A stretch of DNA of 64,000 nt from Cytophagales bacterium (GTDB taxonomy: Bacteria > Bacteroidota > Bacteroidia > Cytophagales > VRUD01). The notes beneath the pieces were generated by a model that searched no databases, was not told where the DNA came from, and saw only the letters and a list, made by a program, of their open reading frames with translations. Numbering within the stretch: position 1 is the first letter of the stretch; each line of letters begins with the position of its first letter. The position numbers and the translations under genes were made by a program. Below, piece by piece: positions 1 through 64,000 of this stretch. The stretch covers positions 1 to 64,000 of the forward strand of contig VRUD01000011.1 of NCBI GenBank assembly GCA_019456305.1, read 5' to 3'.

Positions 1-61
1 GAATTACAACGAGTTACAATTGAGTTACAGCCGAATGAAAGCAAACAATTGAGAAGTATAA

Positions 62-89
62 TTGAGTGTCATAATTACTATTACTTTTG
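62..89 (+). promoter_or_regulatory. Candidate promoter of gmk
   Basis: A TTG at 62-64 and TACTTTTG at 82-89 are 17 bp apart, which fits the Bacteroidota -33/-7 pattern (TTG, then TAnnTTTG). The gmk start codon lies 17 bp downstream. The 60 bases before it hold only loosely repeated GAGTTACAA words and no gene that I can see. Confidence 0.4.
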
Positions 90-106
90 CAACTAAGTAC
101 TAGTTT

Positions 107-670
107 ATGCAAGGAAAGCTGATCATTTTTTCTGCCCCTTCCGGTTCAGGTAAAACTACAATCGTTAAACACCTCGCTGAAAATAACGCCAACCTGGATT
201 TTGCCATTTCTGCTTGTACACGGGATAAAAGAGGCAGAACTGAAAAAGATGGTGTAGATTACTATTTTTTAACGCCCGAAGAATTTAAAACCAAAATTGA
301 TAACGATGAGTTCGTTGAATGGGAAGAGGTTTATGACGGTGCATTCTATGGTACATTGAAATCTGAACTTGAAAGACTGTGGAATAAAGGCAATCATGTT
401 TTATTAGACCTGGATGTGAAAGGAGGATTGAATGTAAAAAAATATTATTCGGATAGAGCATTGGCTGTTTTTGTTAGGCCCCCTACACTTCATGTACTCG
501 AAAAACGTTTGAATTTCAGGAACACTGAATCTGAAGAGAGCCTTTCAAAAAGACTATTTAAGGTGAAATTTGAAATGACATTTGAAAACAAGTTTGATGT
601 TACCCTGGTTAATGATGTTTTGGAGGATACCCTGATAAAAGCGCAAAAGTTGGTTGATGAATTTCTGTAA
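107..670 (+). CDS. gmk: Guanylate kinase
   Basis: Guanylate kinase phosphorylates GMP to GDP with ATP in cytoplasmic purine salvage and synthesis. The P-loop reads SAPSGSGKTT at residues 9-18 and is followed by the GMP-binding region (TRDKRGRTEKDGVDYYF, a variant of TRxxRxGE...DYxF). At 187 residues the length is usual for the family. The ATG is 17 bp below a good promoter match, so the start is probably right. It lies 92 bp before nadD on the same strand, a common Bacteroidota pairing, so the two are probably co-transcribed. Confidence 0.95.
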   Translation: MQGKLIIFSAPSGSGKTTIVKHLAENNANLDFAISACTRDKRGRTEKDGVDYYFLTPEEFKTKIDNDEFVEWEEVYDGAFYGTLKSELERLWNKGNHVLLDLDVKGGLNVKKYYSDRALAVFVRPPTLHVLEKRLNFRNTESEESLSKRLFKVKFEMTFENKFDVTLVNDVLEDTLIKAQKLVDEFL

Positions 671-762
671 AATGGTTGATATTTTTTCCTGTTCCAAACT
701 GTTTAGAAATTTAGCCATTAGAATTTAAAGGGATTTTATTTGTAATGTAGCTACAAGATATA

Positions 763-1383
763 ATGAAAGTAGGACTTTTCTTTGGTTCCTTCAACCCCAT
801 CCATATCGGTCATCTTATTATTGCCAATATGATGGTTAATATCACTGATCTTGATGAAGTTTGGTTTGTGGTTTCACCGCAAAATCCTCTTAAGAAGTAC
901 GATCCAACGCTTCTTCCTGCATCTGAAAGACTATTAATGGTTAAAAAGGCTATTGAAGGTAACAATAAACTGCATGTTACTGATATAGAATTTAATATGC
1001 CCAGGCCAAGCTATACCATTAATACCTTAATGCTTCTTAGAGAAAAATATCAACAGCACACTTTTTTTTTAATAATAGGTGAAGACAATTTAATTTCTTT
1101 TGGAAAATGGAAGGAGTATGATAAAATCATAGAGAATTTTCAAATATATGTTTATCCCAGAATTAAATCAGATTCTGATAATCAGTCTAAATCAATGAAG
1201 TATGAAGTATCATCAGCCCCATTAGATAAAAGAAATCTAATGAGGTCAAACATCAATATCATTGACGCCCCTATGCTTGATATCTCCTCTTCATTAATAA
1301 GAAGGTATGTAAAAAAAGGTGAATCAATAAAGTATCTCGTCTCTGAAGCAGTAGAAGCGTGGTTATTAAAAAAAAAATTATAA
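763..1383 (+). CDS. nadD: Nicotinate-nucleotide adenylyltransferase
   Basis: NadD transfers AMP from ATP to nicotinic acid mononucleotide, giving deamido-NAD in NAD biosynthesis. The nucleotidyltransferase motif GSFNPIHIGH is at residues 8-17 with the family's HxGH signature. The second ATP-binding motif, ISSSLIRRYVKKG (ISSTxIR type), is near the C-terminus. The length of 206 residues is slightly above the usual 190-200 because of a charged, serine-rich stretch at about residues 135-150. It follows gmk on the same strand and ends just before a long palindromic repeat that could act as a terminator. Confidence 0.94.
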   Translation: MKVGLFFGSFNPIHIGHLIIANMMVNITDLDEVWFVVSPQNPLKKYDPTLLPASERLLMVKKAIEGNNKLHVTDIEFNMPRPSYTINTLMLLREKYQQHTFFLIIGEDNLISFGKWKEYDKIIENFQIYVYPRIKSDSDNQSKSMKYEVSSAPLDKRNLMRSNINIIDAPMLDISSSLIRRYVKKGESIKYLVSEAVEAWLLKKKL

Positions 1384-1385
1384 CA

Positions 1386-1524
1386 TTGAGTCCACTCTAA
1401 AAAATCCAAGAAATAAAAATGCCACTAAATCCTACAAAACCCTGAAAATAAATTAGTTAATTTTTAGTGGGATTTAGTGTTTTTGTGCTTTTGTGGCAAA
1501 AAAGACTTTTTAGAGTGGACTCAA
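1386..1524. repeat. Palindromic element P1, copy 1 (MITE-like)
   Basis: The element begins TTGAGTCCACTCTAAAAA and ends with the inverse TTTTTAGAGTGGACTCAA. Inside is a second inverted pair built on CACTAAATCC and GGGATTTAGTG. A second copy lies at 9060-9212. This copy lacks 16 bp that the other has between two direct CACTAAATC words, as expected for slippage or recombination between short repeats. It sits between nadD and the M43 protease and could fold into a strong hairpin and end nadD transcription. No transposase is encoded. Confidence 0.8.
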
Positions 1525-1584
1525 CATTTGTTTGGTAACTAAGTTGCAATATACTTAATTTGTGATAATTAAACATTTACTACT

Positions 1585-3415
1585 ATGAAATCAATACAAG
1601 TTATTACGCTTATCCTTTTTACACTTCTTCTTGCATTTAACAGCTCATTGGGCCAGCAAAAAAGAACGTGTGGGACAATGGCATATCTGCAACAGCAAAA
1701 AGCTGCCGATCCTGGTCTTGAACAAAGAATGGCTCAAATTGAGCATCAAACTCAGCAATGGATACAAAGTCATGCAAACTTAAAAAATACAGGCATAGTC
1801 ATTACAATTCCTGTGGTTGTTCATGTTGTATATAACACGGCAGGCCAAAATATTTCAGATACACAAATTCAGTCTCAAATAGATGTTTTGAATGAAGATT
1901 TCAGGAGACTCAATGCAGATACTTCAAATACTCCCGTTGGTTTTCAGGGTGTAGCGGCAGATTGTGAGATAGAATTTTGCTTAGCACAACGCGACCCCTT
2001 CCGGGATTCCAACTACGGGTATTACAAGAACGCAAACAGCAAATACTTCATTTTCAGATGTTGCTAATGATGTTAAATTTAATTCAACAGGTGGGAAAGA
2101 TGCCTGGCCCAGGGATCAGTATCTTAACATTTGGGTATGTAAACTTGCAGGAGGTCTTTTAGGTTATGCTCAATTTCCGGGGGCTGGATCGGCTGCTACT
2201 GATGGTGTTGTGATTCTTTATTCTGCATTTGGTAAAGATGGCTCTGCCCAGGCACCTTATAATAAGGGGCAAACAACAACACACGAAATTGGCCACTGGC
2301 TGAATCTGAAACATATATGGGGAGATGAAAACTTATGTGCTTTAGATGATGGGGTGAATGATACTCCTCTACAAGAAGTAGCAACCTATGACTGCCCTAC
2401 TTTTCCTGTCACTGATACCTGTACAACTAACTTTCCAGGCATTATGTTTATGAATTATATGGACTACTCAAATGATGCCTGCATGAACATTTTTACTCAG
2501 GGACAAAAGACAAGAATGGTACTTACCTTAAACGGTTTCAGATCTTCGTTAAAAACTTCTCAGGGGTGTCAGCCTGGTAGTTGTGATACCTTGTTCTATG
2601 CCCCCTTGCCATCTTACTGGATAAACCCTACGGATGCAGGCAGCTTTGTTTTTAATACAGAGGATAACGATGGATTAACTCCACATCCAAATTTAATGGG
2701 TATGCCCACAACCTGGGTCACCATCTTTAATATAATAGCACCGGGAGACACTAACTTCATGCAGGGTGCCACTTCATGGTTTGACCCGGCAGGTCAGGCA
2801 GATAACTGGATTGAATTTGGACCCATCACAATACCTGCAGGAGGCGGTAAATTATCATGGCAGCATCTCATAGGTGATAATAATTGGAGAGATGGATACA
2901 GAGTTTTAATTACTACTACAGGTATGACGATAAATGACTTTACAACAAGTGGTGATACTTTGTTTAGTGTTACTGATAATGATCCTCAAACTGATGGTGA
3001 TACTATATGGACATCTCAATACGCGATTATTAATGGAGGAACTTTTGGCGGCCAGCAGGTTTATATAGCTTTCAATCATAATGCATACGATATGAATGTA
3101 TTGTACCTTGATAATTTTCTAGTGGATAATTGTCCAACAGTAGGAATAGCCAAAGAAACTTTTATTAATAATTCGGTTTCTATATATCCGAATCCATCTT
3201 CAGGAGTGTTTTTCTTAAGAACTGATCTTAAAAATGCAAATGAATTGAATGTATCGGTACTTAATATATTAGGGGGAATAGTTTATTCAAAAGAATATAA
3301 ACAAGCTCAAAACAATATTTACAAAATAGATTTAAGCAATAATCCTAAAGGTATCTATTTTGTAAGAATTAGTAATGACAAGTTTAGTGTAACAAAAAAG
3401 GTTGTGTTTTATTAG
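1585..3415 (+). pseudogene. Secreted M43 (pappalysin-type) metalloprotease, frameshifted, with T9SS sorting domain
   Basis: The gene lies in two frames. The first (1585-2067) gives a signal peptide ending in SLGQQ and the family's N-terminal part, up to EIEFCLAQRDP. The second continues (SGIPTTGITRTQT...) through the zinc site HEIGHWLNLKH (bases 2282-2314) and the Met-turn MNYMDY to a C-terminal T9SS sorting domain (SIYPNPSSGVF...) at 3415. Joining them needs loss of one base in the run GACCCCTTCC at about 1993-2002. The intact product would be an exported zinc protease of about 610 residues. The frame break could be a real mutation or a consensus error. Everything downstream of the break is intact, which suggests a recent mutation or an assembly error. 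Confidence 0.85.
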
Positions 3416-3453
3416 TAAAATAATATACTAACCAATTAACCGATAATTCCGAA

Positions 3454-4014
3454 TCACACCGTCATTATTTCTTCCTCTTTTTTGCTAAGCGATGTATCAA
3501 TTTTACCAATAAAGCTGTCGGTAAGCTTTTGCACTTTTGCTTCTGCCTCTTTTATTTCATCTTCTGAGGCGCCTTCTTTCAGCAGCTGTTTTAAAAGGTC
3601 ATTGGTATCTTTCCGGATGTTTCGTATGCGTATCTTTCCATTTTCTGCTTCATTTTTTACCTGTTTAACCAACTCCATTCTTCTGTCTTCAGTCAAAGCC
3701 GGTACATTGATCCTGACTGTTTCGCCCTCACTTTGCGGATTGAGTCCAAGACCACTGTTTTGAATGGCTTTTTCTATTTCAGGTATCACAGATTTTTCAA
3801 AAGGTTTTATTACAATTGTATGCGCATCAAGGGTAGTGATTGAAGCAAGATGATTAAGCAGGGTTTGTGTACCATAATAATCAACTTTCACGCCTTCAAC
3901 CATAGAAGGCGCTGCTTTGCCCGCCCTGATCTTTGAAAATTCAACCATGGTATGCTCAACTGCCTTTTCCATTGAATTTTCAGATTCATCGATGTAAAAT
4001 TTTATTTCTTCCAT
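3454..4014 (-). CDS. frr: Ribosome recycling factor
   Basis: RRF works with EF-G to split the post-termination ribosome. The 186-residue length and the conserved family segments (EFSKIRAGKAAPSMVEGVKVDYYG; RINVPALTEDRR) identify it. Lys/Glu-rich helices follow, as usual for the three-helix domain. It lies 80 bp after pyrH on the same strand, the common pyrH-frr operon, and is convergent with the M43 protease gene. The pyrH-frr spacer ends in a short CCCAGTAC array. Confidence 0.96.
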   Translation of the reverse strand: MEEIKFYIDESENSMEKAVEHTMVEFSKIRAGKAAPSMVEGVKVDYYGTQTLLNHLASITTLDAHTIVIKPFEKSVIPEIEKAIQNSGLGLNPQSEGETVRINVPALTEDRRMELVKQVKNEAENGKIRIRNIRKDTNDLLKQLLKEGASEDEIKEAEAKVQKLTDSFIGKIDTSLSKKEEEIMTV

Positions 4015-4069
4015 AATTAAAAATTATGCATTTTGCAACGTTAGTTTAAACTAAAGCCAATATAAATTG

Positions 4070-4097
4070 CCAATATCCAGCGCCCAGTACCCAGCTA
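4070..4097. repeat. Single arm of the CCCAGTAC array family
   Basis: The words CCAATATCCAG and CGCCCAGTACCCAGC match the arms of the larger elements at 31953-32187 and 63543-63964. Only one arm is present and it runs into the last codons of pyrH. Confidence 0.45.
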
Positions 4098-4805
4098 CAT
4101 ACTCACCAACGTCCCAACTTCTTCCCCTTCAATTATTGCCAGAAGATTACCCTTTTTATTCATATTAAAGACCACGATAGGCAGCTTATTTTCTTTACAA
4201 AGCGTAAATGCGGTCATATCCATCACATTAAGGTCTTTTTGATAAACTTCATTGAATGTGATATTGGTAAACCGTTTTGCAGAAGGGTCTTTTTCAGGGT
4301 CAGCCGAATAGATACCATCTACGCGCGTTCCTTTTAGCACTGCATCAGCCTCAATCTCAATAGCTCTGAGGCTGGCTGCCGAATCGGTCGTGAAATAGGG
4401 ATTTCCTGTGCCGGCACCAAAGATCACTACCCTGCCCTTTTCAAGGTGCCTGATAGCTCTTCTCCTGATAAATGGCTCACAGACCTGCTCCACATTTATG
4501 CTTGACATGAGTCTTGTATGAACCCCTCTTTTTTCTAATGAACCCTGCAATGCCATTCCATTGATCAACGTAGCAAGCATGCCCATATAGTCTCCCTGTA
4601 CCCTGTCTATCCCTGCCTCCTCTGCATCAGAACCTCTGTAAATATTACCCCCACCTATCACAACAGCAACCTGTACACCTTTATCAACTATTGCTTTGAT
4701 ATCTCCGGAATATTGTAAAACCATATTGGGGCAGATCCCATACTTCTGATCACCCAAAAGGGCTTCACCGCTTAGTTTGAGGAGTATGCGTTTGTATTTA
4801 AACAC
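4095..4805 (-). CDS. pyrH: UMP kinase
   Basis: Bacterial UMP kinase, an amino-acid-kinase-fold hexamer, makes UDP from UMP. The signatures are KLSGEALLG near the N-terminus, [10 protein letters not shown] around residue 50, and [13 protein letters not shown] around residue 130 in the UMP/ATP site. At 236 residues it has the usual length. A match to the Bacteroidota promoter lies 40 bp upstream, and the leader contains two near-identical CACAGATT words. It is first in a pyrH-frr operon. Confidence 0.96.
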
Positions 4806-4844
4806 AGATTATACAGGTTTTTAACACAGATTGAAGTACAGGGG

Positions 4845-4877
4845 CAAATATAATGCAGGAATTTGTGAATAGCCAAA
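4845..4877 (-). promoter_or_regulatory. Promoter of pyrH-frr
   Basis: On the minus strand TTTG (4874-4877) is followed after 21 bp by TATATTTG (4845-4852), the Bacteroidota -33/-7 pattern. The pyrH ATG is 39 bp downstream. Confidence 0.6.
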
Positions 4878-4914
4878 TGTTTCACTGAAAATTAAATTTT
4901 GTGGCATTACTTTT

Positions 4915-4943
4915 TTTGTTTTTGTTTAAATGATTTAGATTTG
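4915..4943 (+). promoter_or_regulatory. Candidate promoter of a small membrane-protein gene
   Basis: TTTG (4915-4918), 17 bp, then TAGATTTG (4936-4943). It points away from the pyrH promoter and towards the small reading frame at 4975. Confidence 0.45.
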
Positions 4944-4974
4944 CGGTAATGAAAGAGTATTTTAAAGAAAAAAA

Positions 4975-5082
4975 ATGATTGAAATAATTCAAATAATAGC
5001 TTCTGTTTTTATTGGGGGTGTAATGATAGCCTTTGCTGTTTTTTTATTAATTCAGGATATCAGGGAGGCAAAAGAAGATTAA
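4975..5082 (+). CDS. Small single-span membrane protein, unknown
   Basis: A 35-codon frame opens MIEIIQIIASVFIGGVMIAF, continues with a hydrophobic stretch, and ends in a charged tail (QDIREAKED). It would form one transmembrane helix. A promoter match lies about 30 bp upstream and no other gene fills this space. A nine-codon frame (MKEYFKEKK) overlaps its start as ATGA and might couple translation. I do not recognise a family. Compositional chance cannot be excluded. Confidence 0.42.
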   Translation: MIEIIQIIASVFIGGVMIAFAVFLLIQDIREAKED

Positions 5083-5136
5083 AATTTATCCTGTACATAA
5101 TCTTATACAGTTATATTATGTGCCAGTTTAATCTTC

Positions 5137-5637
5137 TCACTCAAACTCCACCAACACCTGCCCCTTTTCCACCCCTTCACCTTTCCTCACTTTCACAGAT
5201 TTAATCACCCCATCCCCGGGAGACTTAATTATATTCTCCATTTTCATAGCTTCCAGGACGATTAATGTATCATCTTTTTTTACATTATCCCTTTCTTTTA
5301 CTTTTATATCAAGTATTGAACCGGGCATGGGGGCCTCAACAACATTTTTTTTAGGGGCGGCACGCTTGTTCATACCAAGCTTTTCGAGCAGAAGGTCAAA
5401 CTGGTCATGCACTTCAAGGTCATGTTTAATGCCGTTTACTTTTATCACAAATTTTTTCTGTACTAAATCCGCTTCAACCACTTCAGCATTATAGGAGCGG
5501 TTGTCTTTAATGATATGAAACATGTTGTTTTTTATCTCAATAATATCCCAATTAATCTCTTTATTATTGATAAGGGTTTTATTTTTGTCCTGGGTAAATA
5601 CCAGCGTTTTGCTATTGTTGATCTTAATTTTTAACAT
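5137..5637 (-). CDS. Biotin carboxyl carrier protein (acyl-CoA or oxaloacetate carboxylase type)
   Basis: The C-terminal half (about residues 95-166) is a biotinyl domain with the biotinylation motif EAMKMEN. The lysine is at about residue 132, and the preceding APMPGSI loop is typical. The N-terminal half resembles the linker region of propionyl-CoA or pyruvate carboxylase carrier subunits. At 166 residues it is a free-standing carrier, so it needs a biotin carboxylase and a carboxyltransferase encoded elsewhere; neither is next to it. The closest assignment is the Bacteroidota acetyl-CoA carboxylase biotin carboxyl carrier subunit, often found with methylmalonyl/propionyl-CoA carboxylase. 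The exact substrate cannot be read from this gene. Confidence 0.85.
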   Translation of the reverse strand: MLKIKINNSKTLVFTQDKNKTLINNKEINWDIIEIKNNMFHIIKDNRSYNAEVVEADLVQKKFVIKVNGIKHDLEVHDQFDLLLEKLGMNKRAAPKKNVVEAPMPGSILDIKVKERDNVKKDDTLIVLEAMKMENIIKSPGDGVIKSVKVRKGEGVEKGQVLVEFE

Positions 5638-5746
5638 GTCCGATACTAATATACTAAATTTTTTCCAAGACTTCGCTTGTAAAAAAAGCCTTTCGGGGAA
5701 ATCTATTGTGAACGTACTAAATTACGTGTAAAGTCTTAGAAAAAAT

Positions 5747-5957
5747 TTAGTTATTGGTTTATTTAGTTAATAGTTTTAGTTAGTTGGTTACTGGTTTTGG
5801 TTAGTTAGTTTTATCGTCTCATAATTACAACCCAATATTGCTCAGGTTTTGAATTTGGATATTATTGTTTGCAAAATCAAAAACTAAAATAACTATTAAA
5901 CTAAAACTAATAACCAAAAAACCATAACAAATAAACCAACAAACTAAGAACTAAAAT
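5747..5957. repeat. Inverted pair of AGTTATTGGTTT arrays
   Basis: The left arm (about 5747-5815) repeats words such as TTAGTTATTGGTTTA and TTAGTTGGTTACTGG. The right arm (about 5880-5957) is the inverse (AACTAAAACTAATAACC). About 65 bp of unrelated sequence lies between them. The same family occurs at 15794-15961 and 40258-40394. With the next element it fills the 650-bp space before the aminopeptidase gene; I see no gene in it. Confidence 0.75.
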
Positions 5958-6034
5958 TACTTGAATTTCAAAAAAATCATCAATAATTATAGACAACATG
6001 TTGGTTATAATGCTCTTTTAAGAGCCTAATCACC

Positions 6035-6260
6035 GATGCCAATATACGAATATTAGGTACTGCTTCTTAGTATATACTAATTTATAATGCTAATATACTA
6101 ATTGATACTAATTATACGAATATTTTTACTCTGCTTCTTAATATAGATTTCATTATTAGTATCATTAGTCCCGAGTACTCGGGATTAGCATTTTTTTATT
6201 CGTATATTTGCATTAAATTAGTATTTCACCCTACGGATGATTACCCTTTGGGGAACATTC
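6035..6260. repeat. ATACTAAT/ATACGAAT array with a CCCGAGTACTCGGG palindrome
   Basis: Degenerate words ATACGAAT, ATACTAAT and GCTAATAT run in both orientations. At 6168-6181 is the palindrome CCCGAGTACTCGGG. The same words form the element nested upstream of rplJ (63557-63741). Two TATATTTG sequences, which match the -7 promoter consensus, occur at the distal end. Confidence 0.7.
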
Positions 6261-6261
6261 G

Positions 6262-6269
6262 TATATTTG
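6262..6269 (+). promoter_or_regulatory. -7 element of the aminopeptidase gene
   Basis: TATATTTG lies 16 bp before the start codon. The same string with the same neighbours (CGTATATTTGCA) occurs about 60 bp earlier inside the array, so the promoter may have come from the repeat. No clear -33 TTTG is found at the right distance. Confidence 0.4.
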
Positions 6270-6285
6270 CAATCAGTTAATTAGT

Positions 6286-9042
6286 ATGTCAAAACTTTTC
6301 CTACATTTTATTTTGCTCTCTCTACTGTCTTCATGCATGATGGTACACAAGCCAAACAAAGGTTCATCTGCAAACAGCAAACAGCAAGCATCCGGTATTC
6401 AACGTTCAATATCAAAAACCCAATATCCAAAAAGCGAATATCATGCCTCAAGAACTAAAGATTTTGATTTGCTTCACACCAAATTAGAAGTTAGCTTTGA
6501 TTGGAAAAAGCAATATTTACATGGCATAGCTGCCCTCTCCATTAAACCATATTTTTATCCGCAAAATATTTTAGAATTAGACGCAAAAGGGTTTGATATC
6601 CATTCTATTACCCTCGTCAGACCACTAAGCGCTGGCAAAGGAGCAGGCAAGTGGTCTGACGAATATAACTCAACTAACACTGAGGAATTAAAATATGAAT
6701 ATGATAGCCTTATCATAAAAATATTTTTGGATAAAACTTACACAAGGGATGAAACATTGCTTGTCCGGATTGACTATACTGCAAAACCCAACGAATTACC
6801 TGAAGGTGGTAGCGTTGCAATTCATTCAGATAAAGGCCTTTATTTTGTAAATCCTGACGGAAAGGAACCAAACAAGCCAAGACAAATATGGACACAGGGT
6901 GAGCCGGAGTCAAATTCCTGCTGGTTTCCGACTATCGATTCTCCGAATGAAAAGATGACACAGGAAATTTATATCACCATTGATACAAGTTTTACAACTT
7001 TATCAAACGGGAGCCTTATTTATTCAAAGATCAATGAAGATGGAACAAAGACTGAATACTGGAAACAAGACCTCCCCCATTCACCTTATCTCACGATGAT
7101 GGCTATCGGAGAGTTTGCAGTTGTAAAAGATCACTGGCAGGATATAGAAGTGAATTATTATGTAGAACCCGAATATGCCCGGTATGCAAAAAACATATTT
7201 GGCAATACACCTGAAATGATTGAATTTTTTTCAAATAAGCTGGGGTATAAATATCCATGGGATAAATATTCGCAGGTGGTGGTGCGTGATTATGTTTCAG
7301 GTGCAATGGAAAATACTACGGCCACTATCTTAATGGAAGACGTCCAGGTTGATAACAGAGAGCTATTGGATCATAATTGGGACGATATCATTGCCCACGA
7401 GCTTTTTCATCATTGGTTTGGTGACCTGGTAACCTGTGAATCGTGGGCAAATCTTCCATTAAACGAGGCATTTGCGACTTATTCTGAATATCTGTGGGCT
7501 GAATATAAATATGGAACAGATGAGGCTGATTATATATTACAAAATGAATTGAAACATTATCTGTATGAAGCAAGAAGAAAACAGGTGCCATTGATCAGGT
7601 ATCACTATAGAAGCAAGGACGCCATGTTTGATGGCCATACTTATGCAAAAGGATCCAGGATACTGCATATGCTAAGAAAATATGTTGGAGATGATGCCTT
7701 TTTTGAATCTCTAAAGCTCTATTTACACACGCATAAATTTACCGATGTAGAAATTCATGATCTCAGAATTGCATTTGAAAAGGTGACAGGTGAGGATCTG
7801 AATTGGTTTTTCAATGGTTGGTTCTTCTCTCCCGGCCATCCGGTCATCAGAGTAGAACATCAATTTGTAGCTGGTAGGGGAGCTATCGGGGACAATCCGA
7901 CCACTTCTAATGGAACACTGGTACTAAAAGTCTGGCAAAACCAGGATTCTGCTAATACTCCAATTTACAGACTACCTTTAGTCGTTGATATATGGGTTGA
8001 TGGTAAAAAACAACGACACGAGATTGAAATTACAAAAGCTTACCAGGAATTTGAATTTGAAGTTGATGAAGTACCCGACCTGGTGCTGTTTGATGGGGAA
8101 CAGCAATTGACAGGCGAGATCACACATCCTAAATCAACTGATGAACTAATATTTCAATATTATAATTCGGATAAATACCTCGCAAGGAATGAAGCTATCA
8201 AACTTGCCCTACCTCCTACATCTAACTCGTACCGACCTGCCCCAAACCAGAGGTCGAGAAGACCGGGGAACACTTCAGGGAATAGTAATGGAGGGGTTGG
8301 AATTGATAACCCTGATATTCGAGCGATGATAGTAAAGGCCTTGAATGACAGGTTCTGGAGGTTAAGAAAGATGGCGGTAAGCTTTTTTAAAGATTATTCC
8401 GGAGAAGACGCCCCTGTTATCTATAATATCATTAAAAACCTTGCGCTCTCTGACTCTGCATCAGGGGTAAGGAGTGAGGCAATTTCTGTTCTTGGATCAA
8501 TACCTATCCTCCCTGCCGGAGCCCAGGCAGACGATTTGAAAGATATTTTCATTAAAGGAATGAAAGATAGCGCCTATTCTGTAGTATCAGCTTCTTTAAG
8601 AGCTTATGTAAATACTGATGCGGTAGATATCGAAGATAAGCTAATTGAATTTGAAAAGTACAAACAGGAAGATATTGTTGAAACTATTGTTGAATATTAC
8701 GCAAAACAAGGTGAAGCATCAAAATATGAATGGTTTATCGAAAAAATTGAAAAAAATGAAGAGGAACTTTATACAATTGTTTCTTATTTTGGAAACTATT
8801 TAGTCAATCTTTTTGAAGACGGGGTCACGAAACCCAACCTTCAAAAAGATTCACTCCAAAGGTCAGGAATTAAAATACTCGAAAATATTGCCAGAAATAG
8901 TGATCTGATCTATTTAAGATTAACTGCATATCAATCATTGGGCTTTCTTAAAGAAGTGGAAGGTGTAATTGAATTACGAAATAACATTAAAGAGGACGAA
9001 TCTAATGAGCATTTAAGGTTGCTGTATAATCTGATACCATGA
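6286..9042 (+). CDS. M1 family aminopeptidase, lipoprotein, with HEAT-like C-terminus
   Basis: A zinc aminopeptidase likely to trim peptides at the cell surface or in the periplasm. The N-terminus is a lipoprotein signal (hydrophobic stretch then LLSSC). The substrate-binding GAMEN motif is at residues 339-343. The zinc site HELFH is at 371-375, with the third ligand Glu at 394, the exact HExxH-X18-E spacing. The C-terminal third, after a serine/asparagine-rich linker (about 635-680), has helical pairs like HEAT repeats. At 918 residues it is typical of the large Bacteroidota M1 proteins. A loop at about 115-130 (SAGKGAGKW) looks like a local insertion. It stands alone behind an array-rich spacer and is followed by palindromic element P1. 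Confidence 0.93.
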   Translation: MSKLFLHFILLSLLSSCMMVHKPNKGSSANSKQQASGIQRSISKTQYPKSEYHASRTKDFDLLHTKLEVSFDWKKQYLHGIAALSIKPYFYPQNILELDAKGFDIHSITLVRPLSAGKGAGKWSDEYNSTNTEELKYEYDSLIIKIFLDKTYTRDETLLVRIDYTAKPNELPEGGSVAIHSDKGLYFVNPDGKEPNKPRQIWTQGEPESNSCWFPTIDSPNEKMTQEIYITIDTSFTTLSNGSLIYSKINEDGTKTEYWKQDLPHSPYLTMMAIGEFAVVKDHWQDIEVNYYVEPEYARYAKNIFGNTPEMIEFFSNKLGYKYPWDKYSQVVVRDYVSGAMENTTATILMEDVQVDNRELLDHNWDDIIAHELFHHWFGDLVTCESWANLPLNEAFATYSEYLWAEYKYGTDEADYILQNELKHYLYEARRKQVPLIRYHYRSKDAMFDGHTYAKGSRILHMLRKYVGDDAFFESLKLYLHTHKFTDVEIHDLRIAFEKVTGEDLNWFFNGWFFSPGHPVIRVEHQFVAGRGAIGDNPTTSNGTLVLKVWQNQDSANTPIYRLPLVVDIWVDGKKQRHEIEITKAYQEFEFEVDEVPDLVLFDGEQQLTGEITHPKSTDELIFQYYNSDKYLARNEAIKLALPPTSNSYRPAPNQRSRRPGNTSGNSNGGVGIDNPDIRAMIVKALNDRFWRLRKMAVSFFKDYSGEDAPVIYNIIKNLALSDSASGVRSEAISVLGSIPILPAGAQADDLKDIFIKGMKDSAYSVVSASLRAYVNTDAVDIEDKLIEFEKYKQEDIVETIVEYYAKQGEASKYEWFIEKIEKNEEELYTIVSYFGNYLVNLFEDGVTKPNLQKDSLQRSGIKILENIARNSDLIYLRLTAYQSLGFLKEVEGVIELRNNIKEDESNEHLRLLYNLIP

Positions 9043-9059
9043 TTTTTCTAATATATTAC

Positions 9060-9212
9060 TGAGTCCACTCTAAAAAGTCCAAAAAATAAAAATGCCACTA
9101 AATCACCAAAGCACTAAATCCCACAAAACCCTGAAAATCAATTAGTTAATTTTTAGTGGGATTTAGTGTTTTTGTGCTTTTGTGGCAAAAAAGACTTTTT
9201 AGAGTGGACTCA
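9060..9212. repeat. Palindromic element P1, copy 2
   Basis: The longer copy of the element at 1386-1524 has the same ends (TGAGTCCACTCTAAAAA and its inverse) and the same nested inverted pair. It also has an extra 16 bp containing a second CACTAAATC. It fills the space between the convergent aminopeptidase and SiaC genes and could terminate both. A degenerate relative of its right half is at 62828-62876. Confidence 0.8.
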
Positions 9213-9224
9213 TTACTGTTTGTA

Positions 9225-9611
9225 TCAATCTGGATCTTCAACCTCAACTACCTCAAATGGTAAGCTCAAAATATCTCTAAAATCTTGTCCATATTCCATA
9301 CTATCCTCATCCTCTTTTTCATATTGCCATTCTACTTTTACTTTAAACCCTTTTTTATATAATGCCTCTAACTTTCTCAAAATATCCAATATATACATTG
9401 CAGTACCAGTGTTATAGTAATAGAATTTTAACCTTATTAAAGTTTCTTCATGGGGCTTTTTACTGTATTCATCAATCCATTTTAATACAGGCTCATAAAA
9501 TTCTTTGGTGAATTTTGAGATCGAATAGCCGGAAATTTCAAGCAACCCTTTATCCGGGTCCAGATTGATACCAGGCGTTTTACTTGTCTTTTGTATTGTT
9601 AATTTTTCCAT
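9225..9611 (-). CDS. siaC: SiaC-family regulatory phosphoprotein (DUF1987)
   Basis: A 128-residue protein with the SiaC/DUF1987 pattern: KTPGINLDPDKGLLEISGYS, then FTKEFYEPVLKWIDEY, then the phosphorylation segment YYYNTGTAMYILDILRKLE. The threonine at residue 68 is the position phosphorylated in Pseudomonas SiaC. In that system a kinase (SiaB) phosphorylates SiaC and a PP2C/SpoIIE phosphatase (SiaA) removes the phosphate; free SiaC then regulates a diguanylate cyclase. Here the gene lies 65 bp after a propeller-SpoIIE gene on the same strand, so that phosphatase is its likely partner. No SiaB-like kinase is in the window, and the downstream target is unknown. Confidence 0.85.
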   Translation of the reverse strand: MEKLTIQKTSKTPGINLDPDKGLLEISGYSISKFTKEFYEPVLKWIDEYSKKPHEETLIRLKFYYYNTGTAMYILDILRKLEALYKKGFKVKVEWQYEKEDEDSMEYGQDFRDILSLPFEVVEVEDPD

Positions 9612-9676
9612 TGATTGTAGTTATTAATTATTCTATAAACTTTGAGCACAAAACATTGAACTTTTTACATTATGCA

Positions 9677-12600
9677 TCATATCCTGACTCCCATCACCAG
9701 AATATCATCTGTCTGCTCCTGTTTACCCATCCATTTTTCAATGTTTTTATCAAGAGCTATTTTCTGTTTATCCAGAGATAAAGAGGAAATCTCAAGCAAT
9801 AATTCTCTGAAACTACCTTTCATAAATTTCCTGTCATTTTTTCCTCCAAGTTGGTCCTGGTAGCCATCTGAAAAAATATAGATCATATCGCCTTTTTTTA
9901 GCGCTCTTTCATGATTGGTGAAACGATGATCCTTGATCTTAAGAAAACCACCGATTGAAAATCTATCAGCTTCTGTTACTATAAGTTCCCTATTTCGAAC
10001 AATATATAAGGGATTATAGGCACCGGCATATTTTATGGAATGGGCACGTCCATTCACTACATCTATACTACAAAGCGCTATATCCATGCCATCCCTGATC
10101 GTCTCTTTATATTTAAATGTCTCCTGTATCACGCTGTCCACATCATTCAGGATATCTGAGGGTTTAATAATACCATGTTCCCTGACTGCCTGATTTAAGC
10201 TATCATGACATAACAAACTAATAAATGCTCCGGGCACTCCGTGACCCGTGCAATCAACTGCCGCAAAAATTATATTTTGATCTACTTTTGTCAGCCAGTA
10301 AAAATCACCGCTTACGATAGCCTGTGGCTTAAGATAGATAAATGAATTGGGTAACAACTTTTTTACATAGCTATCTGGAGGAAAGATTGCCTGCTGTATT
10401 TGTTGAGCATAGCGGATGCTATCGGTAATATCTTTGTTTTTTTCTTCTACAATTTCTTTTTGCTCTTGTAATTGTTTTGTTCTTTCCGCTACCCGCTGTT
10501 CTAATAACTTCTTAGACCTTGTGAAATTTCTTTCACGTACTTTTATAAAAGTGATCACACCACTTAAAGCAGCTACAGCACAAAGTGAATAAAACCACCA
10601 CGTTCCCCAAAACGGTGGCGTTATTGTAAAGCTGTAAGAGGCAGGCTCTTTATTCCAAACCCCATCGTTATTGCACGATCTTACCATAAATGAATATGCT
10701 CCCGGTGGAAGATTGGTATAGGTTACAAAGTTTTCTTTAATCTCATGCGACCAATCTTTGTCAAAACCTTCTAATTTGTATTGATACCGTACTTTATTGG
10801 GATTGGTTAAGCTCACCCCGATAAAATTAAATGTAAGCTGGTTTTGGTCATAGCTGAATTGTGCATCCGGTTGAAATTCAATATCTTTATGGAAAAGCTG
10901 CAGTTTGTTAACAAAAGTTTTGGGCTCTGTCTTGTTCGGTATATCTTTTTCAGGTGAGTATTTTACTGCTCCCATGATCGTGCCGAACCAGATATTACCT
11001 TCGCTATCATTTAAAACAGCATTTTGATTGGTTTCTACACCCAGGAATCCTTCCTGTTTCCCATAAAAAGTAAAAACGTTTGTTTGCTGGTCAAATTTTA
11101 CAACACCCTGGCTAATGCCGATCCAGATATTGTTTTCTTTATCACAGGTAATTAACCATGGAAAATCAGAACCTTTTACTCCCCTGATTGTGTAATTTGT
11201 AAAATTTTGTCCATCATATTTGTATAAGCCATTAGCATAGGTGGCAAACCATAAATTGTTGTTCAGGTCTTCAGTAATACATTTGACAAATCTATGTTTT
11301 ATTCCATCTTTTTCGCTGAATTTTTGAAATTTGGTACCATCATATTTTGTCAGATCACCACCTACAATTCCAAACCATAAATTGCCTTTACTGTCTTTAA
11401 ATGAGGTATGTACTTTATTACCCCCTAAACCGTTTTCAATGGTATAATTTGTATACTTCTGCTTTTGAGGATTAAACCTGGTAGCTCCTTTATAGGTAGC
11501 AAACCAAATATTACTATCATTATCTTCTATAATTGAACTTACAACATTGTCTATTAAACCATCATTTGTATTATAATTTCTGAATTTTTTTCCATCAAAC
11601 ACGCATACACCTTTCCTAACTGTACTAAACCACAGGTTTCCTTTACTGTCCTCATAGATGCACACTACAAAATCACCTGATAAACCATTACCGGATGTAT
11701 AATTTTTGATTTTAAAATTTCCTGATAACCTCTTTTTGTCTTTAATTTTTTCAAAAGTGAATCTTGAGACACCTCCATCAGTTCCCATCCATATATTACC
11801 TTTGCTGTCTTCAAGTATAGACCAAACTATATTATTGATCAATCCGGTTGATTCATCAAAGGTGACAAATCTGTCACCGCGGTATTTATCCAGCCCCATA
11901 TCAGAAGCAATCCAGATATTGCCCTCCCTGTCCTGTAAAATATCATCAACAGCATAAGAAAACAAACCCTTTTTCATGCTAAAGATTTTATAAGTACCTT
12001 TGGCAGCATCTTGCTTTCTTTCAGAAGAACTTGCGGGTAAATATCGGGTTATACCTTTGGAAAGTGATCCTACCCAGATATTGTTATCCTTGTCTTCATA
12101 AATGGATAAGACATTATTAGATGCCAAACCATCTCTTTCTTTTATATTGCTAATAATATCTGCACTGAGGGCCTCTCCTTCACTTTCAGATGCTTTGATC
12201 AGATCATAAATGTTATCAGTAGTTCTGATAACGATAATGCCTGAAGTCCAGGTTCCGATCCATATTTCATCATTCAATACTGATTTTATAGAGAATATGA
12301 CGTTAGCCGGCAAACCGTTTTTATCATTCAAATAAACAAAAGCATCGGGTGAATTAATGTCGTATTTTGGATTATAAATGGTAATACCTTTATTGGTTCC
12401 AAACCACAGGTTACCAAACTTATCTTCACAAATTGAATATACATTTGGACTGTTCAACTGTGGAGTGTCACTTACAGCGATGATAATATTTGAATCCGGT
12501 TCATATTTATATATGCCCGACCCTTTTTTGGCAAACCAAAAATTACCTGCATGGTCTTCCAGAATATCTGTAATTGGATTGAACTGACTATATTGTTTGA

Positions 12601-12955
12601 AATGTACATCTTCAAATATCTTTTTTTCGTAATTGTATTTAGTGACGTTGCCTCCGTAGTGTCCGAACCAAATATTGCCTGAGCGGTCTGTATAGGATGT
12701 TGTGATCCAGTCTTCAGCCAGGCCATCTTTTTTGGTGTAGGTTTTAAATTCTTTTCCATTATATTTGGATAAACCGGCAAGTGTACCTATCCATAAATTG
12801 CCGTCTTTATCCTGTTCAATAGTTGAAACCTGAGATTGTACCAATCCATCAGCGACACCGTAATGGATGAAGTTTGAGGTTTGAGAAAAACAGTTGGCAG
12901 TAAGCAGTAGGCAGTAGGCAATAAAGAAAATAGCCGATAAATAAATTATTCTCAT
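9677..12955 (-). CDS. Propeller sensor with SpoIIE (PP2C) phosphatase output
   Basis: A membrane sensor-phosphatase. A signal peptide is followed by about a dozen two-component-regulator-propeller repeats (unit EDSKGNIWMGT, about residues 30-690), a Y_Y_Y-type domain (about 700-770), one membrane span (about 782-803), a coiled coil, and a SpoIIE/PP2C domain to the end. The metal and phosphatase motifs DCTGHGVPGAF, DGMDIALCSID and FSDGYQDQ are intact. The ATG at 12955 is preferred because it gives a clean signal peptide; a TTG nine codons upstream overlaps the promoter's TATATTTG. In place of the usual histidine kinase of hybrid two-component systems it has a phosphatase, with SiaC directly downstream as probable substrate. 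Confidence 0.9.
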   Translation of the reverse strand: MRIIYLSAIFFIAYCLLLTANCFSQTSNFIHYGVADGLVQSQVSTIEQDKDGNLWIGTLAGLSKYNGKEFKTYTKKDGLAEDWITTSYTDRSGNIWFGHYGGNVTKYNYEKKIFEDVHFKQYSQFNPITDILEDHAGNFWFAKKGSGIYKYEPDSNIIIAVSDTPQLNSPNVYSICEDKFGNLWFGTNKGITIYNPKYDINSPDAFVYLNDKNGLPANVIFSIKSVLNDEIWIGTWTSGIIVIRTTDNIYDLIKASESEGEALSADIISNIKERDGLASNNVLSIYEDKDNNIWVGSLSKGITRYLPASSSERKQDAAKGTYKIFSMKKGLFSYAVDDILQDREGNIWIASDMGLDKYRGDRFVTFDESTGLINNIVWSILEDSKGNIWMGTDGGVSRFTFEKIKDKKRLSGNFKIKNYTSGNGLSGDFVVCIYEDSKGNLWFSTVRKGVCVFDGKKFRNYNTNDGLIDNVVSSIIEDNDSNIWFATYKGATRFNPQKQKYTNYTIENGLGGNKVHTSFKDSKGNLWFGIVGGDLTKYDGTKFQKFSEKDGIKHRFVKCITEDLNNNLWFATYANGLYKYDGQNFTNYTIRGVKGSDFPWLITCDKENNIWIGISQGVVKFDQQTNVFTFYGKQEGFLGVETNQNAVLNDSEGNIWFGTIMGAVKYSPEKDIPNKTEPKTFVNKLQLFHKDIEFQPDAQFSYDQNQLTFNFIGVSLTNPNKVRYQYKLEGFDKDWSHEIKENFVTYTNLPPGAYSFMVRSCNNDGVWNKEPASYSFTITPPFWGTWWFYSLCAVAALSGVITFIKVRERNFTRSKKLLEQRVAERTKQLQEQKEIVEEKNKDITDSIRYAQQIQQAIFPPDSYVKKLLPNSFIYLKPQAIVSGDFYWLTKVDQNIIFAAVDCTGHGVPGAFISLLCHDSLNQAVREHGIIKPSDILNDVDSVIQETFKYKETIRDGMDIALCSIDVVNGRAHSIKYAGAYNPLYIVRNRELIVTEADRFSIGGFLKIKDHRFTNHERALKKGDMIYIFSDGYQDQLGGKNDRKFMKGSFRELLLEISSLSLDKQKIALDKNIEKWMGKQEQTDDILVMGVRI

Positions 12956-12979
12956 TGTTATATTGTTAAATAGCCCTTT

Positions 12980-12987
12980 CAAATATA
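12980..12987 (-). promoter_or_regulatory. -7 promoter element of the SpoIIE-siaC operon
   Basis: TATATTTG on the minus strand lies 24 bp before the ATG at 12955. No good -33 TTTG is visible. Confidence 0.4.
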
Positions 12988-13030
12988 CTATATTTTCCGG
13001 TTTTTTTATATTGAATGTTAAAATTCGTTT

Positions 13031-13417
13031 TCAATCTATTTCATCTTCAATTTCCAAAAGAATTTCCAATATGTTTGGAACAGATGTATTTGATTCTACT
13101 CTATCATTAATATAATGAATATGATGTGGAAAATTAGGTAAATCTTTGTAATGAGGTGCATTGTCCCATCTTCTTTTTAGATTGCCATTGTCATCTTGCC
13201 AATGAACACTATATTTTTGAGGAATTAATTTTGAGGATTTTTCAATAGCATATTCAAATAATTCAATTATATCTCCATTTCTCATATAGATTTTTATTCT
13301 AATTTTCCCTTCTTTCAACAGAATATTTTTTCTTAATATTGAGTAATCGAGGATTTTTGGACTCTGCAATAAATGTAATTCTATCTCTTTGAAATATTGA
13401 TTAATATCTGTAGTCAT
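13031..13417 (-). CDS. TumE-like toxin (DUF6516)
   Basis: A 128-residue protein matching the DUF6516/TumE toxin pattern in its centre: YSVHWQDDNGNLKRRWDNAPH, then LPNFPHHIHY. The N-terminal half has alternating beta strands (KIRIKIYMRNGDIIELFEYAI). TumE-family toxins are regarded as ribonuclease-like and need an upstream antitoxin. Its first base overlaps the last base of the upstream coiled-coil gene, as in toxin-antitoxin operons. I infer a growth-inhibitory toxin; the family is recognised from its motif, not from a search. Confidence 0.7.
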   Translation of the reverse strand: MTTDINQYFKEIELHLLQSPKILDYSILRKNILLKEGKIRIKIYMRNGDIIELFEYAIEKSSKLIPQKYSVHWQDDNGNLKRRWDNAPHYKDLPNFPHHIHYINDRVESNTSVPNILEILLEIEDEID

Positions 13418-13728
13418 TATTTGCTTTCAAGAATATCCAATTGTTTTTCTGCATTATTTATCATATCAATTGTTGCAGACCATTCAATAAAATCAATATT
13501 ATCCCCAAGCTTACCATTTTTATAATCAATTTCAAATTTCTCCGAACCTAAATTATACTTTTTCTCAAATTCCTTAAGTTGAGTATTCAAGTCATGAATT
13601 TGATTTTTCAATTTAGTTTTTTCTCGTGTAAGAATTTTATCTATTGTTATATCTATTACATTATCTGTCGTGTTGCTACTAACAATTAATTGTTCTAGCT
13701 TTTTTATTTTGTTCAACGTTGTTTGCAT
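13417..13728 (-). CDS. Coiled-coil antitoxin candidate, partner of the TumE-like toxin
   Basis: A 103-residue, highly charged helical protein. The middle (about residues 35-60) is a coiled coil (KNQIHDLNTQLKEFEKKYNL). It is followed by a segment seen in small antitoxins, FEIDYKNGKLGDNIDFIEW. It overlaps the toxin by one base, upstream of it. It lacks the helix-turn-helix of TumA-type antitoxins, so if it is an antitoxin it is a different class. TATATTTG at 13749-13756 (minus strand) is a plausible -7 element. Confidence 0.6.
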   Translation of the reverse strand: MQTTLNKIKKLEQLIVSSNTTDNVIDITIDKILTREKTKLKNQIHDLNTQLKEFEKKYNLGSEKFEIDYKNGKLGDNIDFIEWSATIDMINNAEKQLDILESK

Positions 13729-13771
13729 TTGGATTTATTTTATTTATTCAAATATATAAATTAAATTAATT

Positions 13772-15700
13772 TTATATTTCAAATTTCTCTAATTCTTTAA
13801 AGAAAGTTTTTTCATCAATTTCAACATCATTTTTAAAATAATCAACATTTCCCCAAATATAATTAATTTTTTGCAGTTTAACTTCCCGGTGAGGAAATTT
13901 AATAATAGTGGTATACTTCGTTTTAAAAGCATCTTTTTCTGTCCGTGTAATGATCTCTGGTCTGATCTGATATTGTAATGTGTTGGTTCCAATTTTTTTG
14001 GGAAGTACAGGCTTTGATGATCTTTGCTCTTTTATCTGTTCAGCTTCTGCCAACGCAAGTATAATGGTTTTTTCGTATTCGTCCTTTCTCTGTTTGTTTT
14101 TTATTGTTTGAATAGATTTTTCTTTTTCATTTTTTCTGTACGCTTGTTGTATTTTAGTTGCCTCTTTGTTATGTTTCAACTGCTGTAAGGCTGCAATTTC
14201 TTCACCCTCAGCCATAGTACTTTCCAGCTTTTTTTTATTTTCTTCTTCAGCCAATGCTTTCAGTATTTCTTTTTCATATTCACTTTTTCTGAGTAGATTT
14301 TTTTTAGCTTCTAATTTTGTATCTCTATCCTTTTTATGCATTAAAGCAGCAACTTTACTCTTAGTGAGAGCGTCATCATCTTTATTAGTTCCTTTCTTAA
14401 TTATTTCTTTTTTTACTTTTGATAATGATTTTTCTTCAGCCTTTATAGCTGCAATTATTTTGTCAATTTCTTTTATTTTTATTTTAGGATATTTTTCATT
14501 TGGTTTAATTTCTAATGCTAATTTGTAGGATTTTTTAGCGGTTTGGTAGTCATAGCTTTTGAACGCTTTATCTGCTGTTTTTATCGTCTGCTGATATTTT
14601 TCTTCTGTTATTTTAGCTTTTTCGAGCTTCTTCGTACGTAGTAGTTCTTTCTTTGCATATTTTTCTGAAAAGTGGATAAATTGTTTTCCATCATATTTAG
14701 TTATACCTCCACCTTCTGTACCAAACCATAAATTACCTGCTCTGTCTTCCAGCATGGTAAGAATAATATTATGACTTAGTCCATCATTAACAGAATAATG
14801 TTTGAAGTTATTTCCATTATAGCATGATATGCCATCCCCATCAGTACCAAACCAAATATTTCCTGATCTGTCTTCCAAAATAGAAAGTATTTTATTACTA
14901 TTCAATCCATCTTTTTTATTTAGAAAAATAAATTTTGGTAATGAACTATTAACCTGGTTTGCAGCAAGTTTGTTTATTCCCCCGCCCTGAGTGCCAATCC
15001 ATATATTTCCTGCTTTATCTTCCATAATGACAGATATTTCATTATGAGATAATCCATTTTCAGTAGTGAAGTGTTTAAATTTTAAAAGTACTTTTTTATC
15101 AGCTAAATTTTGACCAGCAGTAAGAATACTAATACCTCCTCCACGTGTGCCAAACCACATGTTGCCATTTTTGTCTTCATAAATTGCCTGAACATAGTTG
15201 TTATTCATACCCCTGTCTTCAGTGATTTGAATAAATTTTTTGGAAATTTTATCTAAGAATGTTACTCCACCACCAATACAACCAAACCACAGGTTGCCTT
15301 TCTTATCTTGAAAGATTGTATAGATCTCATTATTGCTCAAGCCTTCTTTATTAGTAAAATGGGTAAATTTTGGTTTATAATAATTCCAGCCTGAGAGAAA
15401 ACTCACACCCGCATCAAATAAACCAATCCATATATTGTCAGAATTATCTATAAGTAGTGATTGTACCATGTCACTGTTCAAACCTCCCTCTTTTGTAAGA
15501 TTAAAAATTGACTCGCCATCAAATATAACTATCCCATTGTAAAAGGTACTGAACCATAGAGCTCCTTTTTGATCTTCACATATAGAATAAACTGTTGCCT
15601 GATCAAAAAAACCGAGTCTGGCTGATTGCTGTCCGGTAGCCGAAAGAGCATACAGATAACTGATTGTAAATAAATAGATAAAAATACAGGTGTGTTTCAT
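13772..15700 (-). CDS. Propeller-repeat protein with charged coiled-coil tail, no output domain
   Basis: A signal peptide (cleavage near ATGQQ) is followed by about seven two-component-regulator-propeller repeats (unit EDKAGNIWIGT..GG, residues about 25-310). Then comes a long Lys/Glu-rich helical region (about 315-560) with one TPR-like segment (AFKSYDYQTAKKSYKLALEIKP), and a short C-terminal domain. There is no kinase, phosphatase or membrane span after the propeller, so it cannot signal like its neighbour unless through a partner. The tail resembles periplasmic TPR/coiled-coil scaffolds. TATATTTG at 15705-15712 lies 4 bp before the ATG, implying a nearly leaderless message. Function unknown. 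Confidence 0.8.
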   Translation of the reverse strand: MKHTCIFIYLFTISYLYALSATGQQSARLGFFDQATVYSICEDQKGALWFSTFYNGIVIFDGESIFNLTKEGGLNSDMVQSLLIDNSDNIWIGLFDAGVSFLSGWNYYKPKFTHFTNKEGLSNNEIYTIFQDKKGNLWFGCIGGGVTFLDKISKKFIQITEDRGMNNNYVQAIYEDKNGNMWFGTRGGGISILTAGQNLADKKVLLKFKHFTTENGLSHNEISVIMEDKAGNIWIGTQGGGINKLAANQVNSSLPKFIFLNKKDGLNSNKILSILEDRSGNIWFGTDGDGISCYNGNNFKHYSVNDGLSHNIILTMLEDRAGNLWFGTEGGGITKYDGKQFIHFSEKYAKKELLRTKKLEKAKITEEKYQQTIKTADKAFKSYDYQTAKKSYKLALEIKPNEKYPKIKIKEIDKIIAAIKAEEKSLSKVKKEIIKKGTNKDDDALTKSKVAALMHKKDRDTKLEAKKNLLRKSEYEKEILKALAEEENKKKLESTMAEGEEIAALQQLKHNKEATKIQQAYRKNEKEKSIQTIKNKQRKDEYEKTIILALAEAEQIKEQRSSKPVLPKKIGTNTLQYQIRPEIITRTEKDAFKTKYTTIIKFPHREVKLQKINYIWGNVDYFKNDVEIDEKTFFKELEKFEI

Positions 15701-15770
15701 CGTACAAATATAAATATTAATTTTTTGATTACTAATCCGGGCTACATTTTACATTTTACGTTTGATTTCG

Positions 15771-16005
15771 TAATTTTGCGCTCATGCAGCACACTTTTTA
15801 GTTTTTGGTTGTTAGTTTTTGGTTATGGTTTGATAGTTTATGGTTATAGTTTTTTAGTTTGTTGGTCGTGCCATGAGTCCGGCATTAGCAAACTATTGAA
15901 CCAATGAACTAAAACTAATAACCAAATAACTAAAACTAATAACCAAAAACCATGAACTAAAATAAAGATCCATAACACATTATCCCGCAAAAAGGGAATT
16001 TTTAA
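15771..16005 (+). pseudogene. Duplicated and split 5' end of cysS
   Basis: TAATTTTG (15771-15778) and ATGCAGCACA (15784-15793) match the promoter and first codons of cysS (TAACTTTG, ATGCAGCATA). After a 168-bp array, sequence from 15962 (ATAAAGATCCATAACACATT) matches cysS codons 5 onward and would read KIHNTLSRKKGIFN, then stop, against [14 protein letters not shown] in cysS. So an old cysS start was duplicated, and one copy was split by the array and has decayed. Confidence 0.75.
15794..15961. repeat. Inverted pair of AGTTTTTGGTT arrays inside the cysS 5' duplicate
   Basis: The left arm repeats TTAGTTTTTGGTT words, and the right arm (from about 15885) the inverse AACTAAAACTAATAACC. A short CATGAGTCCGGCATT core lies between them. 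It interrupts the duplicated cysS start between codons 4 and 5. Confidence 0.75.
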
Positions 16006-16023
16006 TTAACATAGCATAATTTA

Positions 16024-16031
16024 TAACTTTG
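16024..16031 (+). promoter_or_regulatory. -7 promoter element of cysS
   Basis: TAACTTTG lies 6 bp before the cysS ATG, so the message would be nearly leaderless. The decayed duplicate has TAATTTTG at the same distance from its ATG. Confidence 0.5.
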
Positions 16032-16037
16032 TAGGCT

Positions 16038-17555
16038 ATGCAGCATAATATAAAGATCTACAACACACTTTCCCGTAAAAAAGAAACCTTTAAGCCCATC
16101 AATCCGCCTCTTGTTGGCATGTACGTCTGCGGGCCCACAGTATATGGAGATCCTCATCTGGGGCATGCCCGGCCCAGCATTACTTTCGATGTATTTTACA
16201 GGTATTTAAAGCATGTAGGTTATAAAGTAAGATATGTAAGAAATATTACCGATGTCGGGCATATGGAAGGTGATGCTGATGAAGGGGAAGACAAGGTCGC
16301 TAAAAAAGCCCGCCTCGAGCAATTAGAACCAATGGAAGTGGCACAATTATATACGGATCGCTTCCATGATATTATGCAAAAACTCAGTGTGCTTCCACCA
16401 ACCATAGAGCCACGCGCTTCAGGGCATATTATTGAGCAAATACAGATGACAGAAAAAATAATTAAGTTTGGTTTTGCCTATGAAGTAAATGGTTCAGTCT
16501 ATTTTGATTTGGAGAAATATGTGAAATCAAACCCGTATGGAAAACTTTCAGGCAGGGTGGTTGAAGACCTGTTAGCCGGTACAAGGAAACTGGAAGCACA
16601 ACAGGAGAAAAAAAGTCCCCTTGATTTTGCTCTCTGGAAAAAAGCCAACTCCGGTCATATCATGCAGTGGCCTTCACCCTGGAGTGACGGTTTTCCCGGG
16701 TGGCATTTGGAATGCTCTGTTATGAGCAGTAAATACTTAGGCGCCCCATTTGATATACACGGTGGAGGTTTAGACCTGTTATTCCCACATCACGAATGTG
16801 AAATTGCTCAATCGCGGGCAGCCAATAATACCGATCCTGTTAAATACTGGATGCATAATAATTTAATAACCATCAACGGACAAAAAATGGGGAAATCTCT
16901 GGGTAATTTTATTACTTTAGAACAGCTCTTTACAGGCAATCACGACCTATTGGAAGAAGCCTACAGCCCCATGACCATCCGGTTCTTTATTTTACAGTCA
17001 CATTACAGGGGGACTTTAGATTTTTCCAATAAAGCATTAAAAGGATCACGAAAAGGATTTATAAAGTTAATGAACGGGCTTAGAGTGCTGGAAAACTTGT
17101 CCCGAGCGGTAGTGAGGGAACCCCATTTTAGTACAAATGAAAAAAAACCTCATAAATCCGAAACACTTGATACAGAGATCAATCAAATCTGCGATGCCTG
17201 TTATGAAGCAATGAACGATGATTTCAACACTGCCAAAGTAATTGCCGCACTATTTGACCTGCTTAAGAAGATCAATGGCTTTTACCAGGAGAGCCTTGAT
17301 TTGTCACAAATTTCCAAGACGACCTTTGGGAAAATGAAAGATACATACAGAACTTTCGTTAATGATATCCTGGGTTTAACTGAAGAAAAACCTGACAGCT
17401 TTGATGCTATGCTTTCTCTTTTACTGAATATATATTGGGAGGCTAAACAAAATAAAAACTATGACAAAGTGGATGAAATAAGAGCACAGATGAAAAAACA
17501 AGGGATCATTCTCAAAGATTTAAAAGGTGGTGTTGATTGGGCGTATGAAGAATGA
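16038..17555 (+). CDS. cysS: Cysteine--tRNA ligase
   Basis: A class I aminoacyl-tRNA synthetase that charges tRNA-Cys. The HIGH-type motif is HLGHARP, preceded by the zinc-ligand region [11 protein letters not shown]. Further zinc ligands are in WHLECSVMS and FPHHECE, and the KMSKS motif is KMGKSLGN. The C-terminal helical domain is complete. At 505 residues it is normal for Bacteroidota. The start is chosen at ATG 16038, 6 bp after a -7 promoter element. A decayed copy of its first codons lies about 250 bp upstream. It ends at a TTGACA array. Confidence 0.96.
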
Positions 17556-17557
17556 TT

Positions 17558-17616
17558 GACAGTTGACAATTGACAGTTGACAATTGACAACTGACAATTT
17601 GAGCTAGCAATAATAA
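17558..17616. repeat. TTGACAGT/TTGACAAT array, single arm
   Basis: Seven or so words of the form TTGACAGT, TTGACAAT or CTGACAAT in one direction begin 3 bp after the cysS stop. The array leads into the fragment of a four-helix-bundle gene at 17638. The same family flanks the other end of such a gene at 35452-35735. Confidence 0.7.
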
Positions 17617-17637
17617 TAAATAAAGAATTTAATAACC

Positions 17638-17700
17638 ATGGTAGGTAATTTTAAACAATTGACAGTATACAAAAAAGCATTCAAAATTTATTACACAAAT
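17638..17700 (+). pseudogene. N-terminal fragment of a four-helix-bundle (S23/bAvd-like) gene
   Basis: ATG at 17638 opens MVGNFKQLTVYKKAFKIYY, which matches the N-terminus of Bacteroidota four-helix-bundle proteins (FKxLTVYKKAF). Homology then stops and the frame ends at 17763, inside the peptidase gene. It appears to be the left end of a mobile unit cut short by the M28 peptidase gene. Recognition is from memory of the family consensus and covers about 17 residues. Confidence 0.5.
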
Positions 17701-18715
17701 GTACCATATAAAAAAAGTTTTTATTATAAATTTTTTCTTAATTTGTATAATATTAAGCTGTGATAACCTTAATAAAGAAGAAGAATCTGAAAAGGCTGCA
17801 AAATCAACACCAATAGTTGTTCCCACATTCAATGCTGACTCAGCATACGTTTTTGTAAAAAATCAGGTTGATTTTGGGCCAAGGGTACCCAACACGCCCG
17901 AACATTTTGCCTGTGGCAAGCACTTAATTAAACAATTAGAAAGCTATGGCGCTGTGGTAACGGTTCAGGAGTTTAAGGTTAAAGCATACGATAATACCAT
18001 TTTAAATCTTCGCAATATTATTGGTTCATTCAATCCCAAGGCAAAAAAAAGAATACTTTTGGCTGCACATTGGGATACCCGTCCTTTTGCAGACAGGGAA
18101 GTAAATCTTTCAGCATCCTTGGAAGATCAATTGACGGACTCGCCCATTGACGGAGCAAATGACGGGGCAAGTGGTGTTGGTGTATTGCTCGAAATTGCCC
18201 GTTTAATAAATGCCCGTTCACTACAATATGGAATTGATATAATTTTCTTTGACGGGGAGGATTATGGCCAGCCTAACGATGAGACCCCAAGAAAAAAGGA
18301 TACTTGGTGCTTAGGATCACAATATTGGGCTCGAAACCTGCATAAAAAAGATTATTATGCCAAAATTGCGATCCTTCTGGATATGGTAGGTGCAAAGGGG
18401 GCCAAATTTGCTATGGAAGGCACCTCAAGGCACTTTGCACCCAATGTTGTAAAAAAAGTCTGGGGTACAGCCAACAGGTTAGGATATTCAGACTATTTCT
18501 GGTATTACGAAAGTCCTGAGATTATAGATGACCATACATACATTAACCATCTGACCGGGATCAAAATGATAGATATTATTGAACATGATCCCGAAGGCGA
18601 TTCCTATTTTGGCTCTTACTGGCATACCCATCAGGATAATATGGACATTATTGATAAAAGGACGTTGAAAGCGGTGGGGCAGACGTTGGTGGAGGTGATT
18701 TATAGGGAGCGGTGA
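17699..18715 (+). CDS. M28 family peptidase / glutaminyl-peptide cyclotransferase-like lipoprotein
   Basis: A zinc-dependent exopeptidase or glutaminyl cyclase anchored as a lipoprotein (hydrophobic N-terminus then ILSCDN). Zinc-site motifs: AAHWDTRPFAD (His124, Asp126), DGANDGASGVGVLLE (Asp155 region), FFDGEDYG, and the C-terminal WHTHQDNMD. The set and the 338-residue length fit the Bacteroidota M28 members close to glutaminyl-peptide cyclotransferases; whether it cleaves or cyclises cannot be decided here. The ATG at 17699 lies inside the four-helix-bundle fragment in another frame, and the start is fixed by the signal peptide. Confidence 0.88.
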   Translation: MYHIKKVFIINFFLICIILSCDNLNKEEESEKAAKSTPIVVPTFNADSAYVFVKNQVDFGPRVPNTPEHFACGKHLIKQLESYGAVVTVQEFKVKAYDNTILNLRNIIGSFNPKAKKRILLAAHWDTRPFADREVNLSASLEDQLTDSPIDGANDGASGVGVLLEIARLINARSLQYGIDIIFFDGEDYGQPNDETPRKKDTWCLGSQYWARNLHKKDYYAKIAILLDMVGAKGAKFAMEGTSRHFAPNVVKKVWGTANRLGYSDYFWYYESPEIIDDHTYINHLTGIKMIDIIEHDPEGDSYFGSYWHTHQDNMDIIDKRTLKAVGQTLVEVIYRER

Positions 18716-18977
18716 ATGATGAGTAGTGAATAGTGAGTAGCGAGTTGATATTGGACCCGCCTGCCATAGGCCTTTGGCGGGCAGGTGTTGGATGTAAACT
18801 TCGTCATGAGAGCTTATATCTATCAATATTTAAAAGATATTATTGAGCAGATTAAAAATTTTCGATCAGGTAAAAAAGTAACTGTTATTGATTTTGATAA
18901 AAAGAAATAATATTATGGAAGGTATAAATGGAATATCACCTGTTATAAAGAAACTTAGTTAATTTAAGGATATCGTT
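18714..18977. other. Spacer with a GAGTAGTGAATAG array and no clear gene
   Basis: 18716-18745 repeats GAGTAGTGAATAGTGAGTAG words. 18755-18785 holds CCCGCCTGCC and GGCGGGCAGG, which can pair. A 34-codon frame at 18806-18910 (MRAYIYQYLKDIIEQIKN...) has no recognised family and may be a gene remnant. Confidence 0.4.
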
Positions 18978-21900
18978 TTATTCGATCACCACTTTTTTAT
19001 TTACTATCACTTTATCTGTTATAATCTGCAAGTGGTATATGCCTGACTGATAATCCGATATATCTATTTCAGATGTACGGTTTACGATTTTCGTCTTTGA
19101 TATAATAGATCCCAACATATCGTATATTGTCAATTCCACTCCGCCAGCTGACAGGGATAAATCATCAATCGTCAATACAAACACTCCCCTGCTGGGATTC
19201 GGATAAATATTAAACCTGAAACCGGAATCCTTAAACTCGTTAATAGCCGTACTGCCAATATTAACTATCAGTATAACGGGATCCCCTGTACACCCTATAC
19301 TGTCTGTTTCAGCAACGATTACTTGACCGATGCCTGCCGTAGTCCACTGGACAGAGATGAAATTGGTTTGACCTCCGCTTATTTGATTTCCACCAATTAC
19401 CGTCCAATTATATATTGATCCATTATTAAACGGAACAGAATAATTCGCTGTATCGGAAACGCTCATATTGACAGGGCCAATTATAGCTCCTGTTTGAGGA
19501 ATGCTGGTACATACCATTATTTGCATCATTATTTGTGCAATACAACCTGATGCATTGGTAACTGTTAATACAACGGTATAAGTGTTCGCTGACATATAAG
19601 CATGGAATGTATTTTGATTGGTTGAGGAAAAGCCATCTCCAAAATCCCAGCTCCACGAATTGGCTCCAATGCTATTATCAAAAAAGTTCACATTCTCACC
19701 TATTCCCACCGTATTACTACTTACGGTAAAATCAGCCACTAAAGAGGTTATTACAACCTGCTGGGTTATCGTATTACTGCCCCAAGGATTGGTTACGATT
19801 AATGTAACAGTATATGTGCCCGGTAAGCTATATGTGTAAAAGGGATTTTGCGAAGTTGACAGCCCGCTGTTATCACCAAAATCCCAGAACCAGGAAGTTG
19901 GATTGTATAATGACTGATCGGTAAAGCTCACGATGCCCTGGCACGTATCCAATACAGTGATGTTAAAATCAGCTACCGGAGGTATTGTATTGGGCAAAAC
20001 GATGACCGTATAATCTTCAAACTGTCCATATTGAACATTATTACAGGGTGCGGGTGGGGAATTTAAATAATAATCAGAGCCCACGCGCATACGCAACGGT
20101 GTGTTTATCACTGCCGAAAAAGGAATGGTTACCGTACCGGAATGATTAGTTAAAATATTGTTTGACCAAAAGACAAGTTCTGTCGTAGAATCGTTAGCAA
20201 AAACACCATTGTTATTGTAGTCAATCCACACCCTCACATTTTCCTGCAGCCCTGTCCCTGTTTGTATAGAAATAGTATATGTCTGATCAATAATTACGTT
20301 TGTTGCATTCGTACAACTGTAATCCTGGTATCCCTCAATGCCATCGGCAGTGGTATTGTTTATGGTATTAAAAGTAACATTGTAAATTCCCATTCCACAG
20401 CAATAGCCGGTTGTAACGGGTGTACAGGAAGGCGCTATGGGCCCTGTGCCTACAGTTATCAAAATAGAATCCACATCAGTGCACGATCCGGATGTTGCAG
20501 TAACATAATACATGGTTGTTGAAGGCGGGCTTGCAAGTGGAGCGGGACAATTTGTGCAACTTAATCCCGCAGCAGGGCTCCATGAAAAAGAAGCTCCACC
20601 AATATTTGCCGTGACATCTAATTGTGCCGTATCCCCTGAACAAATAAGGGGTGTATTGGCATTGGCAGCAACATCCAAGGTCGTTGTATAAATCGTTATC
20701 GTATCCGTTGATGAACAACCGCCACCTGAGGCAACAACGATATATGATGTGGTAGTAGTGGGGCTTGCTACAGGGTTATAAATATTTGGATTTGACAGGC
20801 TCCCGGCAGGAGACCATGTGTATGAGAGGGTAGTATCAATTCCAACACAGGCAGTGCCTATTTGAATATCATCGTAATAGGAAGTAAAATTATTAACGTT
20901 ATATAAATGTATTTGAGATATATTATTTGATGTTTGGGATCTGAAAGGAAAATTAGATGCAATTAATATTCCATCTGCATAAAAATCCAACGATTTATTA
21001 ACATAATCAATATTCTTAAATTCAAAATGATACCATTGGCCAATATTATATGGCACCAGTTCCTGATTTGTAAAATTTGCATATAATGTATAATTTCCTT
21101 GATTTGCATAAAGAAAAATGATACCAAAATTAGATGTGATGTTAGAATCGCCAACTGAGAAATAATTATTCCATGTACTATCTTGTTGGGTTCTCATATA
21201 AACACTTATATAGTCGGAAGTATCTGCAGCAAAAGAATAATTCAATCCATCATAGAATCCCCCACTTCCTGTTTGTTCCAAACTATAAACCCCATTTGCC
21301 GAGGTTGTATTAGTAACAGTATAGGTATAATTAACACCAGTTGACCAGTTATTATAAGTACCATCTTCAAATCCATCATAAAAATCTCCGAAAGAGGCGC
21401 AGGTATATGCTGCTAATTGAGTAGTATCACCCGCACAGATGGAATCCCTGGCAGTGACTGTAAAAATTGGAGCGCCATTCACAGTAACCGTTACACTATC
21501 AGTAGGAGCACAACCGGCAGGAGTGGTAACATAATAAGTCGTGGTAGCAGTTGGGCTTGCATAAGGGCTTTGACAACCGGTACAGCTTAGTCCCGTGGAT
21601 GGAGACCACAGATATGCTCCACTTCCGGTTGCAGTTAATTGTACGCTATCTCCAAAGCAAATAGCAGTATCGGGGCTGGCAACGATAAAGTTTACGGTAT
21701 CCACATATATCGTGATGGTATCAAAGCTTGAACAAGTACCAATAGCTGCTTCTACCACATAAGTGGTGGTGGAAGAAGGGCTGGCTAACGGATTGGAAAT
21801 ATTTGGGTTGGATAAACCGGTTGAAGGATTCCATGTAAAGCTCAAAGTAGTATCTACTCCACTACAGGCGATATTTACATCATCAATAGCCCAGTGGTCA

Positions 21901-24575
21901 CAGCAGGAACCAGAAAACGTAATCTGTTTAAATCTGAATTGTGTACTTGCAGTTTGAGCACCGGCAGGCATATTTTCACTGATGGCTGTAAAAGTGACAT
22001 ATCCACCGGTAAAATATGTATTGATATTGTTCCAGGTAATACCGTTATCGGTTGAATATTCAAGCACGATATCCTCACCGGCATCAGCTGTTTCACAAGG
22101 AGGAGCGCCTGATCCGATTTTGAGGTAAAAGTTGATGTTACCGCCCGCCAATACATTCAGGTTTTGTGTTATCGCTTCGCGCGTTGTGGAACCATTAAAA
22201 TATAAAGCAAAACCACTTACCGATCCGCAATCAATAGTTGCCGCTCCACCTATAATGCCCGTCCAAAGAGCAAAATCGATATCCGGGTCAAAATCATCAT
22301 TCATCGGTGTACATGAATTTGCAAATAATTGAGTAGTATCCCCCAGACAAATCGTATCTTTATCAGCCATAGCAACTATTTGAGCGACACTATCTACCAC
22401 TACAATAACAGAATCAAAATTGACACAACCAGAGCCAGAAGTAACAGCAACAATATAAGTAGTTGTAACAGAGGGACTTGCTATTGGATTTGCAATATTA
22501 GGATTATCTAATCCGGAAGTTGGGCTCCACGAATATGAAACACCTCCACTCGCAATTAATTGCACGCTGTCTACAGGACAAATGGTGGTATCAGAAGAGA
22601 CTGTGATAATGGGCAATGGATTAACAAATACCGTTATTGAATCTATATCACTGCCACAGGCATTGATTGCTGTTAGCGACCAGGTCGTTGTTGTTGAAGG
22701 ATTTGCTAATGGGTTAGCTATTATAGAATCACTTAATCCTGTACCGGGGTCCCATAAATAGGTTGCTCCACCTAAAGCATTTAATTGTATTAAATCCCCT
22801 TCGCAGATGGTTGTATCCGTTCCGGCATCAGCAACAGGAGCAGAAGAGAAAACAGTAACAGTAACAAAGGCAGAATCCTGAGTGCCGGTAGAATCGGTTA
22901 CCATTACCATATATGTAATAGTAGAAGAAGGACTTGCTAGTGGACTTTGACAGGTATCACAGCTTAAACCCGTTGAGGGAATCCATGAATAGCTGTAAGG
23001 AGGAACAAAAGTATTTGAATCAATTATAGAAACACTTAACAATACAGAGTCACCAATGCAAATGCTGGTATCAGTGGTAACTTCAATAGCTGTAAGTAAA
23101 GAACATTGAATTTGAGAATAAACTGTCGCAGTATAACCGGCTACTGCCATATTAACATTATTATGTTGAACACTCAGCGTATTTGTATCACTCCATGCAG
23201 CGTTTAAAACAGCCGTATCAGTGATGCTAAATATGTATGGGTAAGTTCCCAATGATGGAGAACATACACATTCCAGGATTGTATTTGTGAATGTACCAAT
23301 TTGTGCACCATTCAGATAAAATGTAAAATCGTTTGTGCCAAATGAATCACAATCAGTATAATATAAATAGAAGGTTATGGAATCAACGGTTGGGGTACTA
23401 ATGAAAAATAAGGGTGATGTTTTTAGTGTGATATCTCCAAAATCATTACCGTCATTACATAGATCATTGGAAAAGTTGCAGCTACCTGCTCCGCCCGGAG
23501 CATCATGTATACAAATATTTTCTACAAATATAAAAACAGAGTCACGTATTACCTGATAATTTATAGTGCTGTCGTTGAAATTATTGGTGTCTCCGGCCAG
23601 CGTTGTCCATGCATCAAAATTATACGTACCGAAAGTACCCAAATTAGCTTGTGAAGCAAATGTATAGGTAAAGTTGTTGCCCGGAAGAATAGTAGTACTT
23701 ACACTTTCGGTAACAGGTACTCCACCATTGACAGTATAAGATGCGTCAAGTGTGAAAATGGTGTCTAATCCGAAGTTATTAATAACTACTGTGACATCTT
23801 CATAAACAGCTAAGCCGCACCCTGAAAACGGGGATATTATTTGAGACACACCTGCGTCAATATCAGATGAATTACATATCTCCAAATATGAAAGGATGTT
23901 TTGTCTGAGGTTTGTTGCTTCCGGTTGTGTATTATGAAAATTGGTTGTAGTCATTCCCCCAAAAATGACCTTTCCGGCACCCCAGCTTTTTTCAGCCGCC
24001 AAAATTTTGGAAGCATCGGCAATATCAACTATCAAGGGTGTAATTCCAGGACCACTTAACCATGAATGAGCAAATGAACTTCCGGTCCAATTAGTACCGA
24101 CAGGGGTATACGGGCCATTAAAAATAGGATGCCCGCTGGCACCGGAAGCAATAACACCTTGAGCAGTTGTTGGCTGATAAGTTAATAGTACGCCTCCAAA
24201 TCCAAAATTTATTGTAAGCACGCTCCACCCCGCAGAATTTATAAACAAGTTGCCACCTGCGCTTACCCAGTTTTCAATAGCAGTCATATTTGCAATCAGA
24301 AAAGTTTCTAAAGGAGCATCATTATCAGCTCCACCTTCCATGAAAATGAAGCAAGTAGAAGGTGACAATAAAGCTCCTGTATTCACGGTCTCGTATTGAA
24401 GGTTTTGCCAGTTTCCGGCTCCGAATACTGTATCCATAGCTGTTTCGTTAGAAGTGCTGCCCCAAGGTGGACCAACGGTTGAACGTAGATATACTTTATC
24501 CTGTGAAAACAAAAAACTTTGATTAAGCAAGATAAAAACTATTGATAATGTAATTTTTAGTGTAAACTTTTTCAT
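18978..24575 (-). CDS. Giant T9SS-secreted adhesin-like protein (Ig-like modules, GEVED, PKD)
   Basis: 1865 residues, exported. Signal peptide; an N-terminal domain (about 25-230) resembling ThuA/GATase-like folds; a CARDB-like region; seven SprB-type Ig-like modules from about 490 to 1370, each with DTxICxGDSVQL, then SWSPSTGLS, then a SPxxTTTYxV strand; a GEVED domain (about 1400-1525); two PKD domains (WFWDFGDNS, WSWDFGDGF; about 1530-1690); and a C-terminal T9SS sorting domain (NIYPNPSRGVF). The fourth and sixth modules are interrupted, after their first Cys-containing strand, by insertions of about 145 and 180 residues that look like beta-sandwich (lectin/laminin-like) domains. It lies 29 bp after a small secreted protein gene and is probably its operon partner. 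The likely role is surface adhesion; no ligand can be named. Confidence 0.87.
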   Translation of the reverse strand: MKKFTLKITLSIVFILLNQSFLFSQDKVYLRSTVGPPWGSTSNETAMDTVFGAGNWQNLQYETVNTGALLSPSTCFIFMEGGADNDAPLETFLIANMTAIENWVSAGGNLFINSAGWSVLTINFGFGGVLLTYQPTTAQGVIASGASGHPIFNGPYTPVGTNWTGSSFAHSWLSGPGITPLIVDIADASKILAAEKSWGAGKVIFGGMTTTNFHNTQPEATNLRQNILSYLEICNSSDIDAGVSQIISPFSGCGLAVYEDVTVVINNFGLDTIFTLDASYTVNGGVPVTESVSTTILPGNNFTYTFASQANLGTFGTYNFDAWTTLAGDTNNFNDSTINYQVIRDSVFIFVENICIHDAPGGAGSCNFSNDLCNDGNDFGDITLKTSPLFFISTPTVDSITFYLYYTDCDSFGTNDFTFYLNGAQIGTFTNTILECVCSPSLGTYPYIFSITDTAVLNAAWSDTNTLSVQHNNVNMAVAGYTATVYSQIQCSLLTAIEVTTDTSICIGDSVLLSVSIIDSNTFVPPYSYSWIPSTGLSCDTCQSPLASPSSTITYMVMVTDSTGTQDSAFVTVTVFSSAPVADAGTDTTICEGDLIQLNALGGATYLWDPGTGLSDSIIANPLANPSTTTTWSLTAINACGSDIDSITVFVNPLPIITVSSDTTICPVDSVQLIASGGVSYSWSPTSGLDNPNIANPIASPSVTTTYIVAVTSGSGCVNFDSVIVVVDSVAQIVAMADKDTICLGDTTQLFANSCTPMNDDFDPDIDFALWTGIIGGAATIDCGSVSGFALYFNGSTTREAITQNLNVLAGGNINFYLKIGSGAPPCETADAGEDIVLEYSTDNGITWNNINTYFTGGYVTFTAISENMPAGAQTASTQFRFKQITFSGSCCDHWAIDDVNIACSGVDTTLSFTWNPSTGLSNPNISNPLASPSSTTTYVVEAAIGTCSSFDTITIYVDTVNFIVASPDTAICFGDSVQLTATGSGAYLWSPSTGLSCTGCQSPYASPTATTTYYVTTPAGCAPTDSVTVTVNGAPIFTVTARDSICAGDTTQLAAYTCASFGDFYDGFEDGTYNNWSTGVNYTYTVTNTTSANGVYSLEQTGSGGFYDGLNYSFAADTSDYISVYMRTQQDSTWNNYFSVGDSNITSNFGIIFLYANQGNYTLYANFTNQELVPYNIGQWYHFEFKNIDYVNKSLDFYADGILIASNFPFRSQTSNNISQIHLYNVNNFTSYYDDIQIGTACVGIDTTLSYTWSPAGSLSNPNIYNPVASPTTTTSYIVVASGGGCSSTDTITIYTTTLDVAANANTPLICSGDTAQLDVTANIGGASFSWSPAAGLSCTNCPAPLASPPSTTMYYVTATSGSCTDVDSILITVGTGPIAPSCTPVTTGYCCGMGIYNVTFNTINNTTADGIEGYQDYSCTNATNVIIDQTYTISIQTGTGLQENVRVWIDYNNNGVFANDSTTELVFWSNNILTNHSGTVTIPFSAVINTPLRMRVGSDYYLNSPPAPCNNVQYGQFEDYTVIVLPNTIPPVADFNITVLDTCQGIVSFTDQSLYNPTSWFWDFGDNSGLSTSQNPFYTYSLPGTYTVTLIVTNPWGSNTITQQVVITSLVADFTVSSNTVGIGENVNFFDNSIGANSWSWDFGDGFSSTNQNTFHAYMSANTYTVVLTVTNASGCIAQIMMQIMVCTSIPQTGAIIGPVNMSVSDTANYSVPFNNGSIYNWTVIGGNQISGGQTNFISVQWTTAGIGQVIVAETDSIGCTGDPVILIVNIGSTAINEFKDSGFRFNIYPNPSRGVFVLTIDDLSLSAGGVELTIYDMLGSIISKTKIVNRTSEIDISDYQSGIYHLQIITDKVIVNKKVVIE

Positions 24576-24604
24576 AATTGTATGATTTATTTAGTATTAA
24601 ATAT

Positions 24605-25036
24605 TTATTTATTGACTGAAAAATTATAAGGTCTGAACTTTATAACCTTTACATATGGTGGAAAGCTAACCTTGTTCTTATAGTGAATTATAAGTTGAGG
24701 ATTAGTGAGCTCATTACATTGAGCATTGATTATTTCACCCGCTTTAATAACAATTGAATTTTGTGCTTCACTACCATTTTCCAGGTTACTTCTATAATGA
24801 AAATTGCTTTCAAACAACAATTCATTGTCCCATAATACCTTTACATCAAAATTGTTTGCATTAATGAATTTTAATATTACCACCTCCTGATCATTACAAT
24901 TTATTACTTTATAATAAAGTTCAACTCCATTGGTTTTGGATTGTAACAACCAATCAACGTTGTATTGTGCGTAGAGATTAGCGTTTAATAAAACCGTTAA
25001 AAATAGCATGCCCGTAAATATTGTTAATTTTTTCAT
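24605..25036 (-). CDS. Small secreted protein, unknown
   Basis: A 143-residue protein with a clear signal peptide (cleavage near LYAQ) and a beta-rich mature part with two cysteines. It directly precedes the giant adhesin gene with 29 bp between, so the two are likely co-transcribed, and it may be an accessory of the adhesin. TAATTTTG at 25070-25077 (minus strand) is a possible -7 element. I do not recognise a family. Confidence 0.7.
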   Translation of the reverse strand: MKKLTIFTGMLFLTVLLNANLYAQYNVDWLLQSKTNGVELYYKVINCNDQEVVILKFINANNFDVKVLWDNELLFESNFHYRSNLENGSEAQNSIVIKAGEIINAQCNELTNPQLIIHYKNKVSFPPYVKVIKFRPYNFSVNK

Positions 25037-25180
25037 AATTTTTTCGTTTATTCTATGATTATTTTAAGGCAAAATTATATTAAAGGTTTTTAAAAACCTA
25101 ATTTTCATTTAAGATTTTTCTATCTAAAACAAAACTATGAGCAAGAAAAAAGCGTATGGAACTTAGCGGGGGAACTCTAT

Positions 25181-25200
25181 GCCCCGCCAGTTGGCGGGGC
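25181..25200. terminator. GC-rich hairpin after ftsB
   Basis: GCCCCGCCAG and TTGGCGGGGC form a near-perfect stem immediately after the ftsB stop (minus strand), with a run of T about 30 bases further on. Similar CCCGCC/GGCGGG stems occur after rplL and after the M28 gene, so it may also be a repeat family. Confidence 0.5.
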
Positions 25201-25207
25201 TATGCGC

Positions 25208-25498
25208 TTACTCTTTCACGATCACAAACACGTCTTCCCCTTTTTTCTTCATCAGGTATTTTTCACGTGCAAATTTTTCAAGCAATTCGGGATTGTTTAG
25301 CAGCTCTTCGCGGTCTTTTTTTACTTCTTCAATTTTTTTTATGTAATACTGTTTTTGATCTTTTAAATTTTTCAATTTACTTTTCAAGCGGTACTGACTG
25401 ATAAAATCGTTCGCATCAAAAAACAGCATCCATATTAAGAAGCAAAGGGCGAAGATGAAGTAGAAGCTTTTAGTAAATTTAGGGATACGTATGTTCAT
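25208..25498 (-). CDS. ftsB: Septum formation initiator FtsB/DivIC family
   Basis: A 96-residue single-pass cell-division protein: a short basic N-terminus, one membrane span (FYFIFALCFLIWMLFF), then a coiled coil (LKSKLKNLKDQKQYYIKKIEE) and the family C-terminal segment (LLNNPELLEKFAREKYLMKKKGEDVFVI). ATG 25498 is chosen because a longer frame would run through a palindromic repeat (25528-25548) and the end of eno. Position after eno is conserved in Bacteroidota. Confidence 0.88.
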   Translation of the reverse strand: MNIRIPKFTKSFYFIFALCFLIWMLFFDANDFISQYRLKSKLKNLKDQKQYYIKKIEEVKKDREELLNNPELLEKFAREKYLMKKKGEDVFVIVKE

Positions 25499-25527
25499 TG
25501 ATAATTGATTATTTTTGAGGAATGTTG

Positions 25528-25548
25528 AGACGCCCAATTTGGGCGTCT
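25528..25548. repeat. GACGCCCAA palindrome (solo)
   Basis: AGACGCCCAA and its inverse meet at a single central base. The same core occurs at 29809-29841 and 32818-32850, and a related GAGACG palindrome at 45383-45420. It lies between eno and ftsB and could form a terminator-like hairpin. Confidence 0.7.
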
Positions 25549-25577
25549 GTACGTTCCGTGTTTGTTTAAATAATAAA

Positions 25578-27751
<2,174 letters not shown>

Positions 27752-27782
27752 TGATATATATTATTAATGAAATTGGTATCTG

Positions 27783-27810
27783 CGACACCTTTCTTACTTT
27801 TCTGGTGTCG
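27783..27810. terminator. Hairpin between vapC and the nuclease-like gene
   Basis: CGACACC (27783-27789) and GGTGTCG (27804-27810) pair around a 14-base loop. There is no strong T run on the minus strand, so termination is uncertain. Confidence 0.35.
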
Positions 27811-27870
27811 TATCAGTCAACGAATCAAATTTTTATTGTCATTTTCACCATTGATTTATTTCAGTTCAAA

Positions 27871-28260
27871 TTACCACTTAATCCATTTTAAATTTTCTAC
27901 ATATTTAAAATGCTCATCCCTGCTTACCAATTCTATATTGTATTGTTGTGAAATTGCTGCTATCCAAATATCATTATCGGGAATAGGTGTACCTTGAAGT
28001 CTTAAATTCTTTTTTATTTCAGCATAAAATTCGGCAGTTTCAATAGTGCAATCTAATATTTCAGACTTATTACAGAAGTCACTTATTCTGTTCAGATTAG
28101 CTTCCCTTTTTTTGGAAAGGATAGCTCCAAGATATAACTCTCCAATAACTATAATGGGAAGAAAAATTTTAGGCTTTTCTCTAATTTTATTAACTACTTT
28201 TGAGTCATCATCAAAATAGTCAATCACGATATTAGAATCCAAAACATATTTACCATCCAT
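27871..28260 (-). CDS. vapC: PIN-domain toxin, VapC family
   Basis: A PIN-domain ribonuclease of a type II toxin-antitoxin pair. The acidic site is present: the first Asp in YVLDSNIVIDYF, Glu in VIGELYLGA, and Asp in PDNDIWIAA, followed by the C-terminal LVSRDEHF. ATG 28260 (MDGKYVLDSN) is chosen over one six codons earlier because it gives the usual VapC N-terminus. It overlaps the antitoxin end by 11 bases. Length is 129 residues, typical. Confidence 0.85.
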   Translation of the reverse strand: MDGKYVLDSNIVIDYFDDDSKVVNKIREKPKIFLPIIVIGELYLGAILSKKREANLNRISDFCNKSEILDCTIETAEFYAEIKKNLRLQGTPIPDNDIWIAAISQQYNIELVSRDEHFKYVENLKWIKW

Positions 28261-28474
28261 CTCTATCAATATTTTCACATTCTTCTTCTATTACTTTTCT
28301 CATTATCTCTAAATCCTCTTTATCAATTGTTCCTACAAGATTAAGCAAATCATCTTTATCCTTTTTTTTAGGTACAATTAGCGATTTAACAAATGCCAAC
28401 AATTTAATTTGTTGAGCTTTGTTTAAGTAACTAAGCGTAGTTACTATTTCATTATGTATTTCCAATCTTTTCAT
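28250..28474 (-). CDS. vapB: VapB-like antitoxin
   Basis: A 74-residue partner of the PIN toxin, directly upstream and overlapping it. The C-terminal half is acidic and helical (TIDKEDLEIMRKVIEEECENIDRD), like antitoxin tails that wrap the toxin in Bacteroidota VapBC-type pairs. The N-terminal half has no clear DNA-binding motif. A TATATTTG promoter element lies 4 bp before its start. Confidence 0.72.
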   Translation of the reverse strand: MKRLEIHNEIVTTLSYLNKAQQIKLLAFVKSLIVPKKKDKDDLLNLVGTIDKEDLEIMRKVIEEECENIDRDGW

Positions 28475-28478
28475 GGTT

Positions 28479-28486
28479 CAAATATA
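28479..28486 (-). promoter_or_regulatory. -7 promoter element of vapBC
   Basis: TATATTTG on the minus strand lies 4 bp before the antitoxin ATG. The message would be nearly leaderless. It shows the toxin-antitoxin pair has its own promoter. Confidence 0.45.
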
Positions 28487-28548
28487 GAAAAATAATTTGA
28501 ACAGAGAACACCCTCTTATTCCTAAGACGTATTCCCTCCACTGTATTA

Positions 28549-28824
28549 TCATTCAGTTAGAATACTTTTCTTCACGCCAAGATCAAGTACAGCAACTTTG
28601 TATGATGCATTTTTATCTCCCTGATCGTATATTTTTTTTGTAGATATTTTTGAGGCTAATTCCAATCCCTTCATGGAGGGTAGCTGTTTTAATTCTTCTT
28701 TAAGAAAATTCAGATCGGTAGTTTCTGATGAAATAACAGCATTCATAGCTCCCTTATTTCGAATATGCCTCACAATAGACCTGGTATCCACGGTACTAAT
28801 TCCAACAATACCTTCTTTTTGAAA
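28549..28824 (-). pseudogene. carA: carA remnant (carbamoyl-phosphate synthase small subunit, middle part only)
   Basis: The minus-strand frame reads FQKEGIVGISTVDTRSIVRH, then IRNKGAMNAVIS, and ends KVAVLDLGVKKSILTE. This matches the inner part of CarA, from the small-subunit domain to the start of the glutaminase domain, about 90 of some 370 residues. The N-terminus and the whole catalytic glutaminase domain are missing. It lies between rplQ and eno, where Bacteroidota usually carry an intact carA, so this is decay in place. A functional CarA must be elsewhere in the genome if the pathway is kept. Confidence 0.8.
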
Positions 28825-28913
28825 ACAGATTATAAGAAAGGGATAATGCTGAATACTCAGGACTATCCCTAAAAATGAAGTATAATACCATAAACTGATT
28901 AGTTACAAAAGAA

Positions 28914-29279
28914 CTAAAGGGCTGCTTTATTCAGTATTTCTTTTAGTTCAGGGCTTGTTTTTGCAAATTCGTAGAGGATTTCTTTTAATTTTTTGTTGTC
29001 TCTTGTTACCGGGGTTAGGGCGGTTCTGCGGTCGTAGATAACGAAGCCGATTAATCCGAAAACGCCACCCAATACAAAATACATCAATGTGTAAAGTTTA
29101 TTTATTTTATCGTCTATTGCTTCAAAGCGGACATTCATTTCATTTTGTAATGCTTTTATTTGTTCTTCAACTCTGATGAGACGGTCACGGTCGTCCAAGG
29201 TATAAGAAATTTCTTTTATTTGCGCTTGAGCGGCAATGAAGAAAAGAAAGATAATTGCCGTAAAGAATATATTTTTCAT
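28914..29279 (-). CDS. Exported coiled-coil membrane protein, unknown
   Basis: 121 residues: signal peptide (AQAQ), a coiled coil (RLIRVEEQIKALQNEMNVRF), one membrane span (YFVLGGVFGLIGFVIYDRR), and a cytoplasmic tail ending ELKEILNKAAL. Its start lies 2 bp after the rplQ stop, so it is co-transcribed with rplQ. The layout (coiled coil, span, DRRTALxPV) recurs in small unnamed proteins of many phyla. Function unknown. Confidence 0.75.
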   Translation of the reverse strand: MKNIFFTAIIFLFFIAAQAQIKEISYTLDDRDRLIRVEEQIKALQNEMNVRFEAIDDKINKLYTLMYFVLGGVFGLIGFVIYDRRTALTPVTRDNKKLKEILYEFAKTSPELKEILNKAAL

Positions 29280-29281
29280 TT

Positions 29282-29782
29282 TTATTTTTTATCAGTTTCC
29301 ATTTTACTTTCTTTTTCTTCTTTAGCAGCAGCTTTTTTTACCTGAACCGGTTCATCAACAGGTTTCACTTTACCCCTTCTGGTTCTTTTTCTCGTTGTTT
29401 TGCTTGTGTCAGCCAAAAGGTTTTCATTATAATCAACCAATTCAATAAGGCACATAGAAGCATTATCACCAAGTCTGTTTCCGGTTTTAAGGATCCTGGT
29501 ATATCCACCGGGCCTGTTGGCTATCTTCTCTGCAATTTCATTAAATAATATACTCACTGATTCTTTATCTTTCAGATAAGAGAATACAATCCTTCTTGAA
29601 TGTGTAGTATCAGTCCTGGATTTAGTCATCAAAGGCTCAATATATTTGCGGAGCGCTTTTGCCTTAGCTAATGTAGTAGAAATTCTTTTATAAAGTATCA
29701 GCGATGATGCCATATTAGACAACATTGCTTTACGATGAGAAGGCGTTCTTCCAAGATGATTAAATCGCTTTGCGTGTCTCAT
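29282..29782 (-). CDS. rplQ: 50S ribosomal protein L17
   Basis: The core (residues 1-115) has the L17 signature [20 protein letters not shown] and the conserved [14 protein letters not shown]. The tail beyond residue 120 is rich in Lys, Arg and Glu ([17 protein letters not shown]), as in other Bacteroidota L17. It ends the alpha operon after rpoA, from which it is separated by a palindromic TACGAA array. Confidence 0.95.
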
Positions 29783-29787
29783 TTTTA

Positions 29788-29864
29788 AGTACGAAGTACG
29801 AATTCGTTACGCAGAGACGCCCAAATTGGGCGTCTCTGCGTGACGAATTCGTCATTCGTCATTT
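29788..29864. repeat. TACGAA arms around a 33-bp GACGCCCAA palindrome
   Basis: 29790-29808 has GTACGAAGTACGAATTCGT and the right side has ACGAATTCGTCATTCGTC. Between them 29809-29841 is a perfect palindrome with core GACGCCCAA. It fills the whole spacer between rpoA and rplQ. A transcript would fold into one long hairpin. Confidence 0.8.
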
Positions 29865-30854
29865 TTATTCACCTTTAAGCTTATACTTAGCTACATCCAT
29901 GCCAAAAGTCAGGTTTTTGTCAGCGACCAATTGTTCAAGTTCTGCGAGTGATTTTCTACCAAAATTCCTAAACTTCATCATACTGGAAATGTCTAATTGT
30001 ACAAGATCTCCCAGTACATACACTTTTGCAGATTTTAAGCAATTATAAGCCCTTACAGAAAGGTCCAGGTCAGCAAGTGGGGTTTTGAGCAACTTTCTCA
30101 TATGCAGTGTTTCTTCATCAACAGATTCCTCCTCATCTGGCAATTCTTCCTCTAATGAAATAGTTTGATCAGAGAATAACATAAAATGCTGAATGAGTAT
30201 ATTGGCAGCGCCTTTCAATGCTTCTTTAGGGTGTATAGAACCATCTGTTTCCAGGTCTATTATTAGCTTTTCATAATCAGTTTTTTGCTCTACACGGGTA
30301 TTTTCTACGCTATATTTGACATTTTTTATTGGTGTAAATATGGCGTCTATTGGTATATAGCCAATAACCTGTTCAGCAGGTTTATTCTCATCAGCTGGCA
30401 CATAACCCCTTCCTTTTTCAACTGTCAATTCAATATTAAAATTGATATTTTTATTTAAAGAACAGATCACATGATCAGGATTGAGTATCTCATAATCAGA
30501 AGTAAATTCACTAATTTTAGCTGCTGTAAAAACCTCTTTATTTTTTATAAGCACATTGATCGTGCTACCATTAGCGCTGGAAACATTCTTAAACCTGACC
30601 ATTTTAAGGTTTAAGACGATCTCTGAAAGGTCTTCAACAACACCCTCAATGGTTGAAAACTCATGGAGTATCCCCGGTAGTTTAACACCGGTAATGGCAA
30701 TACCTTCTAATGAAGAAAGAAGTATCCTTCTTAAAGCATTACCTATTGTAGTCCCATAACCTGGTTCAAGCGGTTTAAATGTAAATATACCATGGAAATC
30801 GTCTGCATTTTCCATTACCACATTTTCAGGTTTTTGAAATGATAAAATTGACAT
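29865..30854 (-). CDS. rpoA: RNA polymerase subunit alpha
   Basis: The alpha subunit nucleates polymerase assembly. The N-terminal domain (about 1-230) has [20 protein letters not shown], and after an acidic linker ([14 protein letters not shown]) the C-terminal domain (about 255-329) has ALADLDLS-like and [13 protein letters not shown] helix-hairpin-helix segments. 329 residues is normal. It follows rpsD with 19 bp between. Confidence 0.97.
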
Positions 30855-30873
30855 AGATTTTTTAGTTTAATTT

Positions 30874-31479
30874 TTATTTAGAATACAATTCAACTATCAG
30901 ATTTTCTTTAATTTTTTCAGGGATCATATCTCTTTCAGGATAAGAGGTAAATTTACCCTGCATCAAACTTCCGTCCCATTCTAACCATGGAAACTTTACT
31001 GTTCTATGAACTGTCAGGCTATAAGTAATCACTTCTAATGATTTTGACTTTTCACGAACGTTAACCATATCACCCGGTTTCAAGTTAAAGGATGGAATAT
31101 TAACAATAGAACCATTTACCTGAATATGTTTATGAGAAATTAGCTGCCTGGCGCTTCTTCTTGTAGGTGCAATACCCAATCTATATACTGTATTATCAAG
31201 TCTAGCCTCCAGTAGTTGGAGTAAAACTTCACCGGTGATACCCTTTTTCCGCACAGCTTTGTGAAATAAATTAGAAAACGGCCTTTCAAGTAAGCCATAA
31301 GTATATTTTACCTTTTGTTTCTCCATAAGTTGGACCGCATATTCAGATTGCTTTCTTTTCCTGCTGCGACCGTGTTGTCCAGGAGGGTAATTTTTCTTTT
31401 GGAGCGCTTTACTTTGCCCCAAAACAGGCTCTTTAAACCTACGGGATATTTTTGATTTTGGTCCTGTATATCTTGCCAT
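30874..31479 (-). CDS. rpsD: 30S ribosomal protein S4
   Basis: S4 nucleates 30S assembly. [15 protein letters not shown] at the start, [17 protein letters not shown], and the S4 RNA-binding domain ([31 protein letters not shown]) identify it. The zinc-binding cysteines of some S4 proteins are absent. 201 residues. It lies between rpsK and rpoA in the alpha operon. Confidence 0.96.
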
Positions 31480-31487
31480 ATATATTT

Positions 31488-31551
31488 GGTGATTTTTTGA
31501 TTTGGAGATTTAAATCAACAAGTCACTAAATCACTATATCAATAAATGAAT
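31488..31551. repeat. AAATCACTAAATCA array arms
   Basis: TTGGTGATTTTTTGATTTGG on one side and AATCAACAAGTCACTAAATC on the other form imperfect inverted arms in the rpsK-rpsD spacer. Related words lie before rpsN (38565-38590). Confidence 0.5.
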
Positions 31552-31944
31552 TTAGACTCTTCTCCGTTTTGGCGGCCTGCACCCATTATGAGGCAGCGGA
31601 GTTACATCTTTTATCATTGTAATCATAATGCCTGAATTCTGAATAGACCTTATTGCCGAATCTCTTCCAGACCCTGTTCCCTTAACGAATACCTCTGCTT
31701 TTCTCAATCCGAATTCATAAGCTTTCTTAGCGCAATCTGTGGCTGCTGTCTGCGCAGCATAAGGTGTATTTTTCTTAGATCCCCTGAAACCCATTCTTCC
31801 TGCTGACGACCATGCAATTACCTGCCCTGCAGTATTTGTCATAGAAATAATGATATTATTGAAAGTTGCCTTAATATGAACCTGGCCAACTGCTTCTACT
31901 ATAACTCCCTTTTTTTTAGCTTTACCTTTTTTCTTTTCTGCCAT
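31552..31944 (-). CDS. rpsK: 30S ribosomal protein S11
   Basis: S11 lines the platform of the 30S subunit. [18 protein letters not shown] begins a Bacteroidota-type N-terminus. [18 protein letters not shown] and the C-terminal [17 protein letters not shown] are diagnostic. The start at 31944 gives 130 residues; a frame running 16 codons further upstream crosses a repeated leader sequence and is not supported. Confidence 0.95.
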
Positions 31945-31952
31945 AATAATTT

Positions 31953-32187
31953 GTATCGGAATTTCAATGTTTAAATGAAATTTATATTTCAATCTATTCT
32001 TTATGCTCTTAATGAACAGCTACTGGGCACTGGTTACTGGGTTCTAGGTTATTTGCTTTCGGTAGGCAGGTTGGTAATTCTTTCTGACATTATTCACTAC
32101 CATCACCCAGTACCCAGTACCCAGTAACTAACTTATTATTTTTACTTCACTTAATTTTAGCTAATTTCATTTTAATTAACTTACTTT
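31953..32187. repeat. CCCAGTAC element, complete copy (A)
   Basis: It begins TATCGGAATTTCAATG and has a left arm (CTACTGGGCACTGGTTACTG, 32030-32049), a 56-bp core from 32050 (TTATTTGCTTTCGGTAGG...), a right arm (ACCCAGTACCCAGTACCC) and an end in AATTAACTTACTTT. The copy at 63543-63964 has the same parts and an identical core. It separates rpsM from rpsK. On the minus strand the core gives an 18-codon frame (MVVNNVRKNYQPAYRKQIT) of unknown meaning. Confidence 0.85.
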
Positions 32188-32196
32188 ATTATGTTC

Positions 32197-32580
32197 TTAT
32201 CTCCTTTCCGGAGCACTTTTCTTGCCTGTTACTGTTTTTCGTTTTCCTTTTCTGGTGCGGCAATTATTTTTTGTTTTTTGTCCTCTTACAGGCAACCCTT
32301 TCCTATGCCGGATCCCTCTGTAACTGCCTATATCCATTAATCTCTTTATGTTCAACTGCACTTCTGAACGCAACGATCCTTCGAGTTTATATTCTGCCCT
32401 AATGATCTGTCTAACAGCGCTGGCTTCTTCATCATTCCAGTCTTTGATTTTTTTATTATAATCTACCCCAGCTTGATTAAGTATTTTCAGGGCTGTAGAA
32501 CGACCTATTCCATAAATATAGGTGAGCCCTATCTCTCCACGCTTATTATCAGGTACATCTACTCCCGAAATTCTTGCCAT
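32197..32580 (-). CDS. rpsM: 30S ribosomal protein S13
   Basis: S13 contacts the 50S and the P-site t[31 protein letters not shown] is the family start, and [19 protein letters not shown] with the basic C-terminal tail ([13 protein letters not shown]) completes it. 127 residues, normal. It follows rpmJ and precedes element A and rpsK. Confidence 0.96.
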
Positions 32581-32660
32581 TATTTAAGAAAATTTTAAAA
32601 TGTTAGAAGTAAGTCATTAACCTACAAAACCATTATCAAATCATCAAATTAGCTCATTGG

Positions 32661-32777
32661 TTACCCTTGTCTCTGCTTATATCTTGGAGTTTTTTTATTT
32701 ATTACATACAACTTACCCTTCCTGCGAATAATTTTACATTCAGGACTTCTTTTTTTTATTGATGCTTTGACCTTCAT
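32661..32777 (-). CDS. rpmJ: 50S ribosomal protein L36
   Basis: 38 residues starting [20 protein letters not shown] and ending PRYKQRQG. Of the zinc-ribbon ligands only one cysteine remains (in PECK), as in other Bacteroidota L36 proteins. The start is set at 32777 because the longer frame runs into a palindrome. It lies between infA and rpsM. Confidence 0.93.
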
Positions 32778-32801
32778 GTTAAGAAAATTTGAAAATGTGA
32801 T

Positions 32802-32867
32802 AATTTGGTAATTTGATCCGCAGAGACGCCCAATTTGGGCGTCTCTACGGATCAAATTACCAAATTA
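32802..32867. repeat. 66-bp near-perfect palindrome: AATTTGGTAATTTG arms around the GACGCCCAA core
   Basis: AATTTGGTAATTTGATCCG pairs with CGGATCAAATTACCAAATT, and between them is the core GAGACGCCCAA with its inverse. One mismatch is visible in the stem. It occupies the infA-rpmJ spacer. The arms differ from those of the 29788 element but the core is the same. Confidence 0.8.
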
Positions 32868-32886
32868 ACAAATCATCTATCAACTA

Positions 32887-33108
32887 TCAACTTTTGTACC
32901 TATAAACAATTCTACCTTTGCTTAGGTCATAAGGTGACATCTCTAATTTTACCTTATCACCGGGCAATATTTTAATATAATGCATTCTCATCTTTCCTGA
33001 AATATGAGCGATAACCTCATGGCCATTCTCTAATTTAGCCCGAAACGTTGCATTAGATAGCGCTTCAGTAATCAATCCGTCTTGCTCTATAGAGGGTTGT
33101 TTTGCCAT
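32887..33108 (-). CDS. infA: Translation initiation factor IF-1
   Basis: A 73-residue OB-fold factor: [20 protein letters not shown], then [20 protein letters not shown], then [20 protein letters not shown], ending IVYRYK. Typical of the spc operon between map and rpmJ. It has its own promoter match in the 3' end of map. Confidence 0.96.
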
Positions 33109-33184
33109 ATATTAAAATAAGTTTTTGGTTTATCAAATCGTTTAATTTCAAAAATATAATACATATTGATTTTTTAAAAACCTG

Positions 33185-33216
33185 CAAAGATAAAATTAGT
33201 TTCTGTTTTTCACAAA
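33185..33216 (-). promoter_or_regulatory. Internal promoter before infA
   Basis: TTTG (33213-33216), 20 bp, TATCTTTG (33185-33192) on the minus strand. The -33 box overlaps the last codons of map. The infA ATG is 76 bp downstream. It would start a second unit: infA-rpmJ-rpsM-rpsK-rpsD-rpoA-rplQ. Confidence 0.6.
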
Positions 33217-34022
33217 CTTTCAACCTGTTTTTCGATATTTATCCCGTTTTCAATGTATTCAAACGTAGTAAGTATATCTGCTTTTCCTTGTTTTATTGCA
33301 ACTGTATGTTCAAAATGAGCTGAAGGTTTACGATCTGCTGTTCTTACCGTCCAGCCATCATTTTCCTGAACCACCTCTTTTAACCCTAAATTAATCATTG
33401 GCTCAATGGCCAATACCATGCCTTCTTTGAGCTTGGTACCTTTCCCCTGTTTGCCGTAATTTGGTACTTCAGGGGTCTCGTGTAAGCTCCTTCCTACACC
33501 GTGGCCAACCAACTCTCTTACGACAGAATAATTTACACCTTCAACGTACTGCTGAATGGCATTGCTAATATCCCCTACTCTTTTGCCTGGCAGAGCAAAC
33601 TCTATTCCTGTATATAAAGATTCTTTGGTTATCTTAAGTAAATGGGCCACTTCATCGCTAATAATTCCTACGGGATATGTATAAGCGCTATCGCTGTGAA
33701 ATCCATTTAAAAGAATACCGCAGTCTATAGATACAATATCACCCTCATTCAATTGATTTTCTGATGCTATTCCATGCACAACCTGATCGTTAACAGAGAT
33801 GCACAAACTACACGGAAAGCCTTTTCTATGACCTTGGGTTTTATAACCTTTAAAGGAAGGGGATCCACCATGATCTCTGATAAACTCCTCAGCATACTGA
33901 TCAAGCTTAATAGTAGTAACACCTGGCTGGATCAATCTTGCAAGTTCTGCATGGAGCCTACCCAGCAGATCACCGCTTTTCCTGATTAGCTCAATCTCTT
34001 CATCAGTTTTTAAAAAAATCAT
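33210..34022 (-). CDS. map: Methionine aminopeptidase, type I
   Basis: Removes the initiator methionine from new proteins. The metal-binding residues are in GDIVSIDCGILLNGFHSDSAYT (two Asp), VGHGVGRSLHE (His), MVLAIEPM (Glu) and the C-terminal SAHFEHTVAI (Glu). ATG 34022 (MIFLKTDEEIELIRKSG) is the conserved start; a longer frame crosses an AGCGCATAG array. 270 residues. It lies in the spc operon between secY and infA. Confidence 0.95.
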   Translation of the reverse strand: MIFLKTDEEIELIRKSGDLLGRLHAELARLIQPGVTTIKLDQYAEEFIRDHGGSPSFKGYKTQGHRKGFPCSLCISVNDQVVHGIASENQLNEGDIVSIDCGILLNGFHSDSAYTYPVGIISDEVAHLLKITKESLYTGIEFALPGKRVGDISNAIQQYVEGVNYSVVRELVGHGVGRSLHETPEVPNYGKQGKGTKLKEGMVLAIEPMINLGLKEVVQENDGWTVRTADRKPSAHFEHTVAIKQGKADILTTFEYIENGINIEKQVESL

Positions 34023-34029
34023 ACAATTT

Positions 34030-34103
34030 ACAATTAGCGCAGAGCACGTAGAGCATAGCGCATGGCGTTCTACGCTTTGCACTATGCACCATGCGCTCGA
34101 GAT
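34030..34103. repeat. AGCGCATAG/AGCATAGCG array
   Basis: Words such as AGCGCAGAGCACGTAGAGC and TACGCTTTGCACTATGCACC face each other in the map-secY spacer. The same family is at 37425-37500 and, as a short piece, at 39852-39885. Confidence 0.6.
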
Positions 34104-35429
34104 TTATGTTCCAGCAACGTTTTGTGTACGTCCTTTTAATCTACCTGATTTCATCATACCTTCATAATGCCTCATTAACAAATAGCTTTCTACTTGCTGC
34201 AATGTATCCAGGATCACTCCTACCATGATCAACAAGGAAGTGCCACCATAAAATTGTGAAAATTCCCGGCTTACTTCAGAAAGACTGGCAAAAGCCGGCA
34301 TTATGGCAACAATCGCCAGGAATATTGATCCGGGAAGTGTGATGCGGGTCAAAACTGTATCAATAAATTCTGATGTTTGTTTACCAGGTTTAACACCCGG
34401 AATAAATCCGCCATTTCGTTTCATATCGTCTGCTATCTGATTAGGATTAATAGTGATTGCAGTGTAAAAGTATGTGAAGACGATGATTAAGATACCGAAC
34501 GTTAAACTATATTGCCAGGAAGTAAAGTCACCAAAAGCAGCCCCGATAGAGCCTGCAATATCACTGGTATCTGCCCATATTCCGGCAAGCATCACGGGCA
34601 AAAACATTAATGCCTGAGCAAAGATAATAGGCATTACACCGGCAGCATTCACTTTCAGAGGGATGTATTGTCTTTGACCTCCATACACCTTGTTTCCAAC
34701 TACCTGTTTAGCATATTGAACCGGGATTTTTCTTGTAGCTGTTGTCAATAGTACAACTGCCATCACTACGAAAAAAAACGCAACCAGCTCAATAACAAAC
34801 ATTAAAGCCCCATCTAAACCTCTTGTAGCACCTTCGGCAACTATAGCTCCCGGAAACCTTGAGATGATCCCAATCATTATGAGCATTGAAATACCATTTC
34901 CGATACCCTTATCTGTAATCCTTTCACCGAGCCACATACAAAACATGGTACCGGAGGTCAGAATTATCATAGATGAAAAGCTGAAAAATGCCCTGTTTTC
35001 TATCAATATTGCCTCTTGTGGAATTGTGGCGGTAATATAGCCAACAGACTGCATTAAACATATACCAATTGTTAAAATACGTGTAATTTGTGTAATTTTT
35101 CTTCTTCCGGACTCCCCCTCTTTTTGTAATTTCTGAAAATAGGGCACAGCAACGGTGAGCAATTGCATTACGATTGAAGCTGATATGTAAGGCATGATGC
35201 CTAATGCAAAAATGGAAGCCCTGTTAAATGCACCACCTAAAAAAGTATCTAAAAATCCCAGGATCCCTTCTGCCGGACCTTGAGCCGCAATAACACTCGG
35301 ATCTATTCCTGGTAAAACAATAAATGAGCCAAGCCTGAAAATAGCCAAAAACCCTATAGTATTAATGATCCGACCTCTGAGTTCTTCAATCGTAAAAATG
35401 TTTATTATGGTAGTTATGAACTTCTTCAT
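34104..35429 (-). CDS. secY: Protein translocase subunit SecY
   Basis: The channel-forming subunit of the SecYEG translocon. 441 residues with ten hydrophobic spans. Family segments include the start TIINIFTIEELRGRIINT, LGIMPYISASIVMQLLT, and ERITDKGIGNGISMLIMIG. The cytoplasmic loops carry KLQKEGESGRRKI, and the tail GRLKGRTQNVAG is usual. It is in the spc operon between rplO and map. Confidence 0.97.
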   Translation of the reverse strand: MKKFITTIINIFTIEELRGRIINTIGFLAIFRLGSFIVLPGIDPSVIAAQGPAEGILGFLDTFLGGAFNRASIFALGIMPYISASIVMQLLTVAVPYFQKLQKEGESGRRKITQITRILTIGICLMQSVGYITATIPQEAILIENRAFFSFSSMIILTSGTMFCMWLGERITDKGIGNGISMLIMIGIISRFPGAIVAEGATRGLDGALMFVIELVAFFFVVMAVVLLTTATRKIPVQYAKQVVGNKVYGGQRQYIPLKVNAAGVMPIIFAQALMFLPVMLAGIWADTSDIAGSIGAAFGDFTSWQYSLTFGILIIVFTYFYTAITINPNQIADDMKRNGGFIPGVKPGKQTSEFIDTVLTRITLPGSIFLAIVAIMPAFASLSEVSREFSQFYGGTSLLIMVGVILDTLQQVESYLLMRHYEGMMKSGRLKGRTQNVAGT

Positions 35430-35451
35430 AAATCAGGCGCTTATAATAATA

Positions 35452-35735
35452 AGTTGACAATTGACAATAGGCAGTAGACAATAGACAGTAGACAATAGAC
35501 AGTAGACAATGGACAATAAGACAATAGATTAATTGTTTTTTTTACGTGTATATTTTTCAGGATAATTTATCATATGATTTAACATTTTACCAATCTCGTG
35601 TTCTTTTTCAAACCAATCATTTTTAGTTTTTTCAGAAATATATTTACATAATATTCTATTATAACTTGATTGCAATTGTCTTGTTTATTGTCTATTTGTC
35701 TTTTGTCTATTGTCTACTGTCAACTTTTTTGGATT
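35452..35735. repeat. TTGACA array unit with inverted arms around a four-helix-bundle fragment
   Basis: The left arm (35452-35526) repeats TTGACAATAGACAGTAGAC words. The right arm (about 35674-35735) holds the inverse TTGTCTATTGTCTACTGTC. Between them lies the C-terminal coding piece of a four-helix-bundle gene (35529-35672). The unit fills the rplO-secY spacer, and its right end overlaps the last codons of rplO. Confidence 0.75.
35529..35672 (-). pseudogene. C-terminal fragment of a four-helix-bundle (S23/bAvd-like) gene
   Basis: On the minus strand the open frame reads QSSYNRILCKYISEKTKNDW and then FEKEHEIGKMLNHMINYPEKY before a TAA at 35529. This matches the end of Bacteroidota four-helix-bundle proteins (EIGKxLNxMIxNPEKF). 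The N-terminal two thirds are missing and no start codon fits. It lies between inverted arms of a TTGACA array. The complementary N-terminal piece of a similar gene is at 17638. Confidence 0.6.
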
Positions 35736-36175
35736 TTGGTTACTTTACCTCCGGCTTTTTCGACAGCAGCTTTTGCAGAAGTTGAAAATGCATGGGCTTT
35801 TACATCAATTTTTGCACTTATATTACCTCTTCCCAAAATCTTGATCAAGTCATTGGATGACATAAAACCATGCTGCTTTAATAATTCAGGGGTGACCTCT
35901 TTAGCTGAAGTTCTATCAATTAGTTCTTGCAAGGTATCCAGGTTTATCACTTTATATTCTATCCTGTTAGGGTTTTTAAAGCCGAATTTTGGAATTCTTC
36001 TTTGAAGAGGCATTTGACCGCCTTCAAATCCTCTCTGCCGGGAGTAGCCAGACCTTGATTGAGCGCCTTTATGCCCCCTGGTTGAAGTACCGCCTCTGCC
36101 AGACCCCTGCCCTCTTCCTATTCTTTTTCTTGTTTTAACAGAGCCTTTAGCCGGTTTTAATGTGCTTAAATTCAT
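35720..36175 (-). CDS. rplO: 50S ribosomal protein L15
   Basis: MNLSTLKPAKGSVKTRKRIG and the Gly/Arg-rich RGQGSGRGGTSTRGHKGAQSR are the L15 start. The C-terminal half has ISAKIDVKAHAFSTSAKAAVEKAGG. 151 residues, normal. It lies between rpmD and secY. The last few codons (TKIQKS) lie in a TTGACA array arm. Confidence 0.95.
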   Translation of the reverse strand: MNLSTLKPAKGSVKTRKRIGRGQGSGRGGTSTRGHKGAQSRSGYSRQRGFEGGQMPLQRRIPKFGFKNPNRIEYKVINLDTLQELIDRTSAKEVTPELLKQHGFMSSNDLIKILGRGNISAKIDVKAHAFSTSAKAAVEKAGGKVTKIQKS

Positions 36176-36187
36176 TTTATAAATATT

Positions 36188-36367
36188 CTAATTCCCTTCA
36201 ACTTTAATTAAATGGGCAACTTTATTTATCATGCCCGCAATTTGTGGTGTATTCTCAACTTCTACACTTTTGTTGATTTTCCCCAAACCTAATGCTTGAA
36301 TGGTTCTTTTTTGCCTTTCGGTCCTGCCAATAATGCTTCTTATTTGAGTAATTTTTACTTTTGACAT
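36188..36367 (-). CDS. rpmD: 50S ribosomal protein L30
   Basis: A 59-residue frame, MSKVKITQIRSIIGRTERQK, RTIQALGLGKINKSVEVEN, ending HLIKVEGN. The pattern TxxRSxIGRxxxxRxTxxALGL is diagnostic for L30. It lies 12 bp before rplO and 164 bp after rpsE, in the standard spc order. Confidence 0.95.
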   Translation of the reverse strand: MSKVKITQIRSIIGRTERQKRTIQALGLGKINKSVEVENTPQIAGMINKVAHLIKVEGN

Positions 36368-36369
36368 CT

Positions 36370-36528
36370 TATAAAGTACGAAATACGAATGACGAAGTAC
36401 GAATTACGAAGTACGAATGACGAATTACGAAATACGAAACTCGAAATACGAAACTCGAAATACGAAACTCGAAATCCGAAAATCGAAATCCGAATTACGA
36501 AGTACGAATTTCGTCATTCGTAATTTCT
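36370..36528. repeat. TACGAA(T/G) array, one long and one short arm
   Basis: The words TACGAATGACGAAGTACGAAT, ACTCGAAATACGAA and ATCCGAAAATCGAA run for about 135 bp; a short inverse arm (TTTCGTCATTCGTAATTTC) lies next to rpsE. It fills the rpsE-rpmD spacer. The family also forms the arms at 29788-29864. Confidence 0.75.
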
Positions 36529-36531
36529 TAT

Positions 36532-37050
36532 TTAGCCGTCAAATAACTTACTGAACGAAATGCCTCTTTGCTGTGCAATGGTATAGGGATCTCGCAGCTT
36601 GGTCAAGGCTTCAAATGTTGCTTTGGACACATTATGCGGATTGGATGAGCCTTTGGACTTTGCCAGGCAATCTTTAATCCCGGCACTTTCAAGCACAACC
36701 CTCATCGCGCCTCCTGCAATAACACCGGTACCAGGCGAAGCAGGTTTCAACATTATTTTTGCACCACAATATTTACCATCCATAGCATGTGGTATCGTTC
36801 CTTTCACTACAGGAATTTTGACCAGGCTTTTCTTGGCGTCATCTATACCTTTGGTGATAGCATCAGCAACTTCTCTGGCTTTTCCCAGGCCATATCCGAC
36901 TACGCCATTTCCATTACCCACAACCACAACGGCAGAAAATCCAAATCTTCGTCCGCCTTTTACTACTTTGGCTACACGTCTAACAGCAACAACCTTATCT
37001 GTAAGGTCTATTTCGCTTGCTTTTACTTTTCTGATGTTAACAATTGACAT
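36532..37050 (-). CDS. rpsE: 30S ribosomal protein S5
   Basis: S5 helps decoding fidelity. [20 protein letters not shown] and [19 protein letters not shown] form the double-stranded RNA-binding part. The C-terminal fold has [19 protein letters not shown] and [11 protein letters not shown]. 172 residues. It lies 11 bp after rplR. Confidence 0.96.
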
Positions 37051-37061
37051 AAAATAAATTT

Positions 37062-37412
37062 TTAAAATTTAAGCCCTTCTTCCCTGGCTCCTTTAGCCAA
37101 AGCTTTTACTCTTCCATGGTAAAGATACCCTGCTCTGTCAAAAACAGCTTTAGATATTCCTTTTTTGACAGCTTTTTGGGCTAATTGTTTACCCGTAGCT
37201 TTTGATATTTCCGTTTTCGTACCCTTTTTTGACGACAATTCTGTTGAAGAAACACTAACAAGAGTACGACCGGCAACATCATCAATTAGCTGGACATAAA
37301 TATCCTTATTACTTCTAAATACAGAAAGTCTCGGAATATCAGCCGTACCTGATATTTTCTTTCTGATCCCCTTTTTTATTCGTAATCTACGTAACTGTTT
37401 TTTAACCGGCAT
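37062..37412 (-). CDS. rplR: 50S ribosomal protein L18
   Basis: L18 binds 5S r[23 protein letters not shown] and [18 protein letters not shown] are the family core, with C-terminal [21 protein letters not shown] 37412 ([11 protein letters not shown]) gives 116 residues and is preferred to a longer frame that starts in an AGCGCATAG array. Confidence 0.93.
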
Positions 37413-37424
37413 CCGTTTAATTGA

Positions 37425-37500
37425 TTTATAGAGCGCAAAGCACATAGCATAAAGAACTTTGTTCTTTTCTTTGCTCTATGCACTATGCTCTTTTATGTGC
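37425..37500. repeat. AGCGCAAAGCACATAGC array, inverted arms
   Basis: TAGAGCGCAAAGCACATAGC on the left faces CTTTGCTCTATGCACTATGC on the right, with a short AAAGAACTTTGTTC centre. It occupies the rplF-rplR spacer and belongs to the family at 34030-34103. Confidence 0.65.
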
Positions 37501-37503
37501 TAT

Positions 37504-38049
37504 TTAAGTCTTACCAGCTTTTCTTTTCACTTCCTCACCAACATACCTTATCCCTTTACCCTTATAAGGTTCTACTTTTCTCAGTGATCTGATTTTGGCA
37601 GCGATCTGTCCGAGTAATTGCTTGTCAATGCTTTCGAGTGTAACTATTGGATTTTTTCCTTTTTTGGTAACTGCATTGACCGTAACTTCTTCAGGCACAG
37701 CAAAAATGATACTATGCGAATAACCCAGGCTCAATTCTAACACATTTCCCGTACACATTGCTTTATAACCAATTCCTACCAATTCTAATTCTTTTTTATA
37801 ACCTTCAGTTACTCCAACAACCATATTATTGATAAGCGAACGATACAGGCCATGCATAGCTTTATGCCGTTTCTGTTCAGTGGGTCTTTCTACTACGACC
37901 TCACCGTTATTAACATTAACCTTCATATCTCTATCTACAACCTGGCTTAAAGTACCTTTAGGGCCTTTTACAACTACCTCATTGTTTGCAGAAACAGAAA
38001 GTTCTACATCTTCGGGCATTTTAATGAGTTGTTTTCCAATTCTTGACAT
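37504..38049 (-). CDS. rplF: 50S ribosomal protein L6
   Basis: MSRIGKQLIKMPEDVELSVS, the two alpha/beta repeats, and the C-terminal EPYKGKGIRYVGEEVKRKAGK signature. 181 residues. It has its own promoter match 50 bp upstream and a leader hairpin. Confidence 0.96.
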   Translation of the reverse strand: MSRIGKQLIKMPEDVELSVSANNEVVVKGPKGTLSQVVDRDMKVNVNNGEVVVERPTEQKRHKAMHGLYRSLINNMVVGVTEGYKKELELVGIGYKAMCTGNVLELSLGYSHSIIFAVPEEVTVNAVTKKGKNPIVTLESIDKQLLGQIAAKIRSLRKVEPYKGKGIRYVGEEVKRKAGKT

Positions 38050-38077
38050 CGTAATAGGTTATAAACAAGGGATTACT

Positions 38078-38099
38078 ACTCCTGATATAAATCGGGAGT
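38078..38099 (-). promoter_or_regulatory. Leader hairpin of rplF
   Basis: ACTCCTGAT and ATCGGGAGT pair (one wobble) just after the promoter's -7 box and about 29 bp before the rplF ATG. It could protect the 5' end or regulate the spc unit. Confidence 0.4.
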
Positions 38100-38100
38100 G

Positions 38101-38130
38101 CAAAATTAATAAAAATTATTATTATGTCAA
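38101..38130 (-). promoter_or_regulatory. Internal promoter before rplF
   Basis: TTG (38128-38130), 19 bp, TAATTTTG (38101-38108) on the minus strand. The -33 box lies in the rpsH stop region. It would drive rplF through map. Confidence 0.55.
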
Positions 38131-38522
38131 TACACATAACACAATACTTCTCCCCCAATCTTCAGTTTTCTTGCTTCTTTATCACTGATAACACCTTTGG
38201 AAGTAGAAAGAATAGCAATACCAAGGCCATTGAGCACCCGGGGTAATTTGTCAGCATTTGTATATTTTCTCAAGCCGGGCTTACTGATCCGCTTAAGGCT
38301 GGCAATTGCCGGCAATTTTGTCAATGGATCGTATTTTAAAGCTATTTTTATACTACCCTGCGGAGGGGCATTTTCAAATTTAAAGTTTTGGATATACCCT
38401 TTATCATGCAATACTTTTGTCATCTCCTTCTTCAAATTTGAAGCGGGGATTTCAACAATCCTGTGATTAACCTTGATGGCATTACGGATTCTGGTTAAAT
38501 AATCTGCTATTGGATCAGTCAT
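38127..38522 (-). CDS. rpsH: 30S ribosomal protein S8
   Basis: [20 protein letters not shown] is the family start, and [20 protein letters not shown] and GGEVLCYVY its end. 131 residues. In many bacteria S8 is the translational repressor of the spc operon. Its start follows the shared leader sequence at 38530. Confidence 0.96.
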
Positions 38523-38529
38523 GGTTTAT

Positions 38530-38571
38530 AGTATCGGAATTTCAATGTTTAAATGAAATTTGTATTCAAAT
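38530..38571 (-). repeat. Shared leader sequence before rpsH
   Basis: On the plus strand GTATCGGAATTTCAATGTTT, AAATGAAATTTGTATTCAAATC. The same 30-40 bp stands before rpsK (from 31953), rpsS (from 42888, diverged) and rplJ (from 63543, cut short), each 7-14 bp before the start codon. Confidence 0.65.
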
Positions 38572-38592
38572 CATAAATCACTAAATGAATGT

Positions 38593-38862
38593 TCACCAGC
38601 TTGCTTTAGTAACACCAAGGATCTTACCTTTACTTGCCAGGTCTCTGAAAGCAATACGGGAAATGCCGAATCTTCGTAAATAACCTCTTGGCCTGCCTGT
38701 AAGCTGGCACCTGTTATGTAATCTCACGGCTGAAGAATCACGGGGTAATTTATCAAGCGCTTCCCAATCGCCTTTTTTCTTTAATTCGGCTCTTCTGGCT
38801 GCGTACTTTGCAACCATTTTTTCTCTTTTAATCTGACGTGCTTTTACTGATGTTTTTGCCAT
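38593..38862 (-). CDS. rpsN: 30S ribosomal protein S14
   Basis: An 89-residue, zinc-free S14: [20 protein letters not shown] at the start, [20 protein letters not shown] in the middle and [16 protein letters not shown] at the end. The long form lacking the CxxC pairs is usual for Bacteroidota. It lies between rplE and rpsH. Confidence 0.95.
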
Positions 38863-38940
38863 AGTGGTTGATTTGGTAATTTTTAATTAATAATTATACT
38901 TAATTAATTAATATTCGCTTTTTTAGTTTCATGCTCTGAT

Positions 38941-39486
38941 TTACTTCTCAAACGGCATCCCCATTTCTTTCAATAATTCCATACTCGCTTTATCATCATT
39001 GGTAGATGTAACAAAGGTGATATTCATACCTGTAATCCTGTTTACTTTATCAATGCTTATCTCGGGAAATATTATTTGCTCTTTCACACCCAATGTATAG
39101 TTGCCCCTCCCGTCAAATCCTTTGGCAGATATGCCCCTGAAATCTCTGACACGGGGCAGGACAACCGTGACAAGCCTGTCCATAAACTCATACATTTTAT
39201 CACCGCGCAATGTTACCTTGGTACCGATTAGCATGCCATCACGCAGTTTAAAATTTGAGATCGATTTTTTAGCTGCTGTAGGAACCGCTCGTTGTCCGGT
39301 TATTTGAGATAATTCTTCAACTCCGGCATCAATAAGCTTTTTGTCAGCAACAGCAATGCCAATACCTTTATTGATACAGATCTTCTCTATCCTGGGAACC
39401 TGCATGTGGGTTTTATATTGAAACCTCTCTTTCAACGCAGGCACAATTTCTTTATAAAATTTCTCTTTTAACCTTGGGGCGGCCAT
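38941..39486 (-). CDS. rplE: 50S ribosomal protein L5
   Basis: L5 binds 5S rRNA and contacts t[35 protein letters not shown] and [21 protein letters not shown] identify it. The C-terminal part has [15 protein letters not shown]. 181 residues. It lies 21 bp after rplX. Confidence 0.96.
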
Positions 39487-39507
39487 TTTTAATTGAATTA
39501 TGTTCTT

Positions 39508-39852
39508 TTATTCTTTAATAAATTCTCCGGTTTGTTTGGAATATCGTTGTAGTTTACCGTCTTTATTGATTTTACGACCTACCCTGGTTGGGTCTCCCGA
39601 GGCAGGGTCAATAAGCATTATGTTACTAATATGAATTGGCATTTCTTTTTTAACAATTTTGCCAACAGGATTATTTTCACTTTTTTTCATATGCGCTGAA
39701 ACCATACTAATTCCTTCAATGATCGCCTGCCTTTGTGCTGGAAACATTTTAAGTACCCTGCCGGTCTTTCCCTTATTATTACCGGCAATGATCTTAACAT
39801 TGTCATCTTTTTTAATATATAACTTAGGTTGTTTATTTTTTTTTCGTTTCAT
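39508..39852 (-). CDS. rplX: 50S ribosomal protein L24
   Basis: A KOW-motif assembly initiator: DDNVKIIAGNNKGKTGRVLK. The rest follows L24 (VSAHMKKSENNPVGKIVKKE, MLIDPASGDPTRVGRKINKDG). 114 residues. The 37-bp spacer to rplN contains a short AGCATAGCGCAGAACGC array piece. Confidence 0.94.
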   Translation of the reverse strand: MKRKKNKQPKLYIKKDDNVKIIAGNNKGKTGRVLKMFPAQRQAIIEGISMVSAHMKKSENNPVGKIVKKEMPIHISNIMLIDPASGDPTRVGRKINKDGKLQRYSKQTGEFIKE

Positions 39853-39888
39853 AATCTAAAAGCATAGCGCAGAACGCATTGCGTTTTT

Positions 39889-40257
39889 TTATAGTACTTC
39901 AGGCGCTAAAGAAATAATTTTCATAAAATTTTTTTCACGTAATTCACGTGCAACAGGGCCAAAAATACGCGTACCTCTTGGCTCATCAGCCTGACCTAAT
40001 AAAACGGCTGCGTTATCATCAAACCTGATATAAGAGCCATCTTTTCTGCGAATCTCTTTTTTAGTTCTTACTACAACAGCTGTTGATATCGTGCCTTTTT
40101 TTAAATCACTGGTTGAAAGAGCAGATTTTACCGTAACAACGATCTTGTCGCCCACAGAAGCATATCTTTTGCGGGTTCCTCCCAAAACACGAATACAGAG
40201 CGCTTCTTTTGCCCCACTATTATCTGCGATTTTTAATCTTGATTCCTGCTGGATCAT
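39889..40257 (-). CDS. rplN: 50S ribosomal protein L14
   Basis: [21 protein letters not shown] is the L14 start; then [33 protein letters not shown] and [18 protein letters not shown]. 122 residues, invariant length for the family. It is separated from rpsQ by an AGTTATTGG array instead of the usual few bases. Confidence 0.97.
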
Positions 40258-40394
40258 TATTTAGTTTCTGGTTTTGAGTTTTTAGTTATAGTTATTTGGT
40301 TTTTGGTTTTAGTTTTTAGTTTACCAGTTAACTGAATAACTAAAACTAACAACAATTCAACTATAACTTTTAACTAACAAACCAATAACTGTTT
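40258..40394. repeat. Inverted pair of AGTTTTTAG/TTGGTTTT arrays between rpsQ and rplN
   Basis: Left: TTTAGTTTCTGGTTTTGAG and TTATAGTTATTTGGTTTTTG. Right: AATAACTAAAACTAACAAC and AACTAACAAACCAATAACTG. The arms meet without a long core. Same family as at 5747 and 15794. Confidence 0.75.
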
Positions 40395-40664
40395 TTATTT
40401 AGCTTTTTCCATTATTTCTACCAATCTCCAACGCTTTCTTTTACTGAGAGGTCTTGTTTCCATGATCTTTACTTTGTCTCCCACAGTACACTGGTTCTTC
40501 TCATCATGAGCCAATAGCTTTGTAGATTTCTTCACAAACTTCCCATACATAGGATGTTTTACCCTCCGTTCTATATGAACAGTAATGGTTTTTTGCATTT
40601 TATTGCTTTTAACAGTGCCTACTCTTTCCTTTCTAAGATTTCTTGTTGGTTTGTCTTTTTCCAT
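40395..40664 (-). CDS. rpsQ: 30S ribosomal protein S17
   Basis: [20 protein letters not shown], then the OB-fold core and [20 protein letters not shown]. 89 residues. Its start overlaps rpmC by 46 bases. The conserved RNLRKERVG begins at residue 8, so at least about 25 bases of overlap are real, and translational coupling to rpmC is likely. Confidence 0.95.
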
Positions 40665-40852
40665 TTTAGTTGTTTTGTGTTCAATTCGGTCTTAAGTTGT
40701 GCTATCAATCTTTTAGTTACTTTTATTCTCATAGGGTTTTCTATTGGAGTAATAGCATGAGAAAATTTTAGCCTTTGCAACGTATCTTGTTCGGTGATAA
40801 TCTTTTCCTTTAATTCTTCTAACGTTAGCAGCCTTATTTCAGAATTTTTCAT
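40619..40852 (-). CDS. rpmC: 50S ribosomal protein L29
   Basis: A helical hairpin protein near the exit tunnel: [41 protein letters not shown]. 77 residues, about ten longer than usual, because of a charged C-terminus ([19 protein letters not shown]) that overlaps rpsQ. Confidence 0.93.
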
Positions 40853-40872
40853 CTGTTTATATTTAAAACGTT

Positions 40873-41292
40873 TTATTCAACGTAATCTCTGCGAACCACA
40901 AATTTTGTTCTAACCGGTAATTTTTGTGCAGCAAGGCGCAATGCTTCTTTACCGAGCTGAAGAGTAATCCCATCGATCTCAAATAAGATTCTTCCGGGTT
41001 TCACCACCGCCACCCATGATTCAGGTGCACCTTTACCTTTGCCCATACGCACTTCAGCAGGTTTTTTCGTTAAAGGTTTATCAGGGAATAACCTTATCCA
41101 AACCTGTCCTTCTCTTTTCATTTTCCTTGTCACTGCGATACGGGCAGCTTCAATCTGTCGTGCAGTGATCCAGGCAGGTTCCAATGTTTTTATCCCAAAA
41201 GAACCAAAAGCAATGGTATGCCCTCTTTCCGCCAAGCCTTTTATCCTCCCTTTTTGTTTTTTTCTATACTTTGTTTTTTTTGGTTGTAACAT
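40873..41292 (-). CDS. rplP: 50S ribosomal protein L16
   Basis: [40 protein letters not shown], and [20 protein letters not shown] identify L16, which helps A-site tRNA accommodation. 139 residues. It lies between rpsC and rpmC. Confidence 0.96.
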
Positions 41293-41327
41293 CTCTCGTT
41301 TGTTAACATGTAACTTTCACAATTCAA

Positions 41328-42056
41328 TTATCTATGCTTTCCTCTTCTTCTTCCACCTCTTTCTCTTTTACCTCTATGGCCCTCTGCTCCTGATGCAAAG
41401 GGAGCACCTTCATTAGATGACAAGTCTCTCTTTCCAAATATCTCTTTCTTATAAATCCAAACTTTAATCCCAATTGTCCCATAAACGGTATGGGCAGGAA
41501 AAACTTCATAATCTATATCAGCCCTTAATGTATGCAGTGGTATTCTTCCTTCTTTATACTCTTCGGTGCGGGCCATCTCAGCACCGCCTAATCTGCCTGA
41601 AACTTTTATCTTGATCCCTTTAGCTCCAACTCTCATTGAAGATGCAATAGCCTGTTTCATCGCTCTTCGGTATGAAATACGAGAAGTTATTTGCTGAGCA
41701 ATAGATTCGCCAACTAATCTGGCATCTAATTCAGGCCGTCTTATTTCAAAGATATTAATATGAATATCCTTTTTTGTCAGACGCTTTAACTCCTCTTTGA
41801 TCTTATCTACTTCTGTACCTCCTTTACCAATTACAACACCCGGACGGGCGGTATTAATTGTTAAAATGACCTTTTTTAAAGACCTTTCAATAATAATTTT
41901 AGAAATAGCGCCCTTAGGCAATCTTGCATAAATATACTGGCGAATCTTCTCATCCTCAATCAATTTCTCGGCAAAATTTTTGCCGCCATACCAAGTAGAT
42001 TCCCAGTCTTTAATAATACCCAATCTATTTCCGATCGGATTAGATTTTTGTCCCAT
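41328..42056 (-). CDS. rpsC: 30S ribosomal protein S3
   Basis: [20 protein letters not shown] is the start, a KH domain with [19 protein letters not shown] follows, and the C-terminal domain has [21 protein letters not shown]. 242 residues, with a Gly/Arg/Lys-rich tail ([17 protein letters not shown]). Its start overlaps the rplV stop (TAATG). Confidence 0.96.
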
Positions 42057-42466
42057 TATTTCTTATTTTTTTCAATTTTTTCCTTATTATCTTTTTGCCC
42101 GTTATTATCCTTTTTTTTATCCAAAGCCAAACTATCAATTACCAAGGTGACATGGTTAGACCTTTTCCTTATTCTATTCGCTCGCCCGTGAGGTGCAGGT
42201 CTGAATCTTTTCAGCATCCTGCCACTATCTACACTGATTTCTTTTATATAAAGTTCCGCATCTTCTAATTTGATATCACTATTTTTTTGCTGCCAGTTTG
42301 CGATAGCCGAAAGCAAAAGTTTTTCAAGTCTTTCTGTACCCTGTTTTGGCTCAAATTTAAGAATATTCAAAGCCCTGTTGACCTGCTCTCCTCTTATAAG
42401 ATCTGCAACAAACCGCATCTTACGGGGAGATGTAGGAACTTTTCTCAATCTGGCAACGGCTTCCAT
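42056..42466 (-). CDS. rplV: 50S ribosomal protein L22
   Basis: L22 lines the exit tunnel. [35 protein letters not shown] and [12 protein letters not shown]-like [20 protein letters not shown] identify it. 136 residues: a Lys/Asp/Asn-rich tail of about 25 residues ([20 protein letters not shown]) extends the usual protein. Confidence 0.95.
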
Positions 42467-42578
42467 TTTTAATTTTATATTTTAAATTGATAATCCAATA
42501 CCAACTACCACTTTTCCCCGGTTATCATCGGGATTTCTGCTCAACAATCTTCATCATCCCACCCGACAGGGTGACATC

Positions 42579-42875
42579 TTACTTCTTTCTTCCCTCTTTT
42601 CTTACACCCTTATCCTTTTTTGCAGAATGAGCCTTAAAATTTCTGGTAGGTGCAAATTCACCTAGCTTATGACCAACCATATTTTCGGTCACATATATCG
42701 GAATAAATTTATTACCATTATGAATGGCAAACGTATGTCCAACAAAATCAGGTGAGATCATTGATCTCCGTGACCACGTTTTGATCACAGATTTTTTACC
42801 CGACTCTTCTATTTTTTGTATTTTTTTAAGAAGTCTGTAATCAATATAAGGTCCTTTCTTTAAAGAGCGTGCCAT
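42579..42875 (-). CDS. rpsS: 30S ribosomal protein S19
   Basis: [20 protein letters not shown], then [20 protein letters not shown] and [20 protein letters not shown]. 98 residues with a basic tail. It lies after rplB. The 112-bp spacer to rplV shows no gene. Confidence 0.96.
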
Positions 42876-42887
42876 TTTAATTTAACG

Positions 42888-42982
42888 TATTGGAATTACA
42901 ATGTTTTAAATAAACTGATATTTAAATCTATCCTTTGTACTCTTAATGAACAGTTACTGGGCTCTGGTTACTGGGTTCTGGT
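42888..42982. repeat. CCCAGTAC element, left half only, before rpsS
   Basis: The shared leader in diverged form (TATTGGAATTACAATG), the linking stretch (AAATCTATCCTTTGTACTC) and one arm (TTACTGGGCTCTGGTTACTG). The core and right arm of the complete copies are absent. It fills the rplB-rpsS spacer. Confidence 0.7.
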
Positions 42983-43804
42983 TTATTTTCTTTTCTTAAT
43001 TATAAGCCTGTTGGAATATTTTTTCTTATTCCTGGTTTTAAACCCTTTGGCATATAAACCCGTTCGTGAACGCGGGTGACCGCCAGAGGCTTTACCTTCA
43101 CCCCCACCCATAGGATGGTCAACAGGGTTCATAGCAACTCCCCTGGTACGGGGTCTTCTGCCTAACCATCTGTTTCTCCCTGCTTTTCCCAGGGTAATAT
43201 TCATGTGGTCAGCGTTTGATGCCGACCCAATAGTAGCAAAGCAAGTTATTAAAACCATCCTCATTTCTCCGGAGGGTAGCTTAATAGTTGCATATTTCCC
43301 CTCTCTCGCTAATAATTGTGCATAACTGCCAGCACTCCTGGCTAATGCAGCACCTTTACCAGGTTTTAATTCAATATTGTGAATAATTGTACCTAAAGGT
43401 ATTTCAGACATAGGCAAAGCATTACCCAAATCGGGTGCAATGCCTTTGCCAGACACCACAGTTTGTCCGGTTTTTAATCCCTCCGGAGCAATTATATATC
43501 TTTTTTCACCATCAATATAGTTTAATAATGCTATTCTGGCCGATCTGTTCGGATCATATTCAATAGTATTTACAACAGCTGGAATATCAAATTTATTTCT
43601 TTTAAAATCAATGATCCGGTATCTCCTTTTATGTCCTCCGCCACGGTTTCGTACTGTCATTTTACCGGTATTGTTTCTACCACCACTACTTTTGATAGGA
43701 GCCAACAGAGACTTTTCAGGAATTACAGAGGTGATCGTATCAAATTGCGGTGCAATCCTGAATCTCTGTCCTGGTGTAACCGGTCTTAATTTCTTTGCAG
43801 CCAT
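42983..43804 (-). CDS. rplB: 50S ribosomal protein L2
   Basis: L2 is needed for subunit joining and peptidyl transfer. [29 protein letters not shown]-like [18 protein letters not shown], and the C-terminal [20 protein letters not shown] with its conserved histidine. 273 residues. It lies in the S10 operon between rplW and rpsS. Confidence 0.97.
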
Positions 43805-43839
43805 AACTCGTGCTTAGTTGCATAAATAAAGGTTACATG

Positions 43840-43975
43840 ACTGTCCCTTTTTTATACCTAATAGTTTTACTTAGCATGATTGCATGGTTGCATGGATGCA
43901 TGCATGCATCCATGCAATCATGCAGCCATGCAGTCAATAAAACAGTTAGGTATAAACAAACGGATACTCATTATG
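43840..43975. repeat. GCATGATTGCATGG array forming a long hairpin
   Basis: TGCATGGTTGCATGGATGCA and its inverse run through a central GCATGCATGC. Outer stems (TATACCTAATAG with AGTTAGGTATA) extend the structure. It fills the rplW-rplB spacer. Confidence 0.75.
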
Positions 43976-43995
43976 TTAATTTATGCAATTAAGGA

Positions 43996-44283
43996 TTAAA
44001 TTGTGCTATAAAAATCTATCATCTCACCTTTTGTAAGCATTACATAAGCTTTCTTGTAAGATGGTGTTCTTCCAACAGTATTTATCGTTTTTGTTTGTCT
44101 TGTTTTTTTCTTTCCATGGTGATTGACAGTCCTTACTTTTTCAACCGTAACTCCATACATTTTTTCAACTGCATTCTTGATCTGTATTTTATTAGCATTC
44201 TTATCTACCATAAAGCTGTACGTACCGCTTTCAGTTAATGCAGTAGCTTTTTCAGTAATCATTGGTTTTAGCAGGATATTCAT
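43996..44283 (-). CDS. rplW: 50S ribosomal protein L23
   Basis: L23 is the docking site at the tunnel exit. LLKPMITEKATALTESGTYS and VDKNANKIQIKNAVEKMYG are the family core. 95 residues. It lies after rplD with a TGTTCATGAG array between. Confidence 0.95.
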   Translation of the reverse strand: MNILLKPMITEKATALTESGTYSFMVDKNANKIQIKNAVEKMYGVTVEKVRTVNHHGKKKTRQTKTINTVGRTPSYKKAYVMLTKGEMIDFYSTI

Positions 44284-44284
44284 A

Positions 44285-44345
44285 ATGAAAATGTGTTCAA
44301 GTGTTCATGAGTTCACGTTGATTCCCATGAACACATGAACACCTT
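44285..44345. repeat. GTTCATGA array in the rplD-rplW spacer
   Basis: GTGTTCAAGTGTTCATGAGTT faces CCCATGAACACATGAACACC. A hairpin would form across the whole spacer. Confidence 0.6.
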
Positions 44346-44356
44346 TTTTCGGTTTT

Positions 44357-44983
44357 TTACTTTAATTTTTCTTCAATTTTCTTTAAAGAGCTTTCACTGA
44401 TCAATAAATTGTCTGCATTAAGCAGATCATAAGTATTAAGTTCATTCACTGTAGTTATTTTTGCCTTTTGTAAATTTCTGCCAGAGAGACAAATATTGCC
44501 ATTGTTCTCTGGTAATATTAGTAAGGTTTTTTTATCTGCTAACGATAAGTTGTCAAGAATTTTCATGTACTCTCCTGTTTTTGGCTCATCCATTTTAAAT
44601 TCCTCAATCACAGCTATTGATTTTTCTTTCGCTTTATGTGAAAACACAGACTTTTTTGCCAATCTTACCATTTTTTTATTGAGCTTAAAGCCGTAATCGC
44701 GTGGTTGAGGTCCAAATGCCGTGCCGCCACCCCTGAATATGGGCGATTTGATGCTTCCTGCACGGGCCGTTCCTGTCCCTTTTTGTTTCTTTATCTTTCT
44801 TGTAGAACCTTTAATCTCACTGCGCTGCTTGGTCTTACTATTTCCCTGCCTTTGATTAGCACGGTATAGCCTTACATCTAAATAAACGGCATGATCGTTT
44901 GGCTCAATGTCAAAAACGGACTTGGACAGCGTGACATTTCTGCCTGCTTCTTTTCCTGATATTTTTAAAACCGGCAACTGCAT
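44357..44983 (-). CDS. rplD: 50S ribosomal protein L4
   Basis: L4 lines the exit tunnel and in some bacteria represses the S10 operon. RLYRANQRQGNSKTKQRSEI, GSTRKIKKQKGTGTARAGS and PRDYGFKLNKKMVRLA identify it. ATG 44983 (MQLPVLKISGKEAG) matches the family start; a frame 14 codons longer begins inside the rplC-rplD hairpin and is less likely. 208 residues. Confidence 0.93.
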   Translation of the reverse strand: MQLPVLKISGKEAGRNVTLSKSVFDIEPNDHAVYLDVRLYRANQRQGNSKTKQRSEIKGSTRKIKKQKGTGTARAGSIKSPIFRGGGTAFGPQPRDYGFKLNKKMVRLAKKSVFSHKAKEKSIAVIEEFKMDEPKTGEYMKILDNLSLADKKTLLILPENNGNICLSGRNLQKAKITTVNELNTYDLLNADNLLISESSLKKIEEKLK

Positions 44984-45019
44984 CTTTTTTATATGATTAA
45001 CCTGTGTTTTGTTTTTTAT

Positions 45020-45109
45020 GGGCATCTCTAAAAACTACACCATACATTCCCCTCTATCAAGAGGGGCAAGGGGTGTGTTTTAAAAAATATGTAGTTTTTA
45101 GAGACGCCC
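45020..45109. repeat. Long hairpin filling the rplC-rplD spacer
   Basis: GGGCATCTCTAAAAACTACA (45020-45039) pairs with TGTAGTTTTTAGAGACGCCC (45090-45109), one mismatch in 20. A second hairpin (CCCCTC, GAGGGG) is inside. The stem touches the rplC stop codon. Confidence 0.8.
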
Positions 45110-46057
45110 TTATGTTTTCTCCTCTTTTTGATTTGCATCTTCGTTTTCAGCTTCAACCTCTTTTGATTTCCCCTCTTCTATATTATCATCCATTACTTTT
45201 GATCCTTTAACTTCTTCTTTAGCTTCATCTTTTACTTCCTCTTGAACTTCACCTTTTTCTTCTTCTTTAACTTCTCCTCCCATTTGCTTTGGTTCAGTTT
45301 TACCTTCCTCTTTAACTTCAGACTTTCCACTGGCAACTTCTATTTCGCTTGTTTTTTTCTCTTCTTTTATTTCAATATCTTCCCTTTGTAGAGACGTTGC
45401 ATGCAACGTCTCTACAAAGGAAACTCTTGATTCCTGATCTTTCTCCAGCAATACTATTGAATTTATTGCTCCCGGAATTGCACCACTTATCAATATTACA
45501 TTTTTATCAGGGATTATTTTTAAAACTTTTAGATTTTGAACTTTAACCCTTTCATTACCCATTCTGCCCCCCATACGTGTCCCCTTAAATACCCTTGAAG
45601 GGTCTGATCCGGCACCAATAGACCCGGCATGCCTTTGACGGTTGTGCTGTCCATGCGTCTTGCCACCAGATCCGTGAAAACCATGTCGTTTTACAACGCC
45701 CTGAAAACCCTTTCCCTTTGAAATACCAACCACATCAATAACTTCACCTTCTGAAAAGATCTTGTCAACGGAAAGCACCTCTCCTAACTTTACTTTCTTT
45801 TCAAAACTTTTAAACTCAACCAGTTTCCTTTTGGGCGTAGTTCCAGCTTTTTTGAAATGCCGCAATAAAGGCCTTGTAGTGTTTTTTTCTTTTTTATCTG
45901 CATAGGCAATCTGAACCGCCTGATAACCGTCTGTTTTGTCAGTCTTAACCTGCGTAACAACGCATGGCCCTGCTTCAACCAACGTACAGGGTAAATTTTT
46001 CCCCTCTTCATCAAATATGCTGGTCATTCCTATCTTTTTACCTATTAAGCCTGACAT
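45110..46057 (-). CDS. rplC: 50S ribosomal protein L3 with a 100-residue C-terminal extension
   Basis: The L3 core (about 1-208) has [40 protein letters not shown], and [21 protein letters not shown]. Other Bacteroidota L3 proteins end at about 205. Here a perfect 38-bp palindrome (45383-45420) follows, encoding [11 protein letters not shown], and then about 90 residues of Lys/Glu-rich low-complexity sequence. The extension is probably solvent-exposed and may come from loss of the original stop by repeat insertion. It has its own promoter after the rpsJ terminator. Confidence 0.93.
45383..45420. repeat. Perfect 38-bp palindrome inside the rplC reading frame
   Basis: CCTTTGTAGAGACGTTGCA followed by its exact inverse. 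The outer part GTAGAGACG resembles the GAGACG repeats at 29809, 32818 and 45090. It sits at codons about 213-225, where the normal L3 would end. Confidence 0.9.
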
Positions 46058-46121
46058 GTTTTTTAATTAATAATTAAAAAGGTATTTATTTGTACTTCTT
46101 TATGAGTACTAAAAAAGGCTG

Positions 46122-46152
46122 CAAAGTTAATAAAAATTATATTTAATACAAA
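46122..46152 (-). promoter_or_regulatory. Promoter of the rplC unit (S10 operon)
   Basis: TTTG (46149-46152), 19 bp, TAACTTTG (46122-46129) on the minus strand. It follows the rpsJ terminator and lies 65 bp before the rplC ATG. Confidence 0.65.
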
Positions 46153-46182
46153 CAATCATCCCAAACATAATTTTTTATATAG

Positions 46183-46230
46183 ACAAAAAATGACAAAGAA
46201 CCAATGCTAAATCGTTGGTTCTTTGTCATT
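46183..46230 (-). terminator. Rho-independent terminator after rpsJ
   Basis: A 16-bp stem (AATGACAAAGAACCAA and its inverse) with a 10-base loop, followed on the minus strand by TTTTTTG. It ends the str unit (rpsL-rpsG-fusA-rpsJ). Confidence 0.8.
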
Positions 46231-46271
46231 ACCAATATTTTTTTCAAATTGTTAAACCTTCCTGGCTTTTT

Positions 46272-46577
46272 TTAAACCTTGATCTCCACATCCACCCCGC
46301 TTGGCAGCTCTAATTTCATTAAAGCATCTACGGTTTTGGGGCTGGTAGAGTATATATCCACGATCCTCTTATAGGTACAAAGCTGAAATTGCTCACGGGA
46401 TTTTTTATTAACATGCGGCGATCTTAATACGGTAAATTTTTCCTTTTTAGTAGGTAAAGGAATCGGCCCGCTTACTACAGCGCCCGTGAGTTTTACAGCT
46501 TTGATTATTTTCTCAGAAGATTTATCAACCAGGTTATGGTCGTAAGATACTAATTTGATCCTTATTTTTTGGTCCAT
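46272..46577 (-). CDS. rpsJ: 30S ribosomal protein S10
   Basis: [20 protein letters not shown], then [20 protein letters not shown] and [20 protein letters not shown]. 101 residues. In Bacteroidota it follows fusA; here a terminator separates it from rplC. Confidence 0.97.
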
Positions 46578-46590
46578 AATTTATTAGTAA

Positions 46591-46710
46591 TTAGTCATTG
46601 TCATTGTCATTGCCCCCCCTATTCATCGGATGACTCCAACGCACGATCTATCCAGTCATCAGATGATAGCCAACGCTTGTCATAGTCATTGTCATTGTCA
46701 TTGTCTATTG
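46591..46710. repeat. TCATTG arrays in direct orientation with a tandem core
   Basis: TCATTGTCATTGTCATTG occurs on both sides in the same direction. The core has two related words: ATCGGATGACTCCAACG and ATCAGATGATAGCCAACG. It lies in the fusA-rpsJ spacer and overlaps the last codons of fusA (VTQ). Confidence 0.65.
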
Positions 46711-46711
46711 C

Positions 46712-48850
46712 CTACTGGGTTACTGTTTCCCCTTTAACATTCATAATAATCTCCTCAGCTGTATTTTTAGGAACCTCGCTATAATGTGAAAAGGTCAATG
46801 AAGCGGTAGCCCGGCCAGATGTTAAGGTTCGCAGATCTGTAACATAGCCAAACAGTTCAGCCAATGGCACGTCTGACTTTACTATTTGTGCGTTGCCTTT
46901 TGCGTCCATACCTTTCATGATACCTCTTCGCTTGTTCAGATCACCGGTAACTCCGCCTGTAAACTCTTCAGGGGTTGTCACTTCAACGCTCATAATGGGT
47001 TCCAGCAGCTTGGGGCCTGCATTCTTAGCTGATGCTCTGAAAGCGATCTGGGCGCATAATTCAAATGACAATGAATCTGAATCTACATCATGGAAAGAAC
47101 CGTGAAACAATCTTACTTTCATTGAATCAATTGGGTAACCAGCCAACACGCCATTTTGCATTGATGTCTTAAATCCTTTTTGAACAGCGGGAATAAACTC
47201 TTTTGGAATAGCACCGCCTTTAACCTTGTCTTCAAATTCAAGTCCTTGTTCACCATCTTCCCTCGGGCCTATCTCAAATACAATTTCAGCATATTTTCCA
47301 CGGCCACCGGTTTGTTTTTTGTAAAGCTCCCTGTGTTCACAATTTTGGGTAAGGGTTTCTCTATAAGCGACCTGGGGCGGCCCTTGATTGATCTCAACTT
47401 TAAATTCACGTTTTAACCTTTCAATAATGATCTCCAGGTGGAGCTCCCCCATCCCTTTTAAGATAGTTTGGCCGGTTTCATGATCTACCTGAACTTTCAA
47501 GGTAGGGTCTTCTTCAACAAGCTTGGTTATTGAATTACTCAATTTATCCAGATCCTCCTGCTTTTTGGGTTCAATAGCATAAGCTATTACCGGATCCGGG
47601 AAGCTCATTGTTTCAAGTATTATCTTATGTTTTTGATCAACTACAAGGGTATCTCCGGTCTTAATGTCTTTAAATCCAATGGCAGCGGCAATATCTCCTG
47701 CCCGCACTTTGTCAATGGGATTCTGCTTGTTGGAGTGCATCTGAAGGAGCCTGGAAATACGCTCTTTTTTGCCTGTGCGCATATTAAGTACATAAGATCC
47801 GGCATCTAAAGTACCTGAATATGTCCTGATAAAACAAAGCCGCCCAACAAAGGGATCGGTCGCTATTTTAAAAGCCAGGCTTGCAAATGGAGCATTGTGA
47901 TCAACCGCTCTTTCCTCTTCATTATCCGTGTCCGGGTTAATACCTTTTACAGGAGGCATGTCCAATGGAGAAGGTAAAAATGCAACCACGGCATCCAGTA
48001 ATGCTTGTACGCCTTTATTTTTAAACGCAGATCCGCACATAACCGGGAAAATAGACATATCAATAACGGCTTTGCGAACGGCAGCCATAATCTCCTTTTC
48101 GGTTATAGCATCCGGGTTGTCAAAGAATTTTTCCAAAATAGTGTCATCATACTCTGCTACACTTTCAATTAATTTTGCTCTCCATTCTTCCGCCATGTCT
48201 GCAAGATCAGCGGGCATCTCTATTTCTTTATAAGTCATGCCCATATCTTCTTCGTTCCAGACAATTGCCTTACCTGTAATAAGGTCAACAACTCCTTTAA
48301 AATTTTCTTCTGATCCAATAGGTATTTGAAGGGGTACGGGATTAGCTCCGAGTTTTTCTTTGATCTCTTTTACTACATTAAAAAAATCGGCACCAGGCCT
48401 GTCCATTTTATTTACAAAGCAGATCCTTGGCACACGATACTTGTCTGATTGTCTCCAGACAGTTTCAGATTGAGGTTCTACCGCGCCAACGGCACAGAAA
48501 AGCGCAACGGCTCCATCCAACACCCTTAATGACCGCTCAACTTCAACGGTAAAATCAACGTGTCCCGGGGTATCAATAATGTTGATCTTGTATGATTCGC
48601 TCTTATCGGTTTTTTTGCCCTGCAAGGTAGGATAATTCCAGTTCGTAGTAGTAGCTGCAGATGTAATGGTAATGCCGCGTTCCTGTTCCTGGTCCATCCA
48701 GTCCATCACAGCTGTTCCGTCATGCACTTCACCGATCTTATGGGTAAGGCCTGTGTAATAAAGTACACGCTCGGTGGTAGTAGTTTTCCCGGCATCAATA
48801 TGAGCCATGATGCCAATGTTTCTTAAAAGTTTTAAATCCTGTTCTGCCAT
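46712..48850 (-). CDS. fusA: Elongation factor G
   Basis: The GTPase that moves tRNAs in translocation. G1 [10 protein letters not shown]2 region [12 protein letters not shown]3 DTPGHVDF, G4 NKMD. Domains II-V are complete up to [17 protein letters not shown]. 712 residues, normal. It lies 17 bp after rpsG in the str operon. Confidence 0.97.
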
Positions 48851-48867
48851 GAATCTTGTTATTCTGT

Positions 48868-49335
48868 TTAGAATCTAAAATGCGAAAAAGCTTTATTTGC
48901 TTCTGCCATTCTGTGAGAGTCATCTTTTTTCTTTACTGCAGCGCCCGTACCTTTAGAAGCATCAATAATTTCACCAGCCAGCTTTTCTATCATAGTTTTT
49001 TCGCCTCGCTGTCTGGCATACTGGATTAACCATTTTTTAGCCAATGATACTTTTCTTTCCGGCCTTACTTCTATAGGAACCTGAAATGTCGCACCCCCTA
49101 TTCTTTTGCTCCTTACTTCTACCGAAGGTCCAACATTACTCAACGCTTTTTTCCACGTTTTCAATCCATCATTCTTTGTCTTTTCTTCTACAATATCAAT
49201 AGCGCTATAAAATATTGAAAAAGCAATGCTTTTTTTACCCGCTCGCATTATATCATTCACAAACCCCGTCACTAAAGGATCGTTGAATTTTGGGTCTGGA
49301 GATAAAATTCGTTTTTTTGCTTTGGATTTTCTCAT
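48868..49335 (-). CDS. rpsG: 30S ribosomal protein S7
   Basis: S7 nucleates the 30S head. [20 protein letters not shown], then [20 protein letters not shown] and the C-terminal [20 protein letters not shown]. 155 residues. It lies between rpsL and fusA. Confidence 0.97.
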
Positions 49336-49376
49336 ATATAGTTTAAATTAAGGGCTCTTCTGAACACATTTTCATA

Positions 49377-49754
49377 CTACTTCTTTTTGGAACCTTTGGT
49401 GCCATACTTACTCCTGCCCTGTTGCCTGTCTTTAACTCCGGCCGTATCCATTGAGCCCCTGATAATATGATACCTCACTCCGGGCAGATCCTTCACCTTG
49501 CCTCCCCTTATCAACACGATAGAGTGTTCCTGCAAGTTATGTCCTTCGCCAGGGATATAAGCATTGACCTCTTTACCATTTGATAATCTTACCCTAGCTA
49601 CTTTACGCATAGCAGAATTTGGTTTTTTGGGCGTAGCAGTATAAACCTTTGTACAGACACCTCGTTTTTGCGGACAACCATCCAATGCAGGAGATTTTGA
49701 TTTCTTTGTCTGTTTTTTTCTACCTTTCCTTATTAATTGCTGAATTGTAAACAT
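49377..49754 (-). CDS. rpsL: 30S ribosomal protein S12
   Basis: S12 monitors decoding. [40 protein letters not shown] and [20 protein letters not shown]; the Lys of TPKKPN is a known streptomycin-site residue and is wild type. 125 residues. First gene of the str unit. Confidence 0.97.
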
Positions 49755-49830
49755 CTGTGATTGATCTTTTTTACCATAAAGACATTAAAGTCCCATCCCA
49801 AGTATTTGGGATGGCATTTTTTCTGAGCCG

Positions 49831-49862
49831 CAAAGGTAGAATAAATTAATTCTATTACCAAA
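49831..49862 (-). promoter_or_regulatory. Promoter of the str unit (rpsL-rpsG-fusA-rpsJ)
   Basis: TTTG (49859-49862), 20 bp, TACCTTTG (49831-49838) on the minus strand, 77 bp before the rpsL ATG. The leader has a hairpin (CCATCCCAA, TTGGGATGG; about 49792-49813). Confidence 0.65.
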
Positions 49863-49877
49863 AAACAGTTGAGATAC

Positions 49878-50243
49878 TCAGGCTTCCCCTACAGTTCCCC
49901 CAAAATTAATGGGAAATTTGGGCGCTTCATCGGTTTGTTTGATGGGGCCAAAGATGTCTTCGAATTTTTTGATGTTTTCCCCCAAGGCTGCAAGCAATCT
50001 TTTGGCGTGTTCAGGTGTAATAACGATACGGGCCTTCACTTTAGCTTTGGGCACTCCAGGCATTAAACGGATAAAGTCTATTACAAATTCACTGTTTGAA
50101 TGTGCAATCATAGCAAGATTGGCATAATCACCTTCGGCAACCTCTTCAGATAACTCTATATTGATCTGATTCTGCTTGTTTGGCTGCTGACCTTGCCCCC
50201 GGGTAACAGGGGGAGCAGGTTTGTTTTTCTTTTCTTCAGGCAT
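49878..50243 (-). CDS. DUF3467 protein
   Basis: A 121-residue protein: a Pro/Gln-rich N-terminus, then INIELSEEVAEGDYANLAMI, AHSNSEFVIDFIRLMPGVPK and RIVITPEHAKRLLAALGENI. These are the DUF3467 core, found next to rpoC in Bacteroidota. It lies 65 bp after rpoC on the same strand, so it is co-transcribed with the polymerase genes. Function unknown. Confidence 0.85.
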   Translation of the reverse strand: MPEEKKNKPAPPVTRGQGQQPNKQNQINIELSEEVAEGDYANLAMIAHSNSEFVIDFIRLMPGVPKAKVKARIVITPEHAKRLLAALGENIKKFEDIFGPIKQTDEAPKFPINFGGTVGEA

Positions 50244-50280
50244 AATTTTCTATTTATTTATTATTGTTACTACACTCACT

Positions 50281-50308
50281 CAGCACCAAGCACCCAGTAC
50301 CCAGTACC
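50281..50308. repeat. Single CCCAGTAC arm after rpoC
   Basis: CAGCACCAAGCACCCAGTAC and CCAGTACC end at the rpoC stop. Only one arm is present. Confidence 0.5.
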
Positions 50309-53300
50309 TTATTCTACTGCTACCTCTTCTTTCTTTTCTTTCTTTTCCTTTTTTTCCTCTTTCTTCTCTATCCCTTCTATCTCTTCTTTCTTTTCTTTTT
50401 CTTCTTTTTTCTCCTGGAACGCCTTTTTTGAGGCTTTCAGTTTCTCATATTCTTCTTTAGAACCAACAATATGATCTCTAAAAGACCTAAAGCCAGTACC
50501 GGCAGGTATCAGATGTCCGACAATAACATTTTCTTTCAGGCCCAGCAAATGGTCTATTTTTCCTCTGATAGAGGCATCGCTTAACACTTTGGTCGTTTCC
50601 TGGAATGAAGCCGCAGAAATAAAACTTTGCGTACCAAGAGAAGCCTGGGTGATGCCCTGTAATTTCGGTTTCGAAACTGCAGGTTGGGCATCTCTTATAT
50701 TTACAAGCTTTAAATCTTTTCTTCTTAATGATGAATTTTCATCTCTTAAATTTTTTGCATTTACGATCTGTCCTGGTTTTAAAGTTTTGGAATCTCCGGC
50801 ATCTTCCACAACCTTCTGATCTAATACCCCATCATTTTCTTTGCGAAATTTAAATTTGTCAACAAGCTGCCCTTTCAGGAATGTATTGTCTCCCGTATCA
50901 ACTATTTCTACTTTTTGCATCATCTGGCTAACGATCACTTCAATATGCTTATCATTGATCTTAACCCCCTGTAAGCGGTATACTTCCTGAATTTCATTTA
51001 CTAAATATTCCTGTACTGCGGTAGGCCCTTTTATAGCCAGGATATCTGAGGGTGTAATAGCTCCGTCAGAAAGCGGTTGACCAGCTTTAACAAAATCATT
51101 ATCCTGCACCAAAATATGTTTTGACAATTGGACTAAATATTTTTTCTTAAGGCCCTCCTTTGATTCTATTAATACTTCACGATTGCCCCTTTTTATCGAA
51201 CCAAAAGTTACAACACCATCAATCTCACTAACTACGGCAGGATTTGAGGGATTACGCGCTTCAAATAATTCGGTTACTCTTGGCAAGCCGCCAGTGATAT
51301 CCATAGTCTTTCCAATAGCTCTTGGGATTTTAACAAGGATTTGCCCGGCTTTTATAGACTGGCCATTTTGAACTGCGAGATGAGCGCCAACAGGAATATT
51401 GTATGATCTTTGTGCTCCCTTATTTGAAACTACTGCAATAGCAGGGTTTTTAGTTTTATCTTTAGTTTCAATAATCACTTTTTCTCTATGTCCTGTCTGT
51501 TCGTCAGTTTCTTCACGATAGGTAATTCCTTCAACTACTGCTTCAAATTCAATTTTCCCATCAATTTCAGAAAGGATCACAGCATTATAAGGGTCCCAAA
51601 AACAAAGCTCATCGTCTTTATTGGCTTTATTTTTTTGTTTACACTTCAAAAAAGCCCCATAAGGAACATTGTAGCTTATTAATATTTTATTGCTGTCTTT
51701 ATCAATAATTTGAATTTCACCGCTTCTTCCCATCACTACATCAACTTTTTCACCATCCTGATTAACGGTAGCAATTGATTTAATATCTTCAAAATTGATA
51801 TTACCACCAAATTTTGCTCTAATGCTTGCTTTAACGGCAATATTTGAAGCGGTACCACCCACATGGAAAGTACGCAATGTTAACTGTGTGCCTGGTTCAC
51901 CAATAGATTGAGCAGCAATAACACCAACCGCCTCTCCTATTCCAGTCATCCTCCCTCTGGCAAGATTGCGGCCATAACATTTAGCACACATGCCTCTTTC
52001 TGTCTCGCAGTTCAAAGCAGATCGTATTTCAACAGACTCAATACTGGTTTTAACAATGGCTGCTGCAATTTCCTCAGTAATTTCCTGACCAGCCTCTACG
52101 ATCAGTTCATTTGTATTTGGGTCATAGACATCATGGACGGTAACCCGTCCTAATATACGTTCAGACAAAGGCTCTACAATTTCCTCACTATCTTTCAAAG
52201 CTGTTACCACCAATCCTCTCAGCGTACCACAATCTTCTTCATTTATTACTACATCCTGGGCAACATCCACCAGTCTTCTAGTTAAATAACCAGCATCAGC
52301 AGTTTTCAGCGCTGTATCAGCAAGTCCTTTACGGGCGCCATGCGTAGAAATAAAGTACTCAAGTACATCAAGGCCTTCCATAAAATTTGAAATAATCGGA
52401 TTTTCAATAATTCCGCCAATAGCACCGTGTATATTCTTTTGGGGTTTGGCCATTAAACCACGCATTCCACATAACTGACGCGTCTGTTCTCTGGAACCCC
52501 TGGCGCCGGAATCCATCATCATAAACAAGGAATTAAAGCCTTGCTTATCGTTTTCCAGGCGATTCATTAAAGTACTGGTGATCTGGGTATTGACACGAGT
52601 CCAGATATCAATAACCTGGTTATATCTCTCATTATCAGTAATTAATCCCATCATATAATTTTTCCAAACAACATCAACTTCTTTTTTCGCCTGGTTGACC
52701 AAATTCAGCTTTTCATCAGGAACAATAATATCAAATAAGCCAATGGATAACCCTCCTTTATAAGCAGACTGGAAGCCCAGATTCTTAATATCATCTAAAA
52801 ATTTAGCCGTTTTAGAGTTGCCGCACAATTTAAAGACTTCTGAAATAATTTGTTGAAGCTTTTTCTTGGTAAGCAGCTCATTAACAAACCCAAATTCTTC
52901 AGGAACATGTTGATTAAATAGAATTCTTCCGGCAACGGTTTCATTTATTTTAGTAACAAGCCCGTTATTCCCGTCTGACTTCTCTAAAGTTTCTTCAGAG
53001 ATGGAGCGAACTTTTACCCTGACCTTAATATGTGCCTGCTGGGAGATTTTGCCCTCATTAAGCGCAATGATCACTTCCTGGGGATCATAAAAACTCATTC
53101 CCTCACCCAAAACCTTGTCTTTATCCGTACTTTTTCTGCCTTTTGTAAGGTAATAAAGTCCCAGCACCATATCCTGTGAAGGAACTGTAATAGGTGCGCC
53201 ATTGGCAGGGTTTAAAATATTGTGCGAAGCAAGCATCAAAAGCTGCGCTTCCACGATTGCCTGGTGACCCAGGGGAACATGCACAGCCATCTGGTCGCCA

Positions 53301-54727
53301 TCAAAATCCGCATTAAAAGCTGTACAAACAAGCGGATGAAGCTGTATAGCTTTTCCTTCAATTAGCTTGGGTTGAAAAGCCTGGATACCCAACCTGTGCA
53401 GTGTAGGTGCCCTGTTAAGCATTACTGGATGGCCTTTTAAAACATTTTCAAGAATGTCCCAGATCACAGCCTCTTTTCTATCTACAATTTTACGTGCAGA
53501 CTTTACTGTTTTTACAATACCTCTTTCTATAAGTTTGCGAATAATAAATGGCTTAAAAAGTTCGGCTGTCATATCTTTTGGAAGTCCGCATTCGTGCAGC
53601 TTTAATTCAGGGCCCACCACAACTACTGAACGGCCGGAATAATCAACCCTTTTACCTAACAGATTTTGACGAAAACGGCCATATTTTCCCTTAAGCATAT
53701 CTGTTAAAGACTTCAGGGCACGGTTGCCACTAGCTTTAACAGCATTAATTTTTCTTGAATTATCAAATAAAGAATCCACTGCTTCCTGGAGCATTCTCTT
53801 TTCATTTCTGAGGATCACCTCCGGAGCTTTGATCTCAATTAATCTTTTTAAACGGTTATTCCGGATAATCACTCTTCTATACAGATCATTTAGGTCTGAA
53901 GTTGCAAAACGTCCTCCATCCAATGGTACTAATGGCCTCAATTCAGGGGGTATTACAGGCACCATCCTGATGATCATCCATTCAGGCCTGTTCTCAATCC
54001 TGTTTTTTGAATCTCTGAATGCCTCAATAACTTTTAATCTTTTTGTTGCCTCTGCTTTTCTTTGCATAGAAGTTTCATTAGCAGCCGCATGCCTTAAGCT
54101 ATAAGATAGTTCATCCAGGTCAAGGTTTGTCAACAGCATTTCGAGCGCTTCAGCTCCCATTTTAGCGATAAATTTCTGGGGGTCTTCATCGTCCAACATA
54201 TGATTTTCTTTAGGAAGCTTCTCCATTATTTCGAGGTATTCTTCTTCGGTGAGAAAATCCATGACGTTAATATCCTCTTCTGCCGTTATTCCGGGTTGAA
54301 CAACTACATAACGTTCATAATATATGATCTGATCGAGCTTCTTGGTCGGGAGGCCCAGCAGGTACCCAATCTTGTTTGGTAAAGATTTGAAGTACCAGAT
54401 ATGAACAACGGGGACAACTAAAGCGATATGGCCCATGCGGTCTCTTCTTACTTTTTTCTCAGTGACCTCCACACCACATCTATCGCATATGATCCCCTTA
54501 TACCGTATCCTTTTATACTTACCGCAATGGCATTCCCAATCTTTTACAGGACCAAAGGTACGTTCACAAAACAAGCCGCCCATTTCGGGTTTATAGGTGC
54601 GGTAGTTAATGGTTTCCGGTTGGATGACTTCCCCATAAGAATTATCCAGGATAGACTCCGGAGAAGCTAAACTAACCGTAACTGAAGAAAAATCCCGGTT
54701 TAGTTTGTTGGGTCTTTTTAATATCAT
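50309..54727 (-). CDS. rpoC: RNA polymerase subunit beta'
   Basis: The largest polymerase subunit. The first zinc ribbon has [13 protein letters not shown] and CDRCG (about 65-90), the catalytic triad Asp is in [15 protein letters not shown], and the second zinc site is [13 protein letters not shown] with the upstream Cys in DCGTLRG. 1472 residues. The last 50 or so residues are a Lys/Glu repeat ([20 protein letters not shown]), similar in kind to the L3 and L22 tails. It lies 49 bp after rpoB. Confidence 0.97.
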
Positions 54728-54776
54728 GGTTGTAGGTGGTTAGTGTATATTAATATTTATAGAGCCATTCATAGCC

Positions 54777-57700
54777 CTAATTCAACGTAATCTCCAGCGC
54801 CAGCCCCCTGAGTTCATGCACCAGCACGTTAAAAGATTCGGGGATGTTTGGTTTTTCCATATTCTCGCCTTTAACGATGTTTTCATAGGCTTTTGCTCTT
54901 CCTATCACATCATCAGATTTGATCGTTAAAATTTCCTGGAGCACGCTGGCTGCTCCAAATGCTTCTAAAGCCCATACTTCCATCTCACCAAACCTCTGGC
55001 CTCCAAACTGGGCTTTACCACCCAGGGGCTGCTGTGTTATCAATGAGTAGGGTCCGATTGACCGGGCATGCATCTTATCAACCACAAGGTGATGAAGTTT
55101 CATAATATAAATTACCCCTACAGTTACCTTTTGATCAAAAGGTTTACCTGTTAAGCCATCATACAGAAAAGTACTGCCAAATTCAGGCAAGCCGGCTTCC
55201 TTGAGTTCAGCAGCAACCTGCCGTTCGGTAGCGCCATCAAATATGGGGGTAATATATCTTTTATTTAACTTTAAGCCTGCCCATCCTAACACGGTTTCAT
55301 AGATCTGGCCCAGATTCATCCTTGATGGTACGCCAAGAGGGTTTAATACAATATCAATGGGTGTGCCATCTTCAAGAAACGGCATGTCCTCTGCCCTGAC
55401 TATTTTAGCTACAACACCTTTATTGCCGTGACGGCCAGCCATTTTATCTCCCACCTTAAGCTTGTGCTTTTTAGTAATATATACTTTTGCAAGCTGCACA
55501 ATACCCGATGGAAGTTCATCGCCTATTTCCATGGCAAATTTATCACGCTTATATTTACCGGATATTTCATTTCTTTTCCTGTTATAATTTTTGATCAACA
55601 TGATCAGCAGCTTATTGGTTTTCTTATCATTTGTCCAGTTATCAATAACCAGGTCGGTAAGTAAATTTGCTTCTTCAGGTACTTCGTAGAGACTCTCATC
55701 CTTATAAAGGTTTTTGTCAGGGAGCAGGACATTTGTTATATTTTTCTTTGTAAACTTTGTTCCTTTTTCCAGGATCTTGCCACCAAACTTATGTTTAATG
55801 CCCTGACACACTTTGCCTTCAAGCATTACGTTCATCCGGTCAATCATATGTTCTTTAATATTGAGCAAGTCCTGATTATACTTTGATTGCAGGACATTGA
55901 CCTCTGCCTTTAACTTTACTCTTTCCTCTTTTTCTTTACGTGAGCGAGAGAATAATTCAGTATCAATCACTACACCATAAAGTGAAGAAGGCGCCTTTAA
56001 AGACGAATCCTTAACATCACCGGCTTTATCACCAAAAATAGCCCTCAGCAGTTTTTCTTCAGGTGTAGAATCACTTTCACCTTTAGGTGTAATTTTACCA
56101 ATCAATATATCTCCTTCCGAAGCTTCAGCGCCGACCCGTATCATGCCATTTTCATCCAGGTTCTTAATGGCTTCTTCACTCACATTAGGGATCTCTGAGG
56201 TCAGCTCTTCTTCACCTCGTTTTGTATCTCTAACATCTAGCTCAAACTTCTCTATATGAATTGAGGTAAAAAGGTCATCACGTACTACTCTTTCAGAAAT
56301 AACGATTGCATCTTCAAAATTATAACCCTGCCACGGCATAAAAGCTACCATCAGGTTTCTACCCAAAGCCAGTTCACCATTTTCAGTAGCAAAACCTTCA
56401 CACAGAACCTGTCCTTTCGTTACCTTATCGCCTTTTTTAACAATAGGTTTTAGATTGATACAGGTGTTTTGATTGGTTCTTCGGAACTTTAAAATATCAT
56501 AAGTTTTGGAATCAGAATCAAACATTACCTGTCGTTCATCTTCTGAAAGATCATACTTAACAATGATCTTATCAGCATCAACATATTCTACAACACCATT
56601 ATTTTCAGCCACAAGAAGGGTGCGTGAATCCGTAGCAACTTTCTTTTCGAGGCCCGTAGAAACGATGGGGATCTCCGGCATCATCAAGGGTACTGCCTGA
56701 CGCTGCATATTAGAGCCCATCAAAGCCCGGTTTGCATCATCATGTTCTAAAAATGGGATCAGAGATGCTGCAACCGATACGATCTGGTTTGGAGCTACGT
56801 CCATGAATTTTACTTTGTTCTGTTCAATAAGCGGGAAATCTCCTCCATATCTTGCCTTTACCTTAGGATTAATAAATTTGCCTTTATCATCAATTTTGGC
56901 ATTAGCCTGAGCTATATAATGTGTATCTTCTTCTTCAGCAGTCAAAAATATCACTGATCCGGACATGTTTACCACACCTTTTTCTGCTTTACGGTAAGGA
57001 GTTTCAATAAAACCCATATTATTGATTTTAGCATGTACACACAGCGATGATATCAGACCAATATTGGGTCCCTCGGGTGTTTCTATTGTACATAGTCTCC
57101 CATAGTGAGTATAATGAACGTCTCTTACTTCAAATCCTGCTCTTTCGCGTGAAAGACCTCCGGGGCCTAACGCTGACATTCTTCTTTTGTGGGTTATTTC
57201 TGCCAGTGGGTTGGTTTGGTCCATAAATTGGGAGAGCTGGTTTGTTCCAAAAAATGAATTAACAACAGCAGAAAGCGTTCTGGCATTAATTAAGTCAATA
57301 GGCTGATAGTCCTCGTTATCCCTCACATTCATCCTTTCTTTAATAGTACGTGTCATACGGGATAAACCTAAACCAAACTGGCTGTAGAGCTGCTCGCCAA
57401 CTGTACGAACCCTTCGGTTGCTTAAATGGTCAATATCATCTACAACCGCCTTTGCGTTTATCAGGCCTATTAAATATTTTACTATATTAATAATATCTTC
57501 ATTCGTTAAAACACCAATATTGGGCTGAATATCTAAACCCAGCTTTTTATTTATTCTATACCTGCCAACTTCTCCCAGATCATATCTTTTATCTGAAAAA
57601 AATAAATTGTGTATAATATCCCTTGCTGTTTGTTCATCCGGGGCTTCTGTATTTCTGAGCTGTCTGTAGATTTGCTCTACAGCCTCTTTTTCTGAATTGG

Positions 57701-58661
57701 AACTATCTTTTTGAAGGGTATTATAAATAATGGTATAATCTGCAATTTCAATATCTTCTCTATATATAATAACTGACTTTGAATCTGACTGAATAATGAT
57801 TTCAATATCCTCTTCGGTGATGCTCTTATCACGCTCCAATAAAACCTCGTGCCGCTCTATTGAAACAACTTCACCGGTATCTTCATCAACGAAATCCTCT
57901 GTCCATGTTCGCAGAACCCTTGCTGCTAATTTTCTTCCAATAACTTTTTTAAGTGATTGTTTTGTAGCTTCAACTTCGTCTGAGAGTTCAAAAAGGTCTA
58001 ATATGTCTTTATCTGAACTATAGCCAATAGCTCTCAGCAGTGTCGTGACCGGGAATTTCTTTTTGCGGTCTATATACGCAAACATTACGTTATTGACGTC
58101 CGTAGCAAATTCTATCCATGATCCTCTGAAGGGAATTACTCTTGCAGAATAAAGTTTGGTGCCGTTAGTATGCGTACTTTGTGCAAAAAACACGCCAGGT
58201 GAACGGTGTAGCTGTGATACAATAACCCTTTCAGCGCCATTGATAATAAATGAGCCTTTTGGGGTCATATATGGAATGTAACCAAGAAAAACTTCTTGCT
58301 CGATAGTTTCAAAATCATCATTGTCATCATCATTACAAGTTAATCTTAATTTTGCTTTTAACGGAGCAGCATAGGTTAAGCCCCTGTCAATACACTCCTC
58401 TACTGAATATTTGGGAGGCTCAACTGAGTAATCTAAAAAATCCAAAACAAAATTATCTCTTGAATCAGATATTGGAAAGTTCTCCTGGAATACTTTATAG
58501 AGCCCTTCCTGGATACGCTTTTCAGCCGGTGTTTCAATCTGGAAAAAATCACCAAATGACTTAAACTGTACATCCAGAAAATCGGGATAGTCAATCACTT
58601 GTTTTATGGTCGAAAAATTGACTATATTTCTGTTTTCTTTTGAATTTTGAATTTTTGTCAT
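54777..58661 (-). CDS. rpoB: RNA polymerase subunit beta
   Basis: Rif-region segments [20 protein letters not shown] and [20 protein letters not shown] identify it, followed by [11 protein letters not shown], the [11 protein letters not shown] counterpart region and [19 protein letters not shown] near the C-terminus. The rifampicin-contact residues Asp/His/Ser appear wild type. 1294 residues, normal for Bacteroidota. It has its own promoter match. Confidence 0.97.
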
Positions 58662-58779
58662 TAGATATTGTACTAAATTAGTTGATCAGGTTTTGGTACT
58701 GTTATGGATTAATTTCAAGCGGCAGGCTTTACCTGAATGAGAGGAGGTATAACCAATACAAATTCCCGCTGAAAAAAAT

Positions 58780-58834
58780 AAGGAACCCATTAAAGGTAGG
58801 GTATAATTGTTTATGAGACGGGGAAGGGTTCCTT
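58780..58834 (-). promoter_or_regulatory. Leader hairpin (possible attenuator) of rpoBC
   Basis: On the minus strand AAGGAACCC (58834-58826) pairs with GGGTTCCTT (58788-58780) around a 37-base loop, followed by ATTTTTTTC. It lies between the promoter at 58899 and the rpoB start, 119 bp before the gene, where a terminator would act as an attenuator. Confidence 0.5.
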
Positions 58835-58898
58835 GATAATATTTCCAAAGTCAATAAGCTTATAATGCAGTTAAAAAATTGGGAACAAAAAAATCGTG

Positions 58899-58930
58899 CA
58901 AAGGTAATATGTTTTTTACTAAATTACAAA
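58899..58930 (-). promoter_or_regulatory. Promoter of rpoBC
   Basis: TTTG (58927-58930), 20 bp, TACCTTTG (58899-58906) on the minus strand. The leader is about 235 bp long; apart from the hairpin above I see no gene in 58662-58983. Confidence 0.65.
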
Positions 58931-58954
58931 TTTTTTATTACCTTATAAATTTGA

Positions 58955-58971
58955 TCCCGCCTTTGGCGGGA
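58955..58971 (-). terminator. Hairpin after rplL
   Basis: TCCCGCC and GGCGGGA pair tightly 13 bp after the rplL stop. There is no strong T run, so termination is likely partial. It is also a member of the CCCGCC/GGCGGG stem family. Confidence 0.45.
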
Positions 58972-58983
58972 CAAATCATCAAA

Positions 58984-59367
58984 TTATTTAAGCTCTACCT
59001 CGGCCCCGGCTTCTTCTAATTTTTTCTTCATGTCTTCAGCTTCACTTTTACCAACTGCTTCCTTAACCGCCTTGGGTGATGCATCAACCAATTCTTTAGA
59101 TTCTTTCAATCCTAAGCCGGTGATTTCCTTAACCAATTTAACGATTGCCAATTTAGCTCCTCCGGGCGCTTTCAAGATCACATCAAAGGATGATTTTTCT
59201 TCTGCTTCTTCTTTTGCTTCTCCTGCTCCATTGCCTCCCGTGGCTGCAGGAGCTGCTGCGGCTGCCGGTTCAATACCATGCTCCTCTTTGAGGATAGTAG
59301 CCAGCTCATTTACTTCCTTTACGGATAAATTTACCAACTCTTCTGCGAATTTTTTTAAATCTGCCAT
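58984..59367 (-). CDS. rplL: 50S ribosomal protein L7/L12
   Basis: The stalk protein that recruits GTPase factors. N-terminal dimerisation domain, an Ala-rich hinge ([20 protein letters not shown]), and the C-terminal domain with [20 protein letters not shown] and [19 protein letters not shown]. 127 residues. Instead of following rplJ it lies 20 bp after an accessory membrane-protein gene. Confidence 0.97.
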
Positions 59368-59387
59368 AATTATTAATTTATTTTTAT

Positions 59388-59783
59388 TTAATTCCTCCCT
59401 GCTTTTGTAACTAATCTGGCAATCATTTCTACGCTTTTCTGTAGTTTTAGATTTCCTTCAATCATACTTTCATGCATATTTTCAATGCCTTTCTGTAGTT
59501 TTAGATTTCCTTCAATCATACTTTTATGCATATTTTCAATGCCTTTCTGTAGTTTTAGATTTCCTTCAATCATACTTTCATGCATATTTTCAATGCCTTT
59601 TAGCAGCGTTGCAAAGCCCTTTTGCTGACCTTCTTCTATTTTTTCAAGCAGCGCTTCCTGCCGTACAAGCACCTTGCTGTTTTGCTTTCGTACATCCCAT
59701 ATAAACCATGAAATGGTAACTATTCCCGCAACAACAGTCATAAAACCTGCGACCATAGTGACGTAAGTAATTGTGTTTTCCAT
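59388..59783 (-). CDS. Membrane-anchored protein with 18-residue coiled-coil repeats
   Basis: 131 residues: one N-terminal span ([20 protein letters not shown]) and a helical region with three near-identical repeats of [18 protein letters not shown] (one has Lys for Glu). It lies between an inserted secreted fragment and rplL and has its own promoter match. It does not match a family I know; the form recalls small coiled-coil anchor proteins. Confidence 0.7.
59436..59597. repeat. Three tandem 54-bp repeats
   Basis: Units begin at 59436, 59490 and 59544 (TTTCTGTAGTTTTAGATTTC) and are almost identical at the DNA level. They encode the 18-residue coiled-coil repeats. The unit is a multiple of three, so copy number can change without a frameshift. 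Confidence 0.85.
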
Positions 59784-59833
59784 ATTTTAAAGTTTTTTAT
59801 GGTTTACCCTGTAAAATTTAGCAGGGTAGGGTG

Positions 59834-59862
59834 CAAATATAGTGATTATTTTATTGTGCAAG
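59834..59862 (-). promoter_or_regulatory. Promoter of the repeat-protein gene and probably rplL
   Basis: CTTG (59859-59862), 17 bp, TATATTTG (59834-59841) on the minus strand. The repeat-protein ATG is 50 bp downstream and rplL follows it with 20 bp, so rplL probably depends on this promoter. A TACCCTG/CAGGGTA stem lies in the leader. Confidence 0.55.
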
Positions 59863-59928
59863 TTAAAAGCTCTTTTATTTTTTATTTATTTTGCTGGGGT
59901 TACAGTCAATTTGTTCGCTTCAAAAATT

Positions 59929-60111
59929 CTATTCATTATCCGTTTGTTTGACGCTACTTTTACCGGTAATAATACTTGGGCTGCCACCGCCTGTGGCGCT
60001 TGCTGAGAAGGTCTTCTGAAAAGTAGTTTGCCCGTGCGCTCCAATAAATGCCAAGCCAATCAGAGCTGCACTCACGAGTACCCGTGACGTTAATGTTTTT
60101 ATTGTTTTCAT
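59929..60111 (-). pseudogene. Truncated secreted protein, signal peptide plus short remnant
   Basis: ATG 60111 opens MKTIKTLTSRVLVSAALIGL and a clear signal peptide (cleavage near AHGQ), then about 32 residues (TTFQKTFSASATGGG...) before a stop. It resembles the N-terminus of larger Bacteroidota secreted proteins. It is probably a remnant, but a real 60-residue product is possible. Confidence 0.45.
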
Positions 60112-60178
60112 TTTTATAGTAATCAGAAAACTTTGCAAAGCTACATAAAAGTTCGTTAAAATCTAAAATTACTTTACA

Positions 60179-62693
60179 CTATATTCTTACCCCAATCACC
60201 AGGATGTCATCAATCTGCCTGCTTTCACCTTTCCATTCCTCAATGGTATTTTCTAATTTTTGCCGCTGCTTGTCCATTGGTAAGTCGTGAATATCCAAAA
60301 GGAGACGTTTGAATCTTTCGGTCATAAACTTTGTATTATCAGGTCCACCAAATTGGTCTGAATATCCATCGGAGAAAAGATAAATGGTGTCGCTTTTTTT
60401 TACGCTATATTCATGTTGAGTAAATTTTTTGATTGTTTTTTTTCTACTTCCTCCAATTCCCAGAACATTGCCTTTTATTTCATTTAAGGTTCCATTTGAA
60501 GCGACATATAATGGCCGTTTGGCGCCAGCAAAAGTGAGGCTGCGTTTTTCAGGATCAATTGAAATAAGCGATAAATCCATGCCATCATTTGCAACGTAAT
60601 CTCCTCTACCTGCCTGCGAAGCTCCCCTAAGTCCCCCTGAATCGGTGAATGGGTGAATGGGTGAATCGCTTCGTTTTCCAGCTCTCCGTTTCTCCGATTC
60701 CCCGTTTCTCCGATTCAAGTTGGCTTGGAGTTTGATGCAAGGCTTGCTTAATCCCTTTATTTAATTGATCAAGAATATCGGAAGGTTTTGTTACACCTTT
60801 TTCATTGATAATCTCATTTAAAAGGGTATTACCGATCATAGACATGAAGGCACCCGGCACCCCATGACCGGTGCAATCTACTGCCGCTAAAAGGATCTTA
60901 TTATTCTTTTTGCTGAACCAATAAAAATCACCGCTAACAATATCTCTGGGTTTGAATAATATGAATGAATCAGGCAGCAATTTACTAATAAATTCATCTG
61001 ACGGCAAGATAGATTGCTGAATCCGGCTGGCATAATTGATACTATCGGTTATTTGTTTATTTCTCTTTTCCAATTTTTGGTTGGAATCTTCCAATTGTTC
61101 TTTTTGTACATTAATTTCTTCGTTCTGCTGTGATATAAACTGATTTTGTTCTTCCAAAAGTGCGTTGGCTTTTTGCTTGATGCGGTAGCGGTTGTATAAA
61201 AGTGAGGCCAGGGCCAAAGCCAAGGCTAAGCCAGCAATAAATGAGTTTCTCAGCAGCTTTTGCTTGCTCACCGCTAAGTCTTTTATCTCATTTTCTTTTT
61301 TAAGAAGTTCTATCTCTTTTACTTTTTTTTCAGTCTCGTATTTGGTTTGCATTTCGGCTATTTGCTTGCTGCTTTGTTCGTTGAATAGGGTGTCTTTGAG
61401 AGAAGCATAAAAGCGAAGGCATTCAGCGGCCTTTTTATAATTATTAGATTTTGAATAGGCGTCCGCTAAATTTTTGTAACCGTCTGCTATTATCTTTATA
61501 GCGCCTATTTCTTTAGCAATTGCCAGCCCCTTTGTTTGGTATTCGATAGCTTGCCGATAGTCATTTTGTTTTGAAAAGATGATGCTGATATTGTTGAGCG
61601 TTTCAGCTGTTCCAAGTTTATCTTTCAGTTCTTTGTGAATTTCCAGCGATTTGAAATAATACGTCAATGCTTTTGAATTGTTCTCCTGGGCGTGATACAG
61701 GCTGCCAATGTTATTATATAAACTAGCTATTCCCTTTTTATCGCCAATTTCTTCTCTTATCTCCAATGATTTTTTGTAATAGTTGAGTGCAGTTGAATAA
61801 TCTTTTTGTTCATTGTAGATTATGGCAATTGCTTCAAAAGAAATTCCCATTCCACGCTTGTCATCTATCAATTTCCTTGTTTCAAGCGCTTGTTCATAAA
61901 ATTCCAACGCTTTTGTATAATTTTTTTGATAGTAAAAAATATTACCGAGGTTGCTTAGAACATTTCCCTTGGGATGCAGGTTATTGGTTTTATCAACTAT
62001 TTTCAAGGCAACAAAATAATGTTCCAATGCTTGTGAATACTGGCCTTTATGAACATAAATGTTACCTATGTTTTGATAAACGCTTGCAATTCCTCCCTCA
62101 TTATTCAGCTCCTTTGTTATCTCAAGTGATCTTTGGTAACTTTTTAACGCTTCATCATAAATGCCATGGTCAGTTAAAATTGCCCCCATAAAATTGTAGG
62201 AATTGGCCATTCCTTCTTTATCGTTAATCTCTTCCCTTAGTTCAAGCGATTTGTTCAGATAATCCAGCGCCTTTTCGTAATTTCCTTGATAGTAATGAAT
62301 CAGGCCTATATTGTGATACGAATCAGATATTCCCTTTTTATCTCTTTCTTGCTCTCGTATTTCAAGGGCATCGTGATATTTTTCAAGCGCAGCCGGATAA
62401 TCGCCCTGATAAAGGGATATGTTTCCCTGATTGTTAATGGCTTGCGCTCTGCCTTTTTCAAATCCTGCTTTTTTGGCTAATTGTTCAGCTTCAATCGCAT
62501 ATTTCAATGCCTCATCGTAGTTGTAGGCGCTAAAGGACTGGAAAAGCTGGTTCAAGATATTGACCTTTGTTGTATCTTCTTCTGCAGTTTTCAGTAGGTT
62601 TTCTAAAGAATCAATCTCTGCTTGTTGAGCAGAAGCGCTGACAAACAGCAGTGTGCCTGTAGCAAAAAGAAGGATGGCGGTAAGTTTTTTCAT
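60179..62693 (-). pseudogene. TPR sensor with SpoIIE (PP2C) phosphatase, frame broken by a repeat insertion
   Basis: Signal peptide (MKKLTAILLFATGTLLFVSA), about ten TPR units with YYQGNYEKALDYLNKSLE-like sequence (residues about 50-430), one membrane span (about 480-500), a coiled coil and the first half of a PP2C domain (DCTGHGVPGAFMSM). The frame from 62693 ends at 60627; the second half of the PP2C domain (NDGMDLSLISIDPE, FSDGYSDQFGG, DDILVIGVRI) continues in another frame to 60179. The two frames overlap in a low-complexity insertion (60638-60722). It has the same phosphatase output as the gene at 9677. ATG 62693 is chosen for the signal peptide. Confidence 0.85.
60638..60722. repeat. 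GAATCGG/GGTGAATG array inserted in the PP2C gene
   Basis: Contains three 8-bp units GGTGAATG/C (about 60643-60667) and two copies of CCGTTTCTCCGATTCC (16 bp; about 60685-60717). It is absent from the PP2C family consensus at this point, and both frames are open across it. Confidence 0.75.
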
Positions 62694-63011
62694 ACACGAA
62701 AGATTAAAAATTAGAAAAAGCATGCGAAAATTTACAAAAAGCAATTGGTCTGGGCTATACCGGAATGTATGGCAATGACGTGGAAGAGTTACTGAGAAAA
62801 AATTGCGAATGAAACCAGTGTCATGGTTCACCACGAAAATTAGCAAAATTTAGTGTTTTTGAGCTTTGGTGGTAAAGAAGCTGACAGTCATTTAAAATAA
62901 ATTGACAGGTTCAATATCAGAAACTAATAGTCAGGATAGAAAGGAGCTAATTTATTTTTTTATAATAAGTTTACCTTTTAGCAACACGCTTGCATTTGAA
63001 TTTTTTAAGCA
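62694..63011. other. Spacer between rplJ and the SpoIIE gene; degenerate P1 half-copy
   Basis: 62828-62876 has TTTAGTGTTTTTGAGCTTTG and GGTGGTAAAGAAG, close to the right half of element P1 (TTTAGTGTTTTTGTGCTTTT), with CACCAC at its left end able to pair with GGTGG. I see no gene and no clear promoter here. Confidence 0.45.
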
Positions 63012-63533
63012 TCACCGCTGCCCCAACACTTTCACCACGCCAGCTAATTTATGCTCAGCACTTTTCAAAGCAGCAATCACAATTTTAGCAGGTGATTGCA
63101 GTGCTGAAATGATCTCACCAATAAGTTCATTTTTAGATTTGAGCTTGCTTAATGCGTCTAAATGCTGGTCGCCAATATAGATCTCAGAATCAACAAATGC
63201 GCCTTTTAATTCCGGTTTATCAAATCCTGCCTTTCTAAAATCTTTGATCAGTTTTGCAGGAGCATTCCCTGCATTTTTTGCAAATAATACTCCTGAAAAG
63301 CCCTTTAAAATATCACTAAACTCAGAATAGTCAGTCTCGGATGAATCAAAGGCTTTCTTTATAAAAGTATTCTTATATACCTTGTATTCAACCTTATTCT
63401 CATAGCAAAGTTTTCGAAAATCATTGATCTGAGCTACGGTAAGCCCCGAAGCATCTGCTATATAGAAAAAATTAGAGGCCTTAAACTTTTGACTTAATTC
63501 TTCAATAATTGTTGCTTTTTCTTCTCTTGTCAT
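63012..63533 (-). CDS. rplJ: 50S ribosomal protein L10
   Basis: L10 anchors the L7/L12 stalk. MTREEKATIIEELSQKFKAS, FYIADASGLTVAQINDFRKL and AGNAPAKLIKDFRKAGFDKP identify it. The C-terminal helix that binds L7/L12 (ALQSPAKIVIAALKSAEHKL) is present. 173 residues. rplL, normally the next gene, is 3.6 kb away. It is preceded by the shared leader and nested arrays. Confidence 0.96.
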   Translation of the reverse strand: MTREEKATIIEELSQKFKASNFFYIADASGLTVAQINDFRKLCYENKVEYKVYKNTFIKKAFDSSETDYSEFSDILKGFSGVLFAKNAGNAPAKLIKDFRKAGFDKPELKGAFVDSEIYIGDQHLDALSKLKSKNELIGEIISALQSPAKIVIAALKSAEHKLAGVVKVLGQR

Positions 63534-63542
63534 GACTTGTTG

Positions 63543-63964
63543 TATCGGAATTTCAATTGATACGAATAAGGTATAATGCTAATATACGAATTTATACTAA
63601 TGATACGAATAAAAGACACACCTGTTTGCCAAAGCACTTCGGTGCGCAGGCACATTACAAGTATTTGCATTAATCTCTTCAAGGCCTCAGCGATGGGCAT
63701 TAGTATCATTAGTATATTAGCATTTTATTATTAGTATTTTGTAATTTATATTCAAATCTATTATTTGTGCTATTAATAAACAGCTACTAGGCTCTGGTTA
63801 CTGGGTTCTGGGTTATTTGCTTTCGGTAGGCAGGTTGGTAATTCTTTCTGACATTATTCACTACCATCACCCAGTACCCAGTGCCCAGTACCCAGTAACT
63901 AACTTATTATTTTTACTTTATCCCGAGTACTCGAGTCTAATTTTATTTTTAATTAACTTACTTT
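63543..63964. repeat. CCCAGTAC element, second copy (B), carrying a nested array
   Basis: Starts with the same leader (TATCGGAATTTCAAT), is interrupted by an ATACGAAT array (63557-63741), then continues (AATTTATATTCAAATCTATT) with left arm, identical 56-bp core, right arm and the same end (AATTAACTTACTTT). A TCCCGAGTACTCGAG palindrome replaces sequence near the end. It occupies the space upstream of rplJ; 63965-64000 shows nothing further. Confidence 0.8.
63557..63741. repeat. ATACGAAT/ATACTAAT array nested in CCCAGTAC element B
   Basis: Left arm TGATACGAATAAGG and ATACGAATTTATACTAATG; right arm ATTAGTATCATTAGTATATT; core of about 80 bp with a GCACTTCGGTGC hairpin. The sister element at 31953 has about 10 bp here instead. 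Confidence 0.75.
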
Positions 63965-64000
63965 GCCCCGCACATAAATTTGTACAACATTTAATGATTT

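Follow-up and report, generated by a model that had tools for sequence, protein, structure and literature searches.

The cysS locus and its upstream stub

In the window, by which we mean the whole stretch of 64,000 nucleotides that was analysed, the cysS gene for cysteinyl-tRNA synthetase lies on the plus strand at 16038..17555. The gene is intact (505 aa), occurs as a single copy in the genome (4.25 Mb in 159 contigs) and is preceded by a promoter-like box, TAACTTTG, at 16024..16031 (+). A second cysS start, made up of segments 15771-15796 and 15964-16009 on the same strand, is found upstream. Its left part contains the promoter-like box TAATTTTG (15771..15778), which aligns with TAACTTTG of cysS and which we take to be of the Bacteroidota -7 type (TAnnTTTG). 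The start itself (15784..15796) consists of ATGCAGCA, common to cysS, followed by CACTT, which may belong either to the stub or to the element that interrupts it. The right part (15964..16009) reads (L)KIHNTLSRKKGIFN and ends with a TAA stop codon; it falls in an ungapped 48-bp alignment of 15958-16005 with 16046-16093 showing 79% identity. The translation of the stub, MQH(TL or KI)KIHNTLSRKKGIFN*, amounts to about 19 codons, which were compared with the N-terminus of the functional enzyme.

The sequence-only reading of this DNA had proposed that the start of cysS is duplicated and that an array splits one of the copies. Removal of the array from the sequence produced an alignment between the stub and the real cysS start with a score of 67, the maximum in 2000 dinucleotide-model shuffles being 38; the duplication is thus upheld. 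The right part scores 48 by itself, a value reached by 0/2000 shuffles. The left part scores 22 (reached by 51/2000), modest as a score, yet collinear and containing the promoter-like box and the start codon. The split is equally real; what had been described as a 168-bp array turned out to be a repeated unit of 167 bp, at 15797-15963. A number of contigs terminate within the repeat (loci L047, L050, L051 and L053), as would be expected if the assembly had falsely joined two loci over a contig-breaking sequence. Such an artefact is very improbable here, since both flanks of the array are collinear and in frame with the same cysS start, which a false join would not give.

The two readings of the junction give 44/56 or 46/56 identical aligned positions between stub and cysS, that is, the two have diverged by about 20%. 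The substitutions are mainly synonymous (pS 0.58, pN 0.15), with a Fisher p of 0.006 in one junction reading and 0.017 in the other, although the numbers are low and part of the ratio could come from constraint acting on cysS only. Since the changes concentrate at synonymous sites, both copies may have been coding for a time. These comparisons suggest that the stub is the leftover of a once functional second or displaced cysS start rather than a fresh duplicate. One way in which it could have arisen is gene replacement, the cysS of a relative having displaced the native gene and left its first codons behind. The signs of coding evolution in both copies and the presence of just one full cysS speak for this origin, which is compatible with our preferred explanation and which we regard as a real possibility while not favouring it: 19 codons are too few for phylogenetic placement, and an ancient tandem duplication, of about 87 bp, would explain the stub equally well.

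No upstream copy beyond chance was found in roughly 100 relatives checked, Bacteroidota for the most part, whose cysS genes are at most 64% identical to the one studied here. The comparison covered 29 cysS loci and 80 contig loci, with a few that had too little upstream sequence left out; the source genome is the sole member of its family among the genomes compared. This result bears on the idea that the stub is a 5' leader retained for cysS regulation, with a duplicated promoter and a leader peptide, the array serving as a regulatory hairpin or terminator. The stub does have an open frame, with mainly synonymous changes, and retains its promoter-like box, and heptamer repeats beside start codons have been proposed to be regulatory in Beggiatoaceae (PMC4679880). 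However, besides the lack of an upstream copy in any relative checked, the sequence of the array recurs at 15 unrelated loci, and the array hence did not evolve for cysS. We consider a regulatory leader improbable.

A dispersed hairpin element

The element inserted in the stub has a core of 167 bp (15797..15963, TTTAGTTTTTGG...CCATGAACTAAAAT) in which inverted heptamer arms surround a centre, GTTGGTCGTGCCATGAGTCCGGCATTAG, at 15861..15888. The arms are built of degenerate heptamers, TTRGTTW on the left and the reverse complement (WAACYAA) on the right. Tandem periods are 14 and 21 in the element and 7, 14 and 21 among arrays of this class. As a single strand, the core folds into one long imperfect hairpin (z = -6.1). 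A search against Rfam returned nothing but sub-threshold microRNA-type hairpin matches, which were taken as chance.

At least 16 near-full copies of the core, the cysS copy included, lie at unrelated loci of the genome and are 93-100% identical. Thirteen have the exact 167-bp length, and 7 of these are identical to the letter. The earlier suggestion that such arrays move or get copied is therefore borne out by the dispersal of near-identical copies. The genome contains the centre motif 18 times, whereas a search of 394 other genomes of the class gave 0 occurrences; the core was not found in plasmid or phage collections. Short stretches of the arms match 23/147 other genomes of the order, the full element none. 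Judging from these sequence comparisons, the array is a lineage-specific mobile repeat that moved recently. Because the copies are identical, the insertion can be considered young.

Related arrays were seen elsewhere. One family with another centre has the same arm style, and the window holds two more inverted arrays (5680-6010 and 40200-40390) whose heptamers are of the same style but whose centres differ. Inverted heptamer arrays end a few bases from the start codons of neighbouring genes at C48 (L141 7972-8323), C59 (L144), C47 (L145) and C33 (L148); one such gene is probably pdxA, a name read from its first codons only. The window also contains a 54-bp tandem repeat (59436-59600; 3.1 copies, 98% matches).

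Junctions and target site

According to the reading of the junction, the interruption follows ATGCAGCA (15791) or ATGCAGCACACTT (15796), and the stub sequence continues from 15958 or 15964. In the first reading, the site is ATGCAGCACACTT(T)AAAGATCC, in frame with cysS and with 3 mismatches in 6 variable bases. In the second, the site is ATGCAGCA/TAAAATAAAGATCC, with 1 mismatch of 6; TAAAAT is then common to the target and the right end of the element, and CACTT comes from the element. The sequence ACACTTTTT at the cysS junction matches TTGACACTTTTTGG, the left end of the type-1 carrier described below. A target-site duplication was looked for at the array borders, as the sequence-only reading had advised; none was present under either junction reading, a result that rests on an approximate comparison, the empty site being a paralogue about 20% diverged. 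For the same reason the claim that the two starts give a before-and-after picture holds in part: the empty site is an approximation, not an exact one, and the junction is ambiguous by 5-6 bp.

Nor was a constant direct repeat found across the core copies. Some copies can be read with short direct repeats of 4-7 bp (ATGG, TTTTTGG) that coincide with carrier ends. A 5-bp duplication of AAAAT, which fits several copies, was discarded, as this sequence lies within the carrier itself (CAAAATA...CTAAAAT) and the fit fails at cysS.

These data allow weighing the possibility that a DDE transposase mobilised the element as an ordinary IS-derived MITE and that decay has since hidden short target duplications. 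Other palindromic families of this genome do behave in such a manner: two families resembling MITEs, characterised by CCCCGCACATAAAT and CCCCGTTAGA ends, have TNA-type duplications of 3 bp and paralogous empty sites (L143:15949, L149:1867, L226:18640), so that several mechanisms coexist in the genome. Moreover, the core copy at C96 (L158:10375), whose paralogous empty site is in C42 (L142), is associated with a direct repeat of 10 bp (TTGGTAWAAT); at 223 bp, the piece inserted there exceeds the core. Against these observations, the seven identical copies differ in their left and right ends and share no common duplication, the cysS copy has none, and a partner IS with these ends is absent from the assembly. 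A DDE-type origin thus appears unlikely.

Carrier ends and transposase genes

Some copies (L042 and L044) sit inside a larger element with the left end ...TCTGACAAGTTTTGGCAAAATA and the right end TTTGGTTCTGGCTACGCCAGGTTAG. The ends of this carrier are ...TTTTGGCAAAATA on the left (LE) and TTTGGTTCTGGCTACGCCAG[C/G]TTAG on the right (RE). Carriers with related ends but a different inverted array, composed of GGCAGTC/GACTGCC units, were found at C20, C22, C82, C30, C44, C17 and C59. An intact empty carrier was sought with the pattern GGCAAAATTTTGG and gave no exact match.

Outward from the core, 0-42 bp of LE and 0-25 bp of RE are retained, in a graded manner among copies; in the seven identical copies, the retained portions shrink to just 0-13 bp and 0-10 bp. 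Carrier ends are thus borne by the more diverged, presumably older copies, the identical ones being without them. This pattern argues against a fixed-end transposase as the agent of the latest spread and would be consistent with an agent that acts by recognising or copying the hairpin.

The genome has seven loci for Y1 transposases, five IS200-like and two RAYT-like as judged by length. Neither the array nor the carrier ends were found near any of the seven. A genome-wide search of the ends revealed no autonomous element or IS between LE and RE in the assembly.

Relationship to known repeats

The element is short, multicopy, non-coding and able to form a hairpin, as MITEs are (167 bp, 16+ near-full copies, z = -6.1). 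No fixed-length target duplication accompanies it, either at cysS or as a constant feature across copies, and its ends are ragged, without the constant terminal inverted repeats that would link it to an autonomous IS; the genome-wide search between LE and RE gave no such IS.

Like the REP/REPIN sequences associated with RAYT (TnpA-REP) transposases, it is a multicopy palindrome of mostly intergenic location. REPs are 20-40 bp long and bear a GTAG (or CGTC) tag. In contrast, the core described here spans 167 bp and has the ends TTTAG.../...CTAAAAT, with neither tag, and none of the seven Y1 transposase loci displays a RAYT gene flanked by the repeat. With the non-autonomous elements of the IS200/IS605 type, the carrier shares a right-end hairpin, CTGGC-TAC-GCCAG, followed by (C/G)TTAG, and insertion without target duplication. 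The core copies differ from these elements in having no fixed ends, and their left flanks share no set tetranucleotide at the cut across all copies, a comparison that concerned the core and not the carrier.

The 7-bp periodicity of the units recalls the STRRs of cyanobacteria, which are heptamer repeats likewise. TAACTGA heptamer repeats occur in Beggiatoaceae, Cyanobacteria and Bacteroidetes (PMC4679880); as here (TTRGTTW/WAACYAA), known repeats of this kind are degenerate 7-bp units in intergenic DNA, with several arrays adjoining start codons. Those repeats (PMC4679880; STRRs) are, however, direct and of undemonstrated mobility, whereas here two arrays face each other around a fixed centre, form a hairpin and are dispersed.

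A likeness in architecture, with no claim of a sequence relation, is to the BrickBuilt MITE of Porphyromonas gingivalis (PMC4596501), a member of the same phylum. BrickBuilt has 19 copies with a repeat array inside a leader and a tail; several copies are without leader, tail or both, target duplications are inconsistent and the location is intergenic. It differs in being made of 23-nt direct repeats with short TIRs, where our element has inverted heptamer arms in one hairpin; no 23-nt tandem direct repeat was found between leader and tail, the periods being 14 and 21 in inverted arms. The element thus resembles BrickBuilt MITEs and REPs and fully fits neither definition. It is a mobile hairpin repeat of the REP/MITE type, a variant rather than a new category.

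Some REPs are known to sit within other palindromes (PMC3733652). Local repeat surveys, which spanned 1.15-1.56 Mb of the 4.25-Mb genome, found the sampled DNA to be rich in palindromic repeats, often nested. Hairpins of the CCTGCC type are precisely inserted, without target duplication, in loops belonging to other hairpins, which also occur elsewhere as empty sites. An element with a GGCAGTC array lies inside a CCCGAGTACTCGGG palindrome in C40 at about position 3280 (L288), again with no target duplication. Long locus-specific palindromic arms of at least 14 bp surround the GACGTTGCATGCAACGTC and GACGCCCAAWTTGGGCGTC centres in 5/8 and 7/22 cases, respectively. Within the initial 1.15 Mb, 7/7 and 9/16 of these centres, respectively, had complementary bases in 11 or more of 14 flanking pairs, as against 0.3% of random positions. 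Nested palindromes, in which short common palindromes form the apices of locus-specific arms well in excess of chance, were recorded at L147:8941, L218:7189 and L214:13506, and in the window at 29791-29859, 32795-32873 and 45380-45424.

Discussion

We propose that the array is a lineage-specific, non-autonomous palindromic repeat that was recently inserted into an old cysS stub and left the functional cysS uninterrupted, its spread being presumably guided by the hairpin. The probability of this explanation may be put at about 0.72. The first event would have been an old duplication yielding a second cysS start, with a promoter-like box and about 19 codons. The element would then have entered this stub recently, and by chance, with neither a target duplication nor any visible loss of target sequence. 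The functional gene downstream, with its own promoter-like box, would never have been interrupted. This order follows from the ages of the two components: the stub, about 20% diverged, is old and the identical copies are young.

The same disparity in age argues against the proposal that a duplicated start allowed the cell to keep cysS once the array had entered. The split copy comprises just 19 codons, ends at a stop of its own and is not followed by the body of a cysS gene. Being already unable to make the enzyme when the element arrived, it called for no rescue, and it was probably already useless at that time.

As for the mechanism, the unit being copied would be the hairpin itself. At first it probably travelled as part of a larger carrier whose ends were defined, and the latest copies may have spread alone through hairpin-guided insertion. 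The agent could be a single-strand transposase of the Y1/HUH type acting in trans; alternatively, template switching at microhomology during replication might generate such copies. We offer, as a tentative and rather doubtful extension, that inverted heptamer hairpins in general spread as structures and not as end-defined transposons, with ragged ends, without target duplication, often at the apices of existing palindromes, and with cassettes swapped between carriers having the same ends. Such a process would produce nested palindromes throughout the genome.

For cysS itself, no functional consequence is expected. Both heptamer arrays and palindromic repeats occur widely among Bacteroidota and Cyanobacteria. 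In the present genome, identical copies at unrelated sites point to recent spread, and the old coding stub, taken as an approximate empty site, speaks against a classic target-duplicating transposase. Since young copies have lost their carrier ends to varying degrees, the spread of hairpins on their own becomes a testable idea.

Follow-up and report, generated by a model that had tools for sequence, protein, structure and literature searches.

The rplJ Locus

In the 64,000-nucleotide stretch of DNA analyzed here (the window), the gap between rplA and rplJ is filled by short repeat elements set one inside another. Gene order around the locus is kept (tuf, secE, nusG, rplK, rplA, rplJ), and the best named matches to the L1 protein are from Bacteroidota, mostly Cytophagales, at about 70% identity. 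The nested inserts together lengthen the gap to 490 bp, whereas at 78 named Bacteroidota loci (one miscalled start left out) the median is 2 bp and the longest gap 46 bp.

Eight nucleotides before the start codon of rplJ (63012-63533, minus strand) is the left end of a short frame, GTATCGGAATTTCAAT (63542-63557, plus strand), followed in order by a 185-bp ATACGAAT array, AATTTATATTCAAATCTATT, and the arms of a CCCAGTAC element. The ATACGAAT inverted-array element (63558-63742) lies in the loop of a leader hairpin, AATTTCA..TGAAATT, where, by comparison with empty copies, it replaces GTTTAAATGA, 10 bp making up most of the loop; no target duplication was found at its borders. By comparison with isolated copies, its left border is the terminus typical of the family, TGATAC[TG]AATAA, and its right border is close to the mirror terminus, ..TTATTAGTAT. 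Nested in its core is a 30-bp palindrome, CCTGTTTGCC..GGTGCGCAGG (63621-63650), with CACA duplicated on either side (63617-63620 and 63651-63654); empty cores without this palindrome, AAAAGACACATTACAAG, are found at L096, L097, and L102. The remainder of the CCCAGTAC element (rest of the leader, left arm, core, right arm, and tail; 63743-63945) has its arms at about 63784-63812 and 63870-63898, and in its tail a decayed CCCGAGTACTCGGG palindrome (63922-63935) which is common to the sister copies and therefore older. The right frame end, TTTTTAATTAACTTACTTTG (63946-63965, plus strand), is interrupted at CTTTG by a 45-bp palindrome, CCCCGCACATAAAT..ATTTATGTGCGGGG, running from 63966 across the window edge at 64000 to contig position 64010: it splits ..ACTTTGTTATG.. 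with a 5-bp CTTTG target duplication, and the frame end picks up again beyond the window as CTTTGTTATGTTCTTA.

Folding of the sense-strand RNA is strong (z about -5.8), but any inverted array must fold, so this is no evidence of function. Nothing in the window matched an Rfam model at gathering scores, and a reading of the locus as a known RNA element was dropped.

There are other peculiarities nearby. A TPR and SpoIIE-phosphatase gene (60179-62846, minus strand) lies between rplJ and rplL, and is broken into two reading frames near 60690, beside a 16-bp duplication (60686-60716). Directly upstream of rplL is a 131-aa reading frame (59388-59783, minus strand) with no Pfam match, made of 54-bp tandem repeats (59436-59600, 98% alike). 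Other gaps in the ribosomal cluster (35430-35719, 36331-36531, 40258-40394, 43805-43995, and 46578-46711) hold differing inverted or tandem short-unit arrays, with units including GACAATA, TACGAAA, TTTAGTT, GCATGCATGCATCC, and TTGTCA.

Empty Sites and Related Copies

An earlier note on this sequence had paired the element before rplJ with one in the rpsM-rpsK gap, proposing that only the former carries a 185-bp ATACGAAT array and that one array family had thus entered a copy of another. Sequence matches confirm that the two are genuine homologues. The rpsM/rpsK copy (31953-32199, plus strand) fills its gap, its terminal TTA being the rpsM stop codon on the minus strand, and lacks the array, which in the rplJ copy measures exactly the 185 bp claimed. 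The core is identical as described, although the exact common stretch is 72 bp (32047-32118 and 63811-63882) rather than 56; the true right end of the rplJ copy is outside the window (at about 1026 in L023). The alternative that the leaders are alike by chance is refuted: the two leader halves flanking the array, GTATCGGAATTTCAAT and AATTTATATTCAAATCTATT, are joined in many copies with only the 10-bp loop between them, and near-identical copies lack the array. The results support the earlier reading as right but incomplete: nested inserts here number at least three, including the 30-bp and 45-bp palindromes that it missed, and a smaller frame carries the CCCAGTAC array itself as cargo.

Two other uninterrupted copies, at C11:66517-66764 (upstream of secE) and C20:3568-3815, serve as empty sites better than the one at rpsM/rpsK. 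Beyond the insert, each matches the rplJ copy at 99% identity, and filled and empty copies differ by no more than about two other mismatches over 225 bp. Elsewhere in the window there are a truncated CCCAGTAC element consisting of the left frame and left arm (42887-42993, plus strand), upstream of the gene at 42579-42875; an armless, leader-only copy (38531-38572, plus strand) 8 nt from the rpsH start codon; and a further ATACGAAT array (6067-6260, outer limit approximate) with a nested CCCGAGTACTCGGG palindrome at 6170-6183.

Copying of the CCCAGTAC element to distant sites, also proposed in the earlier note, is borne out by at least 45 matches in the genome, as compared with at least 115 for the ATACGAAT element; these are lower bounds, like the other family counts given here, and not element counts, as one match may represent a single arm. 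Matches at this level indicate that the two families are independent and abundant. The CCCGAGTACTCGGG palindrome has at least 196 copies (reversed control, 0). The arrays include head-to-tail CCCAGTA units whose copies differ in length by 7 bp, making them heptamer tandem arrays of the STRR-like kind. In some ATACGAAT arms, one 12-bp unit between CTAAT repeats is replaced by one of several differing CCCG..CGGG palindromes (L108, L112, L114, L122, and window position 6170), in either arm; this replacement has apparently happened at least three times independently.

The repeat family looks lineage-specific, within the limits of exact-pattern searches. The right frame end was found in none of 291 other genomes of the order, the exact core pattern in none of the GTDB contigs (from which the organism's own genome may have been left out), and the ATACGAAT pattern in none of the viral contigs. 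A search of 38 relatives, all of the same order, yielded one weak 33-bp match, and none of the relatives returned was a same-family genome with an orthologous empty site.

A Shared Frame with Different Cargo

The frame runs from a left end, GTATCGGAATTTCA.., to a right end, ..TTTTTAATCAACTTACGAAGTTATGTTCTTA, between the stop and start codons of neighboring genes. The genome has at least 55 left ends (17 bp, allowing 2 mismatches; reversed control, 1) and at least 38 right ends (24 bp, allowing 3 mismatches; control, 0), but about 13 of the 38 right ends are part of another element, one whose terminal repeats are TTAGTGTCTGTCTATAA. Thirteen left ends have neither a recognized array nor a right end, and may be relics. 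At least six array families are carried. The CCCAGTAC array is the commonest cargo, and its place may be taken by CACGAATTACACG, GCCACTAA, CGCAAAGACGC, ACACAGAG, or ACCATA arrays, or by GC-rich palindromes alone; a minimal frame at L153 contains only CCCGAGTACTCGGG. AATTTCA flanks the CCCAGTAC cargo left and right, suggesting an old 7-bp duplication, but this is a single, inherited event; the frame itself has no obvious target duplication. Miniature elements with the 17-bp TTAGTGTCTGTCTATAA terminal repeats are found at L031:807-975, L155:2435-2620, and L158:1977-2169 (at least 49 ends in the genome), and those at L155 and L158 hold a right frame end and GGCAGTCGGCAGT arms.

Evidence on Mobility

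Some of the repeats here give good support for transposition with a staggered cut, though the ATACGAAT step does not. The best case is the GAGTCCACTC family, with 17-bp terminal inverted repeats, a length of 135-156 bp, no coding capacity, and at least about 157 ends genome-wide, a description that fits MITEs. Exact 6-bp duplications flank six of seven copies, and staggered-cut transposition is well supported for this family. Two members are in the window (1388-1522, with an AACATT target duplication, and 9061-9211, with ATTACT), and others are nested in frames at L139 and L159. The CCCCGCACATAAA palindromes have CTTTG and CAAA duplications at unique targets. The ATACGAAT step is without a clean-transposition signature: instead of the target-site duplication expected of a MITE, there is a 10-bp replacement. 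Among the ends listed for the GAGTCCACTC and TTAGTGTCTGTC families, in what is a fragmented assembly, no two lie a transposon's length apart as would mark an autonomous partner, and no transposase gene was linked to the CCCAGTAC, ATACGAAT, or frame families.

Possible Explanations

We consider it reasonably likely (a probability of about 0.65) that what fills the locus is a stack of miniature palindromic repeat elements that encode no protein, one inserted in another, with a shared frame. The nesting, its borders, the filled and empty sites, the copying, and the target duplications of several small palindromes are all directly shown. The sequence of events would have been as follows: a CCCAGTAC inverted array inside the frame, having probably entered at AATTTCA; copying of the loaded frame to many sites; at rplJ, entry of the ATACGAAT array into the leader hairpin loop; and insertion of the 30-bp palindrome within that array and of the 45-bp palindrome into the right end. 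A transposase acting in trans and making a staggered cut would move at least the duplication-bearing families, while at the ATACGAAT step the array would have been inserted imprecisely or have arisen by template switching at the hairpin. The arrays would be mostly parasitic, tolerated in operon gaps, with hairpins presumably transcribed in the rplJ leader. Several observations are against this explanation. No transposase gene is linked to the CCCAGTAC, ATACGAAT, or frame families, the frame has no obvious target duplication, and the ATACGAAT insertion comes with a 10-bp deletion and no duplication. Element orientation is more regular than a randomly oriented pure parasite would predict: in 43 of the 49 cases that could be scored (p 6e-8 for a coin flip; genes are simple open-reading-frame calls), the left end faces the start codon of the neighboring gene, frequently about 8 nt away. 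Repeats could, in addition, be concealed or scrambled in a draft assembly of 159 contigs.

The 10-bp replacement without a duplication at the ATACGAAT step favors an unlikely alternative, that the arrays were never transposed, but were built and spread by replication slippage, template switching at hairpins, and gene conversion between repeats, the rplJ insert being one template-switch event that replaced the loop. Array copy number does change by 7-bp units, and the CCCG..CGGG palindromes substitute for, rather than add to, a 12-bp unit in several ATACGAAT arms, as well as for loop bases in leaders. Exact 4-6 bp duplications in several nested families are harder to accommodate, as are discrete element borders recurring at many unlinked sites. 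That the ATACGAAT array and the CCCG..CGGG palindromes take the place of loop bases is compatible with template switching at hairpins, and probably both this process and transposition are at work. If the ATACGAAT step was instead carried out by one of the genome's Y1 (HUH) transposases, moving palindromes as single strands in a REP/RAYT-type system, the lack of a duplication would be expected. There are seven Y1_Tnp genes in the genome, and the palindromes do sit in intergenic gaps, but we consider this doubtful: the Y1 loci examined were not flanked by CCCAGTAC or ATACGAAT elements, most carrying other palindromes (CGCTCCTAACGGAGCG, AGCCCTGAAAGGGC), and HUH enzymes do not make duplications like those of several nested families. 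Y1/RAYT was accordingly set aside as the mobilizer.

The orientation bias might mean that the frame is functional and under selection, as a 5′ leader or a promoter module, and became dispersed as a regulatory cassette in which the arrays are passengers or regulatory binding sites; this too seems rather unlikely. The bias extends to leader-only copies, and on the sense strand of many leaders TAGATTTG matches the Bacteroidota -7 consensus, TAnnTTTG. The match is broken in several copies, the rpsM/rpsK copy among them, so that the promoter reading was retained as a rival only; short gaps, moreover, by themselves place element ends close to starts and stops. In Geobacter, paired heptamer/octamer arrays have been interpreted as regulator sites (PMC2700814). 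A more novel, and unlikely, reading would have the frame serve as a dedicated platform on which palindromic array cassettes land in operon gaps and by which they are transported. It would be a protein-free, hairpin-based cassette system: different arrays would be loaded at a single joint (AATTTCA), swapped, and taken to other gaps, always oriented toward the downstream start codon. Finally, the genome is a draft in 159 contigs, and repeats longer than 70 bp within the element might invite a short-read misjoin producing the nested copy as an artifact; this is very improbable given conserved gene order on either side, three separate sharp-bordered inserts of which two have duplications, and comparable nesting at many loci.

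Because both filled and empty copies survive, at several nesting levels, one genome allows a direct reading of how and in what order tiny non-coding repeats were inserted; these include heptamer arrays, whose spread has had no evident mechanism. The genome also shows that essential ribosomal operons can accommodate structured repeats amounting to hundreds of bases between genes of the same orientation.

Comparison with Known Systems

The small dispersed repeats of cyanobacteria, very small mobile repeated elements described by Elhai and colleagues in 2008, reportedly also nest in other repeats and in heptamer tandem repeats. They are like the present elements in being short, protein-free, dispersed, and intergenic; here, however, the host is an uncultured member of the Bacteroidota, whole inverted arrays of 100-200 bp are nested, and a shared frame carries different arrays. 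The GAGTCCACTC family resembles MITEs in its terminal inverted repeats, uniform size of about 150 bp, and 6-bp duplications, whereas the CCCAGTAC and ATACGAAT elements have inverted arms but, at most sites, no duplications that are proven to be theirs, and no autonomous partner is known for them.

Nesting of palindromes within palindromes is established for Anabaena variabilis, in which GTAG repeats (REP dimers) are found within long palindromes that have a consensus (Di Nocera et al., 2013; PMC3733652). The present inserts differ in being heptamer-like arrays, several with target duplications, and in having neither a GTAG/CGTC tag nor a demonstrated RAYT association. Heptamer arrays adjoining start codons also have precedents: TAACTGA direct repeats are intergenic and directly upstream of start codons, including those of ribosomal operons (MacGregor, 2015; PMC4679880), and Geobacter metallireducens has paired heptamer/octamer arrays, with opposed pairs (PMC2700814). 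Those arrays are not known to have a common frame or documented filled and empty sites. Palindrome nesting and heptamer arrays near starts are already known (PMC3733652, PMC4679880, PMC2700814); the unusual part, not encountered as a combination in the literature searched, is a shared frame with interchangeable inverted-array cargo, together with filled and empty sites at multiple levels in one genome.
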